In this document: one piece after another, positions 1 to 51,408 of the stretch
How positions within the stretch are numbered: the stretch's first letter is position 1
Layout: each line of letters opens with the position of its first letter
Source: Desulfobulbaceae bacterium
GTDB lineage: Bacteria > Desulfobacterota > Desulfobulbia > Desulfobulbales > Desulfobulbaceae
DNA length: 51,408 bases
Direction: 5' to 3'
Assembly: GCA_019163135.1 (NCBI GenBank)
Contig: JAFLKR010000117.1
Location: 1-51,408 of the forward strand
Translations under genes and position numbers: made by a program
The notes under the pieces: generated by a model
Seen by the model: the letters and a program-made list of their open reading frames with translations, nothing else
What the model was told of the DNA's origin: nothing
Databases searched by the model: none

Positions 1-52
<52 letters not shown>

Positions 53-78
53 TTTGTTATTTCCGTAACAGCAGCCGA

Positions 79-107
79 CTCTAACAAAAGAGCTGGGCGG
101 GTGTCAA
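79..107 (-). promoter_or_regulatory. sigma-70-type promoter for tRNA-Gly
   Basis: On the minus strand a perfect -35 TTGACA (plus 102-107) and a -10 TTAGAG (plus 79-84) are separated by 17 bases. Transcription would begin about 20 bases before the tRNA 5' end, normal for a stable RNA gene. The -10 is imperfect; a one-base shift gives TAGAGT. Confidence 0.55.
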
Positions 108-352
108 TAAAAATTTTTCTTCCCTAAACGATTTTTGCATAATCTAAGTCCTGGAAAATCAAAGGACGCAAGGTCGAGAATAGTTGCCAACCATGGCAAA
201 GCCGAATAATATGCATTATATTTTTTTTAATAATTAGATATTCTTGCCTTGCTGAATACCCGCAGGCTCGCGGCCGAATCTTGATGCTTAGTCCATCGAT
301 TGTGAAAATGTGGGCGGCGGTTGCACATCAGGTGTTGAGGCCGTCTATAAAA

Positions 353-413
353 TTGACTACAGTCTATTATCGTTTTTTATGGATCATCTTCAAGAAGCTT
401 GCTTATGCTTCTT
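353..413 (+). promoter_or_regulatory. possible hisB promoter and leader hairpin
   Basis: TTGACT (353-358) and TTTTAT (375-380) are 16 bases apart and could be -35/-10 elements. A 7-bp hairpin, AAGAAGC (392-398) with GCTTCTT (407-413) around an 8-base loop, lies between them and the hisB ribosome site. An alternative pair is TTGCAC (321-326) / TATAAA (346-351) with a long 19-base spacer. The rest of 108-456 is AT-rich around 200-245 and holds no open frame or RNA gene that I can recognise. Confidence 0.3.
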
Positions 414-456
414 CCAGAATAATAACTCGACACTAACATAAGTGAGGGGAAGGCCA

Positions 457-1056
457 ATGGTAGAACGCGCCACCCGGAAATCGTCCTTGCAGCGCAAGAC
501 CCGGGAAACTGATATACAACTCGTCCTCGATCTTGACGGGATCGGGCAAACGACCATCCGAACCGGCGTCGGGTTCATGGATCATATGTTGACCCTGTTT
601 GCGGTCCACGGTTTTTTTGATCTGGAAATCGCGGCCAGGGGGGATATCGACGTCGATGACCACCACACGGTCGAAGATCTCGGGATCTGCCTGGGCATGG
701 CTTTTCAGCAGGCTCTGGGGGATAAAGGCGGCATCTGCCGTTACGGCCATGCCTATGTCCCTATGGATGAAACTCTGGCCCGGGTCTGTGCCGACTTCTC
801 CAATCGACCCTTTCTGCACTATCAGGTGGTGATGACCGAGGCCAAAATCGGGACCTTCGACACCTCCTTGGCCAAAGAATTTCTACGCGCGTTTGTCCAA
901 CATTCCGGTTTGACTCTGCATGTTGACTTGCTCCATGGGGAAAACGGGCATCATATCCTCGAGGCCGTCTTTAAGGCCCTGGGGCGGGCCTTGGCGATAG
1001 CCGCCGGCTCGAATCCAAAGGTATGCGGACAACTCTCCTCCAAGGGAGTGCTTTAG
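457..1056 (+). CDS. hisB: imidazoleglycerol-phosphate dehydratase HisB
   Basis: HisB removes water from imidazole glycerol phosphate to give imidazole acetol phosphate in histidine synthesis, using two manganese ions in a 24-subunit cytoplasmic enzyme. The 199-residue length matches monofunctional HisB; there is no HAD phosphatase domain as in E. coli. The metal-binding signatures are visible: GFMDHM (39-44), HHTVED (69-74), and HGENGHHILEA (160-170). The end SSKGVL is also typical. ATG 457 is preferred because GGGGAAGG lies just upstream; the in-frame GTG at 442 overlaps that site. The gene stands alone here. The HisH/HisF gene is about 45 kb away, so the pathway genes are not in one cluster. 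Confidence 0.96.
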   Translation: MVERATRKSSLQRKTRETDIQLVLDLDGIGQTTIRTGVGFMDHMLTLFAVHGFFDLEIAARGDIDVDDHHTVEDLGICLGMAFQQALGDKGGICRYGHAYVPMDETLARVCADFSNRPFLHYQVVMTEAKIGTFDTSLAKEFLRAFVQHSGLTLHVDLLHGENGHHILEAVFKALGRALAIAAGSNPKVCGQLSSKGVL

Positions 1057-1090
1057 CAGCCACATCTGTGTTCACTTACGATAAGTACAG

Positions 1091-1149
1091 CCCGGAATGA
1101 GGTGAAAGCCTTGGCGGGGCGGCAGATGGCCTGCTCCGCGTAAACCGGG
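1091..1149 (+). ncRNA. possible structured RNA leader (three-way junction)
   Basis: The segment between hisB and the lipoprotein gene can fold as a compact junction. P1 pairs CCCGG (1091-1095) with CCGGG (1145-1149). P2 is GAGGT (1099-1103) with GCCTT (1108-1112) closed by a GAAA tetraloop. P3 pairs GCGGGGC (1114-1120) with GCTCCGC (1133-1139). The sequence GTAAA (1140-1144) joins P3 to P1. The ribosome site of the next gene follows about 40 bases later. It does not match a riboswitch consensus that I know well enough to name. It has no terminator-like T tract. The fold is seen by eye only. Confidence 0.3.
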
Positions 1150-1197
1150 TCGGCAAGGATCATAAATAATCAAGAATGACACATAAGGAGGATCAGG

Positions 1198-1818
1198 GTG
1201 ACGGTATTATCAAAAGTAAGATTTGGGTTGGTGGTGTGTTGTTTCATCGTTGCGGCAGGCTGCGCCGAGAAAGAAGGGCTCGCCCCAGTCGCCCCGGAAC
1301 CTGAGATTACCATCTCTTGTATCGCCGTTATGCCGGTACAGCCCGTGGTCGACCTCGAGAGCGCGACGGCCTTGGCGGATGAAAAAACGCTGAAGGACGG
1401 CAGTCAGGTCATGAACAACTTGCTTAAGCAGCAACTGACCGACAAAGTGAAAGTTCAGTTTGTCTCCGAGGGGCAGGCTCAGGGTAAGGGACTGGCCAAT
1501 GCGCAGCAGGCCGCCGGTCGCTACAAGTGTAATGCAATTCTGGAAACTACCCTCAGTCGCTACAAGGAGCGTGTCGGTAGTCAGTACGGGGTCCAGGATT
1601 CGGCAGCGGTGACCTTTGCCTACAAACTCTATGAAGTCGGCAGCGGTCGCGTACTCTGTCATGGTCGGTTTGATGAAAAGCAGCAGCCGGTCATGGAGAA
1701 TTTGTTGACCCTCCCCAAAACGAAAAGCCGGGGGCTTGCCTGGTTGACCGCCGAAGAATTGTTGCGAGACGGGTTGCGGGAAAGGTTGGGGCAATGCGCC
1801 TATCTTGAGGGAAAATAA
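1198..1818 (+). CDS. putative outer-membrane lipoprotein of unknown function
   Basis: The GTG start at 1198 follows a strong AAGGAGG ribosome site. Residues 1-21 form a lipoprotein signal peptide with lipobox VAAGC, so Cys22 would be lipidated; the next residue is Ala, giving no inner-membrane retention signal. The mature 185-residue domain has the motif IAVMPVQPV, a long region typical of proteins that bind or assemble at the envelope, and a C-terminal Cys. The alternating pattern resembles the CsgG / GNA1162-like lipoproteins, but I do not recognise a named family. It lies 28 bases before the TtcA-like gene and may head that cluster. Confidence 0.75.
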   Translation: MTVLSKVRFGLVVCCFIVAAGCAEKEGLAPVAPEPEITISCIAVMPVQPVVDLESATALADEKTLKDGSQVMNNLLKQQLTDKVKVQFVSEGQAQGKGLANAQQAAGRYKCNAILETTLSRYKERVGSQYGVQDSAAVTFAYKLYEVGSGRVLCHGRFDEKQQPVMENLLTLPKTKSRGLAWLTAEELLRDGLRERLGQCAYLEGK

Positions 1819-1845
1819 CAGGCGCGAGGCCGTTCGGCGCTCCCG

Positions 1846-2607
1846 GTGCAACTGAACAAAGATATGAACCGGCGGGTCGGCCGGGCCATGCACGATTACG
1901 CCATGCTGGCTGATGGTGACCGGGTACTGATCGCGGTCTCTGGTGGGATTGATTCTCTTGTTCTTGCCTGGTTGCTGGTCACCTGGCGGCGCAAAGCTCC
2001 CATCGATTTTGAACTGCAGGCGGTGCATATCGATAGGGAATCGCTGGCGGAAACTCCCGGTGCCAATGCGCAGTGCGTTGCCTTGATGCTGCAGGATTTC
2101 GGCCTGGAACTCAGCGTCCTCCCTGCCCTGTGGCGGCCGGATCCGCAAGTGTTGGCATCCGTTGCCCCGGGGCACGATTTCTGCTTTCAGTGCGCCCGCT
2201 CCCGGCGGACCCAGTTGTTTGACTCTGCCCGCCAGTGGGGCTGTAATAAAATTGCCTTCGGGCATCACCAGGACGACATCATCGAAACGTTTTTACTCAA
2301 TCTGACCTGTGCGGGGAACATCAGCACCATGTCGCCCCGCCAGGATCTTTTTTCCGGGCGGTTGTCTCTGATTCGACCGCTTGCCTATCTGGAAAAAGCA
2401 CAGATCGAAGAGATCGGTCGCGATCTTGGCTTGGAACCGGTCCGTTCGTCCTGTCCCCTTTCAGAAAAAACCAGGCGTCAGGACATCCATTTGCTGGCTG
2501 AACAGATCTATCAGCAAATCCCTGGGGCCAAAGCGCATATCTTTGCGGCGCTTGGCAATGTTCGCTGGGAATATCTGCTCAAGCAGACCAGTGGCGATCG
2601 GCCCTGA
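1846..2607 (+). CDS. TtcA-family tRNA sulfurtransferase-like protein
   Basis: This is a PP-loop ATP pyrophosphatase of the TtcA type, which thiolates a tRNA cytidine (position 32 in TtcA) through an iron-sulfur cluster. It shows the ATP-binding loop SGGIDS (32-37), the family motif GHHQDD (139-144), and a Cys-X2-Cys pair at 113/116 (CFQC) plus Cys203 in SSCP. TtcA uses exactly this two-plus-one set of cysteines as cluster ligands. At 253 residues it is shorter than E. coli TtcA (about 311), so the substrate tRNA may differ. The start could be GTG 1846 or ATG 1864; neither has a strong ribosome site. It overlaps the DUF89 gene by one base. Confidence 0.82.
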   Translation: MQLNKDMNRRVGRAMHDYAMLADGDRVLIAVSGGIDSLVLAWLLVTWRRKAPIDFELQAVHIDRESLAETPGANAQCVALMLQDFGLELSVLPALWRPDPQVLASVAPGHDFCFQCARSRRTQLFDSARQWGCNKIAFGHHQDDIIETFLLNLTCAGNISTMSPRQDLFSGRLSLIRPLAYLEKAQIEEIGRDLGLEPVRSSCPLSEKTRRQDIHLLAEQIYQQIPGAKAHIFAALGNVRWEYLLKQTSGDRP

Positions 2608-3488
2608 TGCAGACCGGGAACGATTGCCTGGTTTGCTTCCTGCGCCAGTCCCTGGCCACGGCACGCCGCAGCACCACTGATCCGCAGGAACACTGGCGAT
2701 TGGTCGGGGAGGTGGGGGCGATGCTGGCCGACTTTGATCCCCGATTGTCGCCGCCGGAAAATGCGGTCCGCTATTATCGCCTGATCGCAGAACGGACAGG
2801 GGTGGCCGATCCCTACGCCCAGGAGAAAAAGGAGAGCAACCTCTATGCGCTGGGGTTGGAGCATCGAACCAGGGCGCTGATTCAAAGGGAGGCCGATCCC
2901 CTGCTGGCGGCGGCCCAGTTTGCCATCAACGCCAATGTTCTGGATTACGGCTCGCAATACCTGCTTGACAGGGAGGAGGCCCTGGCCTCCTGCCAACAAC
3001 CCTTGATTGTCAATCATTATCTGGCCCTGCAGCAGCAGCTTGCCGGAAAACCAAACATTCTCTATCTGGCTGACAACTGCGGTGAAATCGTCTTTGATAA
3101 GCTGTTGGTCGAACTCCTGCTGGCCATGGGCTGCAAGGTAACCGTGGCAGTGCGCCAATCCCCTATCATTAATGATGCCACCTTGGAGGACGCCATCACC
3201 TGCGGCCTCGATCGGCTCTGCCCGGTCATTGCCAACGGAGCCGATGCGCCCGGCACTCCATTGGCAAACTGCAGTGCATCCTTTTTACAGCATTTTTCCC
3301 AGGCAGATTGCATTATCAGTAAAGGGATGGGCAATTTCGAGTGCCTGTCCGAGGTTGCGGCACCGATCTTTTTTCTGTTCACGGTCAAATGCACCGCCGT
3401 GCTGGCCCATCTCGCGCATCGATTTCCCGAAGCCGGATTGCGGATCGGGGCACCGGTGTTGCTGCAGGGCCAGCGGTCCGGCCAGTAG
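2607..3488 (+). CDS. DUF89 / ARMT1-like metal-dependent phosphatase
   Basis: The DUF89 family comprises metal-dependent damage-control phosphatases that hydrolyse reactive or side-product phosphometabolites. The prokaryotic subfamily has an N-terminal cysteine motif, here DCLVC (6-10) followed by FLRQ. The metal/phosphate core is visible as LADNCGEIVFD (153-163), an IINDAT loop (187-191), and SKGMGNFE (237-244). Length (293) is usual for the subfamily. The ATG shares one base with the TGA of the TtcA-like gene (TGATG), so translation is probably coupled. The true substrate cannot be read from sequence. Its position between a tRNA thiolase and a phosphoesterase suggests a metabolite- or RNA-repair theme, which is inference. 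Confidence 0.85.
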   Translation: MQTGNDCLVCFLRQSLATARRSTTDPQEHWRLVGEVGAMLADFDPRLSPPENAVRYYRLIAERTGVADPYAQEKKESNLYALGLEHRTRALIQREADPLLAAAQFAINANVLDYGSQYLLDREEALASCQQPLIVNHYLALQQQLAGKPNILYLADNCGEIVFDKLLVELLLAMGCKVTVAVRQSPIINDATLEDAITCGLDRLCPVIANGADAPGTPLANCSASFLQHFSQADCIISKGMGNFECLSEVAAPIFFLFTVKCTAVLAHLAHRFPEAGLRIGAPVLLQGQRSGQ

Positions 3489-3498
3489 TCGGTGCCTT

Positions 3499-4230
3499 AT
3501 GCGGCTGGCGATTGTAGCCGACATCCACGGCAATTACCGGGCGCTGCAGGCGGTCTTGGCCGATATTGCTCCGTTGGGCGTCGACCGGATCATTTCGCTG
3601 GGCGACAACATCGGCTACGGGCCCGAACCCGAAGAAGTTGTGCAGGCCCTGCTCGCGCACCAGGTGGTTTCGGTCATGGGCAATCATGAACTGGGGCTGG
3701 TCAGTCAGGGCTATTTTAATCGGTTACATGCCGTAGCCCGTGATTCGCTCGTTCTCACCCGCAACCTGCTGAGCTCCGGTTCTTTGGCCTGGCTTGCGCG
3801 GTTGCCGGCCGAATTCGTCTGCTGTGGAGCCCGTTTTGTCCACGGCTGTCCGCCGCAATCGATCACCGTGTATCTGCTCAATCCCACCGATAATCGACTT
3901 CGGCGTCTGTTTGCCTCCTATCCGGAGGTGATTTGTTTTGTTGGCCATACCCATGATTTCGGTTTTTTTGAGCAGGATGGTCCGGGGCTGAATCGTCGTG
4001 AACTGGCGGTGGAACGGTTGCCGCTCGTTCCGCACCGCCGTTATATCCTCCAGTCCGGCAGTGTCGGGCAGCCACGCGATTCCCTCAATTGGCATGCCAA
4101 GTATATGCTCTGGGATAGACAAGCCCGAACCATCGAGGTGCGGGCCGTCGCCTATGATGTGCAGGCCTCTATCCGCCTGCTGGGTGAACGTCATTTTCCC
4201 GCTGTCAACGCTCGACGGCTTTTCTGGTGA
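3499..4230 (+). CDS. YfcE/MJ0936-type metallophosphoesterase
   Basis: This 243-residue calcineurin-like phosphoesterase has every metal-site motif in order: DIH (8-10), GDN in SLGDNIGYGPEP (33-44), GNHE (61-64), an isolated His (115), and GHTH (149-152). The GDNIGYGP form is typical of small bacterial phosphodiesterases related to YfcE, which act on phosphodiester or phosphomonoester substrates with Mn or similar metals. The ATG at 3499 begins just as homologues do (MRLAIVADIHGN). A longer upstream reading in the same frame overlaps DUF89 and is not real. It starts 10 bases after DUF89 and ends 4 bases before the kinase gene. Confidence 0.88.
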   Translation: MRLAIVADIHGNYRALQAVLADIAPLGVDRIISLGDNIGYGPEPEEVVQALLAHQVVSVMGNHELGLVSQGYFNRLHAVARDSLVLTRNLLSSGSLAWLARLPAEFVCCGARFVHGCPPQSITVYLLNPTDNRLRRLFASYPEVICFVGHTHDFGFFEQDGPGLNRRELAVERLPLVPHRRYILQSGSVGQPRDSLNWHAKYMLWDRQARTIEVRAVAYDVQASIRLLGERHFPAVNARRLFW

Positions 4231-4234
4231 TAGT

Positions 4235-5557
4235 ATGATCAAACAGATTGGTCGATATCAGATCATCCGCCGCCTCGGCAAGGGCGGCATGGGGTCGGTG
4301 TACAAGGCCATCGTTCCGGTGATCGAAAAAGTGGTGGCAATCAAGCTGCTCGATCCCAGTGAACTGATGGAGGTGTTGCTTGGTGAAGAACAGTTGCGGG
4401 AGATTTTCACCTTCGAGGCCCGGACCATGGCCGCGTTTAACCAGCCCTTCCTGGTTACAGCCCAAGACTATGATCAGGACGAGCAGGGCCGACCTTTTTT
4501 TGTGATGGAGTATATCTGCAACAATCTCGGCGACATGATCGGCGAGACCTTCCGGATCGAACAGGATTCACGGGTCATCGGGGCCGCCAAGGTGCTGCAT
4601 TATGGACGGCAACTCCTGGAGGCCCTTGATTTTCTTCACCATAACAGCATAATTCATCGGGATATTAAACCTCAGAACATCCTGGTCACCGATGCGGACA
4701 CCCTCAAAATCTGCGATTTCGGCATGGCCCTGGTGGAGGGCGTTTCCTTTTCCGGGCCTGCTACGATGCAGATCGGCTCACCCTGCTACACCCCGCCGGA
4801 ACAGCGCAAAAAACCCCAGAGTGTGGACGGCCGAGCCGACCTCTATTCCGTCGCGGTGCTGCTCTACCGCATGCTCACCGGTAAACTTCCCGGGATGCAG
4901 AGTTTTTCGCTCTCCCAGGTTAATCCGCTTTATGATCGCACCTGGGATGCCTTTTTCGTCAAGGCCCTGCAATGGAATCCGGAGAAACGGTTTCAATCCG
5001 CCGGTGAGATGCTCACCGAATTTGAAGCGCTCAGGGTACACCAACCGGACGGAATCACGGGGTGCCGGTATCCGGCATCGGGGCCGCCGCGTCTACCCCT
5101 GCGGTTTGAGCCGGTCAATGTTTGCAGTTCTCGTGCAAACGCCTTTTTTGCGGTCAATGAGCTCTTTCGGCCGGTAACTCCGGTCTGTAATCAGCTGGAG
5201 ATACTTGAGGAAACGGTGCTTGATCGGGCCACCGGCCTGATCTGGCAACGGCAGGGCACTCGCTATCCGGTCACTTTTGCCGGTTCGCATCGGTATATCG
5301 AGCAGCTCAATCGGCTCAATTTCAATGGTTGCAGGCAATGGCGGTTGCCGACGGTAAATGAACTGCTTAGCATTCTGCCGGATATTGAGCCAGGCCATGG
5401 GGCGGAAGCTTTCGCTCTGACGTTGCATTGGGTATGGAGTTGCGACCGCCATGGACACCACGAAAGCTGGTATGTTAACATGGACATGGGCTTTGCCGGT
5501 GTTCAGGATGTCAACTGCCTCAACCATGTCCGGGCCGTTTCCAATATTTTACCCTGA
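4235..5557 (+). CDS. Hanks-type Ser/Thr protein kinase with C-terminal DUF1566 domain
   Basis: Residues 1-270 are a complete eukaryote-like kinase domain: glycine loop GKGGMG (15-20), ATP-binding Lys37 in VAIKLL, catalytic HRDIKPQN (141-148), DFG (161-163) and the TPPEQ stretch (187-190) in place of APE. After a short linker, residues about 329-436 form a DUF1566 (Lcl C-terminal-like) domain, with ATGLIWQRQG, WRLPTVNELLSIL and the Trp-rich end typical of this family. There is no transmembrane segment, so both domains are cytoplasmic, unlike many bacterial kinases with external sensors. The DUF1566 domain may bind a ligand or partner. It follows the phosphoesterase gene by 4 bases, and a shared operon is very likely. 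Confidence 0.9.
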   Translation: MIKQIGRYQIIRRLGKGGMGSVYKAIVPVIEKVVAIKLLDPSELMEVLLGEEQLREIFTFEARTMAAFNQPFLVTAQDYDQDEQGRPFFVMEYICNNLGDMIGETFRIEQDSRVIGAAKVLHYGRQLLEALDFLHHNSIIHRDIKPQNILVTDADTLKICDFGMALVEGVSFSGPATMQIGSPCYTPPEQRKKPQSVDGRADLYSVAVLLYRMLTGKLPGMQSFSLSQVNPLYDRTWDAFFVKALQWNPEKRFQSAGEMLTEFEALRVHQPDGITGCRYPASGPPRLPLRFEPVNVCSSRANAFFAVNELFRPVTPVCNQLEILEETVLDRATGLIWQRQGTRYPVTFAGSHRYIEQLNRLNFNGCRQWRLPTVNELLSILPDIEPGHGAEAFALTLHWVWSCDRHGHHESWYVNMDMGFAGVQDVNCLNHVRAVSNILP

Positions 5558-5612
5558 GGGAGCGGCCCGACCAAGGTCGCTCAGTTTTCTTTCAATTAAA
5601 ACCAGACTTCCC

Positions 5613-6092
5613 ATGGAATATCCCATATCGCATTATTTTCTCGTTCATTCCGAGTCCGATCGTTTGGCTGCCCAGCATGTGGAACGCTACCTTGCCGGCA
5701 ACCAACTGATCAGCTATGCCGAAGCTTTTGTCAGGCCGGAAGAGGTCCTTAACGGGACGGATGATCGGTTTCGGCCCGTCCTTGAATACGGGCTTGCGGC
5801 CAACAGGATTTTTGCCCGGCGGATGCTCGATCACCTCAAGGAGGAGGGGATTACCACCCTTGAACAATTACTTGAATTGCAGCAAGGCTATGCCACTAAA
5901 GTCCTTCATACCCTAACCCATCTGCTCGATGGCTTTATCGGGATCGATTCGGTCTTCTATAGCCTGGTAGAGGATTCCCATTGGATCAGCGATGGGCTGT
6001 TTGAGCGTATTCGGACCGCCCCTGCCGAGTATTGGCTGGTCCCGGTACGGACCGGCAAACTCGAGGCCTCGGTGTTGCATCCGGTGGACTGA
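5613..6092 (+). CDS. hypothetical protein, last gene of kinase cluster
   Basis: This 159-residue protein has no signal peptide or membrane segment. It is rich in aromatic and acidic residues, and residues about 50-110 look mostly helical (LEYGLAANRIFARRMLDHLK and LEQLLELQQGYATKVLHTL). I do not recognise its family. ATG 5613 (MEYPISHYF) lies 55 bases after the kinase stop; no clear ribosome site is seen, so an upstream in-frame start cannot be ruled out. The position suggests a substrate or partner of the kinase, which is inference only. Confidence 0.65.
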   Translation: MEYPISHYFLVHSESDRLAAQHVERYLAGNQLISYAEAFVRPEEVLNGTDDRFRPVLEYGLAANRIFARRMLDHLKEEGITTLEQLLELQQGYATKVLHTLTHLLDGFIGIDSVFYSLVEDSHWISDGLFERIRTAPAEYWLVPVRTGKLEASVLHPVD

Positions 6093-6279
6093 ACACACGG
6101 TCTGGCCAGATTCTAACCGTGAGCTGAGCTCCTGTCGCCGATATCCCCCTTGAACCGAAAGGTGACTGGCGACTATATCGTGCAGGTATTGCAATGATTT
6201 GATAAAATATTAATTACTAGAGTTTTGCACACCAAACAGGCACCCTCTGGCGGCTATAACTCTTTGAAATTCTAACGTA

Positions 6280-6357
6280 TATAATGGAAAAGCAGCTCCA
6301 GGTGTAGTAGTATTGTTATTGCTAAGTAACGATAACTACACACAAAAAAGGAGCTGC
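6280..6357 (+). promoter_or_regulatory. -10 element followed by a long hairpin that hides the ribosome site
   Basis: A consensus TATAAT stands at 6280-6285, with no good -35. A transcript would start near 6292, where a long stem begins. GCAGCTCC (6292-6299) pairs with GGAGCTGC (6350-6357); GTGTAGT (6302-6308) pairs with ACTACAC (6335-6341); TATTGTTA (6311-6318) pairs with TAACGATA (6327-6334, one G-U), leaving an 8-base loop. The right arm holds the Shine-Dalgarno sequence GGAG of the GTG start at 6359. The whole unit is probably the leader of a transposase gene, where such hairpins block translation of transcripts. Confidence 0.6.
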
Positions 6358-6358
6358 C

Positions 6359-6709
6359 GTGAAGAAGGATATCTCAAAGCAACTTCTGGAACTGGGCAAG
6401 GGGCAAAGTGAAACGTTCGATGCCGTGGTCGCTTGGGCGTCGATTGTGATGATCCGCTACCTCCTGCTCATCTTTATCCTGGCCAAGCGGCAAATCATCG
6501 GCCCCATCGGTCCACTGTTCAAGGAATTGGCCCATGAACACCTGCTTCTGGCCACCATGCGATCACTTTGGGACAGGTTGAGGCAGATTCTGATGCTGTT
6601 AAGTCAGCTATTTTCTTCAAGCCAAGACCCAGAGGAGCTTTTCTATTTCCTTGATTTACTGGAGAACTCGTTCACCATCCACCCGCTGGAGGGGTGTGCG
6701 AAACTCTAG
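6359..6709 (+). pseudogene. C-terminal remnant of an IS4-type transposase
   Basis: The 116-residue open frame matches, as far as I can judge from memory, the C-terminal tail of IS4-group DDE transposases. It has the block LLELGKGQSETFDAVVAW, the hydrophobic SIVMIRYLLLIFILAKRQ, and an end in AKL. The catalytic DDE part is missing, so it cannot be active. It begins at GTG 6359 straight after the leader hairpin, as if the middle of the element was deleted and its leader joined to its tail. It ends at 6709, directly against DUF3369-coding sequence, with no right terminal repeat. The deletion therefore also took the right end of the element and the start of the neighbouring gene. Confidence 0.6.
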
Positions 6710-7886
6710 TCAATGACTACAAGGAAAAAACCGAGCTGACCCTGGACAAGATGCTGGTCACCGTCATCTCCGCCCTGCGCAGCTACAATTTTATCACGAC
6801 CATCGAGAATAACCGCAAGGGGCTGAAGAAGATTATTGAGGCCTCGTCGGATATCTTTGAGCACCAGTCACTCGAAAAATTGGGCAGCGGCATCCTGGGA
6901 CAGCTCACCTCCATTCTGCAGCTGCAAGATGATCCTGCCTACCAGCAGGCGTCGGGGTTGACCGCGTCCGGAATCAAGGGGCAGTCCGTGGTGCTCGCCG
7001 CCACCGGAGCGTTCTGCCAGTATATCGATCGGCCGATCCTTGAAGTGGAGGCCGCGTTGATGCATACGGCCCTGCAGTTGGCCCAGACCCGGAGTCACGG
7101 CTTTTATTGCGAGGCAGGGAAGTGCGCCTGGTATTTCAAAAGCCAGACCGGTTCGGAAAATTTTCTTTATTTCGAGATTGCCAAGGAACTCGACGAAAAC
7201 GATCATGACCTGTTGGAGCTGTTTTTCACCAATGTCAGCCTGGCTTTTGATAATCTCTTTCTCCCTAAGGGGATTGAAGATACCCAGAAGGAGATCATTT
7301 TTCATATCGCCGAGACCATGGAATGCCGGTCCGCAGAAACTGGCAGCCATGTCCGTCGGGTGGCCGAATACGCCAAGCTCCTGGCGTTGAAATACGGACT
7401 GGATGAAGAGGAGGCGGAAATGCTCAAGCTCGCTTCCACCACCCATGATCTCGGCAAGATCGGGATTCCGGATGCAATTCTCAATAAACCTGGATCGTTA
7501 ACCATAGAAGAATACGATACCATCAAGACCCATGTCTACCGGGGGCATGATTTGCTGATGAATTCCTCCAGCCCGATCATTCAAGCGGCGGCGCTCATTG
7601 TCCTGCTGCATCACGAGCGATGGGATGGCCTGGGCTTCCCCAGGGACTCAAGGGCGAGGGAATCCACATCCATGGTCGGATTATCGGGGTGGTTGATGTC
7701 TTCGATGCCCTGTCCAATAGGCGAGTGTACCATGAGGCCTGGTCCTGGGACGCGGTCTTTGCCCATTTCAGGGAAGAGCGCGGCAAACATTTCGATCCGA
7801 AACTGGTGGATCTCCTCCTGGAAAACCAGGAGGAGTTCAAAGCCATCTGGTCGCGGTACCACATCGACGGTCTGCAGTTCCCCTGA
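6710..7886 (+). pseudogene. HD-GYP (c-di-GMP phosphodiesterase-type) regulator, receiver domain lost and frameshifted
   Basis: The intact gene would encode a receiver domain, DUF3369 and an HD-GYP domain, a layout for c-di-GMP hydrolysis. Here the frame opens in the linker (VNDYKEKTEL) and covers DUF3369 (to about 7290) and the first half of HD-GYP: HDLGKIGIPDA near 7444 and HHERWDG at 7609. Where GYP should be, the C run at 7638-7641 is one base short. From there the protein continues in the +1-shifted frame (QGLKGEGIHIHGRIIGVVDV onward) to the stop at 7886. The N-terminal receiver is replaced by the transposase tail. With two independent lesions this is a dead gene, although the single-base lesion alone could be a sequencing error. 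Confidence 0.82.
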
Positions 7887-8003
7887 GGGGAGGCAGGATG
7901 GCCACAATTAGCATAGCGATGCCGGCGGCTTTGGTGCCAGTATCCGCTCCCTCTTTGGTCTCCCGCTCCGGTGCTGGCATACAATGCCCATGGTGGGCGT
8001 TTT

Positions 8004-8094
8004 AATGCGATCGCATTTCGTCAGTCGAAGGTTCGAATGATGGGGGAAGAACGTGCGCTTTTTCTTGAATTCTTTCGGTAATCCGGGGTATGAA
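8004..8094 (+). promoter_or_regulatory. 14-bp palindrome and possible promoter before the SEC-C gene
   Basis: AATGCGATCGCATT (8004-8017) is a perfect 14-bp palindrome. Downstream, TTGAAT (8065-8070) and TATGAA (8089-8094) are 18 bases apart and could be a promoter for the SEC-C gene. A short hairpin GCCCA/TGGGC followed by GTTTT (7986-8003) may end transcription from the pseudogene. The rest of 7887-8159 shows nothing else. Confidence 0.3.
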
Positions 8095-8159
8095 AAGGGT
8101 TTGAAGCGAAACGGGCGGGTACGGCAGGCCACTTAACCAGCAACAAAGGAACAAACGGT

Positions 8160-8678
8160 ATGGGAAAAATCGGTAGAAATCAACCTTGCCCCTGCGGTTC
8201 AGGGAAAAAATATAAACATTGCTGTCTGCCCGCTCAACAGGCGGGGACGATCGTCAATCCGACCAATCAGATGAAGATTTCATTGATGGCGGCAATCGAA
8301 AAAATTCAGAAACAGGCGGTTGAGAAGAACCCGGCCTTCCATGAGCTTGGCGTCTTTCTGTTCTACAGTGACGACCATGGCGATGCTTGGCTACTGGAAA
8401 TCACCGATTCCGATGCGGTCCAGGTCGCAAGCGGTGGGCAAGCCCTCGAAGTGCCCATCGACGAGAACCCGGAAACCATTGAAATTAATTTTAGCCATAC
8501 CTTTGCCATCCGTGAGCGGCAATTGTTCTTCACCGCCTATGCCGACCAAGCAGAAACCAGGCTGGACAAGGCGCCTGCCCAGCAGATTCACGCAGCCATC
8601 CGACGGTTGCGGAAGCGCTTTCCCCCGGAGATGTTTGCAAAAATGCATGTGGAGCAAGGCGGAGCGGCCGAGAACTGA
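8160..8678 (+). CDS. SEC-C metal-binding motif protein
   Basis: The 172-residue protein starts with a SEC-C zinc motif: Cys-Pro-Cys-Gly-Ser-Gly-Lys-Lys-Tyr-Lys-His-Cys-Cys (about residues 10-22), the same metal site as the SecA tail, where it contacts SecB or the ribosome. The remaining 145 residues (FLFYSDDHGDAWLLEITDSD, then a helical C-terminus) form no family that I can name. AAAGGA lies about 9 bases before the ATG. SEC-C proteins of this kind are usually uncharacterised. It is first of three close genes with VanZ-like and hydrolase. Confidence 0.85.
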   Translation: MGKIGRNQPCPCGSGKKYKHCCLPAQQAGTIVNPTNQMKISLMAAIEKIQKQAVEKNPAFHELGVFLFYSDDHGDAWLLEITDSDAVQVASGGQALEVPIDENPETIEINFSHTFAIRERQLFFTAYADQAETRLDKAPAQQIHAAIRRLRKRFPPEMFAKMHVEQGGAAEN

Positions 8679-8689
8679 GCGCACCTTTC

Positions 8690-9082
8690 ATGAATCCGCA
8701 ACGCCGTTGGTTTCGTTTGGTCCCCGTGGCCCTGGTCATGGGGACCATTTTTATGCAATCGCATCAGTCGGGCGATAGCTTTAGCCTGCCCAATATCAGC
8801 AATATCGACAAATTAGTGCATTGCCTGGTCTATGCGGTGCTCGGTCTGACGGCGATCTTTGCGCTGACCCCGCAGTTTCGACAGCGGAGGCCCTGGTTGG
8901 CGAGCGGTGTCGTGGTGCTGTTCTGTTTGTTCTATGGGATCTCCGACGAGTTCCATCAATCTTTTATTCCCGGCCGAATCTCCAGCGGCGCGGATCTGGC
9001 GGCCGATGCCCTGGGTGGTGTGGTGGCGGTGGTCGGTTACTGGGCCTGGCGGCAATGGAGCGCACCGGGGGAGGGGGCGTAG
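8690..9082 (+). CDS. VanZ-like membrane protein
   Basis: This 130-residue protein has three or four membrane helices (about 9-22, 43-61, 71-90, 108-125). The VanZ-like signatures are present: NIDKLVHCLVYAVLGL, the loop SDEFHQSFIPGR, and DLAADALGG. In VanZ-like proteins the role is mostly unknown; VanZ itself gives teicoplanin resistance, but housekeeping members are widespread and this is one. It lies 11 bases after the SEC-C gene and 8 bases before the hydrolase. Confidence 0.87.
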   Translation: MNPQRRWFRLVPVALVMGTIFMQSHQSGDSFSLPNISNIDKLVHCLVYAVLGLTAIFALTPQFRQRRPWLASGVVVLFCLFYGISDEFHQSFIPGRISSGADLAADALGGVVAVVGYWAWRQWSAPGEGA

Positions 9083-9090
9083 ATTTCCTG

Positions 9091-9864
9091 ATGAGTATCC
9101 TCAAACTGGACGAACAGTCAAATCTGTACTACGAAGAATTCGCCGGCAAGGCGGACCGGCCTCACCTCATTTTTCTCCATGAAGGCTTGGGTTGTGTCGA
9201 ACTGTGGCGTGATTTCCCGGAGCGACTCTGCCAGCGCACCGGTTGTCCGGGGTTGGTTTATGATCGGCTCGGATACGGAAAATCGTCACCGTTGCAACAG
9301 CGTCGCACCATCACCTACCTCCACAACTCCGCCTTGGTTGAATTGCCCCAAGTGATCGAGGCCTTACTGCCCGGCAGGCCGTTTGTCTTGATCGGCCACT
9401 CCGACGGCGGCAGCATCAGTCTCATCTTCGGCGCGGAACAATCCCCTCATCTGAAAGGTATCATCACCGTGGCTGCCCATGTGTTTGTTGAGCAGATTTC
9501 GGTCGAAGGCATTAAAAAAGCGACGGAGGCTTTTACCGAGGGCAAGTTGAAAAAAGGGCTTTCCCGGTATCACGGTGCGAAAACTGAAGCGCTCTTCCAA
9601 GCCTGGTCTGCCACCTGGCAGAGTCCGTGGTTCGCTTCCTGGAATATCGAGTACCTTCTGTCCGCGATTTCGGTGCCGCTACTGGTGCTCCAGGGTCGGG
9701 ATGATCCGTATGGTACCGACGCCCAGGTGCAGGCCATTGTTGCGGGAGCGGGTGGCAGGGCGACGCCGGCGTTGCTTGAAGACTGCGGCCATGCACCCCA
9801 TCAGGAATTCCCCGGACTGGCCCTGGATCTTATGACCTGTTACATCAACAGTATTATCGGATAA
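9091..9864 (+). CDS. alpha/beta-fold hydrolase
   Basis: The 257-residue protein has the hydrolase core in order: oxyanion region FLHEGLGCVELW (near 28), the nucleophile elbow GHSDGG (near 100, Ser), acid Asp in LQGRDDPYG (near 205), and the catalytic His in CGHAPHQEF (near 233). It has no signal peptide. It resembles small cytosolic esterases or haloalkane/peroxidase-like hydrolases; the substrate cannot be assigned. ATG 9091 fits the usual N-terminus better than frames that run back into VanZ. Confidence 0.88.
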   Translation: MSILKLDEQSNLYYEEFAGKADRPHLIFLHEGLGCVELWRDFPERLCQRTGCPGLVYDRLGYGKSSPLQQRRTITYLHNSALVELPQVIEALLPGRPFVLIGHSDGGSISLIFGAEQSPHLKGIITVAAHVFVEQISVEGIKKATEAFTEGKLKKGLSRYHGAKTEALFQAWSATWQSPWFASWNIEYLLSAISVPLLVLQGRDDPYGTDAQVQAIVAGAGGRATPALLEDCGHAPHQEFPGLALDLMTCYINSIIG

Positions 9865-9916
9865 GAAATCTCAGGTCCGCAGTCGCGCTCTCGTTGTAAG
9901 TGCGCAAAACGCAAAC

Positions 9917-9949
9917 CAATGGTGGGTACGCTGTTTGTACCCACCATTG
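9917..9949. terminator. bidirectional terminator hairpin between convergent genes
   Basis: A perfect 13-bp stem, CAATGGTGGGTAC (9917-9929) with GTACCCACCATTG (9937-9949), closes a 7-base loop. It lies between the hydrolase stop and the end of hemB, which point at each other. There are only short T runs on both sides, so it may also act by blocking exonucleases. Confidence 0.7.
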
Positions 9950-9993
9950 ATTATTGCAGCGTTCAGCCTCTCCAGCCAAGCAGTTTTTTTTCC

Positions 9994-10974
9994 TTACTTC
10001 CCTTCAATCAGCAGTTTAGCCATATCCTTGGCAAAATAGGTGAGGATCATATCGGCACCGGCCCGACGGATGGCGATCAGGGTCTCGGCCATCACCCTGT
10101 CCCCATCGATCCACCCTTTTTCGGCGGCGGCCTTGATCATGGCGTATTCACCACTCACCTGAAAGGCGGCGATCGGCAGATCAAACTCATCCTGCAGGCG
10201 ACTGATGATATCGAGGTAGGCGAGCGCCGGTTTAACCATGAGGATGTCGGCACCCTCGTCCACATCCATGGTTGCCTCGCGCAGGGCTTCCTTGCTGTTG
10301 GCCGGGTCCATTTGGTAACTGCGACGGTCGCCGAATTGAGGCGCGCAGTCGGCGGCATCCCGAAAGGGACCGTAAAAGGCCGAGGCGTATTTCACCGCAT
10401 AGGACATAATCGGGATCATGTGAAACGAGCTTTCATCGAGCACGCTGCGGATCTCGCTGACCCGGCCGTCCATCATGTCGGAGGGGGCCACCATGTCGGC
10501 GCCAGCCTGGGCGTGCGAGAGGGCGGTTTTGGCCAGTAGTTCCAGGGTGGCGTCGTTGTCGACCTCATGACCGGCCAAGCAGCCGCAATGGCCATGGTCG
10601 GTGTATTCACACAGGCAGACATCGGTGATCACGGTCATCTCCGGCACTTTATTTTTTAATTCCCTGATCGCCTGCTGGATGATGCCGTTTTTGGCGTAAG
10701 CCCCGGAACCCAGGCCGTCCTTTTTCTCAGGCAGACCGAAGAGAATGACCGAGCGGATGCCCACGGCCAGGCAATCCCTAGCCTCCTTGGCCAACTGATC
10801 GAGGGACAGCCGAAAAACACCGGGCATGGAGGGGATCTCCTGGCGGAGGCCTTTGCCGGGCATCACAAAAAGGGGATAGATCATCTGGTCCGGCACCAAC
10901 CGGGTTTCGCGGATCATGGAACGGAAGGTCTCGGTCTGCCGCATTCTGCGGGGGCGAAATTCGGGAAAAACCAT
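9994..10974 (-). CDS. hemB: delta-aminolevulinic acid dehydratase (porphobilinogen synthase) HemB
   Basis: HemB joins two aminolevulinates to make porphobilinogen for haem, sirohaem and corrinoids. The 326-residue length is standard. The zinc cysteines are visible in [16 protein letters not shown] (near 118), so this is the Zn-dependent kind. The Schiff-base lysines are in [17 protein letters not shown] and [10 protein letters not shown]. In a sulfate reducer the product feeds sirohaem for dissimilatory sulfite reductase. The gene is 65 bases after ntrX on the same strand and may be its last operon partner. Confidence 0.97.
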
Positions 10975-11039
10975 GGGGCACCTCTGATTGCTGGTTTTTA
11001 GGGTTGGGATAATGAAAACTCGGGGAGGCAGGGGCGGGT

Positions 11040-12407
11040 CTATCTAACCGTGATACCCAAGGCCTTCACCTTCTTGTGGAGATGACTGCGTTCCATGCCG
11101 ATCAGTTCGGCGGTTTTGGAGACATTGCCGTCATTTTCCTGGAGTTTGGCAGCGAGATAGTCCATTTCGAACTGACGGCGCGCCTCTTTGAAGGAAGCGA
11201 GGTGTTGGTAGCCCCGGCCGGCAGGTTGGGACGGGAGCGGCAACAGCGGCGCATTGCCGAGGAAAAGGGCGACGTCGTTCACCCCGATCTGGTCGCCGGG
11301 GCTCATGATCACCAGTCGCTCGATCAGATTGCGCAGTTCACGGACATTGCCTGGCCAACTGTGGCGTTGGAGCAGTTGCAGGGCCTCGGCATCGAATTGT
11401 TTGCCGTCGATCCCTTTTTTACCGAACTGGTTGAGGAAGTCTTCGATCAGCAGGGGGATGTCCTCACGCCGGTCGACCAGGTCGGGGACCATGATGGGCA
11501 CAACATTGAGTCGGTAGAAGAGGTCGGCCCGGAAGTTGCCTTTGACGATTTCTTCCTCCAGGTTTTTGTTGGTCGCGGCCAGGACTCGAACATCGACCTC
11601 AATGGTTCGGGCACCGCCGACCCGCTCGAATTTTTGTTCCTGGAGGATGCGCAGCACCTTGGCCTGACTCTTCAGGCTCATATCGCCGATTTCGTCAAGA
11701 AAGAGGGTTGAACCATTGGCCTGGTCGAATTTGCCCTTCTTGTTTTCCGTGGCCCCGGTAAAGGACCCTTTGACATGGCCAAACAGTTCGGATTCAATCA
11801 GTTCTTCGGGGATGGCGGCGCAGTTCACGGCGATCATCGGGTGTTTGCTCCGCAGCGAATGGCGGTGAATAGTCTGGGCCACCAGTTCCTTGCCAGTCCC
11901 GTGGCCGCCCCGGATTAGAACCCAGGCATCGGTGGGGGCGACGCGTTCGATCTGTTCGCGTAAGCGGACGATCGGGGGGCTGTTGCCGGTTATGTGGATT
12001 TTGGACGGCCCGCTTTCCCGCAGCAGCCGATTTTCACGTTCCAGTCGGGAGAGTTGAATGCCCTTATTGATCGAGAGCATGATCTTGTCATAGGACAGCG
12101 GCTTTTCGATAAAATCGTAGGCGCCGCTGCGGGTGGCCTGCACCGCGGTTTCGATGGTGCCGTGACCGGAAATCATGATCACCGGCAGATCAAAGCGCTG
12201 TTTGATCAATTTGAGGGCCTCGAGACCGTCCATGCCTGGCATCCAGATATCAAGCAGAATCAGGCTGATATCTTTTTCGTCGAGCAGTTGCAGCCCTTCT
12301 TCGGCGGATGCGGCAGAAAGCGACGCAAAGCCCTCGTCGGCAAGAATGCCGGAGAGCGCCTCGCGAATGGCGGCTTCGTCGTCTATGATCAAAATGGTGT
12401 TGGGCAT
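11040..12407 (-). CDS. ntrX: sigma-54-dependent response regulator, NtrX type
   Basis: The 455-residue protein has a receiver domain (1-120, acidic DD at 9-10, phosphorylation site Asp53 in [11 protein letters not shown]), an AAA+ domain and a Fis-like helix-turn-helix at the end ([14 protein letters not shown]), which is NtrX-like. The Walker A is RGGHGTGKE (166-174), where most family members have GESGTGKE. The sigma-54 contact motif GAFTGA is GSFTGA (214-219), an allowed variant. FLDEIGD (236-242) is Walker B. It sits downstream of ntrY. NtrYX senses nitrogen, redox or envelope state in other bacteria. Confidence 0.9.
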
Positions 12408-12493
12408 CGATGCAGGGTCGGTCAGGCCGAAAAAAAGGAGGTTGCGCTCAGGGGGTACGGCGCCGGGGCCGCCGAATTCGATCTATTATTATA

Positions 12494-14716
12494 TCAGGTA
12501 TCCAGCGGTAGCTCAACCGTAAACACCGTGCCGTTGGGGGGGTTGTTATAGGCGCGGATGCTGCCGTTATGCTCGGTGACAATGGTGTGGGCGATGGCCA
12601 ACCCCAGGCCGGTGCCGGATTTGCGGGTGGAATAGTAGGGCTCGAAGATTCGCAGTTTGACCTCCTCAGCGATCCCCGGTCCGTTATCCGCCACCATCAA
12701 CCGCGCCAGGTGCGGCTCGTTGCCATAGCCGAGGGTTACCTCAATGGTACCGCCATCGCCGAGCACGGAGACGGCGTTGTCGAGCAGATTGATCAGCACG
12801 CGTTTGATCTGGACGGCGTCAAACAGGAATTCCGGCAGGGTCGGATCAATGTGAATTTCGATGGCGAGGTGCTTGTGGGCCTCCTGATAGAGAAACACCA
12901 CCTCTTGCACCAGGCGGCCGAGGTTTTTCATTTCCTTGTGGAGTTTGGGCATGCGGGCAAAGTCGGAGAATTCACTCACCAGCTTTTTGATTTCATCGAC
13001 TTGATTGATGATGGTGGCGGTGCATTGATCGAAAATATGCTGATCTTCGGTGATTTTATCGAGGTACCGCTTGCGCAGGCGTTGAGCGGAGAGTTGGATG
13101 GGGGTCAGCGGGTTCTTGATTTCATGGGCGATGCGACGGGCGACCTCCTGCCAGGCGGCGAGGCGTTGCGCTTTTTCCAGGTTGGTGAGGTTGTCAAAGA
13201 CGATGACAAAACCAATAGGGTTGTGCCAGTCGTCAACCATTCGGGTGATATTGACCTGAAGGCTGAGGGTCTCGCCCCGGCGGATAGTGACCCGCAGGTG
13301 TCGTTCGATCGATGGCTTGCCGGTGCTCAGCAGTTCCTTGAGGAAACTCTCGACAATCTGGACGTGCTGTTTCGGCAGCGCCTGGTGAAAATCTCTCCCT
13401 ATAAACGCGGCCGGTTCAATGGCCAATAATCCTTCGGCGAAGCGGTTGATCGTGGTGATTTGATTGTTCTCGTCCAAGGCAATGACACCGGCAGCCACAT
13501 TTTCCAGAATAGTTTCCAGGTAGCGGCGGCGCTGTTCCGAGACCTCGTTGCTTTCCTGGAGGGCACGATGGGCGGTGGCCAGTTGCCGGTTGGAGGCGAG
13601 GATGTCCGAGGTCATGGAATTGAAGGAGTCGACCAGGAGGCCCATCTCGTCGTCCGCCTCTTTTTCGAGGATGAAATCGAGATCGCCTTCGGCGACGCGC
13701 CGCGTGGCTTCGGCGAGTTTGTTGATCGGTCCGGTGAGGCTGCGGGCGATGTAAAAACCAAACCAGATCGCCCCGAACAGAATCAGGAGGGTAATGATAA
13801 GCAGCATGATGATCAGGCTGAGTTTGATCGGGGCCTTGAGCATGATCAGCTGCTTATACCCAGTGATCCCGTCGGAAATCGACTGCATGGTTTCGAGCTT
13901 GGACGAAGGGATCAGCATCGTGGTCACCAGAAACCAGGTCTGGGGGGGCTCCTGGTTGATCTGGACCGGGACAATGGCCTGGATCAGTTCGCCAATCGTG
14001 GTTCGCTGGGTCACCACCTCGGGACGGTGGTTGGCGGCGGTTAGTCGGATAGCCTCCGAAGGGATGGTCGGTATGACGATGGGCAGCAGCCTCGGGCCCT
14101 TGACCGTGAGCAAGGGGTTGCGTTCGGCGTCGAGCAGCAGGATACTGTCCGGGGCCCCGGGCTGTTCAAGGTTCAGCGTCTTATTGAAAAACTTTTCCAG
14201 GGCCGCACGATCACCAAGGTCAAGGGTGCCGCTTTCCAGAATCGAGACCAGCTGTCGACCTGAATACTCTGCCTGCTGACCGGTATCGTACAAAATTGAT
14301 TGCGCCAGTTTAAGGGAGGATTGCAGAGATTCCTCTACATTGGCGTTGAACCAGTAATCGATGGAGGTGGAGACAAAACGCAGGGCGATGAAGAAAAGAA
14401 TGGCGGTCGGCACCAGGGAGAGCGAAACAAAGGAGATCACCAGTCGGGTGCGCAACTGGGATCCCAGAATTTTCTGTTTGCGCTCAAAGACCAGCTCCGC
14501 AAGATTGCGAAGTACCAGGTAGAGCATGAGCAGGAGCAGGAGCCCGTTGATATTGATCAGGGCAAAAATCAGAATCGTGCTGGAGATGGGCAGATTGAAG
14601 TCGCCGCTGAGTAATCCGCGCTGCACATATCCAAGCACGGGAATCAGCAGAAAGCAGCCAGCAATCACTGAGCGGACCAACCGCTGCTTCTTTTTTTTCT
14701 GTTCCGCGGTGAGCAT
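12494..14716 (-). CDS. ntrY: membrane sensor histidine kinase, NtrY type
   Basis: At 740 residues this is a full NtrY: membrane helices near 12-30, 45-68 and 90-112, then a sensor loop, a fourth helix (IMLLIITLLILFGAIWFGFY), HAMP, and a PAS domain (FVIVFDNLTNLEKAQ at its end). The dimerisation/phosphoacceptor site is RRIAHEIKNPLTPIQ, the NtrY form, and the ATP domain has N (INLLDNAV), G1 (VADNGPGI) and G2 (GTGLGLAI) boxes. It would phosphorylate the NtrX encoded 86 bases downstream. Confidence 0.92.
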   Translation of the reverse strand: MLTAEQKKKKQRLVRSVIAGCFLLIPVLGYVQRGLLSGDFNLPISSTILIFALININGLLLLLMLYLVLRNLAELVFERKQKILGSQLRTRLVISFVSLSLVPTAILFFIALRFVSTSIDYWFNANVEESLQSSLKLAQSILYDTGQQAEYSGRQLVSILESGTLDLGDRAALEKFFNKTLNLEQPGAPDSILLLDAERNPLLTVKGPRLLPIVIPTIPSEAIRLTAANHRPEVVTQRTTIGELIQAIVPVQINQEPPQTWFLVTTMLIPSSKLETMQSISDGITGYKQLIMLKAPIKLSLIIMLLIITLLILFGAIWFGFYIARSLTGPINKLAEATRRVAEGDLDFILEKEADDEMGLLVDSFNSMTSDILASNRQLATAHRALQESNEVSEQRRRYLETILENVAAGVIALDENNQITTINRFAEGLLAIEPAAFIGRDFHQALPKQHVQIVESFLKELLSTGKPSIERHLRVTIRRGETLSLQVNITRMVDDWHNPIGFVIVFDNLTNLEKAQRLAAWQEVARRIAHEIKNPLTPIQLSAQRLRKRYLDKITEDQHIFDQCTATIINQVDEIKKLVSEFSDFARMPKLHKEMKNLGRLVQEVVFLYQEAHKHLAIEIHIDPTLPEFLFDAVQIKRVLINLLDNAVSVLGDGGTIEVTLGYGNEPHLARLMVADNGPGIAEEVKLRIFEPYYSTRKSGTGLGLAIAHTIVTEHNGSIRAYNNPPNGTVFTVELPLDT

Positions 14717-14743
14717 GCAGTTGCCGGTTTTCAGCGTTTCAGG

Positions 14744-15319
14744 TCAATACCTGAATTCTATGGTGCGCCAGTCGGTTTCAAAATCCCATAAGGCAGAGAT
14801 GGGGAGGAGACGATGCATTCCCAGGGGGAGTGAACCTTTTTTCAAGGTGACTTTGAAGTGGATGGCATAAGGGGCATCGGGAACCAGTTGGGCCAGCGCA
14901 ATCACCTTGATTCCGTTGATTTCGGCCATCAACTGTTTGGCCTGTTCGAGATTGCCGGTGGCGACCACTTTGCCGTCCTGATCGGAAAAAGCGATATGGT
15001 ATTCCTGCTTGCTGCTGTCAAAGGTGAGCGTGCGAGTCACGGAGGATTCCACCAGGGTGGTGTCGAGCCAGTTGCTGCTGGTTTTCACCAATTCCAGGTA
15101 GTAGGTAAAGACAACCGGGATGCCGTTCTTGACGCCATCGAGCATCTCCGGGGTAAAACAATTTTTCACCGTGGCAAAGAGTAACAGGTTGTTATCCGAG
15201 GTGGTAACGATGATGTCCTTGATTTCAGGCGTCTGTTCGTTGGCGGCAACCAAGTGGTCGGGGCAAAGCAGCAGCAGGAAACCGCACAGGAAAGTGATTC
15301 GGATAAGTGATAAATTCAT
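14744..15319 (-). CDS. DUF4390 exported protein
   Basis: A signal peptide (MNLSLIRITFLCGFLLLL, cleavage near AAN) precedes a 165-residue soluble domain with the DUF4390 look: an early beta-strand pattern, LDTTLVESSVTRTL, and a C-terminal WRTIEFRY. The function is unknown. In many Deltaproteobacteria this gene directly precedes ntrY, as here (27 bases apart), so it may be a periplasmic partner or input for NtrY; that is inference from neighbourhood. Confidence 0.8.
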   Translation of the reverse strand: MNLSLIRITFLCGFLLLLCPDHLVAANEQTPEIKDIIVTTSDNNLLLFATVKNCFTPEMLDGVKNGIPVVFTYYLELVKTSSNWLDTTLVESSVTRTLTFDSSKQEYHIAFSDQDGKVVATGNLEQAKQLMAEINGIKVIALAQLVPDAPYAIHFKVTLKKGSLPLGMHRLLPISALWDFETDWRTIEFRY

Positions 15320-15387
15320 TGAGTCGTTGAAACACCCATGGGGGAGCTGCTCTTTGATGTTAGCGTCGAAAGCAAAAGTAGCTGTAG

Positions 15388-15416
15388 CATATACCTGATA
15401 GATGGTTTTTTGTCCA
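15388..15416 (-). promoter_or_regulatory. possible promoter for DUF4390-ntrYX
   Basis: On the minus strand TGGACA (plus 15411-15416) and TATATG (plus 15388-15393) are 17 bases apart and about 70 bases before the DUF4390 start. The remainder of 15320-15619 holds no further gene or clear terminator for the upstream ribonuclease gene. Confidence 0.35.
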
Positions 15417-15619
15417 CGACAAGGACAACCCGGCGGCAGGAAGTTGCGGGCTTGAAGGGGTGAATGGTCAGGTTGTTGCGATTGAGCACCGGTAGTTTGT
15501 TAGTCTACCAATGGTCGAGAGATAGAAGTCAAAACAGTACACTTCCGGGGCCATTTTTTCAGGACTACTTTGGCACTCATTCCTGCCGGGCGGTTGCGGA
15601 TAGCTGTCGTAAGTCAGGC

Positions 15620-17623
15620 TTACCACTCGACTCGGAGGATATTATCCAGCGGTTTAACCCTGGCAAGTTGGAGGCGTACCGTGTCGCCTGGCTCGACCGG
15701 GAAGGCGGGATTGGGCGGCAGGTCGACGTCAAAGAGGCAATCGCAGAGCAGGAGATTGACCCGTTTCGGACCGACCCCGACCACCAGGGCTTTGACGCGC
15801 TGGCCTTCCCGTGGTTGCAGATAACGAAGGATCCAGTAGCGGTTCCGCTGCTGGCGGATAGCATTGGCCCGGCCGAGTTTTTGCTGGATAATGCCGGCAA
15901 AGGTCTTACATTCTTCACCGGAAAAGAGAATGCCACGGCCGTGGATCATGTTGCTCAGTTGGTGCTGCATGACCAAATCAAGAAAGCGACGAATAGGCGA
16001 GGTAATGGTGGTGTAACTGTTGAGTCCGAGGCCGCTGTGGGGTTTGGGATGGGAGGTCAGTTCGCCGCGGGACAGGAAGCGTCGCTGCCGGGCGATATCC
16101 TGCAAACTGTTCTGGGCGCCGGCGATGAGTCGTTTCCTCGGCGGCGGTTGGGAACGGAACAGACCTGGAGCCTCCTGGCCGGCCAGATAATTGGCGGCGA
16201 GGCCGTTGGCCAGAATCATCAGTTCGGAGACGAGGTTGCGTGAGGGGGTATCCACCGGCGACAGGTAGACTTGGATATGCTCCCGGTCGCGGATATCGAC
16301 ATTGACATCCGGCAGTGACAGCAGAAGCGCTCCTTTGTCGATCCGTTGCTGTCGAAGTTGCTGGCGCACCACGTTCAACATCATCAGGTCGGGGTCGCGG
16401 TCGATCAGCGAATCTGCCTCGCGATAGCTCAATTGGCGTTTGACTTCGATAACCGCGGGGACAATGGTGGAATGAATGAGCGTGCCGTCCTTTGCCAGGG
16501 TGACCAGGAAACTGATGGTCGGCCGGAGTTTGCCTTGGATCAGGCTGCAGACATCCAGGCTGAGGTTCTTGGGCAGCATGGGAATGTGCCCTTCGGGAAA
16601 ATAGAGCGAGGTCGATCGTTCCCGGGCCTCGGCGAAGAGCGGGCTTTTCGGTGGAACATAATAGCTGACATCGGTGATGTGGATACCGACTTGGATATTG
16701 CCGTCTGAGGTTTTTTCGACATGAAGGGCGTCGTCAAAGTCGCGGGTGAAACTGCCGTCGATGGTCAGGATGTTGAGCGCTCTGAGATCGCGTCGTTTGG
16801 GGTCGGCGAGCAATTCTTCGGCCGTCGCTTCCCGCAGGGTCTCGGCGATTTGGAGGCAGGGTTCCGGAAATTCAACCGGCTGGTCTGATTTGAGCAGGGC
16901 CAGATTCTCGTCCGGGTCCCAGACCTTGGCTTTCACCAGCAGGTCGTAGCCGGCATGGGGCGAGGTCAGGCCAGCTTTTTTCAGCACCTGGCGAATGAAT
17001 TCCTCCTCGGCACTTTCGCTGCCGAGCAGCACCCACTCGCAGAGCCATTGCAGGCAGCGTTCCCGGTCCGGCCACTCGCTATCGGTGACCGGCAGGCCCT
17101 GCATGATTTTTTGCAGTGAGTCGGCGGTCTGTTCCAGCAACTGCGCTTTATCTTGTTCTCTTCGACGTTGCAAGAGCAACTGTTCAACTTGTTCCGGGGT
17201 GTGCGCCGCGATGCTGCCGTTTTTAAATTTAAAGAAAAGCGAGTCGGCAAAGATTGCCCGGAGAAAGCCGGCCCGCTGGTCATCGTCCACTGCATTGCCG
17301 AAGTGAAGTTCTGCCAGGAAGTCCAGCGTAAATTCGTTGCCGGGTTCTTCGCAGACGATTTCCCAAAGCTCCTTGAGGCTGATCGCTGCCGCCAGTGCGG
17401 TCCGGTTGGCGGCAACCCGTTGCAGTGTTGCCGTCAGGGCTTCCCGGCTCAAAGCCGGTGGATAGACCTGTCGTGATGCAAGGAGAATCCGGGTTTCCGG
17501 CAGATTGATTTCCCGCCCGTTTTGATTCAGGAGGTGGATCTTTTTGTCGGTTATGCCGGTGACGTGACCGCAGCAAAATTTGCCGCCATCGATAAATTCA
17601 ATAAGACTGCCGGAGAAAATCAT
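15620..17623 (-). CDS. RNB-domain (RNase II/R-like) exoribonuclease
   Basis: The 667-residue protein carries a full RNB catalytic domain, with the acidic metal site [17 protein letters not shown] (near 291) and the conserved C-terminal [15 protein letters not shown] (near 550). RNase II-type enzymes degrade RNA from 3' to 5' in the cytoplasm. The N-terminal 270 residues are helical with a short RNA-binding-like start and lack the usual cold-shock domains, so it belongs to the shorter RNB group found in Deltaproteobacteria and cyanobacteria rather than to canonical RNase R (about 800). A short S1-like end ([13 protein letters not shown]) follows. It diverges from era. Confidence 0.88.
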
Positions 17624-17653
17624 CAGTTTAACACGTTGCGAAGTTCGAGGGTC

Positions 17654-17756
17654 ATGGTATCCTAGAGTGGATAGCAGGATTCCGCCTCTTTGTCATTCTT
17701 TTCTTCAGGGAAGTTTCTGATCCCTCTTTGCTCTATAGGATACCATCAGTGGATAG
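17654..17756. repeat. inverted repeat plus direct repeat in the ribonuclease-era spacer
   Basis: ATGGTATCCTA (17654-17664) is repeated in reverse as TAGGATACCAT (17736-17746). Each copy has AGTGGATAG beside it (17666-17674 and 17748-17756) in direct orientation. The pair encloses about 70 bases between divergent genes and the right copy runs into the era start codon. It may be a twin operator or the remnant of a small duplication. Confidence 0.5.
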
Positions 17757-18657
17757 TACACTCTACCGTTCTGGGGTGGTGGCGATTATCGGCCCCCCCA
17801 ACGCAGGCAAATCGACCTTGCTCAATCATCTGCTCCGGCAGAAAATCGCCATTGTCACCCCCCGGCCTCAGACCACCAGGAACCGGATCATGGGGATCGT
17901 ATCCGGTCCGCAGTATCAGATGATCCTGCTTGATACCCCCGGTCTGCATGAGGCCCGGGAAGAGATGAATCAGCAGATGGTGCGGGTGGCGCTCGAGAGT
18001 CTGAATGAGGCGGATGTGGTGTTGTTTCTGGCCGATGGCTCCAACATGGTCACCAAAAAGCTCGAAAAAAGGGCTGAGGAGTTCCGTGGCTACCTGAGCC
18101 GGGTCGTCTGCCCGGTGGTGCTGGCCCTCAACAAGCGGGATCTGCTCCAACCGGAGCAGTTGCTGCCGGTGATGGACTGGTACCGTAATCTGCATCCTTT
18201 TGCCGCCATTGTGCCCATCTCGGCCCTACAAGGGGAGGGGATCGAAACTCTGACGACGGAACTGGTTGACCGCCTCCCGGAGGGGCCGCAGTACTATCCT
18301 GAGGATATTCCCACCGATGCGACCGAACGGTTTATTGCCGCCGAGATTATCCGCGAGAAAATTTTTCTGCTAACCCGCGATGAGGTACCCTATTCGACCG
18401 CTGTGGTCATTGATGCCTTTGAAGAGGGAGAAGCGGACAAGCCGGTGGTAATTCAGGCGACGATCATGGTGGAACGGAGTTCACAGAAGGGGATTCTGGT
18501 CGGTCAGGGAGGCGGGATGCTTGCCACTATCCGTAAAAGCGCTGCTGCTGATATCGAAAAACTGCTGGGCTGCCGGGTGCGACTGCACCTCTGGGTTAAG
18601 GTCAGAAAGAACTGGACCGGCAATACCAATATTTTACGCGAACTGGGCCTGATGTAA
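17749..18657 (+). CDS. era: GTPase Era
   Basis: Era binds the 3' end of 16S rRNA and helps 30S maturation. The chosen GTG at 17749 gives 302 residues, the normal size; TTG 17728 is also in frame but would add a tail that homologues lack. The G motifs are visible: G1 GPPNAGKS (15-22), the TPRPQTTRN switch, G3 DTPGLHE, G4 NKRD and G5 ISALQGEG. The C-terminal KH domain shows GILVGQGGGMLATI and VRLHLWVKVRKNW. Two substitutions stand out: GPPNAGKS for GRPNVGKS and GQGG for GKGG. Confidence 0.95.
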   Translation: MDSTLYRSGVVAIIGPPNAGKSTLLNHLLRQKIAIVTPRPQTTRNRIMGIVSGPQYQMILLDTPGLHEAREEMNQQMVRVALESLNEADVVLFLADGSNMVTKKLEKRAEEFRGYLSRVVCPVVLALNKRDLLQPEQLLPVMDWYRNLHPFAAIVPISALQGEGIETLTTELVDRLPEGPQYYPEDIPTDATERFIAAEIIREKIFLLTRDEVPYSTAVVIDAFEEGEADKPVVIQATIMVERSSQKGILVGQGGGMLATIRKSAAADIEKLLGCRVRLHLWVKVRKNWTGNTNILRELGLM

Positions 18658-18663
18658 ATGGTT

Positions 18664-18701
18664 GGCGCTTCTTGGAAGCGCCGGCGGCAGAATGGCTGCC
18701 G
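18664..18701. terminator. tandem hairpins between convergent era and ctpA
   Basis: GGCGCTTC (18664-18671) pairs with GAAGCGCC (18675-18682) around a 3-base loop. A second stem, CGGCAG (18685-18690) with CTGCCG (18696-18701), is followed by TTTC. The pair lies in the 64-base gap between the ends of era and ctpA. Confidence 0.6.
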
Positions 18702-18721
18702 TTTCTGGCCGGTAGACTTTT

Positions 18722-20071
18722 TTATCTAGCGTCCTGCCGTCCGGAAGCCGTATCAAGATTCTTGAGAACGCTCAGGGCGGATCGCAGTTGGTTATCCTGC
18801 TCAAGTCTTTTGGCGATCTGTTGGATATCCTCCATCTTCTCGAAATTTCCCTCCTGATCCGTTGTCTCGGCGTCGTCTGTTTCCGGTTTGGCCTTACTCT
18901 TGCTGCGCGATTCGTTTTTAATATGGCGGGGCAGGTCTTTTTCCCTGATGGCCTTAAAATTCGTCGGGGCCGGTTCGGCTTTGACATCCACTATCGAGAT
19001 CAGCGGCACTACCATGTCGGGTTTGATGCCGGTGGCCTGAATCGAATCGCCGCTGGGTGTGTAATATTTGGCGGTGGTCAGTCTGATGCCGGCGCCGTCG
19101 GGCAGGGGGAGCACCGTCTGCACCGAGCCTTTGCCGAAGGTGGTCGTCCCTAGAATAAGCGCCCGTTTATGATCCTGGAGCGCCCCCGCCACAATCTCCG
19201 ACCCGCTAGCTGAGCCGCCGTTGACCAGGACAACCATGGGGAAATGGCTCTGGCCACCGTCCGGATGGGCCTCAAACACCATCTGCTCCTGATGGTTCCT
19301 GCCCTTGGTTGAAACGATCACCCCTTTTTCGAGAAAAAGATCGGCAATCTTGACGGCCTGATCAAGCAATCCTCCGGGATTGTTTCGTAAATCGAGCACG
19401 AGTCCTTTGGTCGGGTTCTTTTTCTTCAGACTCTTCAGGGCACTATTAACATCTTTGGTAGTGGTGGCCTGGAAATTGGACACCCGGATGTAGGGAAATC
19501 CTGGCTCCAGTTCCATGGATTTGACCGAGAGCAGAGGGATGGCCTCTCGGACCAGGGTTAGATCCTTGGGGTCTTTCAATCCTTCGCGATGAATGGTGAG
19601 GGTCACCGAGGTCCCCTTGGCGCCACGAAGTTTTTTGACCGCTTCCATGAGGGTCATGCTCTTGGTCAGTTCGCCGTTGATGCGAATGATTTGATCTCCA
19701 GATTTGACCCCTTGCTTATCCGCCGGAGTACCCTCAATGGGGGCGACGGCGGTGAGGACGCCATCGCGAATCGAGATTTCGATACCAACCCCGGTGAAAC
19801 TGCCAGAGGTTTCTTCTTCAAGTTCCTTGAAATCCTCCGGCGTCATATAGGCCGAATGGGGATCAAGGGAACTGAGCATCCCGTTAATTGCCCCGTTGAT
19901 CACCTTACCGGAATCAATCTCATCGACATAATATTGCTGGATCAGGGTTAAAACATTGGCAAATGTTTCAAGGTTTTTATAGGTTTCGCGCTCCTGTTTG
20001 CTCTCGTCGGCAAAGACGGCGGTCGAGCAGAAACAGAGGAGGAGGGTCAGCAGGGTAATCAGGCGTTTCAT
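18722..20071 (-). CDS. ctpA: C-terminal processing peptidase (S41, CtpA/Prc type)
   Basis: A signal peptide (MKRLITLLTLLLCFCSTAVFA) sets the start at 20071; a longer in-frame reading adds 29 residues with no such signal. The protein has a PDZ domain (near 85-165) and the S41 core: nucleophile Ser in GGSASGSEIVAGAL and the catalytic Lys in TFGKGSVQTV. It acts in the periplasm and cleaves C-termini, often of peptidoglycan enzymes. The charged tail (about 380-449, rich in Lys, Asp, Glu) is unusual in length. It is separated by 194 bases from envC but shares strand with ftsEX-envC, a grouping seen in related bacteria. Confidence 0.95.
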   Translation of the reverse strand: MKRLITLLTLLLCFCSTAVFADESKQERETYKNLETFANVLTLIQQYYVDEIDSGKVINGAINGMLSSLDPHSAYMTPEDFKELEEETSGSFTGVGIEISIRDGVLTAVAPIEGTPADKQGVKSGDQIIRINGELTKSMTLMEAVKKLRGAKGTSVTLTIHREGLKDPKDLTLVREAIPLLSVKSMELEPGFPYIRVSNFQATTTKDVNSALKSLKKKNPTKGLVLDLRNNPGGLLDQAVKIADLFLEKGVIVSTKGRNHQEQMVFEAHPDGGQSHFPMVVLVNGGSASGSEIVAGALQDHKRALILGTTTFGKGSVQTVLPLPDGAGIRLTTAKYYTPSGDSIQATGIKPDMVVPLISIVDVKAEPAPTNFKAIREKDLPRHIKNESRSKSKAKPETDDAETTDQEGNFEKMEDIQQIAKRLEQDNQLRSALSVLKNLDTASGRQDAR

Positions 20072-20265
20072 GGGGCAGTAGGAAAACCGGGTGAAGGAGA
20101 TAGGGAATTGCTGGTAAAGATCACAGCGGTGCAAGCGGTCCGCAGCTTTGGCTACCATTGATCAAGAATCGGCTAGACCATTGACAAATTAACGGGAATC
20201 AGAGGGCCAGGCAACGGTTATTCACTGCCGACCATAAAAATCAGGTATCTGGCATGCCTGAGCGA

Positions 20266-21423
20266 TCAAAGGGGGGCTATCGACCCTGGCTTGATCCAGT
20301 CAAGGGGGTTTTCGGCTATTTCGCCGTGACGGATCTCAAAATACAAGCCCTTGCTGAAGAGCGTGGCAATCTCTCCGGTTACACCGATAACTTGCCCTTG
20401 TTTGACCGCATCGCCTTCCTGGACCTGAATCTCGTCGAATCTGGCGGTGACAGTATAGTATTGCTGATCATGGTCGATAATGACCATTTTGCCGTATCCG
20501 CGCATATATCCGGAAAAAATGACTACGCCGTCGAAAATAGCGTACACTTCGGACCGTTCAGGGGTTTTGACGGTGATGCCGTTGGTGAAGATGGGGTCAT
20601 CGGTTTCCGAGGTGGTTTGATTGAACCGGCTGAGCAGTTTTCCCCATACCGGAGGTGGCAGTTTTCCCTTGTTGAGGGAAAAACCATGGGCCGTCTGGTT
20701 CTGTGCCTTGTTGGTGCTGGTCAGGGTAGTCGCCAGATGCCTTTCCGCTTTTTTCATCTCTTTCACGGCCTGTTCATACAAACCTCTTTGGGTCTGGACC
20801 CGTTTCAACAGGCTGTTTTTCTCTTCGGCTGCCTGCTGCAGGGTGTCGTTTTCTTTGTCAGTGTCGGCCAGAAAATTTTCCAGTACCGACTGCTCCAACT
20901 CATGGGATCGCTTGACCCGGTCGATGGTGGTGAGGCTTTCCCTGTAGGCATTGAAAATCGCCTGGTCATAGGTCACCAGTGAATGGTAGGCGTCGTTGGT
21001 CAGCAGCAGGTCAGGCAGAGTTTTATTGGAAAAAATAATATTGAGAAAGCCGGTTTTGCCCATGAGATAGAAGGATTGCAGGCGGTTGATTAAATGCCGC
21101 TGGAGCGCCGCATTTTTTTTGATGATTACAGCCAATTCCTGTTCCTTGACATCGATGACTTGTTTTTGCTCCTGTATCCTGGTTTTAAGGTCCTTGATTT
21201 TAATTTTTTGTTTGTTGATTTTTTCGTCCAGGCCTTCCAGTTCGTCTAGCAGGGACAGTTCCTCTTTGCCGCTTTGCTCGATTTTTTCCTCGTGACTGGA
21301 GATCTCCACGCGAAGCTTACCGATATTAACGGCGTTGTCCTGGAAGTCCTCCGATTCCGCCGGGCAGGATAGAGGTGACAGCAGGCTGGTCAGGAGCAGA
21401 ATAATGGCGAGAAGCAAATTCAT
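20266..21423 (-). CDS. envC: EnvC-like murein hydrolase activator (coiled coil + degenerate LytM)
   Basis: A signal peptide (NLLLAIILLLTSLLSPLSC) leads into a long coiled coil (about 25-245), then a LytM/M23 domain (about 275-385). In that domain the catalytic residues are largely absent: where active enzymes have HxxxD the text reads FTNGITV, and the first His of HxH is lost (TVTARFDE), though YFEIRHGE remains. That is how EnvC looks: not a peptidase but an activator of amidases, controlled by FtsEX. It begins 10 bases after ftsX. ATG 21423 was chosen; GTG 21429 is possible. Confidence 0.88.
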   Translation of the reverse strand: MNLLLAIILLLTSLLSPLSCPAESEDFQDNAVNIGKLRVEISSHEEKIEQSGKEELSLLDELEGLDEKINKQKIKIKDLKTRIQEQKQVIDVKEQELAVIIKKNAALQRHLINRLQSFYLMGKTGFLNIIFSNKTLPDLLLTNDAYHSLVTYDQAIFNAYRESLTTIDRVKRSHELEQSVLENFLADTDKENDTLQQAAEEKNSLLKRVQTQRGLYEQAVKEMKKAERHLATTLTSTNKAQNQTAHGFSLNKGKLPPPVWGKLLSRFNQTTSETDDPIFTNGITVKTPERSEVYAIFDGVVIFSGYMRGYGKMVIIDHDQQYYTVTARFDEIQVQEGDAVKQGQVIGVTGEIATLFSKGLYFEIRHGEIAENPLDWIKPGSIAPL

Positions 21424-21433
21424 TGGCACCGGA

Positions 21434-22321
21434 TCAGAGTTGAAGAATCCTTCTGGTGGTCGAGAAACTGCCGGCCGCGCAGAGCAAAGTGGCGATGCCG
21501 ATGATCGAGAGGATGATCGGCCAGGAGAAGAAGGTGAACGGCAATAGCGTCAGGGTCGTTGGACCGGCGAATTGGAGTTTGATCCAATTGAACAGGAGTA
21601 GCAGGGCGGCGATCCCGCAGCTTGCACCCAGGAACCCTAAAAATGCTCCTTCCAGGAGAAACGGCATGCGGATATAGTTGTTAGTGGCGCCGACCAGTCG
21701 AAGCAGTTCCAACTCTTGTTGTCGGGCGAGCAAGGTAAGGCGAATGGTATGGGCGACCATGAAAGTGGTGGTCATGATCAGCAGGGTGCCGGAAAGAATG
21801 ACAACCACCCGCATCAGTTGGACAAAGGCGTAAAAGCGTTCGATCCACTCTTTGCCGTACTGGACTTTGAGGACACCGGGCAGGGTCGATAGGTAGTCGG
21901 AAAACCGTTTGATCCTGGACAGGCTATCCAACGAACGGACCGGGTAAACCTCAATTGAGGACGGCAGGAAATCTGCGGGTACGCCGCTGAGGACATCACG
22001 GTTATCGCCGAGTTGTTGTTCGAATCGTTTGAAGGCCTGCTGGCTGCTGATAAATTCGATCCGGTCCACCTGATCGAATTTAAGAATTTTCCGTTGATAT
22101 TCCTCCTTCAGGGCCAGTCCCGGTTCTTCGTCGAGGTAGACGATTAACCGCAGGTCGTCATCGAGGTCGTCGCTGATATGCAACGCGTTGGAATAGATTA
22201 GGTAAAAGAAGGAAAAAATCAGCACCGAGAGCGACACTGTGAACAGGGTCATGATCTGCGATTTCCAGGTGAACAGCAGGTTGCGGCAGGTGTGCCGCAA
22301 AACAACGGCCAAAAATCTCAT
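21434..22321 (-). CDS. ftsX: cell-division permease FtsX
   Basis: FtsX is the membrane partner of FtsE and passes ATP energy to EnvC-type regulators outside. The 295-residue protein has four helices (near 20-42, 165-190, 215-240, 262-285) and the periplasmic loop between the first two. Typical stretches are LPGVLKVQYGKEWIERFYAF and the cytoplasmic RLTLLARQQELELLRLVGAT. It follows ftsE by 3 bases. Confidence 0.95.
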   Translation of the reverse strand: MRFLAVVLRHTCRNLLFTWKSQIMTLFTVSLSVLIFSFFYLIYSNALHISDDLDDDLRLIVYLDEEPGLALKEEYQRKILKFDQVDRIEFISSQQAFKRFEQQLGDNRDVLSGVPADFLPSSIEVYPVRSLDSLSRIKRFSDYLSTLPGVLKVQYGKEWIERFYAFVQLMRVVVILSGTLLIMTTTFMVAHTIRLTLLARQQELELLRLVGATNNYIRMPFLLEGAFLGFLGASCGIAALLLLFNWIKLQFAGPTTLTLLPFTFFSWPIILSIIGIATLLCAAGSFSTTRRILQL

Positions 22322-22324
22322 AAG

Positions 22325-23083
<759 letters not shown>

Positions 23084-23228
23084 CAATTCGCTACCGCAGT
23101 GGTGGAATGGAGGTTTCGGCGGGCAGGCCGAATGCCCAAAAAATGCTCGTCTTGGAATGGTCTCCGACGGGCGGTCCAAGGAGCAGGAGGTCATCGGCCG
23201 AACGTTTTGTACCAGATACTGTACATAA

Positions 23229-23261
23229 AAGATATATATCTTAAAATATTCGTTTTTCCAA
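23229..23261 (-). promoter_or_regulatory. ftsEX-envC promoter with palindrome over -10
   Basis: On the minus strand TTGGAA (plus 23256-23261) and TATATA (plus 23233-23238) are 17 bases apart. The -10 lies inside a perfect 14-bp palindrome, AAGATATATATCTT (23229-23242). That placement fits a repressor site, but AT-rich palindromes arise easily and no regulator is known. It gives a leader of about 140 bases. Confidence 0.45.
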
Positions 23262-23489
23262 GTCTATAGCTTTTTCAACCGCTGATGCACTATTGCCGGG
23301 AATCGGTGTTGGACTTTTACGCGGAGTGCCGCGGCGAGGCAGGGCATAAAATTATTTACGCTCTGGGTAAGATGCTGTTATATTCAATTGTTAGCCTTTT
23401 TACAGGACTCATGCAGGCGTTGTCGTTGTCATCCGGTAAAGAGCAATTCCTGGCGTTGTGCCGCAATAACAAAAGGAGGACCCTATTCA

Positions 23490-24149
23490 ATGCGTTACAG
23501 TGCAGTACTCTTTGATCTCGACGGGACCCTGCTCGATTCGCTGGAAGATCTGGCGACGACTGCGAACCGTATGCTGGCCGTCCGTAATCTGCCCATGCAC
23601 CCGGTGGACGCTTATCGGTATTTTGTCGGCGATGGGGTCGGAACCCTAGTGGAACGTATTCTGCCGGAGGCTTTGCGTTTTCCGGCTGCGATTGAGGAGG
23701 CCGTGGTGGCTTTTCAGGAGGAGTATGCCCGAAATTGGCATGAGCGCACCTGTCCGTACCCAGGTATTGCTGGAATGCTCGATGGTCTGGTCGCAGGTGG
23801 ACTTCGCTTGAGCATTCTCTCCAACAAGCCTGATGCTTTCACTCAACTCTGCGTGCAGCGATTGTTGCCGCAATGGAGTTTTGAGCCCTTACTGGGACAG
23901 CGGCAAGGGGTACCGAAAAAGCCGGATCCGGCTGCCGCATTAGAGATTGCTGCTCGGTTGGGATTAACTCCCGCCGAGATTCTCTATGTTGGCGATACTG
24001 CGGTTGATATGCAGACGGCGCTTGCAGCCGGAATGGATGCGGTCGGCGTTCTTTGGGGCTTCCGCACCGCTGAGGAACTGCGAGCCGCGGGTGCCCATCA
24101 CCTGATCGCCCGTCCCGAACACCTGCTGCCGATCGTCTTCCTCTTATAA
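23490..24149 (+). CDS. gph: phosphoglycolate phosphatase-like HAD hydrolase
   Basis: The 219-residue protein has the HAD motifs I (FDLDGTLLDS, 8-17), II (SNKPDAF, near 113), III (VPKKPDP, near 140) and IV (VGDTAVDMQTA, near 165). The cap is the type 1 helical bundle, as in Gph. Gph removes phosphate from 2-phosphoglycolate formed by DNA repair or oxygenase side reactions; other HAD roles are possible. A strong AAAGGAGGA ribosome site lies 10 bases before ATG 23490. Earlier in-frame codons are not supported. Confidence 0.9.
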   Translation: MRYSAVLFDLDGTLLDSLEDLATTANRMLAVRNLPMHPVDAYRYFVGDGVGTLVERILPEALRFPAAIEEAVVAFQEEYARNWHERTCPYPGIAGMLDGLVAGGLRLSILSNKPDAFTQLCVQRLLPQWSFEPLLGQRQGVPKKPDPAAALEIAARLGLTPAEILYVGDTAVDMQTALAAGMDAVGVLWGFRTAEELRAAGAHHLIARPEHLLPIVFLL

Positions 24150-24173
24150 TCTCCACCCAACAGGTAGACCGCC

Positions 24174-25778
24174 TTGTTCCCCATCGATTATTCCTTGCTC
24201 AACACCTTGGCTCATCCCTGTATCGGTGCTTTCATCGGCTACCTGACTAACAAAATTGCCATCCGCATGCTGTTTAGACCGCTGCGCCCGTGGTATGTTT
24301 TCGGCCTCAAGGTGCCGATGACCCCCGGCGTCATCCCCTCAAAACGTCATGATCTGGCGGTTAATATCGGGGAAATGGTGGGCCGTCACCTCTTGACCAG
24401 TAAGGATATCGGCAGCGCCATTTCGGGTGAACCGTTTCAGGAACATCTTGCCGTCCTGGTCGACCGTAAAGTTCAGGAAGTGCTCAAACGCGATCTCGGT
24501 CCTCTGCCTGAAATCATTCCAGAACGGTTCAAAGCCTATTTTCAGATAGGGGTGAAGACCTTGAAATACCAGTTGGGGGACGGGGTGAACGGCTATCTGG
24601 CCAGTTCGGGTTTTGAGGAAAAAATCACCGTCGCTATTTTAGCCCGCCTCGACGATCTTGCCGACCAAGACCTCAACAGTCTGCTTGCCCCGGAAAATCG
24701 GAAGGCCATCTATCTCTTGCTTAATGAGGTGGTTAGCGACCTGCTGGCTAGCGACCGGACCGTGGCATGGCTGGCCGAATATCTGGTTGACGTCCTGCAG
24801 CGCGCAGCAGCCCAAGGACGGACGGTTGGCGACCTGCTACCAGAACAGTTGATCACCTTGCTGCAGCGTGTAATTCGTTACCAGGCGGCCGCGATCCTCC
24901 AGGCGATGGGGCCACGGTTGTCTGATCCGCTCCTGCGAAAAGAGTTTATCCGGGGGATGTCAGGGGCCATCGACCACTTTCTTGATTCTCTCGGGCCTGT
25001 GGGCGCTATGGCCCGCGGTTTCCTTGAAATGGATACCTTTGAACAGAAGGTCGGCGAATATCTGGACGGAAAAGAGGACGACCTGAGCGTCTGGTTGCAG
25101 AATCCCGAGGTCCAGACTCGGATGGCAGCGGTTTTGGCGGAATATATGGATGTTCTTTTGCAAAAAACTCTGGCAGACGTGCTGACCGGACTTGACGCCG
25201 ACCGTCTCGGGGTGGTTAGCCGGGCCGGTGCGGAGCAGTTCCTGGCGGTTTTCAGGACAGAGGGCGCGCGCACCGGTTTAAGTGCTATGCTGCATGTTGG
25301 CATGGAGGAGTTGCTGGAGGGCGGGCAACGTCGGTTGGGCGCGCTGGCCGGACAATTTTTCCCAGGGGAAAACGGCCTGGAAATGCGCGACGCCGTTATT
25401 CGGGAGTGTATCGCCCTGTTTCGTTCGAACAAGACGGAACGACTGGTCAACTCCATGATTCATTCCATGGTCGATGCGCTCCTGACCCGCCCGGTCGGCA
25501 GGCTCTACGATCTGGTACCCCATGGGGTCCGGCAGGGCCTCACGGAATTTATCATCCTGACAGCTAATCGGATGTTATTGCAGGAGGTGCCGGGGGTGGT
25601 CGAATCCCTGAATATCAAACGGGTGGTGACCGATAAGGTCGATTCGCTCAACCTGCTGCAACTGGAACGGCTGCTGCTCTCGATTATGGAGGAACAGTTC
25701 AAGTATATCAATCTGTTCGGTGCCCTGTTGGGATTTCTTTTGGGGTTGATCAATCTTGCTCTGGTTAAACTGGTTTAA
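24174..25778 (+). CDS. DUF445 membrane protein
   Basis: The 534-residue protein opens with a membrane segment and the DUF445 signature GYLTNKIAIRMLFRPLRPW (near 18-38), then a long helical body and a C-terminal membrane helix (NLFGALLGFLLGLINLALV). Members in E. coli (YjiN) and Bacillus (YheB) are uncharacterised envelope proteins. The start is TTG 24174 with AGGTAG upstream; no ATG lies near. It lies 24 bases after gph. Confidence 0.88.
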   Translation: MFPIDYSLLNTLAHPCIGAFIGYLTNKIAIRMLFRPLRPWYVFGLKVPMTPGVIPSKRHDLAVNIGEMVGRHLLTSKDIGSAISGEPFQEHLAVLVDRKVQEVLKRDLGPLPEIIPERFKAYFQIGVKTLKYQLGDGVNGYLASSGFEEKITVAILARLDDLADQDLNSLLAPENRKAIYLLLNEVVSDLLASDRTVAWLAEYLVDVLQRAAAQGRTVGDLLPEQLITLLQRVIRYQAAAILQAMGPRLSDPLLRKEFIRGMSGAIDHFLDSLGPVGAMARGFLEMDTFEQKVGEYLDGKEDDLSVWLQNPEVQTRMAAVLAEYMDVLLQKTLADVLTGLDADRLGVVSRAGAEQFLAVFRTEGARTGLSAMLHVGMEELLEGGQRRLGALAGQFFPGENGLEMRDAVIRECIALFRSNKTERLVNSMIHSMVDALLTRPVGRLYDLVPHGVRQGLTEFIILTANRMLLQEVPGVVESLNIKRVVTDKVDSLNLLQLERLLLSIMEEQFKYINLFGALLGFLLGLINLALVKLV

Positions 25779-25818
25779 TCGTCCCGGAGTTGGGCTTTGT
25801 TCGTGTTTTTAATAGACA

Positions 25819-25865
25819 GACGCAAGAAGGCCCTGCTCCTTTCCGGAGCAGGGCCTTCTTGCGTC
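25819..25865. terminator. 21-bp perfect hairpin between convergent genes
   Basis: A perfect 21-bp stem runs from 25819-25839 to 25845-25865 with a 5-base loop TTTCC. It lies in the 111-base gap between the DUF445 gene and the OmpA gene, which face each other. The stem itself contains A-rich and T-rich edges (AAGAAGG / CCTTCTT), so it can stop transcription in both directions. Confidence 0.75.
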
Positions 25866-25889
25866 GATGAGAAGCAAAATTGTTGGAGC

Positions 25890-28800
25890 TTACTGCGCCA
25901 TCGGGTGGAGTTCAACTCTGCGGTTTTTTTGTTTGCCGGCTGAAGTGGTATTGTCGGCGATCGGGTTTTCTTGTCCATACCCCTTAGCGGTCAAGCGCTC
26001 CGCTGCGATCCCTTTGGCAGTCAGCGATTTCACGACCGTTTGGGCCCGGAGGACGCTCAGGGCCAGATTGTTTTTAGGGTCGCCGACCGCATCGGTGTAG
26101 CCGGCCACTTCCACCTTTACCTGCGCCAAAGGGGCCAGGGAGGCCGCAACCTTCTCCAGGATTTTCTCGGAATCCGGCAGCAATACTGCTGTGCCGGATT
26201 TAAAGGTCACGCCGTTAAGGATGATCCCTTTGTTGACGGGGCAACCCAGCGTGTTGACCGGCGCACCTGCAGGGCTGTCCGGACAGAAGTCAACCGCGTC
26301 GCCGAGACCGTCATGGTCACGATCGGGACCAAGGCTGCCCGCTGGCGGGGCAGCGGGCGGCTGTACCGCAGATGGTTGGATTGTAACCGGCCTGGGTTGG
26401 TTTTTCAACGCATCCAGTTCCTTTTGCAGCGCATCTTTCTCTTTCTGCAAGGCCTGCATTTTTTGGTTGGCTGCCAGGGTTTCCTCGGCCTTAGCCTGCA
26501 TGGCAGCGGTGACTTCGGTCAGATTCTTTTTCATCTGCGCACCGGCCGTCTCCGTCTGGGCGATCTGATTGCGGAGGGTCTCAATCTGCTGGTTCAAGTT
26601 GGGGAGGAGATCCTGCTGTTGCTGCAGGTGGTTCTTGTCCATCAGCTCTTTGATCCGGTTCTGCGCGGCGGTTAGTTCGGTTTCCAGCGATTTGGCCCTC
26701 TCGGTACTGGTTGCCAGGCTCTGGCCCTGATTTTTCAAGGTAGTCTCAAACTCGGCAACCTTCTTTTCGGCGGCTTGTTTGGCGGTCTGCATGGCCTGTA
26801 GCGCGGCGGTCTCCGCAGTCAGTTTAGTCTGGAACTGGGCGATCTGTTCATCGGCGTTGGCCAAAGCCTTGAGCTTGGTTTCCGCCAAGGCCAGCGCCGC
26901 GGTTTTTTCACTCAGCGATTTCTGCAGAGGCTCAAGCTCTTTGGTCAGGGCTTCTGCCGCCGCCAACTTTCCAGCCAGATCCCCTTTTTCGGTCTCGAGC
27001 TGTTTGACGACACTGGCATTAGTCTCGATCTGTGCGGACAATGCCTGGACTTTGGTCTGCAATTCAGCGGATTGGGCCTGAAGAGCATTCAACTCTTCGC
27101 CTTGTTGGGCGGCAGTGGCGAGGGCCGCGGTTTTTTCCTCAAGGGTCTTGGTTAGTTCGCCGTTTTTCGCCTGAAGAGCGGCAAGGTCCTGCAGTTTGGT
27201 TTCTGCATCCGCCAGGGCTGCTGATTTTTCTTCGAAAGTGGCTTTAAGGGGCAGCAGAGACTTATTGTCAGCCTGCAGGGCTTCTATTTGGCTGGTAAGT
27301 CCGATTTTCTGGTCGTTTAATGCGGCTATTTTTGCGAGCAGCTCAACGGTCTGCGCCTGATTGCCACTGATGGTGGCCTCCTTGTCGTTGAGCTGGCTCT
27401 GCAGGGTATTGCTACTGTCCAGGGCGGCAGCCATTTTTTTCTCGGCTTCCATCACTGCTGTCTGGGCAAGCGTCTGGGCGGCTTCGAGTTCTGCGACCTT
27501 TTTCTGTGCGGCTTCTGCCTCTGCCTTGTATTTTGTCAACTCTGCGGTAGTCTGCCCGTCTTTTTTGCTGAGATCGGCCACCTGTTTACCCAGCTGTTCG
27601 ATCTGGGCAGCGGTCTCTTTTTTGACCTGCTCGAGTTCTTTATTCCGTTGGTCGAGTATATTCTGGACGGTGGCCGCGGCCTGGGGCTGGGCTGACACTT
27701 CCTGTTTGAGGGTCTGGAGAGTCTGGATAGCGTTGGCAAGAGAATCGGTTTTTTCGTGGAGGGTTTTTTCCAACGCCCCTTTCTGAAGCTCGAGGGCGGC
27801 ACGCTGTTGCTCAACTTCCTGGTACTGTTGGTTCTGAGACTCGAGTTTCAGTGCTGCTTGCGCAAGGTCGGCCTTGGCGGTTTCCAGTTGGGCGGCGGTG
27901 TCTGTCTGCTGGGTTTTCAGCATGTCGAAGGCGCTGCTCTGCTCGTGGACGAATTGTTGGACTTTCGTCAGTTCAGTCCTGGCAGTTTCCAGTTGGGCGG
28001 TGGTGTCCGACTGCTGAGTCTTCAGCATGTCGATGGCGCTGCTCTGCTCAAGGACGAATTGCTGTACCTTGGCCAGTTCGGTTTTTGCAGCTTCTCCTTG
28101 GGCTGTGATTTCCTCCAGTTGTGCCTTCAACCTGTCAGCTTCACCTTTTTGTTCCTGGAGTTGCTGCTGCAAGGTTTGCTGCAGGGCTTCTTTTTCCTGG
28201 AGAGCCTGTTGGGCATTGGTCTCGGCGGCTATCAGTTTTTTGAGATTACCGTCTAACTGTTCGATAGCGGCTTTCGCATTCGCCAGTTCGGCGGCCAGTG
28301 CTTTGTTTTGCGCATCGGCCACCTGCAGCATCTGCTCCTTGGTCGCTGCATCGGTGGTTCCAGCATCCAGTTGTGCCTTTAGCCTGTGGGCTTCATTGGT
28401 CTGTTCCTGAAGTTGCTGCTGCAGTGTTTGCTGGAGGGCTTCTTTTTCCTGGATGGATAGTTGCACATTGGTCCCGGCGACTTCCAGTTTCTTGAGGTCG
28501 TTGCCGAGTTGGGCGATGGCGGTTTTCGCACTCGCCAGTTCGTTGGTCAGGCGTTCTTTATCAGCGGCCAGCACCTTCATTTGCGCATCGGCCTCTTGCA
28601 ACAGCCGTTCCTTGCTCGCTACCTCGGCGGTGCCGGCATCCAATAGGGCCAGCAGTGATCGGTTTTTTGCAGCCACTGCCTCCTGGGCTTCCACCAATTG
28701 GCGGACCTGTTGTTCTTTTTGGGCCAGCTCAGCCGGCAGTTGCTGCAACTCTTCGATGTTTGCCGGTGGTGGCTGGATTGTTACCCGTAACGCAGCCGGT

Positions 28801-29084
28801 TCAGGTGATTGCTGCGGCAACTCGGTTTCTGAGGATTTTTCTGCGGGCGCTTGGGTGCTGGGCGTCTGCACTGGCGGCGTACTTACCACCATTTCCTGGG
28901 AGGCCGGCACCTTGTCGACGGCTTTTTCAGGAGCAGGGGGTGGGGTCGGATGGGATTGTGGCCCCGCAACCTGGGGGTGTCCCTTGGGAGGCGGGTTTTC
29001 CTTGATCATCTTGCTGTTATAACTGGCGAGCATGATGTATGCCGCAACACCTAGGAGGGAGAAGAGAATCAGACGGATTTTCAT
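25890..29084 (-). CDS. large coiled-coil OmpA-family protein
   Basis: The 1064-residue protein has an N-terminal membrane anchor (ILFSLLGVAAYIMLASY, no cleavage site), a Pro-rich linker (40-110), a huge Gln/Ala/Leu-rich coiled coil (about 115-900), a thrombospondin type-3-like Ca-binding stretch (DRDHDGLGDAVDFCPDS), and a C-terminal OmpA domain (about 955-1064) with GYTDAVGD and NNLALSVLRAQTVVKSL. The OmpA domain would hold peptidoglycan while the anchor stays in the inner membrane, so it could span the periplasm. Two kinds of internal repeat occur. It lies next to glgB with a small gap. Confidence 0.88.
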   Translation of the reverse strand: MKIRLILFSLLGVAAYIMLASYNSKMIKENPPPKGHPQVAGPQSHPTPPPAPEKAVDKVPASQEMVVSTPPVQTPSTQAPAEKSSETELPQQSPEPAALRVTIQPPPANIEELQQLPAELAQKEQQVRQLVEAQEAVAAKNRSLLALLDAGTAEVASKERLLQEADAQMKVLAADKERLTNELASAKTAIAQLGNDLKKLEVAGTNVQLSIQEKEALQQTLQQQLQEQTNEAHRLKAQLDAGTTDAATKEQMLQVADAQNKALAAELANAKAAIEQLDGNLKKLIAAETNAQQALQEKEALQQTLQQQLQEQKGEADRLKAQLEEITAQGEAAKTELAKVQQFVLEQSSAIDMLKTQQSDTTAQLETARTELTKVQQFVHEQSSAFDMLKTQQTDTAAQLETAKADLAQAALKLESQNQQYQEVEQQRAALELQKGALEKTLHEKTDSLANAIQTLQTLKQEVSAQPQAAATVQNILDQRNKELEQVKKETAAQIEQLGKQVADLSKKDGQTTAELTKYKAEAEAAQKKVAELEAAQTLAQTAVMEAEKKMAAALDSSNTLQSQLNDKEATISGNQAQTVELLAKIAALNDQKIGLTSQIEALQADNKSLLPLKATFEEKSAALADAETKLQDLAALQAKNGELTKTLEEKTAALATAAQQGEELNALQAQSAELQTKVQALSAQIETNASVVKQLETEKGDLAGKLAAAEALTKELEPLQKSLSEKTAALALAETKLKALANADEQIAQFQTKLTAETAALQAMQTAKQAAEKKVAEFETTLKNQGQSLATSTERAKSLETELTAAQNRIKELMDKNHLQQQQDLLPNLNQQIETLRNQIAQTETAGAQMKKNLTEVTAAMQAKAEETLAANQKMQALQKEKDALQKELDALKNQPRPVTIQPSAVQPPAAPPAGSLGPDRDHDGLGDAVDFCPDSPAGAPVNTLGCPVNKGIILNGVTFKSGTAVLLPDSEKILEKVAASLAPLAQVKVEVAGYTDAVGDPKNNLALSVLRAQTVVKSLTAKGIAAERLTAKGYGQENPIADNTTSAGKQKNRRVELHPMAQ
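27880..28089 (-). repeat. two 105-bp tandem repeats in the coiled coil
   Basis: GTTTCCAGTTGGGCG begins copies at 27880 and 27985, exactly 105 bases (35 codons) apart, coding twice for a segment like KVQQFVxEQSSAxDMLKTQQ. The seven-residue heptads fit 35 residues as five turns, so the repeat keeps coiled-coil phase. A larger 252-base (84-residue) near-repeat, with QEKEALQQTLQQQLQEQ at its head, lies upstream in the protein (plus about 28100-28500). Confidence 0.8.
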
Positions 29085-29135
29085 GATGTTTGTTTTTGGG
29101 TTAAGGTCATGTATGAGAAAAGCTAAGTAGCTTCA

Positions 29136-31064
29136 TTAACAACGTTTGAGGAACACAGTGGAAAGCGGTGGCAGAGTGAGCGAGAGCGTTTGGTTCATGG
29201 CATGGCATGGTTCCGGAAAGGTATTGATTACCGCACCATTGCTGACTCCGCTGCCCCCATAGATTTCCTGGTCCGAATTGATCAACTCGCGGTAGGTGCC
29301 CGGCCCGGGGGCCCCGATCCGGTACTGATGACGGACCAGCGGGGTGAAATTGCAGATCACGATGACAAAGTCCTCGGGATCTTTGGCATAACGGATGAAA
29401 GAGAGGACGGAACTGTCGGCATCATTGGCATCGATCCAGGAAAATCCGGTCCAGTCGAAATCGGCCTGGTACAGGCTTGGTTCGTTTCGGTACACCAGGT
29501 TGAGATCACGCACCAACCGTTGCAGACCGCTGTGACGGGGGGAGTCGAGGGCCTGCCATTCCAGGCCGGTGTCGTGATTCCATTCTTGCCATTGGCCAAT
29601 ATCGCAGCCCATGAACAGCAGTTTCTTTCCGGAATAGCCCCACATAAATCCCAGGTAGGTGCGCAGGTTGGCAAATTTTTGCCATTCATCGCCGGGCATC
29701 TTGTTGATCAGTGAGCCTTTGCCGTGGACAACCTCGTCGTGGCTCAGCGGCAGGATGAAATTTTCGTGGAAGGCGTAGAGCATGCCAAAGGTCATCTGAT
29801 TGTGATGAAATCGTCGGAACAGGCTATCCTTGGACATGTAACTTAAGGTGTCGTGCATCCAGCCCATGTTCCATTTGAGGCTGAATCCCAGGCCACCGAG
29901 ATACGTGGGGCGGGAAACCATGGGCCAGGAGGTCGATTCTTCGGCGATGGTCAGGATACCGGGGAAAATTCCGTGCAGCACCTCGTTGACCTTGCGCAGG
30001 AAACTGATGGCCGCCAGATTTTCCCGGCCGCCGTATTCGTTGGGGACCCATTCTCCTGCCTGCCTGGAATAATCGAGATAGAGCATGGAGGCGACCGCAT
30101 CCACCCGGAGGCCGTCGATATGATATTTGTCGATCCAGAACAGGGCGTTGGAGATCAGGAATGAGCGGACTTCATTGCGGCTGTAGTTGAAAATCAGCGT
30201 GCCCCAGTCCTGGTGCTCGCCCTGTTGGGGATTGGCGTGCGCATACAATTGGGTGCCGTCGAAAAAATTGAGACCGGCTTCGTCTTTGGGAAAATGGGCG
30301 GGAACCCAATCGAGGATGACGCCTAACCCTGCACTGTGGCATTGGTCGATGAAAAACATGAAGTCCGATGGCGTGCCGAAGCGGGAGGTCGGAGCAAAAA
30401 ATCCCAGGACCTGATAGCCCCAGGAGCCATCGAACGGGTACTCGGCAATGGGCAGCAGTTCGATATGGGTATAGCCCATCTCCTTGACATAAGGCACAAG
30501 GGTGGCGGCCAGTTCCCGGTAGGACAGATAACGGTTGCCCCATTGTTCATCCACCTCCCGGCGCCAGGAGCCGAGGTGGACTTCATAGATGGAGATCGGG
30601 TTGTCGAGGGCTTGACTGCGGCCCCGGTTCGCGATCCATTCGGCATCCTGCCATTGGTAGCTGTCAAGCTCAGCGACCACTGAGCCGGTTCGCGGGCGCT
30701 CTTCCATCGCAAAACCAAAGGGGTCGGCTTTGTCTAACTGCCGTTGATCCTGGGTGGTAATGCAGTATTTGTAAACCGTGAATTCGGTGAGGCCGGGAAT
30801 GAACAGGGTCCAGATGCCCGCATCCGAGGAATGCATGAGATGCAGGGTCGCATCCCAGTCGTTGAAGTCCCCGATGACCGCCACCTGCTTGGCGTTGGGT
30901 GCCCAGACTGAGAAAACCACGCCTTCTTTTTGGTCGAAGTGTACCAGGTGGGCCCCTAGTTTTTCATAGGCCCGTTCATGCGTACCTTCGCTGATCAGAT
31001 ATCGGTCGAAATTGCTCAGCCATTCAGCCGGGACAGCCGTTCCAGTCGGGATTTCGCTCTTCAT
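29136..31064 (-). CDS. glgB: 1,4-alpha-glucan branching enzyme GlgB
   Basis: GlgB makes alpha-1,6 branches in glycogen. The 642-residue protein has the N-terminal carbohydrate domain ([20 protein letters not shown]) and the GH13 barrel with its four regions: the VPAHFPKD stretch, nucleophile Asp in [12 protein letters not shown], acid Glu in [10 protein letters not shown], and [13 protein letters not shown]-terminal beta domain ends with FLKRC. It is a little shorter than E. coli GlgB (728), matching forms without an N1 extension. A short AAGCT/AGCTT stem (29120-29133) at the stop could end transcription. The gene stands apart from other glycogen genes. Confidence 0.95.
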
Positions 31065-31240
31065 CGTGATGCTTATGCCTCTTGCAGGTTCAAGGGTTGC
31101 AAAACGGGTTTAATCTACCGCATTAACCGATGAATGTCATGGGGAAATATCAGTTTTGCGCATTCCCGAGGCCAGCGGCTTGGAGCCATCGGGGGGAGCA
31201 GGCGGTTTTCATGGAAGATATGTGCGCGGTTTGTGCTTAT

Positions 31241-32407
31241 TTAAAGGCAGCGTTGCAGCACTTTGGCAACCAACTCCGGGGTATAGTCGTGCAGCCGCCA
31301 GAGTCGGGCCAGCCCTTTAGTGTTCTCGGCGATCTGCGGAATGTCACTGGCCGGGATGCCGAGGTCGTGCAGGGTTACCGGAGCCTTCATGCGACAGAAC
31401 CACCGGCGCATTTCATCGATAGTCTGTTCGGCGCCCTGGTCGGCATGGGTTATCCCGAGCGAAGGGAAAATCCGCTTACCCAAATCGGCAATGCGGGGAG
31501 CGCATGTGTCGGCATGATGCTGCAACCAACCCAGGATGACTACCGCCAGACCGGCTCCGTGGGGGACATCGTAGAGGGCGCTGAGTGAATGTTCGATCAG
31601 ATGCATGGGGAACCCGACTCGGCCCAGGCCCGCCGCGGTCAGCCCGTTGAGAGCCAGGGTGGCGGTCCACAGCAGATTGGCCCGGCCGTTATAGTCGCAG
31701 GGATCCAGCAGGCAGCGCTCGCAGGCGGTCATGGCGTTTTCAATCAGCCCTTCCATCAGCCGGTCCTGCACGGGAGTGTCGGGATCGGCAGTGGTCAGGT
31801 AGCACTCGAGCACATGGCTGATGGTGTCGATGGCGCCGTACGCTGTATAATCCGGGGGCACGGTGAAGGTGGCCTCGGGATCAAGAATCGAGACCTTGGG
31901 GTAGAGCAATCGGTGGCCGAAGCCGAATTTTTCCAGGGTAGTGTCGTTGGTGATTACCATCCCCGAATTCATCTCCGAGCCCGAGGCGGCAAGGGTGAGC
32001 ACCGTGGTGACCGGCAGGGTCTGTTTGATGCCTTTCTTGCCGGTGAAGAATTTCCAGACATCGTGCTCGACCAACGCTCCGGCACCGATGGCCTTGGCCG
32101 TATCGATCACCGACCCGCCGCCCACGGCAATGATGACCTCGGTTTGGTGCTCCTTGGCCAGTCGGATTCCTTCCCGCACCTGGGAGAGCAGCGGGTTGGA
32201 GCGGACCCCGCCGAGTTCGGCAATCTCCAGGCCCGCTGCCTGTAACCCGGCGGTTACCTGTGCATACAGACCGTTATCCTTGATGCTGTGCCGGCCATAG
32301 ACCAATAAACCGCGCTGCCCCCAGGCGCGGCTTTCCGGGCCGAGGGCGTCAATGGTATTGCGGCCGAAAAGGATCTTGGTCGGGTTGTGGAAAACAAAAT
32401 TGTGCAT
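31241..32407 (-). CDS. iron-containing alcohol dehydrogenase
   Basis: The 388-residue protein has the group III fold: an N-terminal NAD(P)-binding half (FGRNTIDALG; GGGSVIDTAKAIG, the dinucleotide loop) and a metal half with GAIDTISHVLECYL, HLIEHSLSALYDVPHG and a downstream His-rich patch. It looks like the butanol dehydrogenase / YqhD group, which reduces aldehydes or oxidises alcohols with NAD(P)H. Substrate unclear. It follows DUF2062 by 11 bases. Confidence 0.9.
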   Translation of the reverse strand: MHNFVFHNPTKILFGRNTIDALGPESRAWGQRGLLVYGRHSIKDNGLYAQVTAGLQAAGLEIAELGGVRSNPLLSQVREGIRLAKEHQTEVIIAVGGGSVIDTAKAIGAGALVEHDVWKFFTGKKGIKQTLPVTTVLTLAASGSEMNSGMVITNDTTLEKFGFGHRLLYPKVSILDPEATFTVPPDYTAYGAIDTISHVLECYLTTADPDTPVQDRLMEGLIENAMTACERCLLDPCDYNGRANLLWTATLALNGLTAAGLGRVGFPMHLIEHSLSALYDVPHGAGLAVVILGWLQHHADTCAPRIADLGKRIFPSLGITHADQGAEQTIDEMRRWFCRMKAPVTLHDLGIPASDIPQIAENTKGLARLWRLHDYTPELVAKVLQRCL

Positions 32408-32418
32408 GGCGGGCGGCG

Positions 32419-32928
32419 TTACTCCTCCCGCCGGTTAAGCAGGTGTTTCTGTCTTCTTTTTTCCTGGAGCCTGGCAAAAAAACGGAACACTATAATATAG
32501 GTGAGGACGCCGGCGGGAATGGCCAGCACCAGGCCGCCGACCATCATCACCAGGATGGCGTCAAGCCCCATCGCCCGAACGGTGTCCAAGCTGTCCATGA
32601 TCCCCTCGGTTTTGATCAAGGCGAGAACACTCTTGATTTTTTCCCAGGTCAGGCGGCCAGGTAGAAAGAAATCGCCGATTTTCCAGGCTAGGAAATATTG
32701 AGGCACAAAGGTCAGGGGATTGCTGACGATATTGGCGGTGATGATGCCCGCGATCGGGTTGACTCGAAAGAGCAGGGTGAATCCTAGAATCAGGACGTTA
32801 TGGAGCGGCAGGGTCGGGGTGGCACCGACCGCGCTTCCGATGGCCGCGCCCAGGGCGAGGGAGCGGTTTGAACCCTGCAGTCGCTTAAAGCGCAGGGTGT
32901 AAAAACGAACAGTTCGTGACAGGCTCAT
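32419..32928 (-). CDS. DUF2062 membrane protein
   Basis: The 169-residue protein has three or four membrane segments and the DUF2062 core (AIGSAVGATPTLPLHNVLIL; ANIVSNPLTFVPQYFLAW). Members are small inner-membrane proteins of unknown role, sometimes fused to glycosyltransferases. The C-terminal is basic (EKRRQKHLLNRREE). It precedes the alcohol dehydrogenase; that pairing may be chance. Confidence 0.82.
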   Translation of the reverse strand: MSLSRTVRFYTLRFKRLQGSNRSLALGAAIGSAVGATPTLPLHNVLILGFTLLFRVNPIAGIITANIVSNPLTFVPQYFLAWKIGDFFLPGRLTWEKIKSVLALIKTEGIMDSLDTVRAMGLDAILVMMVGGLVLAIPAGVLTYIIVFRFFARLQEKRRQKHLLNRREE

Positions 32929-33020
32929 GGTCTTAAATCAATCAATCCGGAGAGAGGTAGGGGGGCGTGGTGCAGGTGCATCCGGTCATAGGTTCTGTGG
33001 TGTTGTTTGTTAGGTCGTGT

Positions 33021-33707
33021 TTACCAATACTGCCAATTTCCAGTGGCAAAGACATACCAGGCCAGGGTGATATTGGTGACCGCATGGGCGGTGATACAGG
33101 CGAGCAGATCTTTCCGGTATATCCACAAAAAGGCCATGAGCAGTCCATAGGCTATGGATGCCGGCCATTCCGGCAGGGTGTGGCCCGAGGCGAAGGCTAC
33201 GGTGGAGATGCCGACGGCCGCCCACGACCAACTACCGGGTGCCACCGTATTGATAGAATGTCGGTCAAGTGCCAGGTGCAGCGGATCCTTTTCCCGGTTG
33301 GTTCTCGCCTGATCCCATTGCCAGGCGAGTCGGAGCACAAACCCCCGCATCATTAATTCTTCAAAAACAGGGACCAGTAACCCGGCGCTCAGTAAACGCA
33401 GCACGAAGGCCTGGCTAGACCAGGGCGGGGTATCTCCCGGCTTGACAAAAGGGCTCAGCAGAGCGATCCAGAGGAAAAGACCAACGAGGCCGAAACCGGC
33501 GCCGACGAACACGGAACCAAGGGGCGAACGAGGGCCTCTGAGCGGACAGTACCAGCGCCAGGCCCACCAGAGCAGAGCGGGCACTACAATGAGCCGAAGA
33601 AGATAATTATATTCTGCCGTTAAAGAGTCAGGCAAGAGGGCGGCAATCCCCACATAGGCAAGGTAAGGGGCCGCGTAGGGCAGGATGAGCTGACGGTTAG
33701 TGGTCAT
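33021..33707 (-). CDS. CPBP-family intramembrane protease, PEP-CTERM/CAAX-related type
   Basis: The 228-residue protein has 6-7 helices and the CPBP motifs: EELMMR (two Glu and Arg), a His in FASGHTLPEW, and AHAVTNI near the end. The pattern around GHTLPEWPASIAYGLLMAF and LLACITAHAVTN is like the CAAX-related proteins found with exosortase systems; that is a memory-based match. No exosortase or PEP-CTERM gene occurs in this window. It lies 27 bases after the small membrane gene. Confidence 0.75.
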   Translation of the reverse strand: MTTNRQLILPYAAPYLAYVGIAALLPDSLTAEYNYLLRLIVVPALLWWAWRWYCPLRGPRSPLGSVFVGAGFGLVGLFLWIALLSPFVKPGDTPPWSSQAFVLRLLSAGLLVPVFEELMMRGFVLRLAWQWDQARTNREKDPLHLALDRHSINTVAPGSWSWAAVGISTVAFASGHTLPEWPASIAYGLLMAFLWIYRKDLLACITAHAVTNITLAWYVFATGNWQYW

Positions 33708-33734
33708 CTGTTCCTCAAGCCGGGGGAGGTGCGG

Positions 33735-33989
33735 TCATGCGGCAGCTGGCGGTTTGGGTTTTTCTGCCGAGGCTTCTTTTTTCTCCAATCGCCGGGTGCG
33801 AATGAAGTCAAGTCCGGCCCAGAGCAGCAGCACGCCGCTGGCGATCCGGTTGAAGGTCTGATGTTTCATCATGTCCGGGTCGATGGAGATCCAGCCATCG
33901 TAAAAACACCAGAGGCCAAAACCGGCCAGCAGTACCGGGAAAACATACGGGCTGATCTGGGGTGGGGCGGGCTGCTTCGTTTCTGTCAT
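33735..33989 (-). CDS. small membrane protein of unknown function
   Basis: 84 residues with two helices (YVFPVLLAGFGLWCFYDGW and IASGVLLLWAGLDFIRTRR) and a Pro/Lys/Ala-rich cytoplasmic tail. A very strong ribosome site (AGGAGAGGAG on the minus strand) precedes ATG 33989. I do not recognise a family. It is in the rsmA-tsaD strand run. Confidence 0.75.
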   Translation of the reverse strand: MTETKQPAPPQISPYVFPVLLAGFGLWCFYDGWISIDPDMMKHQTFNRIASGVLLLWAGLDFIRTRRLEKKEASAEKPKPPAAA

Positions 33990-34028
33990 CTTCTCCTCTC
34001 CTGTTCAAGAAGGCTGTAGTCTGGGAAT

Positions 34029-34877
34029 CTATGACACAATGGTATGGCTTAACTGGATGAAATTTTCAAGGGTCAGCGTCTCCGCCCGAGCGGTGGGCGA
34101 GATTCCGGCGGCTTCGATGCGTTGGGCAAGTTCTTTTTTGTCGGCGATCAGGGAGGCGCTGTCCAAGGCGTTGAGCAGGGTTTTACGCCGCTGGCCGAAG
34201 GCGGCATGCACCACCCGGCTGAAGAGCTTGCGGTCAAAAGCCTCCAGGGCCTGAACCCGTTCCGGTTGCGGATAGAATCCGATGCGGACCACAACCGAGT
34301 CGATCTTGGGCCGGGGATGAAAATCGGAGGGGTGGACCTTGAGCAGCAGTCGCACCTCGGCGCAGCTGGCCAAAAGGACGGTGGGCGCGCCGTAATCCTT
34401 GGTGCCGGGTTGGGCCAGCAGCCGCTGGGCGACTTCTTTTTGGAGCATGACCACGGCAAAATCCATCAGGTCGGCATGGTCGATCAAACGGAAAAGAAAG
34501 GGGGTTGAAATCGAATAGGGCAGGTTGGCCACGATTTTCAACCGCTGCCCCGGGACAACCAACTCGGTGAAATCGACCTTGAGGACATCGGCGTGGCGCA
34601 GTTCCACATTGGCGGGTAGGTCCTGCTGCTCCTGGTGCAGCCGGATGATTCCCGAATCCAGTTCCAGGCCGATCACCTTGGCGGTCGCCGCTGCCAGCGG
34701 TTTAGTCAGCGCCCCAAGGCCGACGCCGACCTCGATCACCTGGTCTTCGGGGTTGAGTCCGGCCAGTTCGACAATCCGCCGCGACGTATGCTCATGCACC
34801 AGGAAATTCTGGCCGAGTTTTTTATTCGGGGCCAGCCCTTTGCGTTTGAGCAGTATTCTGGTTTTTTCGTGGGTCAT
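34029..34877 (-). CDS. rsmA: 16S rRNA (adenine1518-N6/1519-N6)-dimethyltransferase RsmA/KsgA
   Basis: KsgA dimethylates two adenosines at the 3' end of 16S rRNA. The 282-residue protein has KKLGQNFLVHEHTSRRIV (18-35), the SAM-binding VIEVGVGLGALT (near 48) and the catalytic NLPYSISTPFLF (near 117). The HPSDFHPRPKIDSVVV stretch is diagnostic. It begins 7 bases after tsaD. Confidence 0.96.
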   Translation of the reverse strand: MTHEKTRILLKRKGLAPNKKLGQNFLVHEHTSRRIVELAGLNPEDQVIEVGVGLGALTKPLAAATAKVIGLELDSGIIRLHQEQQDLPANVELRHADVLKVDFTELVVPGQRLKIVANLPYSISTPFLFRLIDHADLMDFAVVMLQKEVAQRLLAQPGTKDYGAPTVLLASCAEVRLLLKVHPSDFHPRPKIDSVVVRIGFYPQPERVQALEAFDRKLFSRVVHAAFGQRRKTLLNALDSASLIADKKELAQRIEAAGISPTARAETLTLENFIQLSHTIVS

Positions 34878-34884
34878 CGGCAGC

Positions 34885-35889
34885 CTAATTGAGTGGCGAA
34901 CGGGAATAGGCGTCGGTGTCGGGATCGACCCGGTCGCCCCGGAGAAACTGGTGGTAGCCGGCGACCGCGATCATGGCGGCATTGTCGGTGCAGAAAATGG
35001 GGGAGGGCATAAAGAGCTGCAGGCCTTTATCATTACAGTGCTGCTGCATGACGGCCCGTAGTCTGGGATTGGCCGCCACTCCGCCGCCTAGCACGATGCG
35101 GGTGTGGCCGGTCCGGGCGGCTGCAGTCAGAGTTTTTTTGACCAGAACCGTAACTACCGCTTCCTGGAAAGAGGCGCAGATGTCGGCCAGGGCCAGCGGT
35201 TGGTCCGTGCGCCGCTGGGTGTTGACATGGTTGGCCACCGAGGTCTTAAGGCCGCTGAAACTGAAATCGAGGCTGTCTTCCCCCAGCCAGGCGCGGGGAA
35301 AGGCGATGGCCGCCGGATCGCCGTCGACGGCGAGTTGGCTGATCACCGGTCCGCCGGGGTAGCCGAGGCCGAGCAGTTTGGCCACCTTGTCAAAGGCTTC
35401 GCCGGCGGCGTCGTCACGGGTCCGGCCCAGGCGGGTGTAGGTCACCGGGTCTTCGACGGTATAGATTGAGGTGTTGCCGCCGGAGACGATCAGGGCGGTA
35501 TAGGGAAAAATTGGTTTGTCGGCCTCAAGCAGACAGGACAGCAGGTGTCCGGCCATATGATCGACCCCGACGCAGGGCCGGTCCAGCACCAGCGCCAGCG
35601 CCTTGGCAAAGGTGAACCCGACCAGCAGCGAACCGACAAGGCCCGGTCCCTGGGTGGCGGCAATGAGGTCGATATCGGCCAGTTGCACCCCCGCCTGGGC
35701 CAGGGCTTCCTCGACTACCGGCCGGATCATTTCGATATGGCGGCGCGAGGCGAGTTCGGGAACAATGCCGCCGAACCGGGCATGGATCTCGTTCTGGCTG
35801 CTGATGACCGAGGAGCGCAGGTGGTTGTCGGGTTCCAGGACAGCGGCCGCTGTGTCGTCGCAAGAGCTTTCTATGGCAAGGATGAGCAT
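34885..35889 (-). CDS. tsaD: tRNA N6-adenosine threonylcarbamoyltransferase TsaD
   Basis: TsaD transfers threonylcarbamoyl to A37 of ANN-decoding tRNAs. The 334-residue protein has AIESSCDDTAAAVL (5-18), the metal histidines in GVDHMAGHLLS (near 109), the sugar-kinase-like ISGGNTSIY stretch (here VSGGNTSIY) and GGGVAANPRLR near 270. It diverges from moaA and heads the run tsaD-rsmA-small membrane gene. Confidence 0.96.
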   Translation of the reverse strand: MLILAIESSCDDTAAAVLEPDNHLRSSVISSQNEIHARFGGIVPELASRRHIEMIRPVVEEALAQAGVQLADIDLIAATQGPGLVGSLLVGFTFAKALALVLDRPCVGVDHMAGHLLSCLLEADKPIFPYTALIVSGGNTSIYTVEDPVTYTRLGRTRDDAAGEAFDKVAKLLGLGYPGGPVISQLAVDGDPAAIAFPRAWLGEDSLDFSFSGLKTSVANHVNTQRRTDQPLALADICASFQEAVVTVLVKKTLTAAARTGHTRIVLGGGVAANPRLRAVMQQHCNDKGLQLFMPSPIFCTDNAAMIAVAGYHQFLRGDRVDPDTDAYSRSPLN

Positions 35890-35900
35890 GAGGCCGTTGG

Positions 35901-35929
35901 TTGCAATCCGTCCTGTTCGGTGGTATCAA
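35901..35929 (+). promoter_or_regulatory. possible moaA promoter
   Basis: TTGCAA (35901-35906) and TATCAA (35924-35929) are 17 bases apart, in the 110-base gap between divergent tsaD and moaA. The region 35930-35945 is AT-rich. No riboswitch-like structure is visible. Confidence 0.35.
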
Positions 35930-35999
35930 TAATCATATATACGGTTGTTGTTCGTCCGAATTCCGAGCACCAACTTCTTTTTTGCGAGCAACATACCCG

Positions 36000-37046
36000 A
36001 TGAAACAAGAAATTACCAGTACCACCCCCGATGGAATCGGGTTGACCGATTTATTTTCCCGGCCCATTTCCTACCTGCGTCTCAGTCTGACCGACCGCTG
36101 CAACCTTCGCTGTATGTATTGTGTCACCGAGGACGAAGTCAACGGCTGCCTTTCCAAGTTGGGACACGGTGACCTGCTCACCTACGAAGAACTGCTGCGG
36201 GTGGTCCGGGTGGCTGTGGCCATGGGCATCACCAAGGTCCGGCTCACCGGCGGCGAACCGCTGGTGCGGCGGAATGTGCTCGGGTTTATCCGGGACCTGA
36301 CCCAGATCGAAGGGCTGGCCGATGTCCGCATCACCACCAACGGGGTGCTCCTGGAGCGCTACGGCCGGGAATTGTATGATGCCGGGGTCACCAAGGTCAA
36401 TATCAGCCTCGACAGCCTGCATCGCGAGCGGGTGGCGGAGATCACCGGGGTCGACTGCTTCGAGCCGGTCTGGCGGGGGATCGAGACCGTGCTCGCCCTG
36501 GGTTTTTCTCCGGTCAAACTCAATATGGTCGCCATGCGGCACATCAACGACGACGAGATTCTGGCATTCGCCCGGCTGTCGCAGCGGATGCCTTTACAGG
36601 TGCGCTTTATTGAATTTATGCCCATCGGCGCCTCCAGCCGCTGGAACGCTGACACCTATATCAGCACCGACGAGATCATGGCGCGGATCAGCACCCTCGG
36701 CGAGCTCATCCCCATGCAGAAAGGCAAGCATGACGGGCCCGCCCAGGTCTTCCGGCTCGGTGCGGATGCCAGCGGCTCGCTCGGCTTCATCAGCCCCTTA
36801 AGTCACCACTTCTGTGACCGCTGCAACCGGCTGCGCCTGACCTCGGCCGGAGCGCTACGTTCCTGTCTCCTCCATGACGAGGAAATCGATCTGCGCTCCG
36901 TGCTCAGGGCGCAGGGGCCCGATTCGGCGATCCGTGAGGCCCTGCTGGCCGCCATCCGCAACAAACCGCAGGGGCACCAGCTGGAGGAGCGGATGCGCCG
37001 GACCGGCAGCGACTGCCACGGCCGGATGTCGCGGATCGGCGGCTGA
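36000..37046 (+). CDS. moaA: GTP 3',8-cyclase MoaA
   Basis: MoaA is a radical-SAM enzyme that starts molybdenum-cofactor synthesis, needed in this kind of organism by formate dehydrogenase and related enzymes. The 348-residue protein has the N-terminal cluster CNLRCMYC (near 26-34), GGEPLVRRNVLG, and the C-terminal cluster CDRCNRLRLTSAGALRSCL. It ends in GG, the MoaA tail. ATG 36000 is the start that fits homologues; a longer frame upstream is not supported. Confidence 0.96.
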   Translation: MKQEITSTTPDGIGLTDLFSRPISYLRLSLTDRCNLRCMYCVTEDEVNGCLSKLGHGDLLTYEELLRVVRVAVAMGITKVRLTGGEPLVRRNVLGFIRDLTQIEGLADVRITTNGVLLERYGRELYDAGVTKVNISLDSLHRERVAEITGVDCFEPVWRGIETVLALGFSPVKLNMVAMRHINDDEILAFARLSQRMPLQVRFIEFMPIGASSRWNADTYISTDEIMARISTLGELIPMQKGKHDGPAQVFRLGADASGSLGFISPLSHHFCDRCNRLRLTSAGALRSCLLHDEEIDLRSVLRAQGPDSAIREALLAAIRNKPQGHQLEERMRRTGSDCHGRMSRIGG

Positions 37047-37103
37047 GGGTTTTCGATGCCCGGAGCCGTATCCTCCCGCGATACTCCGCCCGCGATCCAG
37101 TGG

Positions 37104-37319
37104 TCAGCCGCGCGGGTGGAAAATCTCAAAAAGCGCCTTCCCCAGGCTGTGCAGCGTATAGGGTTTCTGCAGATAACCGGAGACGCCCATTCGAAGGGCT
37201 CGCTGCACCTCTTCGTCCTTGGAAAAACCGCTGACGATCAGGGCTTTCTGACCGGGATGGAGCGCGATGATCTGCTTAAAGGTCTGACGCCCGTTCATCC
37301 CCGGATCCATGAGCATGTC
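37104..37319 (-). pseudogene. truncated receiver domain fragment
   Basis: Minus-strand codons from 37319 read DMLMDPGMNGRQTF, then KALIVSGFSK and a final GYLQKPYTLHSLGKALFEI, the second half of a response-regulator receiver domain as found at the end of hybrid histidine kinases (MDPGMNG is typical of that group). The phospho-acceptor Asp is the first residue left. The N-terminal half and any kinase are missing, and upstream sequence switches to group II intron RNA at 37319. There is no ribosome site. It is a relic. Confidence 0.8.
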
Positions 37320-37385
37320 CGTGTACGGACCCGTACGCACGGTTCTGTGGGCAGACGGGAGCCTTCGGGCTCCCTCTGACCCGAT
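37319..37385 (+). mobile_element. 3' end relic of a group II intron (domains V and VI)
   Basis: Domain V folds as CCGT (37319-37322) with ACGG (37339-37342), a 2-base bulge GC (37337-37338), then GTACG (37323-37327) with CGTAC (37332-37336) and the loop GACC; this is the family hairpin with its 2-nt bulge. Domain VI pairs GGG (37349-37351) with CCC (37380-37382), CAGA with TCTG, and GGGAGCC (37357-37363) with GGCTCCC (37368-37374) around TTCG. A37379 is left bulged, 7 bases before the end, where the branch-point adenosine belongs, and the end is GAT. The 5' strand of domain V (with its AGC triad) is replaced by receiver-domain sequence. Domains I-IV are absent. Confidence 0.7.
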
Positions 37386-37460
37386 TGCTGAAAGACGACA
37401 GCTCTTTTGTTAAGATATCCGACATGTGGGAGAGGTTAAACCCAAAAAGTCACTTTTAAA

Positions 37461-37491
37461 GGCGTGGTGGCGGAATTGTTGAGGTGGCCGG
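37461..37491 (+). other. tRNA-Leu-like fragment
   Basis: GGCGTGGTGGCGGAATTG (37461-37478) matches the first 18 bases of bacterial tRNA-Leu (acceptor, TG, GCGG, AATTG). It is followed directly by TTGAGGT (37479-37485) and GGCCGG, which look like an anticodon loop with GAG and half of its stem. The D-loop part is missing and no T-arm or CCA end follows, so it is not a gene. Nearby, 37388-37459 holds a short open stretch (24 codons) that may be coding debris. The rest of 37386-37588 shows nothing else. Confidence 0.35.
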
Positions 37492-37588
37492 AGAAGGATG
37501 GGACTGCGGTGAAACCTGCCGGCGATGAAACCCTCCCGGTCGACTCCGAGGGGGATGGCAGCGGGGGAGGGCAGGGGCGAGCGGTTGT

Positions 37589-39424
37589 TCAGCCTTGCTT
37601 GCGTTGTTCGAGTTCGTCCCAGCGGTCATAGAGTTGGTCAGCTTCCGTTTGGAGGGCCTGCTGCTCCAGCCAGTACTGCTGTAATTGGGTCGGATTGGCC
37701 ATGACTTCCGGGGAGTTCATCAGCCTTTCGAGCTCTTCCAGCCGGGATTCGGCGGCCAGGATGGTGACCTCCATCTGGTCGTACTCGCGCTGGTCCATGT
37801 AGGAGAGTTTGCCGGTCTTTGGTTTGGCTGCCGGTTTTTCCTTGACTGCGGCGGCGGCCTTTTTCTGCTCGCTCTTTTCCTGATGCTGCAGCATGGCCAG
37901 CCACTGGTCGTAATCGGCAAAATATTCGGCGTGGCCCTGGCCGTCGAAACCAAGCACCAGGTTGCAGACCCGGTCCAGGAGAAAACGGTCGTGGGTGACC
38001 AGCACCAGGGCGCCGGGGAATTCGGAGAGGCTTTCTTCGAGGACGTCGAGAGAGGGGATGTCGAGGTCGTTGGTGGGTTCATCGAGCAAGAGGATGTCGG
38101 CGGGTTGGCGCATCAGTCGAGCGATGAGGATTCGGGCTTGTTCCCCCCCGGAGAGGCGTTCCACCGGGGTCTCCAGTTGATCGGTGCGGAAGAGGAACCG
38201 TTTGGCCCAGGTCACCACGTGTTGGCTTTGGCCGTGGTAGATGACGCTGTCGCCATCCGGGGCCAGGGCGCGGCGTAGAGTGACCGAGGTGTCCAATTGC
38301 TCGCGACGCTGATCAAAGCTGACGATCCGCACGTTTTCGGCGCAGGCGACCGTGCCCTGATCTGGCTTGGGACCGGCGGGATCGCTGGCTCCGGCCAGGA
38401 TATGCATCAGGGTCGATTTGCCGCTGCCGTTGCGGCCGAGCAGTCCCAGGCGCATGCCCGGGGTGAGGGTGATATCGAGCCCGGAAAACAGCGGTGGTCC
38501 GTGAAACCCCTTTGCCATGGCGGCGGCCACCAGCAGTTTCCTGGTCTTGCGCTGGGTGCCTTCAAAAGCGATGCCCACCTGGCCGGCGGAGCGATTTCTG
38601 GTGCGGACCTCGCCAAATTCTTCTTGCAGTCGACCCGCCTCCTCAATCCGGTACTTGGCCTTGGTGGTGCGGGCCTTGGGACCGCGGCGCAGCCATTCGG
38701 TTTCCCGCTTGACCTTGTTGGCCAGTCGTTCTTCCAGATTTTGGCGCTGGAGCAGGTAGTCTGATTTTTTCTCAAGAAAATCGGCGTAGCTCCCCTTTAC
38801 CTGGAAGGAACCTTCGGGATAGATCGGGGCCAATTCAATCACCCGGTTGACCGTGTTCTCAAGAAAACGGCGGTCGTGGCTGACCATGAGCACGGCGGCC
38901 GGACTCTCGGGCAGGGTGGCGCCCAGCAGGTTTTCCAGCCAGAGGATGCCCTCGATGTCCAGATGGTTGGTGGGTTCATCCATAATCAGGACATCGGGCC
39001 GGGTGACCAGGGCCCGGCAGATGGCCAGCCGCTTGCGCCAGCCTCCGGACAGCAGATGGACCGGTTGCAGCGGATCGACGAACTGGGCACGGCTCAACAT
39101 CGCTTGCACCCGGTTGTACTGTTCCGCCTCTTCGATATCCAAGGTCCGCACAGCTTGAAAGAGGTTGTCGGTACAGCTGGCCTCCTCGGTGAAGAGGTCG
39201 TCCTGGGCGACATAGCTGATGCGGATCAGTTTCTGGACAAAAACCGTACCGCGGTCGGCGTGCTCAAGACCGCAGAGGATCTTGAGCAGGGTCGATTTGC
39301 CTGAGCCGTTGGGACCAATCAGGCCGGCCTTGTCGCCGGGACTGAGCATCAGGGTGATGTCGGAAAACAGGGTCTGGGCGCCAAAGGCTTTGGTCAGGCC
39401 CTGGCAGCTGAGGAGGGCGCACAT
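37589..39424 (-). CDS. uup: ABC-F family ATPase, Uup type
   Basis: The 611-residue protein has two ABC ATPase domains without membrane segments: Walker A GPNGSGKSTLL (near 38) and GRNGSGKSTLM (near 333), signatures LSGGWRKRLAICRA and LSGGEQARILIARL, and a linker with the PtIM-like arm. A C-terminal coiled coil of about 80 residues (after 535, AAESRLEELERLMN) is Uup-like. ABC-F proteins act on the ribosome; Uup affects precise excision of transposons in E. coli. Confidence 0.88.
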   Translation of the reverse strand: MCALLSCQGLTKAFGAQTLFSDITLMLSPGDKAGLIGPNGSGKSTLLKILCGLEHADRGTVFVQKLIRISYVAQDDLFTEEASCTDNLFQAVRTLDIEEAEQYNRVQAMLSRAQFVDPLQPVHLLSGGWRKRLAICRALVTRPDVLIMDEPTNHLDIEGILWLENLLGATLPESPAAVLMVSHDRRFLENTVNRVIELAPIYPEGSFQVKGSYADFLEKKSDYLLQRQNLEERLANKVKRETEWLRRGPKARTTKAKYRIEEAGRLQEEFGEVRTRNRSAGQVGIAFEGTQRKTRKLLVAAAMAKGFHGPPLFSGLDITLTPGMRLGLLGRNGSGKSTLMHILAGASDPAGPKPDQGTVACAENVRIVSFDQRREQLDTSVTLRRALAPDGDSVIYHGQSQHVVTWAKRFLFRTDQLETPVERLSGGEQARILIARLMRQPADILLLDEPTNDLDIPSLDVLEESLSEFPGALVLVTHDRFLLDRVCNLVLGFDGQGHAEYFADYDQWLAMLQHQEKSEQKKAAAAVKEKPAAKPKTGKLSYMDQREYDQMEVTILAAESRLEELERLMNSPEVMANPTQLQQYWLEQQALQTEADQLYDRWDELEQRKQG

Positions 39425-39475
39425 GGTAGTCTCGGGCTGGTTTGCAGAATTCCGGTGTCGACAGGTTCTGTTCGA

Positions 39476-40579
39476 TCAGGCAATATCGCCATTAAGGTTG
39501 ATGTCATCGGCCCTGGGGTAGGAGCCGAGCACCTCGTAGTAGGCGCAAATCTGCTTGAGGATATTGCAGGCCTCATAGATGACAGGGTCTTCGATGTGGC
39601 CAATCATGTCGAGGAAGAAAAGATATTTCCATTGTTTGTCCTTGGTGGGCCGGGATTCGATCTTGGCTAGATCGATATTTTTGGCCGAAAGAATGGTCAA
39701 GATTTCATTGAGTGCGCCGGGACGGTTGATTAGACCGATGAGGATCGAAGTCTTGTCGCAGCCGCTCTTTTTCGGCGACCTGCGGCCAATGACCAGGAAG
39801 CGGGTGGTGTTGCCCTGGTAATCCTCAACCCCCCTGACCACTACCTGCAGGCCGTAAGTGTTGACGGCAAGCGAACTGGCGATGGCGCCGATGTTGGGAT
39901 TGTTGGCAGCCATCTGGGCTGCGGTGCCGGTGGAAAAAACATCCAGGGTCGGGATTTTGGGCAGGTTTTTGCGTAACCATTCCCGGCATTGGGCCAGAGG
40001 TTGGGAGTGGGAGGCCACGGTCTGGATGTCTTCGATGTTGCCTGAGCGGCAGACCAGATTATGGGTGATGGCCAGCTGGATTTCGCCGCAGATCTTCACC
40101 TTGTATTTGAGAAAAGCATCGAGTGAGTAAGTCACCGCGCCTTCAATGGAATTTTCTACCGGCACAATTCCGTACTGCACCCGTTCCTTTTCAACTTCCT
40201 CGAAAACTTCGGCGATCGATTCCATCGGTCGATAGTCGGCAGTCTGGCCAAAATACTTAACTCCGGCAAGATGGGAGAAGGTGGCCTCTGGTCCGAGATA
40301 AGCAACGATGGCCTTGCGCTGCGACAGGCGGCAAGTGGTTATTATTTCGTGGAAAATTGAACGGAGGGCCTTGTACGGGAAAATATCGTTGTTATTTTGG
40401 CGGAGTCGTTCGTAGATCTCCAATTCCCGCTGCGGATCCCATTTAGCTCGGTTGGTCTCGCTTTTGAGTTGGCCAATAGTCTTGGCGCAATCAAGGCGTT
40501 CCTTTAATAATTCCAAGATGGTGTCATCTATCTGGTCAATGCGTCCCCGCACTTGCGGGATGTTCCGTTTTTCGTCCAT
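39476..40579 (-). CDS. pheA: bifunctional chorismate mutase/prephenate dehydratase PheA
   Basis: PheA turns chorismate into phenylpyruvate for phenylalanine. The 367-residue protein has an AroQ chorismate mutase domain (1-85, IDQIDDTILELLKERLDC), a prephenate dehydratase domain (about 92-270, AYLGPEATFSHLAG, then TTRFLVIG) and a C-terminal ACT domain with ESRPTKDKQWKYLFFLD (the ESRP motif that binds phenylalanine). ATG 40579 (MDEKRN) was chosen over a 37-residue longer reading. Feedback by Phe is expected. Confidence 0.95.
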   Translation of the reverse strand: MDEKRNIPQVRGRIDQIDDTILELLKERLDCAKTIGQLKSETNRAKWDPQRELEIYERLRQNNNDIFPYKALRSIFHEIITTCRLSQRKAIVAYLGPEATFSHLAGVKYFGQTADYRPMESIAEVFEEVEKERVQYGIVPVENSIEGAVTYSLDAFLKYKVKICGEIQLAITHNLVCRSGNIEDIQTVASHSQPLAQCREWLRKNLPKIPTLDVFSTGTAAQMAANNPNIGAIASSLAVNTYGLQVVVRGVEDYQGNTTRFLVIGRRSPKKSGCDKTSILIGLINRPGALNEILTILSAKNIDLAKIESRPTKDKQWKYLFFLDMIGHIEDPVIYEACNILKQICAYYEVLGSYPRADDINLNGDIA

Positions 40580-41132
40580 GGTATTTACGTGGTTAGAGGA
40601 AGTCGTTGTTCTGGATGGGCCAAACCCGGTGTACAAACGAAAGGTGAAAGCCGGCAGGGTGTTGTTTGTACTTGCCGCTTCGCTGAACAATCCGTGGACT
40701 GGCGAATTTAATAAATCTTCAACTATAGCATTCTTGTCAGCGTAAGGGAATACATAAGGCTTGCATTTCTGGCATCACGAGATTGGTCGTAAGCAGGGAC
40801 ATTTCGAATCAACCACTATAGTAGTTAATCAAGGAGAAATGTTGAGCCAGATTTGTCTTGTTTCTCATCGATTTGATAGCGTTTTTATGGGATGTTTGAA
40901 CAGGATTCTTAAGGGGGAAGCTGATAGAATTTTACCGTCGCGCTGGGTGGGATGCTACGGTTATTGTATTATGCTCTCTCAAATGATAATTATTAGCTTG
41001 TAATGGCAAGGGGGATAGTGTATTATAAAAAAATAAATCAAATAGCACTTTCTTTTTCTGATATCTTGCGCTGTAATTTCATATCATTTGATACCTTAAA
41101 AGTTTTTGCTGATCACCCCCAGAAGATTAAGC
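40580..41132. other. long AT-rich spacer between divergent pheA and RRM gene
   Basis: This 553-base gap has no convincing gene; an 80-codon open stretch (40761-41003) has no ribosome site and no family features. The last 140 bases are very AT-rich, with a short inverted repeat TGATAT/ATATCA near 41060-41090. It probably holds promoters and a long untranslated leader for the RRM gene, as cold-induced genes often have. I see no terminator. Confidence 0.4.
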
Positions 41133-41399
41133 ATGAAACTTTTCATAGGTAGTCTCCCTTATAATATCACCGAGCCTGAGCTCACAGAACTCTGTGGCAA
41201 GTTTGGCAGTGTTGTCAGCGCCAAACTTATTGTTGATCAGTTCTCTGGGCAATCCAAGGGATTCGGTTTTGTCGAGATGTCTAGTCGATCGGAAGGGCAT
41301 AAGGCGATGGACGGATTGAATGGCAAGGAATATAATCATCGTACGCTTGTCTGTAACGAAGCGAAACCTCCGGCCAAAAAAGGCCAACGTCGCAGATAG
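41133..41399 (+). CDS. RRM-domain RNA-binding protein
   Basis: The 88-residue protein is one RNA-recognition motif: RNP2 LFIGSL (3-8) and RNP1 KGFGFVEM (near 47-54), with a basic tail (KPPAKKGQRRR). Such small RRM proteins occur in cyanobacteria and many Proteobacteria and bind RNA, often in the cold. ATG 41133 gives the canonical MKLFIG start; the ribosome site is weak. It precedes the DEAD-box helicase by 249 bases. Confidence 0.92.
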   Translation: MKLFIGSLPYNITEPELTELCGKFGSVVSAKLIVDQFSGQSKGFGFVEMSSRSEGHKAMDGLNGKEYNHRTLVCNEAKPPAKKGQRRR

Positions 41400-41648
41400 G
41401 GCCTGTTATCCCCCTCCCCAATAATACATCTATTTACGTGCCTATCAGACATTGGACTGATAAACTCCTCAAGCTGACCACCTGTTGGTCGCTTGTCGTG
41501 CAAGCACGATCTTTCTGCCGCAGCCGCGGCAGGGTTTTGTCCATAATTTTCAAGCTATCAACAATGATTCGTTGCCAGAGATCCTGCGTTGCAACAATGT
41601 GCAGTGAACTGATCATGGAGTACTGTCTGTTTGATGGCAGGAGTAGTA

Positions 41649-42914
41649 ATGAGTTTTAGCGATTTTAATTTCAACACCCACATTTCCAAAGCGATTCAGG
41701 ATTGTGGTTACACCGCACCAACACCTATCCAGAAGCAGGCAATAATCCCCATTTTAGAGCGGCGTGATCTTCTGGGCCTGGCGCAGACCGGAACCGGAAA
41801 GACCGCGGCATTCATTCTGCCGACCGTGCAGCACCTCATGGAGACTTCAGGAAAGCAGGTCAGGGTTTTGATTGTTGCCCCGACTAGAGAGTTGGCGGAG
41901 CAGATCAATGATTTTACCAAAACCATCATCCAAGGGACCCGTCTACGGAGCATGGCCATCTACGGTGGTGTCAGCAAGTTGGCCCAAATCACCAGGATAC
42001 GTAACGGCGTTGATATCGTCGTCGCCTGCCCTGGGCGTCTGCTGGATATTCTCAATGACAAGGCGATTAATTTGAGCCATGTCGAGACCCTGATTCTTGA
42101 TGAAGCCGATCATATGTTCGACAAGGGATTTCTTCCCGATATCCGCCGGATATTGCGACAAATTCCTAAGGAAAGACAATCCTTGGTTTTTTCCGCGACC
42201 ATGCCAGGTGAAATCAGGCATCTTGCCGAAGATATTCTGACCAATCCAGTAACCGTGCAGATCAATCATACCCGGTCAGTGAAGAGTATTTCTCATCAGG
42301 TGTATGCGGTCGAGCAGGGGCAGAAAACCGAATTGCTCGTCCACCTGCTTAAGCTTGATCATATCGAAACTACATTGGTTTTCACCCGAACCAAATTTAA
42401 AGCAAAAAATCTGGCGCTCAAGTTGTCGCAAGCCGGTTTCAAGGCCACATCCCTTCAGGGGAATCTTTCACAGAACAAACGGCAGGAAGCGCTTGAAGGC
42501 TTTAAAGATGGTACCTTCAAAATCCTGGTGGCCACCGATATTGCCGCACGGGGAATTGATGTCACCGGTATTTCTCATGTCATTAATTATGATATGCCGG
42601 ACACCGCCGAGGCCTATATTCACCGCACCGGTCGGACCGGTAGAGCGGCCTGCACCGGTGAAGCCCTGACCTTTGCTACGACTGAGGACAATCGGATGGT
42701 CCGTACCATAGAGCAGTCGTTGGAAGGCAAGATGCAGCGTCAACCCGTTGACCCTGCGGTGCTTGCTTCCCGGCACGCCGAACCGGATACCCGTTCTAAC
42801 GAACGCAGAAGGATGCCAGTCGGCAACAAAGCCAAAACTGCATCAGGCACACAACGTCCGCGCAACAGATCGGCAGCCTCAGGCGTTTTTGGTTTTTCAG
42901 GCCGCACCAAATAA
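41649..42914 (+). CDS. DEAD-box RNA helicase, RhlE type
   Basis: The 421-residue protein has all helicase motifs: Q motif (PTPIQKQAI), I AQTGTGKT, Ia PTRELAEQ, II DEAD, III SAT, V DIAARGID and VI HRTGRTGR. The basic C-terminus (NERRRMPVGNKAKTASG) is RhlE-like. RhlE proteins unwind rRNA intermediates and mRNA. AGGAG (41639-41643) precedes ATG 41649. It lies between the RRM and CspA genes, a cold-adaptation setting. Confidence 0.93.
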   Translation: MSFSDFNFNTHISKAIQDCGYTAPTPIQKQAIIPILERRDLLGLAQTGTGKTAAFILPTVQHLMETSGKQVRVLIVAPTRELAEQINDFTKTIIQGTRLRSMAIYGGVSKLAQITRIRNGVDIVVACPGRLLDILNDKAINLSHVETLILDEADHMFDKGFLPDIRRILRQIPKERQSLVFSATMPGEIRHLAEDILTNPVTVQINHTRSVKSISHQVYAVEQGQKTELLVHLLKLDHIETTLVFTRTKFKAKNLALKLSQAGFKATSLQGNLSQNKRQEALEGFKDGTFKILVATDIAARGIDVTGISHVINYDMPDTAEAYIHRTGRTGRAACTGEALTFATTEDNRMVRTIEQSLEGKMQRQPVDPAVLASRHAEPDTRSNERRRMPVGNKAKTASGTQRPRNRSAASGVFGFSGRTK

Positions 42915-42981
42915 AAAACGGACTTTATGCAAAAAACATATATTACTGCATGATCCTTTCGATTATACAGTGTATTACCAA

Positions 42982-43041
42982 TGGTCCCAAAGTGGGGCCA
43001 ACCACCCAACTGTGCGACATGTTCGCACAACGAAAAAGGAG
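42982..43041 (+). promoter_or_regulatory. cspA leader with tandem hairpins
   Basis: TGGTCCC (42982-42988) pairs with GGGGCCA (42994-43000, one G-U). A second stem, TGTGCGA (43011-43017) with TCGCACA (43023-43029), follows and ends 4 bases before the ribosome site AAAAAGGAG (43033-43041). Structured leaders of this kind control cold-shock mRNAs by temperature; here the function is inference. Confidence 0.5.
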
Positions 43042-43049
43042 TAGTTACA

Positions 43050-43250
43050 ATGGCTGAAGGAACTGTAAAATGGTTTAATGATTCTAAAGGTTTTGGCTTT
43101 ATCGAGCAAGATGGCGGCAAGGATGTATTTGTACATCATTCCGCTATCCAGGCTGACGGGTTCAAATCCCTCCAGGAGGGAGAACGCGTAAGCTTCAATG
43201 TGGTTGATGGCGCCAAAGGCCCGTCAGCTGCAAATGTCGTAAAACGCTGA
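43050..43250 (+). CDS. cspA: cold-shock protein, CspA family
   Basis: The 66-residue protein is one cold-shock domain with both nucleic-acid motifs, KGFGFIEQD (13-21) and VFVHHSAI (26-33). It binds single-stranded RNA as a chaperone. AAAAAGGAG lies 8 bases before ATG 43050. It has its own structured leader and a strong terminator. Confidence 0.96.
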
Positions 43251-43272
43251 TCTTTAGTCTGTCGTGATATTA

Positions 43273-43303
43273 AAACCCCGCCTTGTGCGGGGTTTGTTGT
43301 TTG
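43273..43303 (+). terminator. rho-independent terminator of cspA
   Basis: AAACCCCGC (43273-43281) pairs with GCGGGGTTT (43287-43295) around CTTGT, followed by GTTGTTTG. Stem of nine pairs, 22 bases after the stop. Confidence 0.85.
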
Positions 43304-43339
43304 TATTACTTCAACCACCGATGTCAACGGGAGAGAGTC

Positions 43340-43546
43340 TTGGCCAAACGAACTAATTATAAACATGAAAAACGGACCAAAGAACTGGATAAGCAAAAAA
43401 AGAAAGAAGCGAAGAAAGAACGAAAATTGAACAAGGAAAGAACAGACCTAGACGACGACCTACTCAGCGAGAACCAACTCGGCGAGGAACAAGTTGGCGA
43501 GGAACAAGTTGGGGCGGAACCACAGGAACAGGAAGGAAATTTATAA
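43340..43546 (+). CDS. small basic-then-acidic protein
   Basis: A TTG start at 43340 is preceded by GGGAGAGAG. It gives 68 residues beginning MAKRTNYKHEKRTKELDKQ, with a highly basic first half (Lys-rich) and an acidic second half with a short repeat (GEEQV twice, from a 15-base DNA duplication near 43485-43515). Similar tiny basic proteins beginning MAxRTNxxxEKRxKEL are common in Geobacter-like bacteria; role unknown, possibly nucleic-acid binding. It sits after the cspA terminator. Confidence 0.65.
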   Translation: MAKRTNYKHEKRTKELDKQKKKEAKKERKLNKERTDLDDDLLSENQLGEEQVGEEQVGAEPQEQEGNL

Positions 43547-43754
43547 TTTCAGTCTGTCCCCCCTCTGTTTGTTTTCGTGTTTGGAACACAGTTTTTGTGC
43601 TGCACACTTGGGACGGTGAGAAACCTTTTTTGGGTAGCGATTCCGAGAATCTGCACCTCAAATTGTTAGCACGATAAGTGCACCAGCTGTTAAACCTACG
43701 CACTTTTTAGATCGTTTCCATCTTTTTTTTAGTATACCAAATGGTTAGATTTAT

Positions 43755-43889
43755 TCATTTCTCTGGCCAGCCTTGCAAGTAGTTTTTATTCTTCGTCAGT
43801 TTCACTCCATCAATAGCCATTTTTTCAGCATATGTTTCAGCCTGATTTAAAGGGCTTACAGGTAAGGAATTTCCCCTTCCCACAAACAT
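43755..43889 (-). CDS. possible 44-residue ORF coupled to the kinase-fold gene
   Basis: An ATG at 43889 lies 6 bases after the TGA of the kinase-fold gene, with GAGAG as a weak ribosome site. It codes for 44 residues with LNQAETYAEKMAIDGVKLTK in the middle and GWPEK at the end. The composition is soluble and helical with no membrane part. The base composition is more AT-rich than in neighbours. No family is recognised; it may be a small partner, or chance. The remaining 43547-43754 shows only short hairpins (for example GTGTT/AACAC near 43578). Confidence 0.4.
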   Translation of the reverse strand: MFVGRGNSLPVSPLNQAETYAEKMAIDGVKLTKNKNYLQGWPEK

Positions 43890-43895
43890 TTGCTC

Positions 43896-44891
43896 TCACG
43901 AGACCCGCAGCTTTAGTAGAGCGGTGCTGAGATCGGTGTATAGTTCCTCCACGGTTTCATAAAAGACATCAGCACCCGCAGAAAAGTGGAGTAAAATGTT
44001 GTTGAGTATATCAGGAATATAAGGGAAAAGTTTTTGCAGGTTAACTATCCGGTTTTGTGAAAGTAGCGAGAAATCGGCTGGAGTGAGGGCCTGCACCACT
44101 GCAGCGCCCATGGTCGGGTCGGCCAATACCTCCCGCGGATGATAATCCCCCCGTCCAGTAAGATATATTAGGATATTACCCAACTCAAAGAGATCGAGGG
44201 CAAAGGGTTTTTCCGGTAAGTAAAAATCGTAGTCAAAATCGATCCAGTAGTAGATGCCCGTGTTCCGGTCGACAAAGATGTGATCACGGCGGATATCGCC
44301 GTGCCGGAAACCGTTTCGGTGGAGAAAACCGATGGCCTGCAGGCTACTAAGGAACTGTTCGAGAATTTGGGGTAGTTCCTTGGAAAAATAGTCCCTGTGA
44401 GAACTCTCGCTGTGGATGACCTTATCCAGACGATTGCCGCAAACCGGAGCCAGCACTCGCACCAGATTGCCGACGGCATCCAGCAAGGTTTCGCCTTGCA
44501 TGAAATGGGGTTGGCCTTGTACCAACTCAAGAATTCTAGCTTCCTTTTCCGGGCTACGGTAGCAGGTCACCGTTAATTGCCCCAGGCGCATGTCAAAGGT
44601 TTCTTTGAAGACCAGTTTAACGATGTAATTCCTCCCCGTTGCCAGATCCTCGACCTTGGGAACCCAGGGCTTGATTTGCTCATCAACACCGAATCTCCCC
44701 TCTTTGGTGTAGGAGGTGATCAAAAAATATCGGCCCTCTGCCGCGATGATGTCGCCGTAATCGATTGAGGTGAAATCGGTGGTGTCGGTAAAAACCCGTG
44801 ATGGCCGCCGCAAACTGCGAGTGACCCGGTGGTTTTTCAAGGTTCGGATGATGGGTTCCGGTAGCGAGTCGATTGAAGAATAGACAGCCAT
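43896..44891 (-). CDS. divergent protein-kinase-fold protein
   Basis: The 331-residue protein has a kinase-like core: FRHGDIRRDHIFVD (HGD replaces HRD; the catalytic Asp is kept) and a metal-binding DFD in YYWIDFDYDF, which replaces DFG. An upstream Lys in IVKLVFKE may be the ATP Lys. The pattern resembles LPS- or aminoglycoside-type small-molecule kinases and atypical Ser/Thr kinases. Its ATG shares one base with the UspA TAA (TAATG), so translation is coupled. ATG 44891 is preferred over 44906, which would overlap UspA by 16 bases. Substrate unknown. Confidence 0.75.
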   Translation of the reverse strand: MAVYSSIDSLPEPIIRTLKNHRVTRSLRRPSRVFTDTTDFTSIDYGDIIAAEGRYFLITSYTKEGRFGVDEQIKPWVPKVEDLATGRNYIVKLVFKETFDMRLGQLTVTCYRSPEKEARILELVQGQPHFMQGETLLDAVGNLVRVLAPVCGNRLDKVIHSESSHRDYFSKELPQILEQFLSSLQAIGFLHRNGFRHGDIRRDHIFVDRNTGIYYWIDFDYDFYLPEKPFALDLFELGNILIYLTGRGDYHPREVLADPTMGAAVVQALTPADFSLLSQNRIVNLQKLFPYIPDILNNILLHFSAGADVFYETVEELYTDLSTALLKLRVS

Positions 44892-45346
44892 TATCCGATC
44901 ACCCACACGGCTATGTCCCTGCCATTATGGATCAGGGCGTTGGAGATAGAGCCGAATAGGAATTCTTCGGCCTTGGAGATGCCACGTTTGCCAACAACGA
45001 TTGTGCCGTAGTTTTCTAGCTCCTGCAATTCAAGAATGGCGGCGCTGATCGACTGTTGACCGGCGATTCGACAGCGGGAACTGATGGCATGGGCGCCAAT
45101 CCCATAGCCTTGCAGGACTTTTTTTGCTTGGGCAAAGAGCATCTTGGCTCTTTCTTCCTGTTCCGTCTTGTATCCATCCAAGTTGGCTCCGGATTGATAG
45201 TAATCAGGAGGTGGTTCGGGATAGATGTGGAGCAGGCAGAGATGCACCTCAGCCAGATGACCGACTATGCTGCCAACGTATTCGACTGCATTGATTGATC
45301 GGGGAGAATCGTCGATGGCGATGATGATGCGTTTCCAGTCACTCAT
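44891..45346 (-). CDS. universal stress protein, UspA family
   Basis: The 151-residue protein has IIIAIDDSPRS at its start and the ATP motif VGKRGISKAEEFLFGSISN (GxxGx9GS), so it belongs to the ATP-binding group. A perfect AGGAGG precedes ATG 45346; an earlier in-frame ATG at 45367 overlaps that site. It is coupled to the kinase-fold gene, which suggests a signalling pair. Confidence 0.92.
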   Translation of the reverse strand: MSDWKRIIIAIDDSPRSINAVEYVGSIVGHLAEVHLCLLHIYPEPPPDYYQSGANLDGYKTEQEERAKMLFAQAKKVLQGYGIGAHAISSRCRIAGQQSISAAILELQELENYGTIVVGKRGISKAEEFLFGSISNALIHNGRDIAVWVIG

Positions 45347-45494
45347 ATCCAGCCTCCTCGTTCCCATAGGGAAACATCGTGCCTGATGAAGGGATTCCGG
45401 TCAGCATGATATAACAATAAATGCTTTGGAACCTGAAAACAACGGGATCATCGGTAATGGATGAAATTTTTTGGAGCGATCGTCGGAAAAAGGT

Positions 45495-45986
45495 TCAGGC
45501 TTCCATGCGTCCGGCGGTGTGAACGAAAAAGAGTTTCCAGGTTTCCGATGTGTTGAGAATCGAAGCGCCGATGGTTTTGCCGTCCCAACCAGTGCTTTCC
45601 CATTTTGGTTGTATGTGCAGTATTGGTATGCTGGGGTTATCGTTGGAAAAAACCGTCAGTTGTCTGGCGCTGCGGTAGAGTTGTTCTGGGAGATTGCGTA
45701 GACAGATACCGCAGAGCGAGATGTTATCAACCAAGGCGGTAGCAAAAAGGCAGCCATCGGTAACTTGAACCGTCGTTTCTGTTAAATTGATGCGGGGATA
45801 CCGCCGTTGGTCTGCAGCCGTCAGGTGGCGATCGTTCCCGCTTACCCCATGGTCGACCTGGTCGCGATCAGGTGCAAGCGTATCTGTAGATCGTGTCAGC
45901 AGTCCTCTAATGGCCCGCAACAGTTTTAGCAGAGACGGCACCGGAAAACGACGACCCGATGATTCTGTTGTTGGATGCGACACCAT
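45495..45986 (-). CDS. PilZ-domain protein
   Basis: The 163-residue protein has a PilZ c-di-GMP-binding domain in its second half: RxxxR in DQRRYPRINL (near 60-67) and DNISLCGICL (near 86-95), the DxSxxG motif. The first 55 residues are unstructured and basic. It would bind c-di-GMP and relay it to a partner. It has no operon partner here; the HD-GYP pseudogene at 6710 is the other c-di-GMP gene in the window. Confidence 0.85.
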   Translation of the reverse strand: MVSHPTTESSGRRFPVPSLLKLLRAIRGLLTRSTDTLAPDRDQVDHGVSGNDRHLTAADQRRYPRINLTETTVQVTDGCLFATALVDNISLCGICLRNLPEQLYRSARQLTVFSNDNPSIPILHIQPKWESTGWDGKTIGASILNTSETWKLFFVHTAGRMEA

Positions 45987-46182
45987 GGCATACTCTTTTC
46001 AAGAGGGATAACTTGTGGAGAGGCGTCCTCGCAAATATTAAAGATGTTTTATTATAGAGCCAGAAATGGTGAACGCCAAGGAAAGATTTCCGATTTTTGA
46101 TTGGAAGACCGATGGTGACCTGCGCAAACAGCGGCTATGGAGGTCGTTCCTCCCCGGGAAATGAACCAATTCCCTCCAGGTC

Positions 46183-47757
46183 TCAGGCTTTGCGGATTTC
46201 GACCTTATCTTTCAGGTAGTCCTTCACCATACCGATCGGAATCTCCTTTCGATGGAAGATACCGGCGGCCAGGGCGGCTTCTGCCTTGGTTTGGGTGAAT
46301 ACCTCAAGGAAATGTTCGCTGCTGCCGGCGCCGCTGGAGGCAATCACCGGGATGGTGACTGCGGAGCGGACCGCATTGATCAACTCCAGGTCAAAACCCG
46401 AGTTGGTGCCGTCCCGATCAATGCAGTTGAGCAGGATTTCCCCGGCCCCTAGTTGCTCGCAGACTTGCGCCAGTGTGATGGCATCCAGGTCACGGCCCTC
46501 GCGTCCACCCTTGATGGTGCACTGGTACCAACAGTATTGTTCGCCTTCCGGCCCGGGAATGGCGGTTTCAATCACCTTGTGTGTGACCGTTGCCGGGTTC
46601 TTTAAATACACCCGACGCGGGTCGATGGAGATAACCACCGCTTGGTTGCCGTAGACCCGGGCGATCTGTTCGATGGAACTGCACCCCGTGGCCTTACCGG
46701 TTTTCAGCACGTCCTCGACAATCAGGACCGCGTCAGAGCCGATGGATACCTTGTCGGCTCCTGAACGGAAATATTGCGAGGCCACCTCCAGAGCGCTGTA
46801 ATAGCGGCCGTTCCGGTCGGTGAAGTCGCGGATGCCGCCGCCAATAGTCAGGGGGACAAAGACATTTTTTGAGGTCTCCTGCAGGACAGCGAGCATGGGC
46901 ATGTCTTGAAGGGGGAAATCGCGGAAGCCGGTGATGTTGAGAAAGGTGATCTCGTCGGCGCCCTGATCGTAGTATTCCTTGGCCAGTTCTACCGGCTTGC
47001 CCAGGTTGCGGACCGTGCCCTCCTGGCGGACATCGTACTGGTCTCCCTTGGTGACCACCAAGTCGCCCCGGTCGTTGGCGCGCACATCCAGGCAGGCGAT
47101 GATCCGTTTGGCCAGAACCGTGGTTTGCGGGCAGGCGGCGGGGCGGATGGCTTCGCGGCCAGCGGCGAGGAAATTTTCCAGGATCTGCAATCCGGCCCGA
47201 CCGCTTTTTTCCGGATGGAACTGGGTGGCCACCATCGTCCCTTTCTGAATGGCACTGACGAATTCGTACCCGTAATCGGTGGTGGTCAGGATGTCGGCGT
47301 CGGTCTTCGATACCACATGATAGGAGTGGACGAAGTAGAATTTTTCATCACCCTGCAATCCGTGGAACAGCGGCGAAGCCTGGCGTATTTTTAGGCCGTT
47401 CCAGCCAATGTGCGGGATGGCGAGATCGGTGGTGAAACGCTGTACCCGTCCGGGGAGAATAGCGAGGCCCGGTTCTTCCGGGGCTTCTTCGCTTGATTCA
47501 AACAGGGCCTGGAGCGCAACGCAGATGCCGAAGAAAGGTTTGCCCGAGTGCAGATAGCGGATCAACGGTTCCCGCAGCTGCTTTTGTCGTAGGGTGTGCA
47601 TCAGGGCACCGAAGTTGCCGACCCCAGGAAAAATAAGGCGTTCGGCGCGATCGATGTCTGCGCCGGTGTTGACCAGCATTACAGTTTCGCCGAGGCGTTC
47701 GATGGCATTAATAACCGAGCGGACATTGCCGGCGCCGTAATCAAGGAGAGTAATCAT
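46183..47757 (-). CDS. hisHF: imidazole glycerol phosphate synthase, fused HisH-HisF (HIS7 type)
   Basis: The 524-residue protein joins the HisH glutaminase (1-200) to the HisF cyclase (about 217-524). The glutaminase triad is Cys79 (GIC), His181 and Glu183 (FHPEKSG). HisF has the catalytic Asp in ACLDVRAND (224) and Asp in CIDRDGTNSG. It makes IGP and AICAR from PRFAR and glutamine. Bacteria usually have two separate proteins; fusion is the rule in fungi and plants. The text agrees with yeast HIS7 in segments such as KGDQYDVR, GADKVSIG, CWYQCTIKGG and GAGEILLNCID, which ordinary HisF lacks. It is remote from hisB. Divergent with the next gene. Confidence 0.94.
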   Translation of the reverse strand: MITLLDYGAGNVRSVINAIERLGETVMLVNTGADIDRAERLIFPGVGNFGALMHTLRQKQLREPLIRYLHSGKPFFGICVALQALFESSEEAPEEPGLAILPGRVQRFTTDLAIPHIGWNGLKIRQASPLFHGLQGDEKFYFVHSYHVVSKTDADILTTTDYGYEFVSAIQKGTMVATQFHPEKSGRAGLQILENFLAAGREAIRPAACPQTTVLAKRIIACLDVRANDRGDLVVTKGDQYDVRQEGTVRNLGKPVELAKEYYDQGADEITFLNITGFRDFPLQDMPMLAVLQETSKNVFVPLTIGGGIRDFTDRNGRYYSALEVASQYFRSGADKVSIGSDAVLIVEDVLKTGKATGCSSIEQIARVYGNQAVVISIDPRRVYLKNPATVTHKVIETAIPGPEGEQYCWYQCTIKGGREGRDLDAITLAQVCEQLGAGEILLNCIDRDGTNSGFDLELINAVRSAVTIPVIASSGAGSSEHFLEVFTQTKAEAALAAGIFHRKEIPIGMVKDYLKDKVEIRKA

Positions 47758-47948
47758 GGTTTTTTCAGCTCAGATGCTTGCAAGGAAGGAAGAGAAACAG
47801 TACAAGGTCAGGCATGCCGGTGTAAACGGTTCTTCTCCCGTTTGGTCCCCGTGCTTGCCCGTAGGTTATGATTTTAAAAAACAGCCGGGAAAAGTGTTTT
47901 GTAGAGTAGTTTCCGGTTCAAGTCAAGATCAATTCCATATTCACTGAT

Positions 47949-48851
47949 ATGCAGGCTATCCTCCTCGCTGCCGGCTATGGGACCCGTTTACGGCCCTATA
48001 CCAACATTCGGCCTAAACCACTGTTTCCGGTCGTCAACCGGCTCTTGCTGCATCTATTGCTTGAGCAGTTGCGGGCCTGTGACTGCTCGCCCATTCTGGT
48101 CAACTGTCATCACCTGGCCGCACAACTCCAGGCGGCACTGACTGCGTGGCCCGAGGTACTGGTGCAGTTTGAACCGGAGATCCTTGGCACTGGCGGGAGT
48201 CTGCGCAAAGCCCTGGATCGGTTGGACAATGATCCGGTATTAGTGATCAACGGCGATCTTTACCACCAAATTGATCTGGAGCAGGTGTACCATCGTCACC
48301 TGCTTTCCAAAAATGATGTCACCCTGGCGCTCCACGATTATCCCCGTTTTAACAACGTTGGGGTGGCGGGGGAGCTGGTCCGGACCTTTGGCGCCGGAGC
48401 GGGAGAGCGGCTGGCTTTCACCGGCATCCATGTGGTTGATCCGGAGGTGCTCGAGATGATTCCGGCCGGCGGTTTTCATCACATTATTGACCTCTATCAA
48501 GAGCTGGCCGTTCAGGGCAGGGTCGGGTACTGCCGGGTTGACGGCGTCCTGTGGCGGGATATCGGCACGCCTGCGGATTATCTTCAACTCCATGCCGAAC
48601 TGCTCGCCCAGGGCCAGGAACCGTCGGGGTGGGTGATCGATCCTGCGGCTCGGATCGGCGCTGACGTGGTGCTCGAGGGCTGGGGCTGCATCGGTCCCGG
48701 AGCGGTGATCGGGGCTGGGGCGCGCCTCTGTCGCTCCGTGGTCTGGGATGGAGCGCAAGTCGCTGCGGGCAGTACCTGGGTCGATGCCATCGTCACTGGA
48801 CATCCGGAAATAGACGCGGCTGCTTGCCACCCTCTGGAGCAACGGTCATGA
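47949..48851 (+). CDS. sugar-phosphate nucleotidyltransferase (MurU-like) with beta-helix extension
   Basis: The 300-residue protein begins with the nucleotidyltransferase loop LLAAGYGTRLRPYT and KPLFPV, and has the metal Asp in VINGDLYHQ. A C-terminal hexapeptide stretch (VIDPAARIGADVVLEGWGCI onward, residues about 225-285) is a left-handed beta-helix-like tail that Pseudomonas MurU (about 223 residues) lacks. With the next gene, which overlaps by ATGA, it resembles the MurU-AmgK pair that makes UDP-MurNAc from recycled MurNAc. Mannose-1-phosphate guanylyltransferase-like activity is an alternative. Confidence 0.8.
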   Translation: MQAILLAAGYGTRLRPYTNIRPKPLFPVVNRLLLHLLLEQLRACDCSPILVNCHHLAAQLQAALTAWPEVLVQFEPEILGTGGSLRKALDRLDNDPVLVINGDLYHQIDLEQVYHRHLLSKNDVTLALHDYPRFNNVGVAGELVRTFGAGAGERLAFTGIHVVDPEVLEMIPAGGFHHIIDLYQELAVQGRVGYCRVDGVLWRDIGTPADYLQLHAELLAQGQEPSGWVIDPAARIGADVVLEGWGCIGPGAVIGAGARLCRSVVWDGAQVAAGSTWVDAIVTGHPEIDAAACHPLEQRS

Positions 48852-49891
48852 ACACCGCTGCCCTCATTAAGGTTGCCGGTCAACTCCTTGGAGAACCTGA
48901 AAAATTCTGGAACGAGGCGACGGTGCAGGTCGCCGTCCTGGTGCCGGACGGTTCTTCCCGCCGCTTTTTTCAATTGCGCGCCCCGGGCCGCGAGGCAGTG
49001 ATCGCTATCCTGCCGCCGGAAAACGATGCCCCGGGCCTGGTCGAAGCCAACGCATTTTATCATATCGGCCGCCATCTGCAGCAGGGCGGTGCTCCAGTTC
49101 CGGCGATCCATGCCTTTGATGCGGTCAGCGGACTGGTCCTCTGTGAGGATCTGGGTGATCAGCGCCTCTACGAGCAAGTGGTCGCGAGCCCTGGCAGTGC
49201 CCCAACCCTCGGCCTTTACGAGCAGACGGTGCGCGTTCTGGCCCGAATGCAGGTGCGGGCCGCCGAGGGCTTTGATCCCGCTTGGTGCTGGGACACCCCC
49301 CGTTACGACCGCACCTTGATGCGGGAGCGCGAGTCCGGCTATTTTCTGCGGGCCTGCTGTGTCGATCTCCTCGGGCTTGATTTTGACCACCAATTGGTCG
49401 CCTCGGAATGTGCCCAGCTGGCCGATGCCGCTGCCCAAGCCCCAGCGGATTTTTTTCTGCACCGCGATTTTCAGTGCCGCAACCTCATGGTGCGTGACCA
49501 AGCCGTCCGTTTTATCGATTTTCAGGGCGGCCGCCTCGGGCCCCTGGCCTATGACTTGGCCTCCCTGCTGCTCGATCCTTATGCTGCGCTGCCTCCAGCA
49601 ATGCAGGACCACCTGACTGCGGTCTACCTCGAGGCCCTGCAGCAGGAAATCCCCTACGATCCCGACCAGTTCCGCCGCGAATATCTTTTCCTGGCCCTGC
49701 AGCGTAATCTGCAGATCCTGGGAGCCTTCGCTTTCTTAAGCGGCGTGCGCCAAAAGCCTTTTTTTGCGCAATTTCTCCGGCCGGCTCTGAGCACGCTCAG
49801 TGGCCTGCTTGCCAAACCCGAGGCCGCCGGGTATGCTGCCCTTAGCCACTTAACCGCCCAATGCCGCCAGGAGCTTGAAAAACGATCATGA
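48848..49891 (+). CDS. sugar kinase of the aminoglycoside phosphotransferase family (AmgK-like)
   Basis: The 347-residue protein has the phosphotransferase core: Brenner-type HRDFQCRNLMV (near 210) and the metal Asp in FIDFQGGRLGPLAYDLASLL. The HRDF form and length are like AmgK, the anomeric MurNAc/GlcNAc kinase that feeds MurU. Its ATG overlaps the nucleotidyltransferase stop (ATGA) and its stop overlaps the start of der (ATGA). So all three genes are translationally coupled. Assignment as AmgK is by family and neighbour only. Confidence 0.8.
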   Translation: MNTAALIKVAGQLLGEPEKFWNEATVQVAVLVPDGSSRRFFQLRAPGREAVIAILPPENDAPGLVEANAFYHIGRHLQQGGAPVPAIHAFDAVSGLVLCEDLGDQRLYEQVVASPGSAPTLGLYEQTVRVLARMQVRAAEGFDPAWCWDTPRYDRTLMRERESGYFLRACCVDLLGLDFDHQLVASECAQLADAAAQAPADFFLHRDFQCRNLMVRDQAVRFIDFQGGRLGPLAYDLASLLLDPYAALPPAMQDHLTAVYLEALQQEIPYDPDQFRREYLFLALQRNLQILGAFAFLSGVRQKPFFAQFLRPALSTLSGLLAKPEAAGYAALSHLTAQCRQELEKRS

Positions 49892-51228
49892 CTACCCAAA
49901 ATGCAACCCTGGTTGCCCTTATCGGCCGTCCCAATGTCGGCAAGTCCACCCTGTTCAACCGTATGGTCAAACGTCGGGACGCCTTGGTCGACCCGACACC
50001 GGGGGTGACCCGCGACCGTCACTACGCCCAGGTCAGTTGGGAGGAACAACCCTTCATTCTGGTGGATACCGGTGGCATCGACGATGAAGACGACACCATC
50101 ACCAACCACATCCGCCATCAGGCCATGATGGCAGTCGAAGAAGCGGACATCATCTTCTTCCTGATGGACGGCCGCGAAGGCCTCACCCCCAGCGACATCG
50201 AGATTGTCGATCTCCTGCGTCGCACTGAGAAAAAAGTGTTTTATATCGTCAATAAGATCGACAGCCCGGCGATGGAAGACGATTTGCTCACCCCCTTCTG
50301 GGAGCTCGGGGTCGAACAGCTGTGGGCACTTTCCGGCGATCATGGTTATGGCTACAAGACCCTGATGGAGGGGCTGGAGCCGTATTTGGCAGAGACCGAT
50401 CTCAAAGAGGAACTGCCGGAAAACACCATGCGGGTCGCCTTCCTCGGCCGCCCCAATGTCGGCAAGTCCTCGATGATCAATACCATTATCGGCCAGGAAC
50501 GGATGGTGGTCACCGAAATCGCCGGCACCACCCGCGATTCGGTCGACACCCTCTTGACCCATGATCAGTACACTTATCTGCTCATCGATACCGCCGGCAT
50601 CCGCCGCAAAGGCAAGACCACCGATAAACTGGAGAAATTTTCCATTCTCAAGGCCCTCAAGGCCCTGGGGCGCTGCGATATCGCCATGGTGCTGATTGAT
50701 GCCGAAGAAGGTATCACCGAGCAGGACACCAAGGTGATCGGCTATACCCAGGATCAGGGGCGGGCCTTGATCATCCTGATCAATAAGTGGGATCTCATCA
50801 AGGATGACAAAAAACGCCAGGAGCAGCTGTTGGAAGCCGTGAAAGAGGCGGTTAAGTTTATCCCTTATGCCCCGGTGCTCAAGGTTTCGGCTCTGACCGG
50901 CACCGGGATCAAGCGGTTGTTTCCGGAGATCGGCAAGGTTCATCGCCAGTTTCACCAACGTTTCCCCACCGCCGCCATCAACCGGCTGCTGGCCGATGCC
51001 GTGGCCAAGCATGAGCCGCCCTATAATCATGGGCGACGCCTTAAATTCTACTACACCGCCCAACTGGGTACGGCCCCGCCGCTGTTCGCCGTGGTCACCA
51101 ACGACCCTAAAGGCATCCACTTTTCCTATGAGCGCTACCTGACCAACTGCTTCCGCGACGGCCTCGGTCTCGACCGGGTGCCGGTCCGCCTGCTTTTCCG
51201 CGAACGGAGCGGGCGGAAGAAGAAGTAA
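49888..51228 (+). CDS. der: ribosome-associated GTPase Der (EngA)
   Basis: The 446-residue protein has two tandem GTPase domains, with G1 GRPNVGKS at 13-20 and again near 187, G3 DTGG and DTAG, and G4 NKID and NKWD. A C-terminal KH-like domain (about 360-440) follows. Der helps assemble the 50S subunit and is essential. It closes the overlapping operon; the basic end RERSGRKKK is typical. Confidence 0.97.
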   Translation: MTTQNATLVALIGRPNVGKSTLFNRMVKRRDALVDPTPGVTRDRHYAQVSWEEQPFILVDTGGIDDEDDTITNHIRHQAMMAVEEADIIFFLMDGREGLTPSDIEIVDLLRRTEKKVFYIVNKIDSPAMEDDLLTPFWELGVEQLWALSGDHGYGYKTLMEGLEPYLAETDLKEELPENTMRVAFLGRPNVGKSSMINTIIGQERMVVTEIAGTTRDSVDTLLTHDQYTYLLIDTAGIRRKGKTTDKLEKFSILKALKALGRCDIAMVLIDAEEGITEQDTKVIGYTQDQGRALIILINKWDLIKDDKKRQEQLLEAVKEAVKFIPYAPVLKVSALTGTGIKRLFPEIGKVHRQFHQRFPTAAINRLLADAVAKHEPPYNHGRRLKFYYTAQLGTAPPLFAVVTNDPKGIHFSYERYLTNCFRDGLGLDRVPVRLLFRERSGRKKK

Positions 51229-51291
51229 GGGCAACGGGCCGAGGCGGGGAGAAGGGTTATTGACCCCGTGCTCATCGCCAGGCCTTGTGTA

Positions 51292-51408
51292 TCACCACCG
51301 AGAAATCAATTGTAGACGGATCTGGTCGTTGATCGCGACTCTGCCGAAGAGGGATGGCGAAGGGCCGGAGAGGACCAGGGCGGTGAGGTCGGTTTTCCAG
51401 GGATCGTT
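51292..51408 (-). CDS. C-terminal end of a minus-strand protein, cut by window edge
   Basis: From the window edge the minus strand has an open frame of 38 codons before TGA (51294-51292), reading PWKTDLTALVLSGPSP and VAINDQIRLQLISRW. Codon use and the beta-strand-like pattern look real. The rest of the gene lies right of the window, so its family cannot be given. The 63 bases between der and this stop show only a weak GGGT/ACCC stem near 51254-51266. Confidence 0.45.
   Translation of the reverse strand, partial: NDPWKTDLTALVLSGPSPSLFGRVAINDQIRLQLISRW

Follow-up and report, generated by a model that had tools for sequence, protein, structure and literature searches.

Bacterial HisHF proteins, in which HisH and HisF are fused as in the eukaryotic enzyme HIS7, are already in print, and the gene analysed here is a further member of this group (PMC1963479, PMC11237513). 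Three HisHF sequences from two delta-proteobacteria were described in 2007 by Fani et al., who saw the shared insertions and proposed a transfer from plants to bacteria, the three bacterial sequences being grouped with the plants in their tree of 21 HisHF sequences (PMC1963479). In 2024, HisHF was reported for two species of Archaeoglobales, with about 70% identity to the HisHF of sulfate reducers (PMC11237513). Regarding the direction of transfer, a prokaryotic donor of eukaryotic HIS7, called 'still unknown', was treated as a possibility in 2021 (PMC8305728), as against the opposite direction derived in 2007 from the three bacterial sequences (PMC1963479). Added here are the wide spread of such genes, an unfused cousin HisF with a halfway look, and a co-occurring HisA of eukaryote type. 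For the unfused HisF and for the eukaryote-type HisA (model hisA_euk) in Desulfobacterota, no report was found among the matches listed in open-licence literature, outside of which most subscription journals lie; this is weak evidence because of the limited scope and because the hisA_euk model is public.

The window, i.e. the whole stretch of 51,408 nucleotides that was analysed, belongs to a Desulfobulbus-like genome that is 98.95% complete. A sequence-only reading had noted one 524-residue protein carrying both HisH and HisF, which was confirmed; the gene lies on the minus strand, a point left unstated there. It starts with ATG and is read in the order HisH then HisF in one frame (Table 1), while the plus-strand reading of the same interval contains 7 stops. 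Both domains passed the cut-offs of their NCBIfam models, HisH with 217.2 bits (TIGR01855; cut-off 105.4) and HisF with 318.2 bits (TIGR00735; cut-off 294.55), and Pfam assigned GATase and His_biosynth. The catalytic and gate residues given in Table 1 are invariant in 40 fused proteins and aligned with yeast HIS7; their roles as glutaminase triad, cyclase aspartates and tunnel-mouth gate are those of the HisH/HisF family. According to the sequence, the HisH domain would hydrolyse glutamine at its Cys-His-Glu triad, and the ammonia would pass through a presumed tunnel along the HisF barrel to the two aspartates, where PRFAR would be converted to imidazole glycerol phosphate (IGP) and AICAR. We therefore read hisHF as encoding a bifunctional IGP synthase of the HIS7/HISN4 type for step 5 of histidine synthesis, and consider this, together with a leaning towards a bacterial origin, the best explanation as a whole, with a probability of roughly 0.88.

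Table 1. Features of hisHF, the hisB gene of the same window, and unfused HisF genes of HIS7 type in class f23. Positions refer to the window unless a locus is named.
Feature	Position	Strand	Description	Basis
hisHF gene	46183..47757, stop codon included	(-)	HIS7-type (eukaryote) bifunctional IGP synthase of 524 aa	ORF, profile and PDB matches
HisH glutaminase domain	47164..47754	(-)	residues 2-198; triad C79, H181, E183	NCBIfam; triad invariant in 40-row alignment
Linker	47116..47163	(-)	residues 199-214	gap between NCBIfam domain matches; length varies in alignment
HisF cyclase domain	46198..47115	(-)	residues 215-520; catalytic D224, D379; gate R218, E269, K336, E440	NCBIfam; 40-row alignment; aligned to yeast HIS7
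HIS7-type insertion 1	47005..47082	(-)	residues 226-251, loop DLVVTKGDQYDVR; also in unfused f23 HisF	HisF alignment
HIS7-type insertion 2	46894..46926	(-)	residues 278-288, 3 residues more than ordinary HisF; absent from f23 HisF	HisF alignment
HIS7-type insertion 3	46789..46821	(-)	residues 313-323, 11 residues; absent from f23 HisF	HisF alignment
HIS7-type insertion 4	46675..46722	(-)	residues 346-361, 13 residues; also in f23 HisF	HisF alignment
HIS7-type insertion 5	46519..46605	(-)	residues 385-413, ~24 residues, ends CWYQC; f23 HisF version ends CWFQC	HisF alignment
hisB	442..1056	(+)	IGP dehydratase, next pathway enzyme; ~45 kb from hisHF	
f23 unfused HisF	L092 5731-6627; L094 4996-5892; L095 3247-4173		insertions 1, 4, 5 of five	

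The likeness to the yeast enzyme extends over the whole protein. When the PDB was searched with phmmer, the hisHF product matched entry 1jvn in a single stretch (residues 3-517) with 579.1 bits, and the best separate HisF reached 169.6 bits; the entry itself is named HISHF, and we take it to be yeast HIS7. Identity to yeast HIS7 is 55% over the whole protein. An AlphaFold model of the product (pLDDT 89, pTM 0.90) was compared with the PDB, and ranks 1 to 6 were taken by yeast HIS7 entries (1ox4, 1ox5, 1ox6 and 1jvn; TM 0.87-0.90, 48-50% identity), followed at rank 7 by a separate HisF with an E-value about 40 orders of magnitude weaker. Chance is excluded because of the E-value of 7e-173 to yeast HIS7 and because of homologues with 60-93% identity in 80 loci. 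The segments of yeast HIS7 said to be absent from ordinary bacterial HisF proved to be real: DLVVTKGDQYDVR, FRDFPL, the TDRNGRYYSA region, VEDVLKTG and PGPEGEQYCWYQC all align to yeast HIS7 and are missing in 10 rows of ordinary HisF. In two of these ten rows, L162 and L164 from Desulfobacterota, site 5 (that of the last block) also holds an insertion, but its sequence is unlike, so that length at this site alone proves nothing. The expectation of separate genes in bacteria agrees with the loci of ordinary HisF that were examined, where HisH and HisF are encoded by separate ORFs.

A HIS7-type HisF exists without fusion at least in f23, where it was found in all three genomes sampled from this class, which make up family f23 (G020, G058, G094), as HisF alone in frame, with about 298 residues from the conserved start. 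It resembles HisHF in insertions 1, 4 and 5 and in the SSGAG motif, so these three insertions are not unique to fused proteins. In contrast to HisHF, it is a separate protein without insertions 2 and 3, and it shares NSID and ASLFHY with the rows of ordinary HisF. In a tree of 68 HisF rows, f23, the fused proteins and yeast formed a clade with 100/100 support, inside which the fused proteins and yeast were united with 100/99, f23 thus being their sister. A second HisF above the cut-off was not found in the three f23 genomes, and matches of about 100 bits in G020 and G058 look like HisA. In G020 and G058, a separate HisH of ordinary type is located on another contig than HisF, and none was found in G094, a genome that is 80% complete. 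In a quick tree based on HisH only, the f23 HisH grouped with ordinary HisH and not with the fused domain; f23 is thus not transitional in both subunits. Its HisF looks like a halfway stage to the fused enzyme. A further HisF, on a plasmid of the haloarchaeon Natrinema (L194, 2498-3313), carries an SSGCG motif as well as insertions 1 and 5 in a shorter version; it forms the next branch outward from f23 in the tree, but as a long row flagged by the program, and may represent a further step outward.

Our genome-wide searches covered the Desulfobacterota, in which 65 of 395 genomes, belonging to 26 of the 107 family codes, were found to carry HisHF. This number comprises 62 full-length genes in a single frame, one gene with a longer linker (G218), one partial gene (G033, residues 105-523), and G142, which has only the HIS7-type HisF at a contig start and on which alone family f13 was counted. 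The spread is patchy, with fused and ordinary forms within one family in f31, f52, f57, f80 and others; of the 41 genomes in the class of G309, 16 gave a match at E<=1e-70, and among these G398 showed the HisF part only. A HisHF of 582 residues at L096 (1754-3502), which is probably the same gene as that at L078 (6001-7749), owes its extra length to a long linker between HisH and HisF. Many Desulfobulbus-like loci conserve the upstream genes for a nucleotidyltransferase, a kinase and Der, which argues that hisHF is a resident gene in these genomes. In five other families, seven loci were examined (L098, L110, L119, L108, L145, L101, L109); the tested neighbours differ and no his gene, hence no his operon, was found among the ten flanking ORFs; the flanks encode YifB, a mannose-1-phosphate guanylyltransferase-like protein, a QueG-like protein, exosortase, an amidohydrolase, oligopeptide permease, a dihydroorotate-dehydrogenase electron-transfer-like protein and NifA, and two ORFs have no match. 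Near hisHF in the window, two ORFs (43896-44906 and 45495-45986) are without Pfam or NCBIfam match; the first of them accompanies a UspA-like gene, a pairing also present in L020 and L148, which probably come from one genome. Searches of viral contigs, plasmids, phages and solved structures for further eukaryotic HisHF yielded only yeast. The two-domain places in the plasmid records listed (40 of 93) and in all 15 phage records were joined from two or three pieces and at most 40.4% identical. Of the 12 viral loci, 11 encode HisH and HisF in separate ORFs of at least 150 residues (with HisF first in L191), and only HisH was found in L188.

For phylogenetic analysis, 188 HisF domains above 150 bits were aligned (139 fused, 43 unfused, three from f23, and those of Natrinema, the window gene and yeast), with some genomes represented twice and the contig-cut L097 labelled as unfused by the script. 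Reduction by identity gave a 119-row tree, from which L097 and L095 dropped out. Further trees were based on 68 hand-picked rows, on 80 rows with HisH and HisF joined, on 63 rows with f23 alone as outgroup, and on 70 rows; yeast was the only eukaryotic HisHF in them, as one long row. The fused proteins and yeast formed a clade apart from 10 ordinary rows in the 68-row tree (100/99) and from 30 ordinary rows in the 119-row tree (SH-aLRT 100). Since the HisF domain groups with yeast HIS7 and not with ordinary HisF, the placement inside ordinary proteobacterial HisF that the sequence-only reading had named as speaking against its idea did not occur; we looked for it and did not see it in the HisF trees. 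These trees support, as an either/or, the proposal of an old transfer or a bacterial relative of the eukaryote enzyme, and we lean towards the bacterial origin.

Within the clade, the four HisF trees and the joined tree all nested yeast among the fused bacteria, its exact neighbour varying by tree, and the fused bacteria appeared as one clade in none of 200 bootstrap trees (68-, 80-, 63- and 70-row sets). AU tests of bacterial monophyly of HisHF gave p values of 0.051 (68 rows, borderline), 0.315 (80 rows, HisH and HisF joined), 0.513 (63 rows with f23 as sole outgroup, the constrained tree being 0.6 log units better) and 0.0226 (70 rows); the four tests were tried in turn on different row sets, and the p values are uncorrected for that. 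The quick tree based on HisH only placed the fused bacteria on one side of a branch and yeast outside, with a support of only 18. Because the f23 HisH is of ordinary type, the joined tree mixes histories, so that weight was put on HisF alone. When alignment columns were polarised by f23 (thresholds 0.8), 7 columns united yeast and crown bacteria against f31, 2 united the bacteria against yeast, and 1 united yeast and f31; at stricter thresholds, 4, 0 and 1 columns remained in these classes. Against other deep rows (f27, f40, f57), 1 column only spoke for yeast nesting.

A second enzyme of eukaryote type was found in the same genome. Its only HisA, located on another contig than hisHF (C2:38515-39261; L231, 1489-2250), scored 322.2 bits (229 aa) and, in a second search, 355 bits with the model TIGR02129 hisA_euk (cut-off 229.3), versus 59 bits with the ordinary HisA model (cut-off 228.95). 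The best PDB matches were 9fcf (296.5 bits) and 2agk (212 bits), which we take to be plant HISN3 and yeast HIS6, respectively; the next entry reached 35 bits. The PDB matches of HisB and HisD, by contrast, showed no bias towards eukaryotes: HisB scored 186 bits with a bacterial and 183 bits with a plant entry, HisD 362 bits with its best entry and 258 bits with the plant entry. hisA_euk was detected in 34 of 395 Desulfobacterota genomes and in none of 14 control genomes. HisHF is present in 24 of the 34 hisA_euk genomes versus 41 of the 361 others (Fisher p 1e-13); counted by family, 9 have both, 17 HisHF only, 5 hisA_euk only and 76 neither (p 7e-4), and at neither level do the p values fully correct for kinship. 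Either gene also occurs without the other, hisA_euk in ten genomes and HisHF in 41 of 65. Nine of these ten (G066, G101, G129, G156, G208, G249, G252, G328, G384) have weaker HisH/HisF matches (E 1e-50 to 1e-79), with an ordinary HisF seen in G066, G101, G249 and G384; the tenth, G346, had no HisH or HisF match in the profile search. The hisA_euk tree, from which the 17 collected ordinary HisA rows were left out and in which the end branch of yeast HIS6 is 4.75 long, gives no direction.

The evidence fits an origin of the eukaryote-type HisF in bacteria, with the fusion probably having taken place there too. HIS7-type HisF may at first have been a separate bacterial subunit, of the kind that f23 still has, and fusion to a HisH would have followed in Desulfobacterota, with subsequent patchy spread there; eukaryotes would then have taken HisHF from this pool. 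We favour this order of events as a lean and not as proof. The more specific scenario, in which HisF was of eukaryote type before any fusion (f23 as a relic), the fusion happened within Desulfobacterota, and eukaryotes received HIS7 and perhaps also HisA (HIS6/HISN3) from that lineage, is tentative, and we hold the odds to be somewhat against it. If true, eukaryotes would owe two successive steps of their histidine synthesis to Desulfobacterota, in the opposite direction to the published transfer from plant to bacterium. Should the transfer have run from bacteria to eukaryotes, Desulfobacterota would have a share in the way eukaryotes make amino acids, and an intermediate between two subunits and one chain would be visible.

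The model of Fani et al., by which the fusion arose in eukaryotes and plant HIS7 was passed to a bacterial ancestor, with later spread among its relatives, appears unlikely. The f23 HisF is the strongest single argument for a bacterial origin because it has no simple place under this model: it is bacterial, unfused and partly inserted, and branches outside the fused proteins and yeast. The published grouping of the three bacterial sequences with plants (PMC1963479) and the HisA of the window genome, with an identity of 56% to plant HISN3 and of 46% to yeast HIS6, point towards plants. Against this stands the occurrence of HisHF in so many Desulfobacterota genomes and families, as well as the f31 fused proteins, which keep f23-like states at the 7 columns where yeast has the crown state. 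The tree tests fall on both sides: the 70-row set argues against one bacterial clade, whereas only one of the four AU tests was below 0.05 and the HisH-only tree leaves yeast outside the fused bacteria. Broad sampling, f23 as a near outgroup and the eukaryote-type HisA make the direction question for HIS7 directly testable.

Much less probable is a different function, namely that the gene is a fused WbuZ/HisF2-type sugar amidation pair and not a histidine enzyme. Genes for a sugar-phosphate nucleotidyltransferase-like protein and an AmgK-like kinase lie upstream of hisHF, and the product matches WbuZ with 163.8 bits and AglZ/HisF2 with 116.8 bits, but both scores are far under the respective cut-offs of 299.7 and 310, whereas HisF and HisH pass theirs; on these profile scores the reading was rejected. 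Moreover, the window genome has one HisH and one HisF match, both of them hisHF, together with HisA, HisB and HisD (contigs C2, C10 and C17). As the only IGP synthase found in this genome, hisHF would thus do step 5 of histidine synthesis. A match on contig C102 (L002) was discarded, as it sits in a 49-residue open frame and none of the ORFs listed there is HisF by eye.

Least probable of all is that ordinary hisH and hisF of deltaproteobacteria fused late and independently, the likeness of the segments to yeast being due to convergence. Fusion would be mechanically easy since both genes are adjacent and in frame with a single stop codon between them in G295, G103, G284 and G146, but we rejected this reading within the sampling used, as the window HisHF shares five insertions and the above whole-protein identity with yeast, the HisF trees unite the fused proteins and yeast, and the HisF of those four genomes (L149, L150, L151, L179) belongs to the ordinary clade of the 119-row tree.

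Compared with known systems, the window HisHF agrees with yeast HIS7 in the order of its domains, in the catalytic and gate residues, in the insertions and in the fold predicted here; it differs in that an insertion in HisH and a longer linker after HisH of the yeast protein are shorter or missing. With ordinary bacterial HisF of the Thermotoga maritima type it has the barrel and the catalytic core in common, but that type is without the HIS7-type blocks, as reflected by 170 versus 579 bits. The HisHF proteins described for delta-proteobacteria and Archaeoglobales are of the same gene type as the window gene (PMC1963479, PMC11237513). Where the 2007 set comprised three sequences from two bacteria (PMC1963479), the comparison now extends to 65 of 395 genomes and to an unfused sister form.
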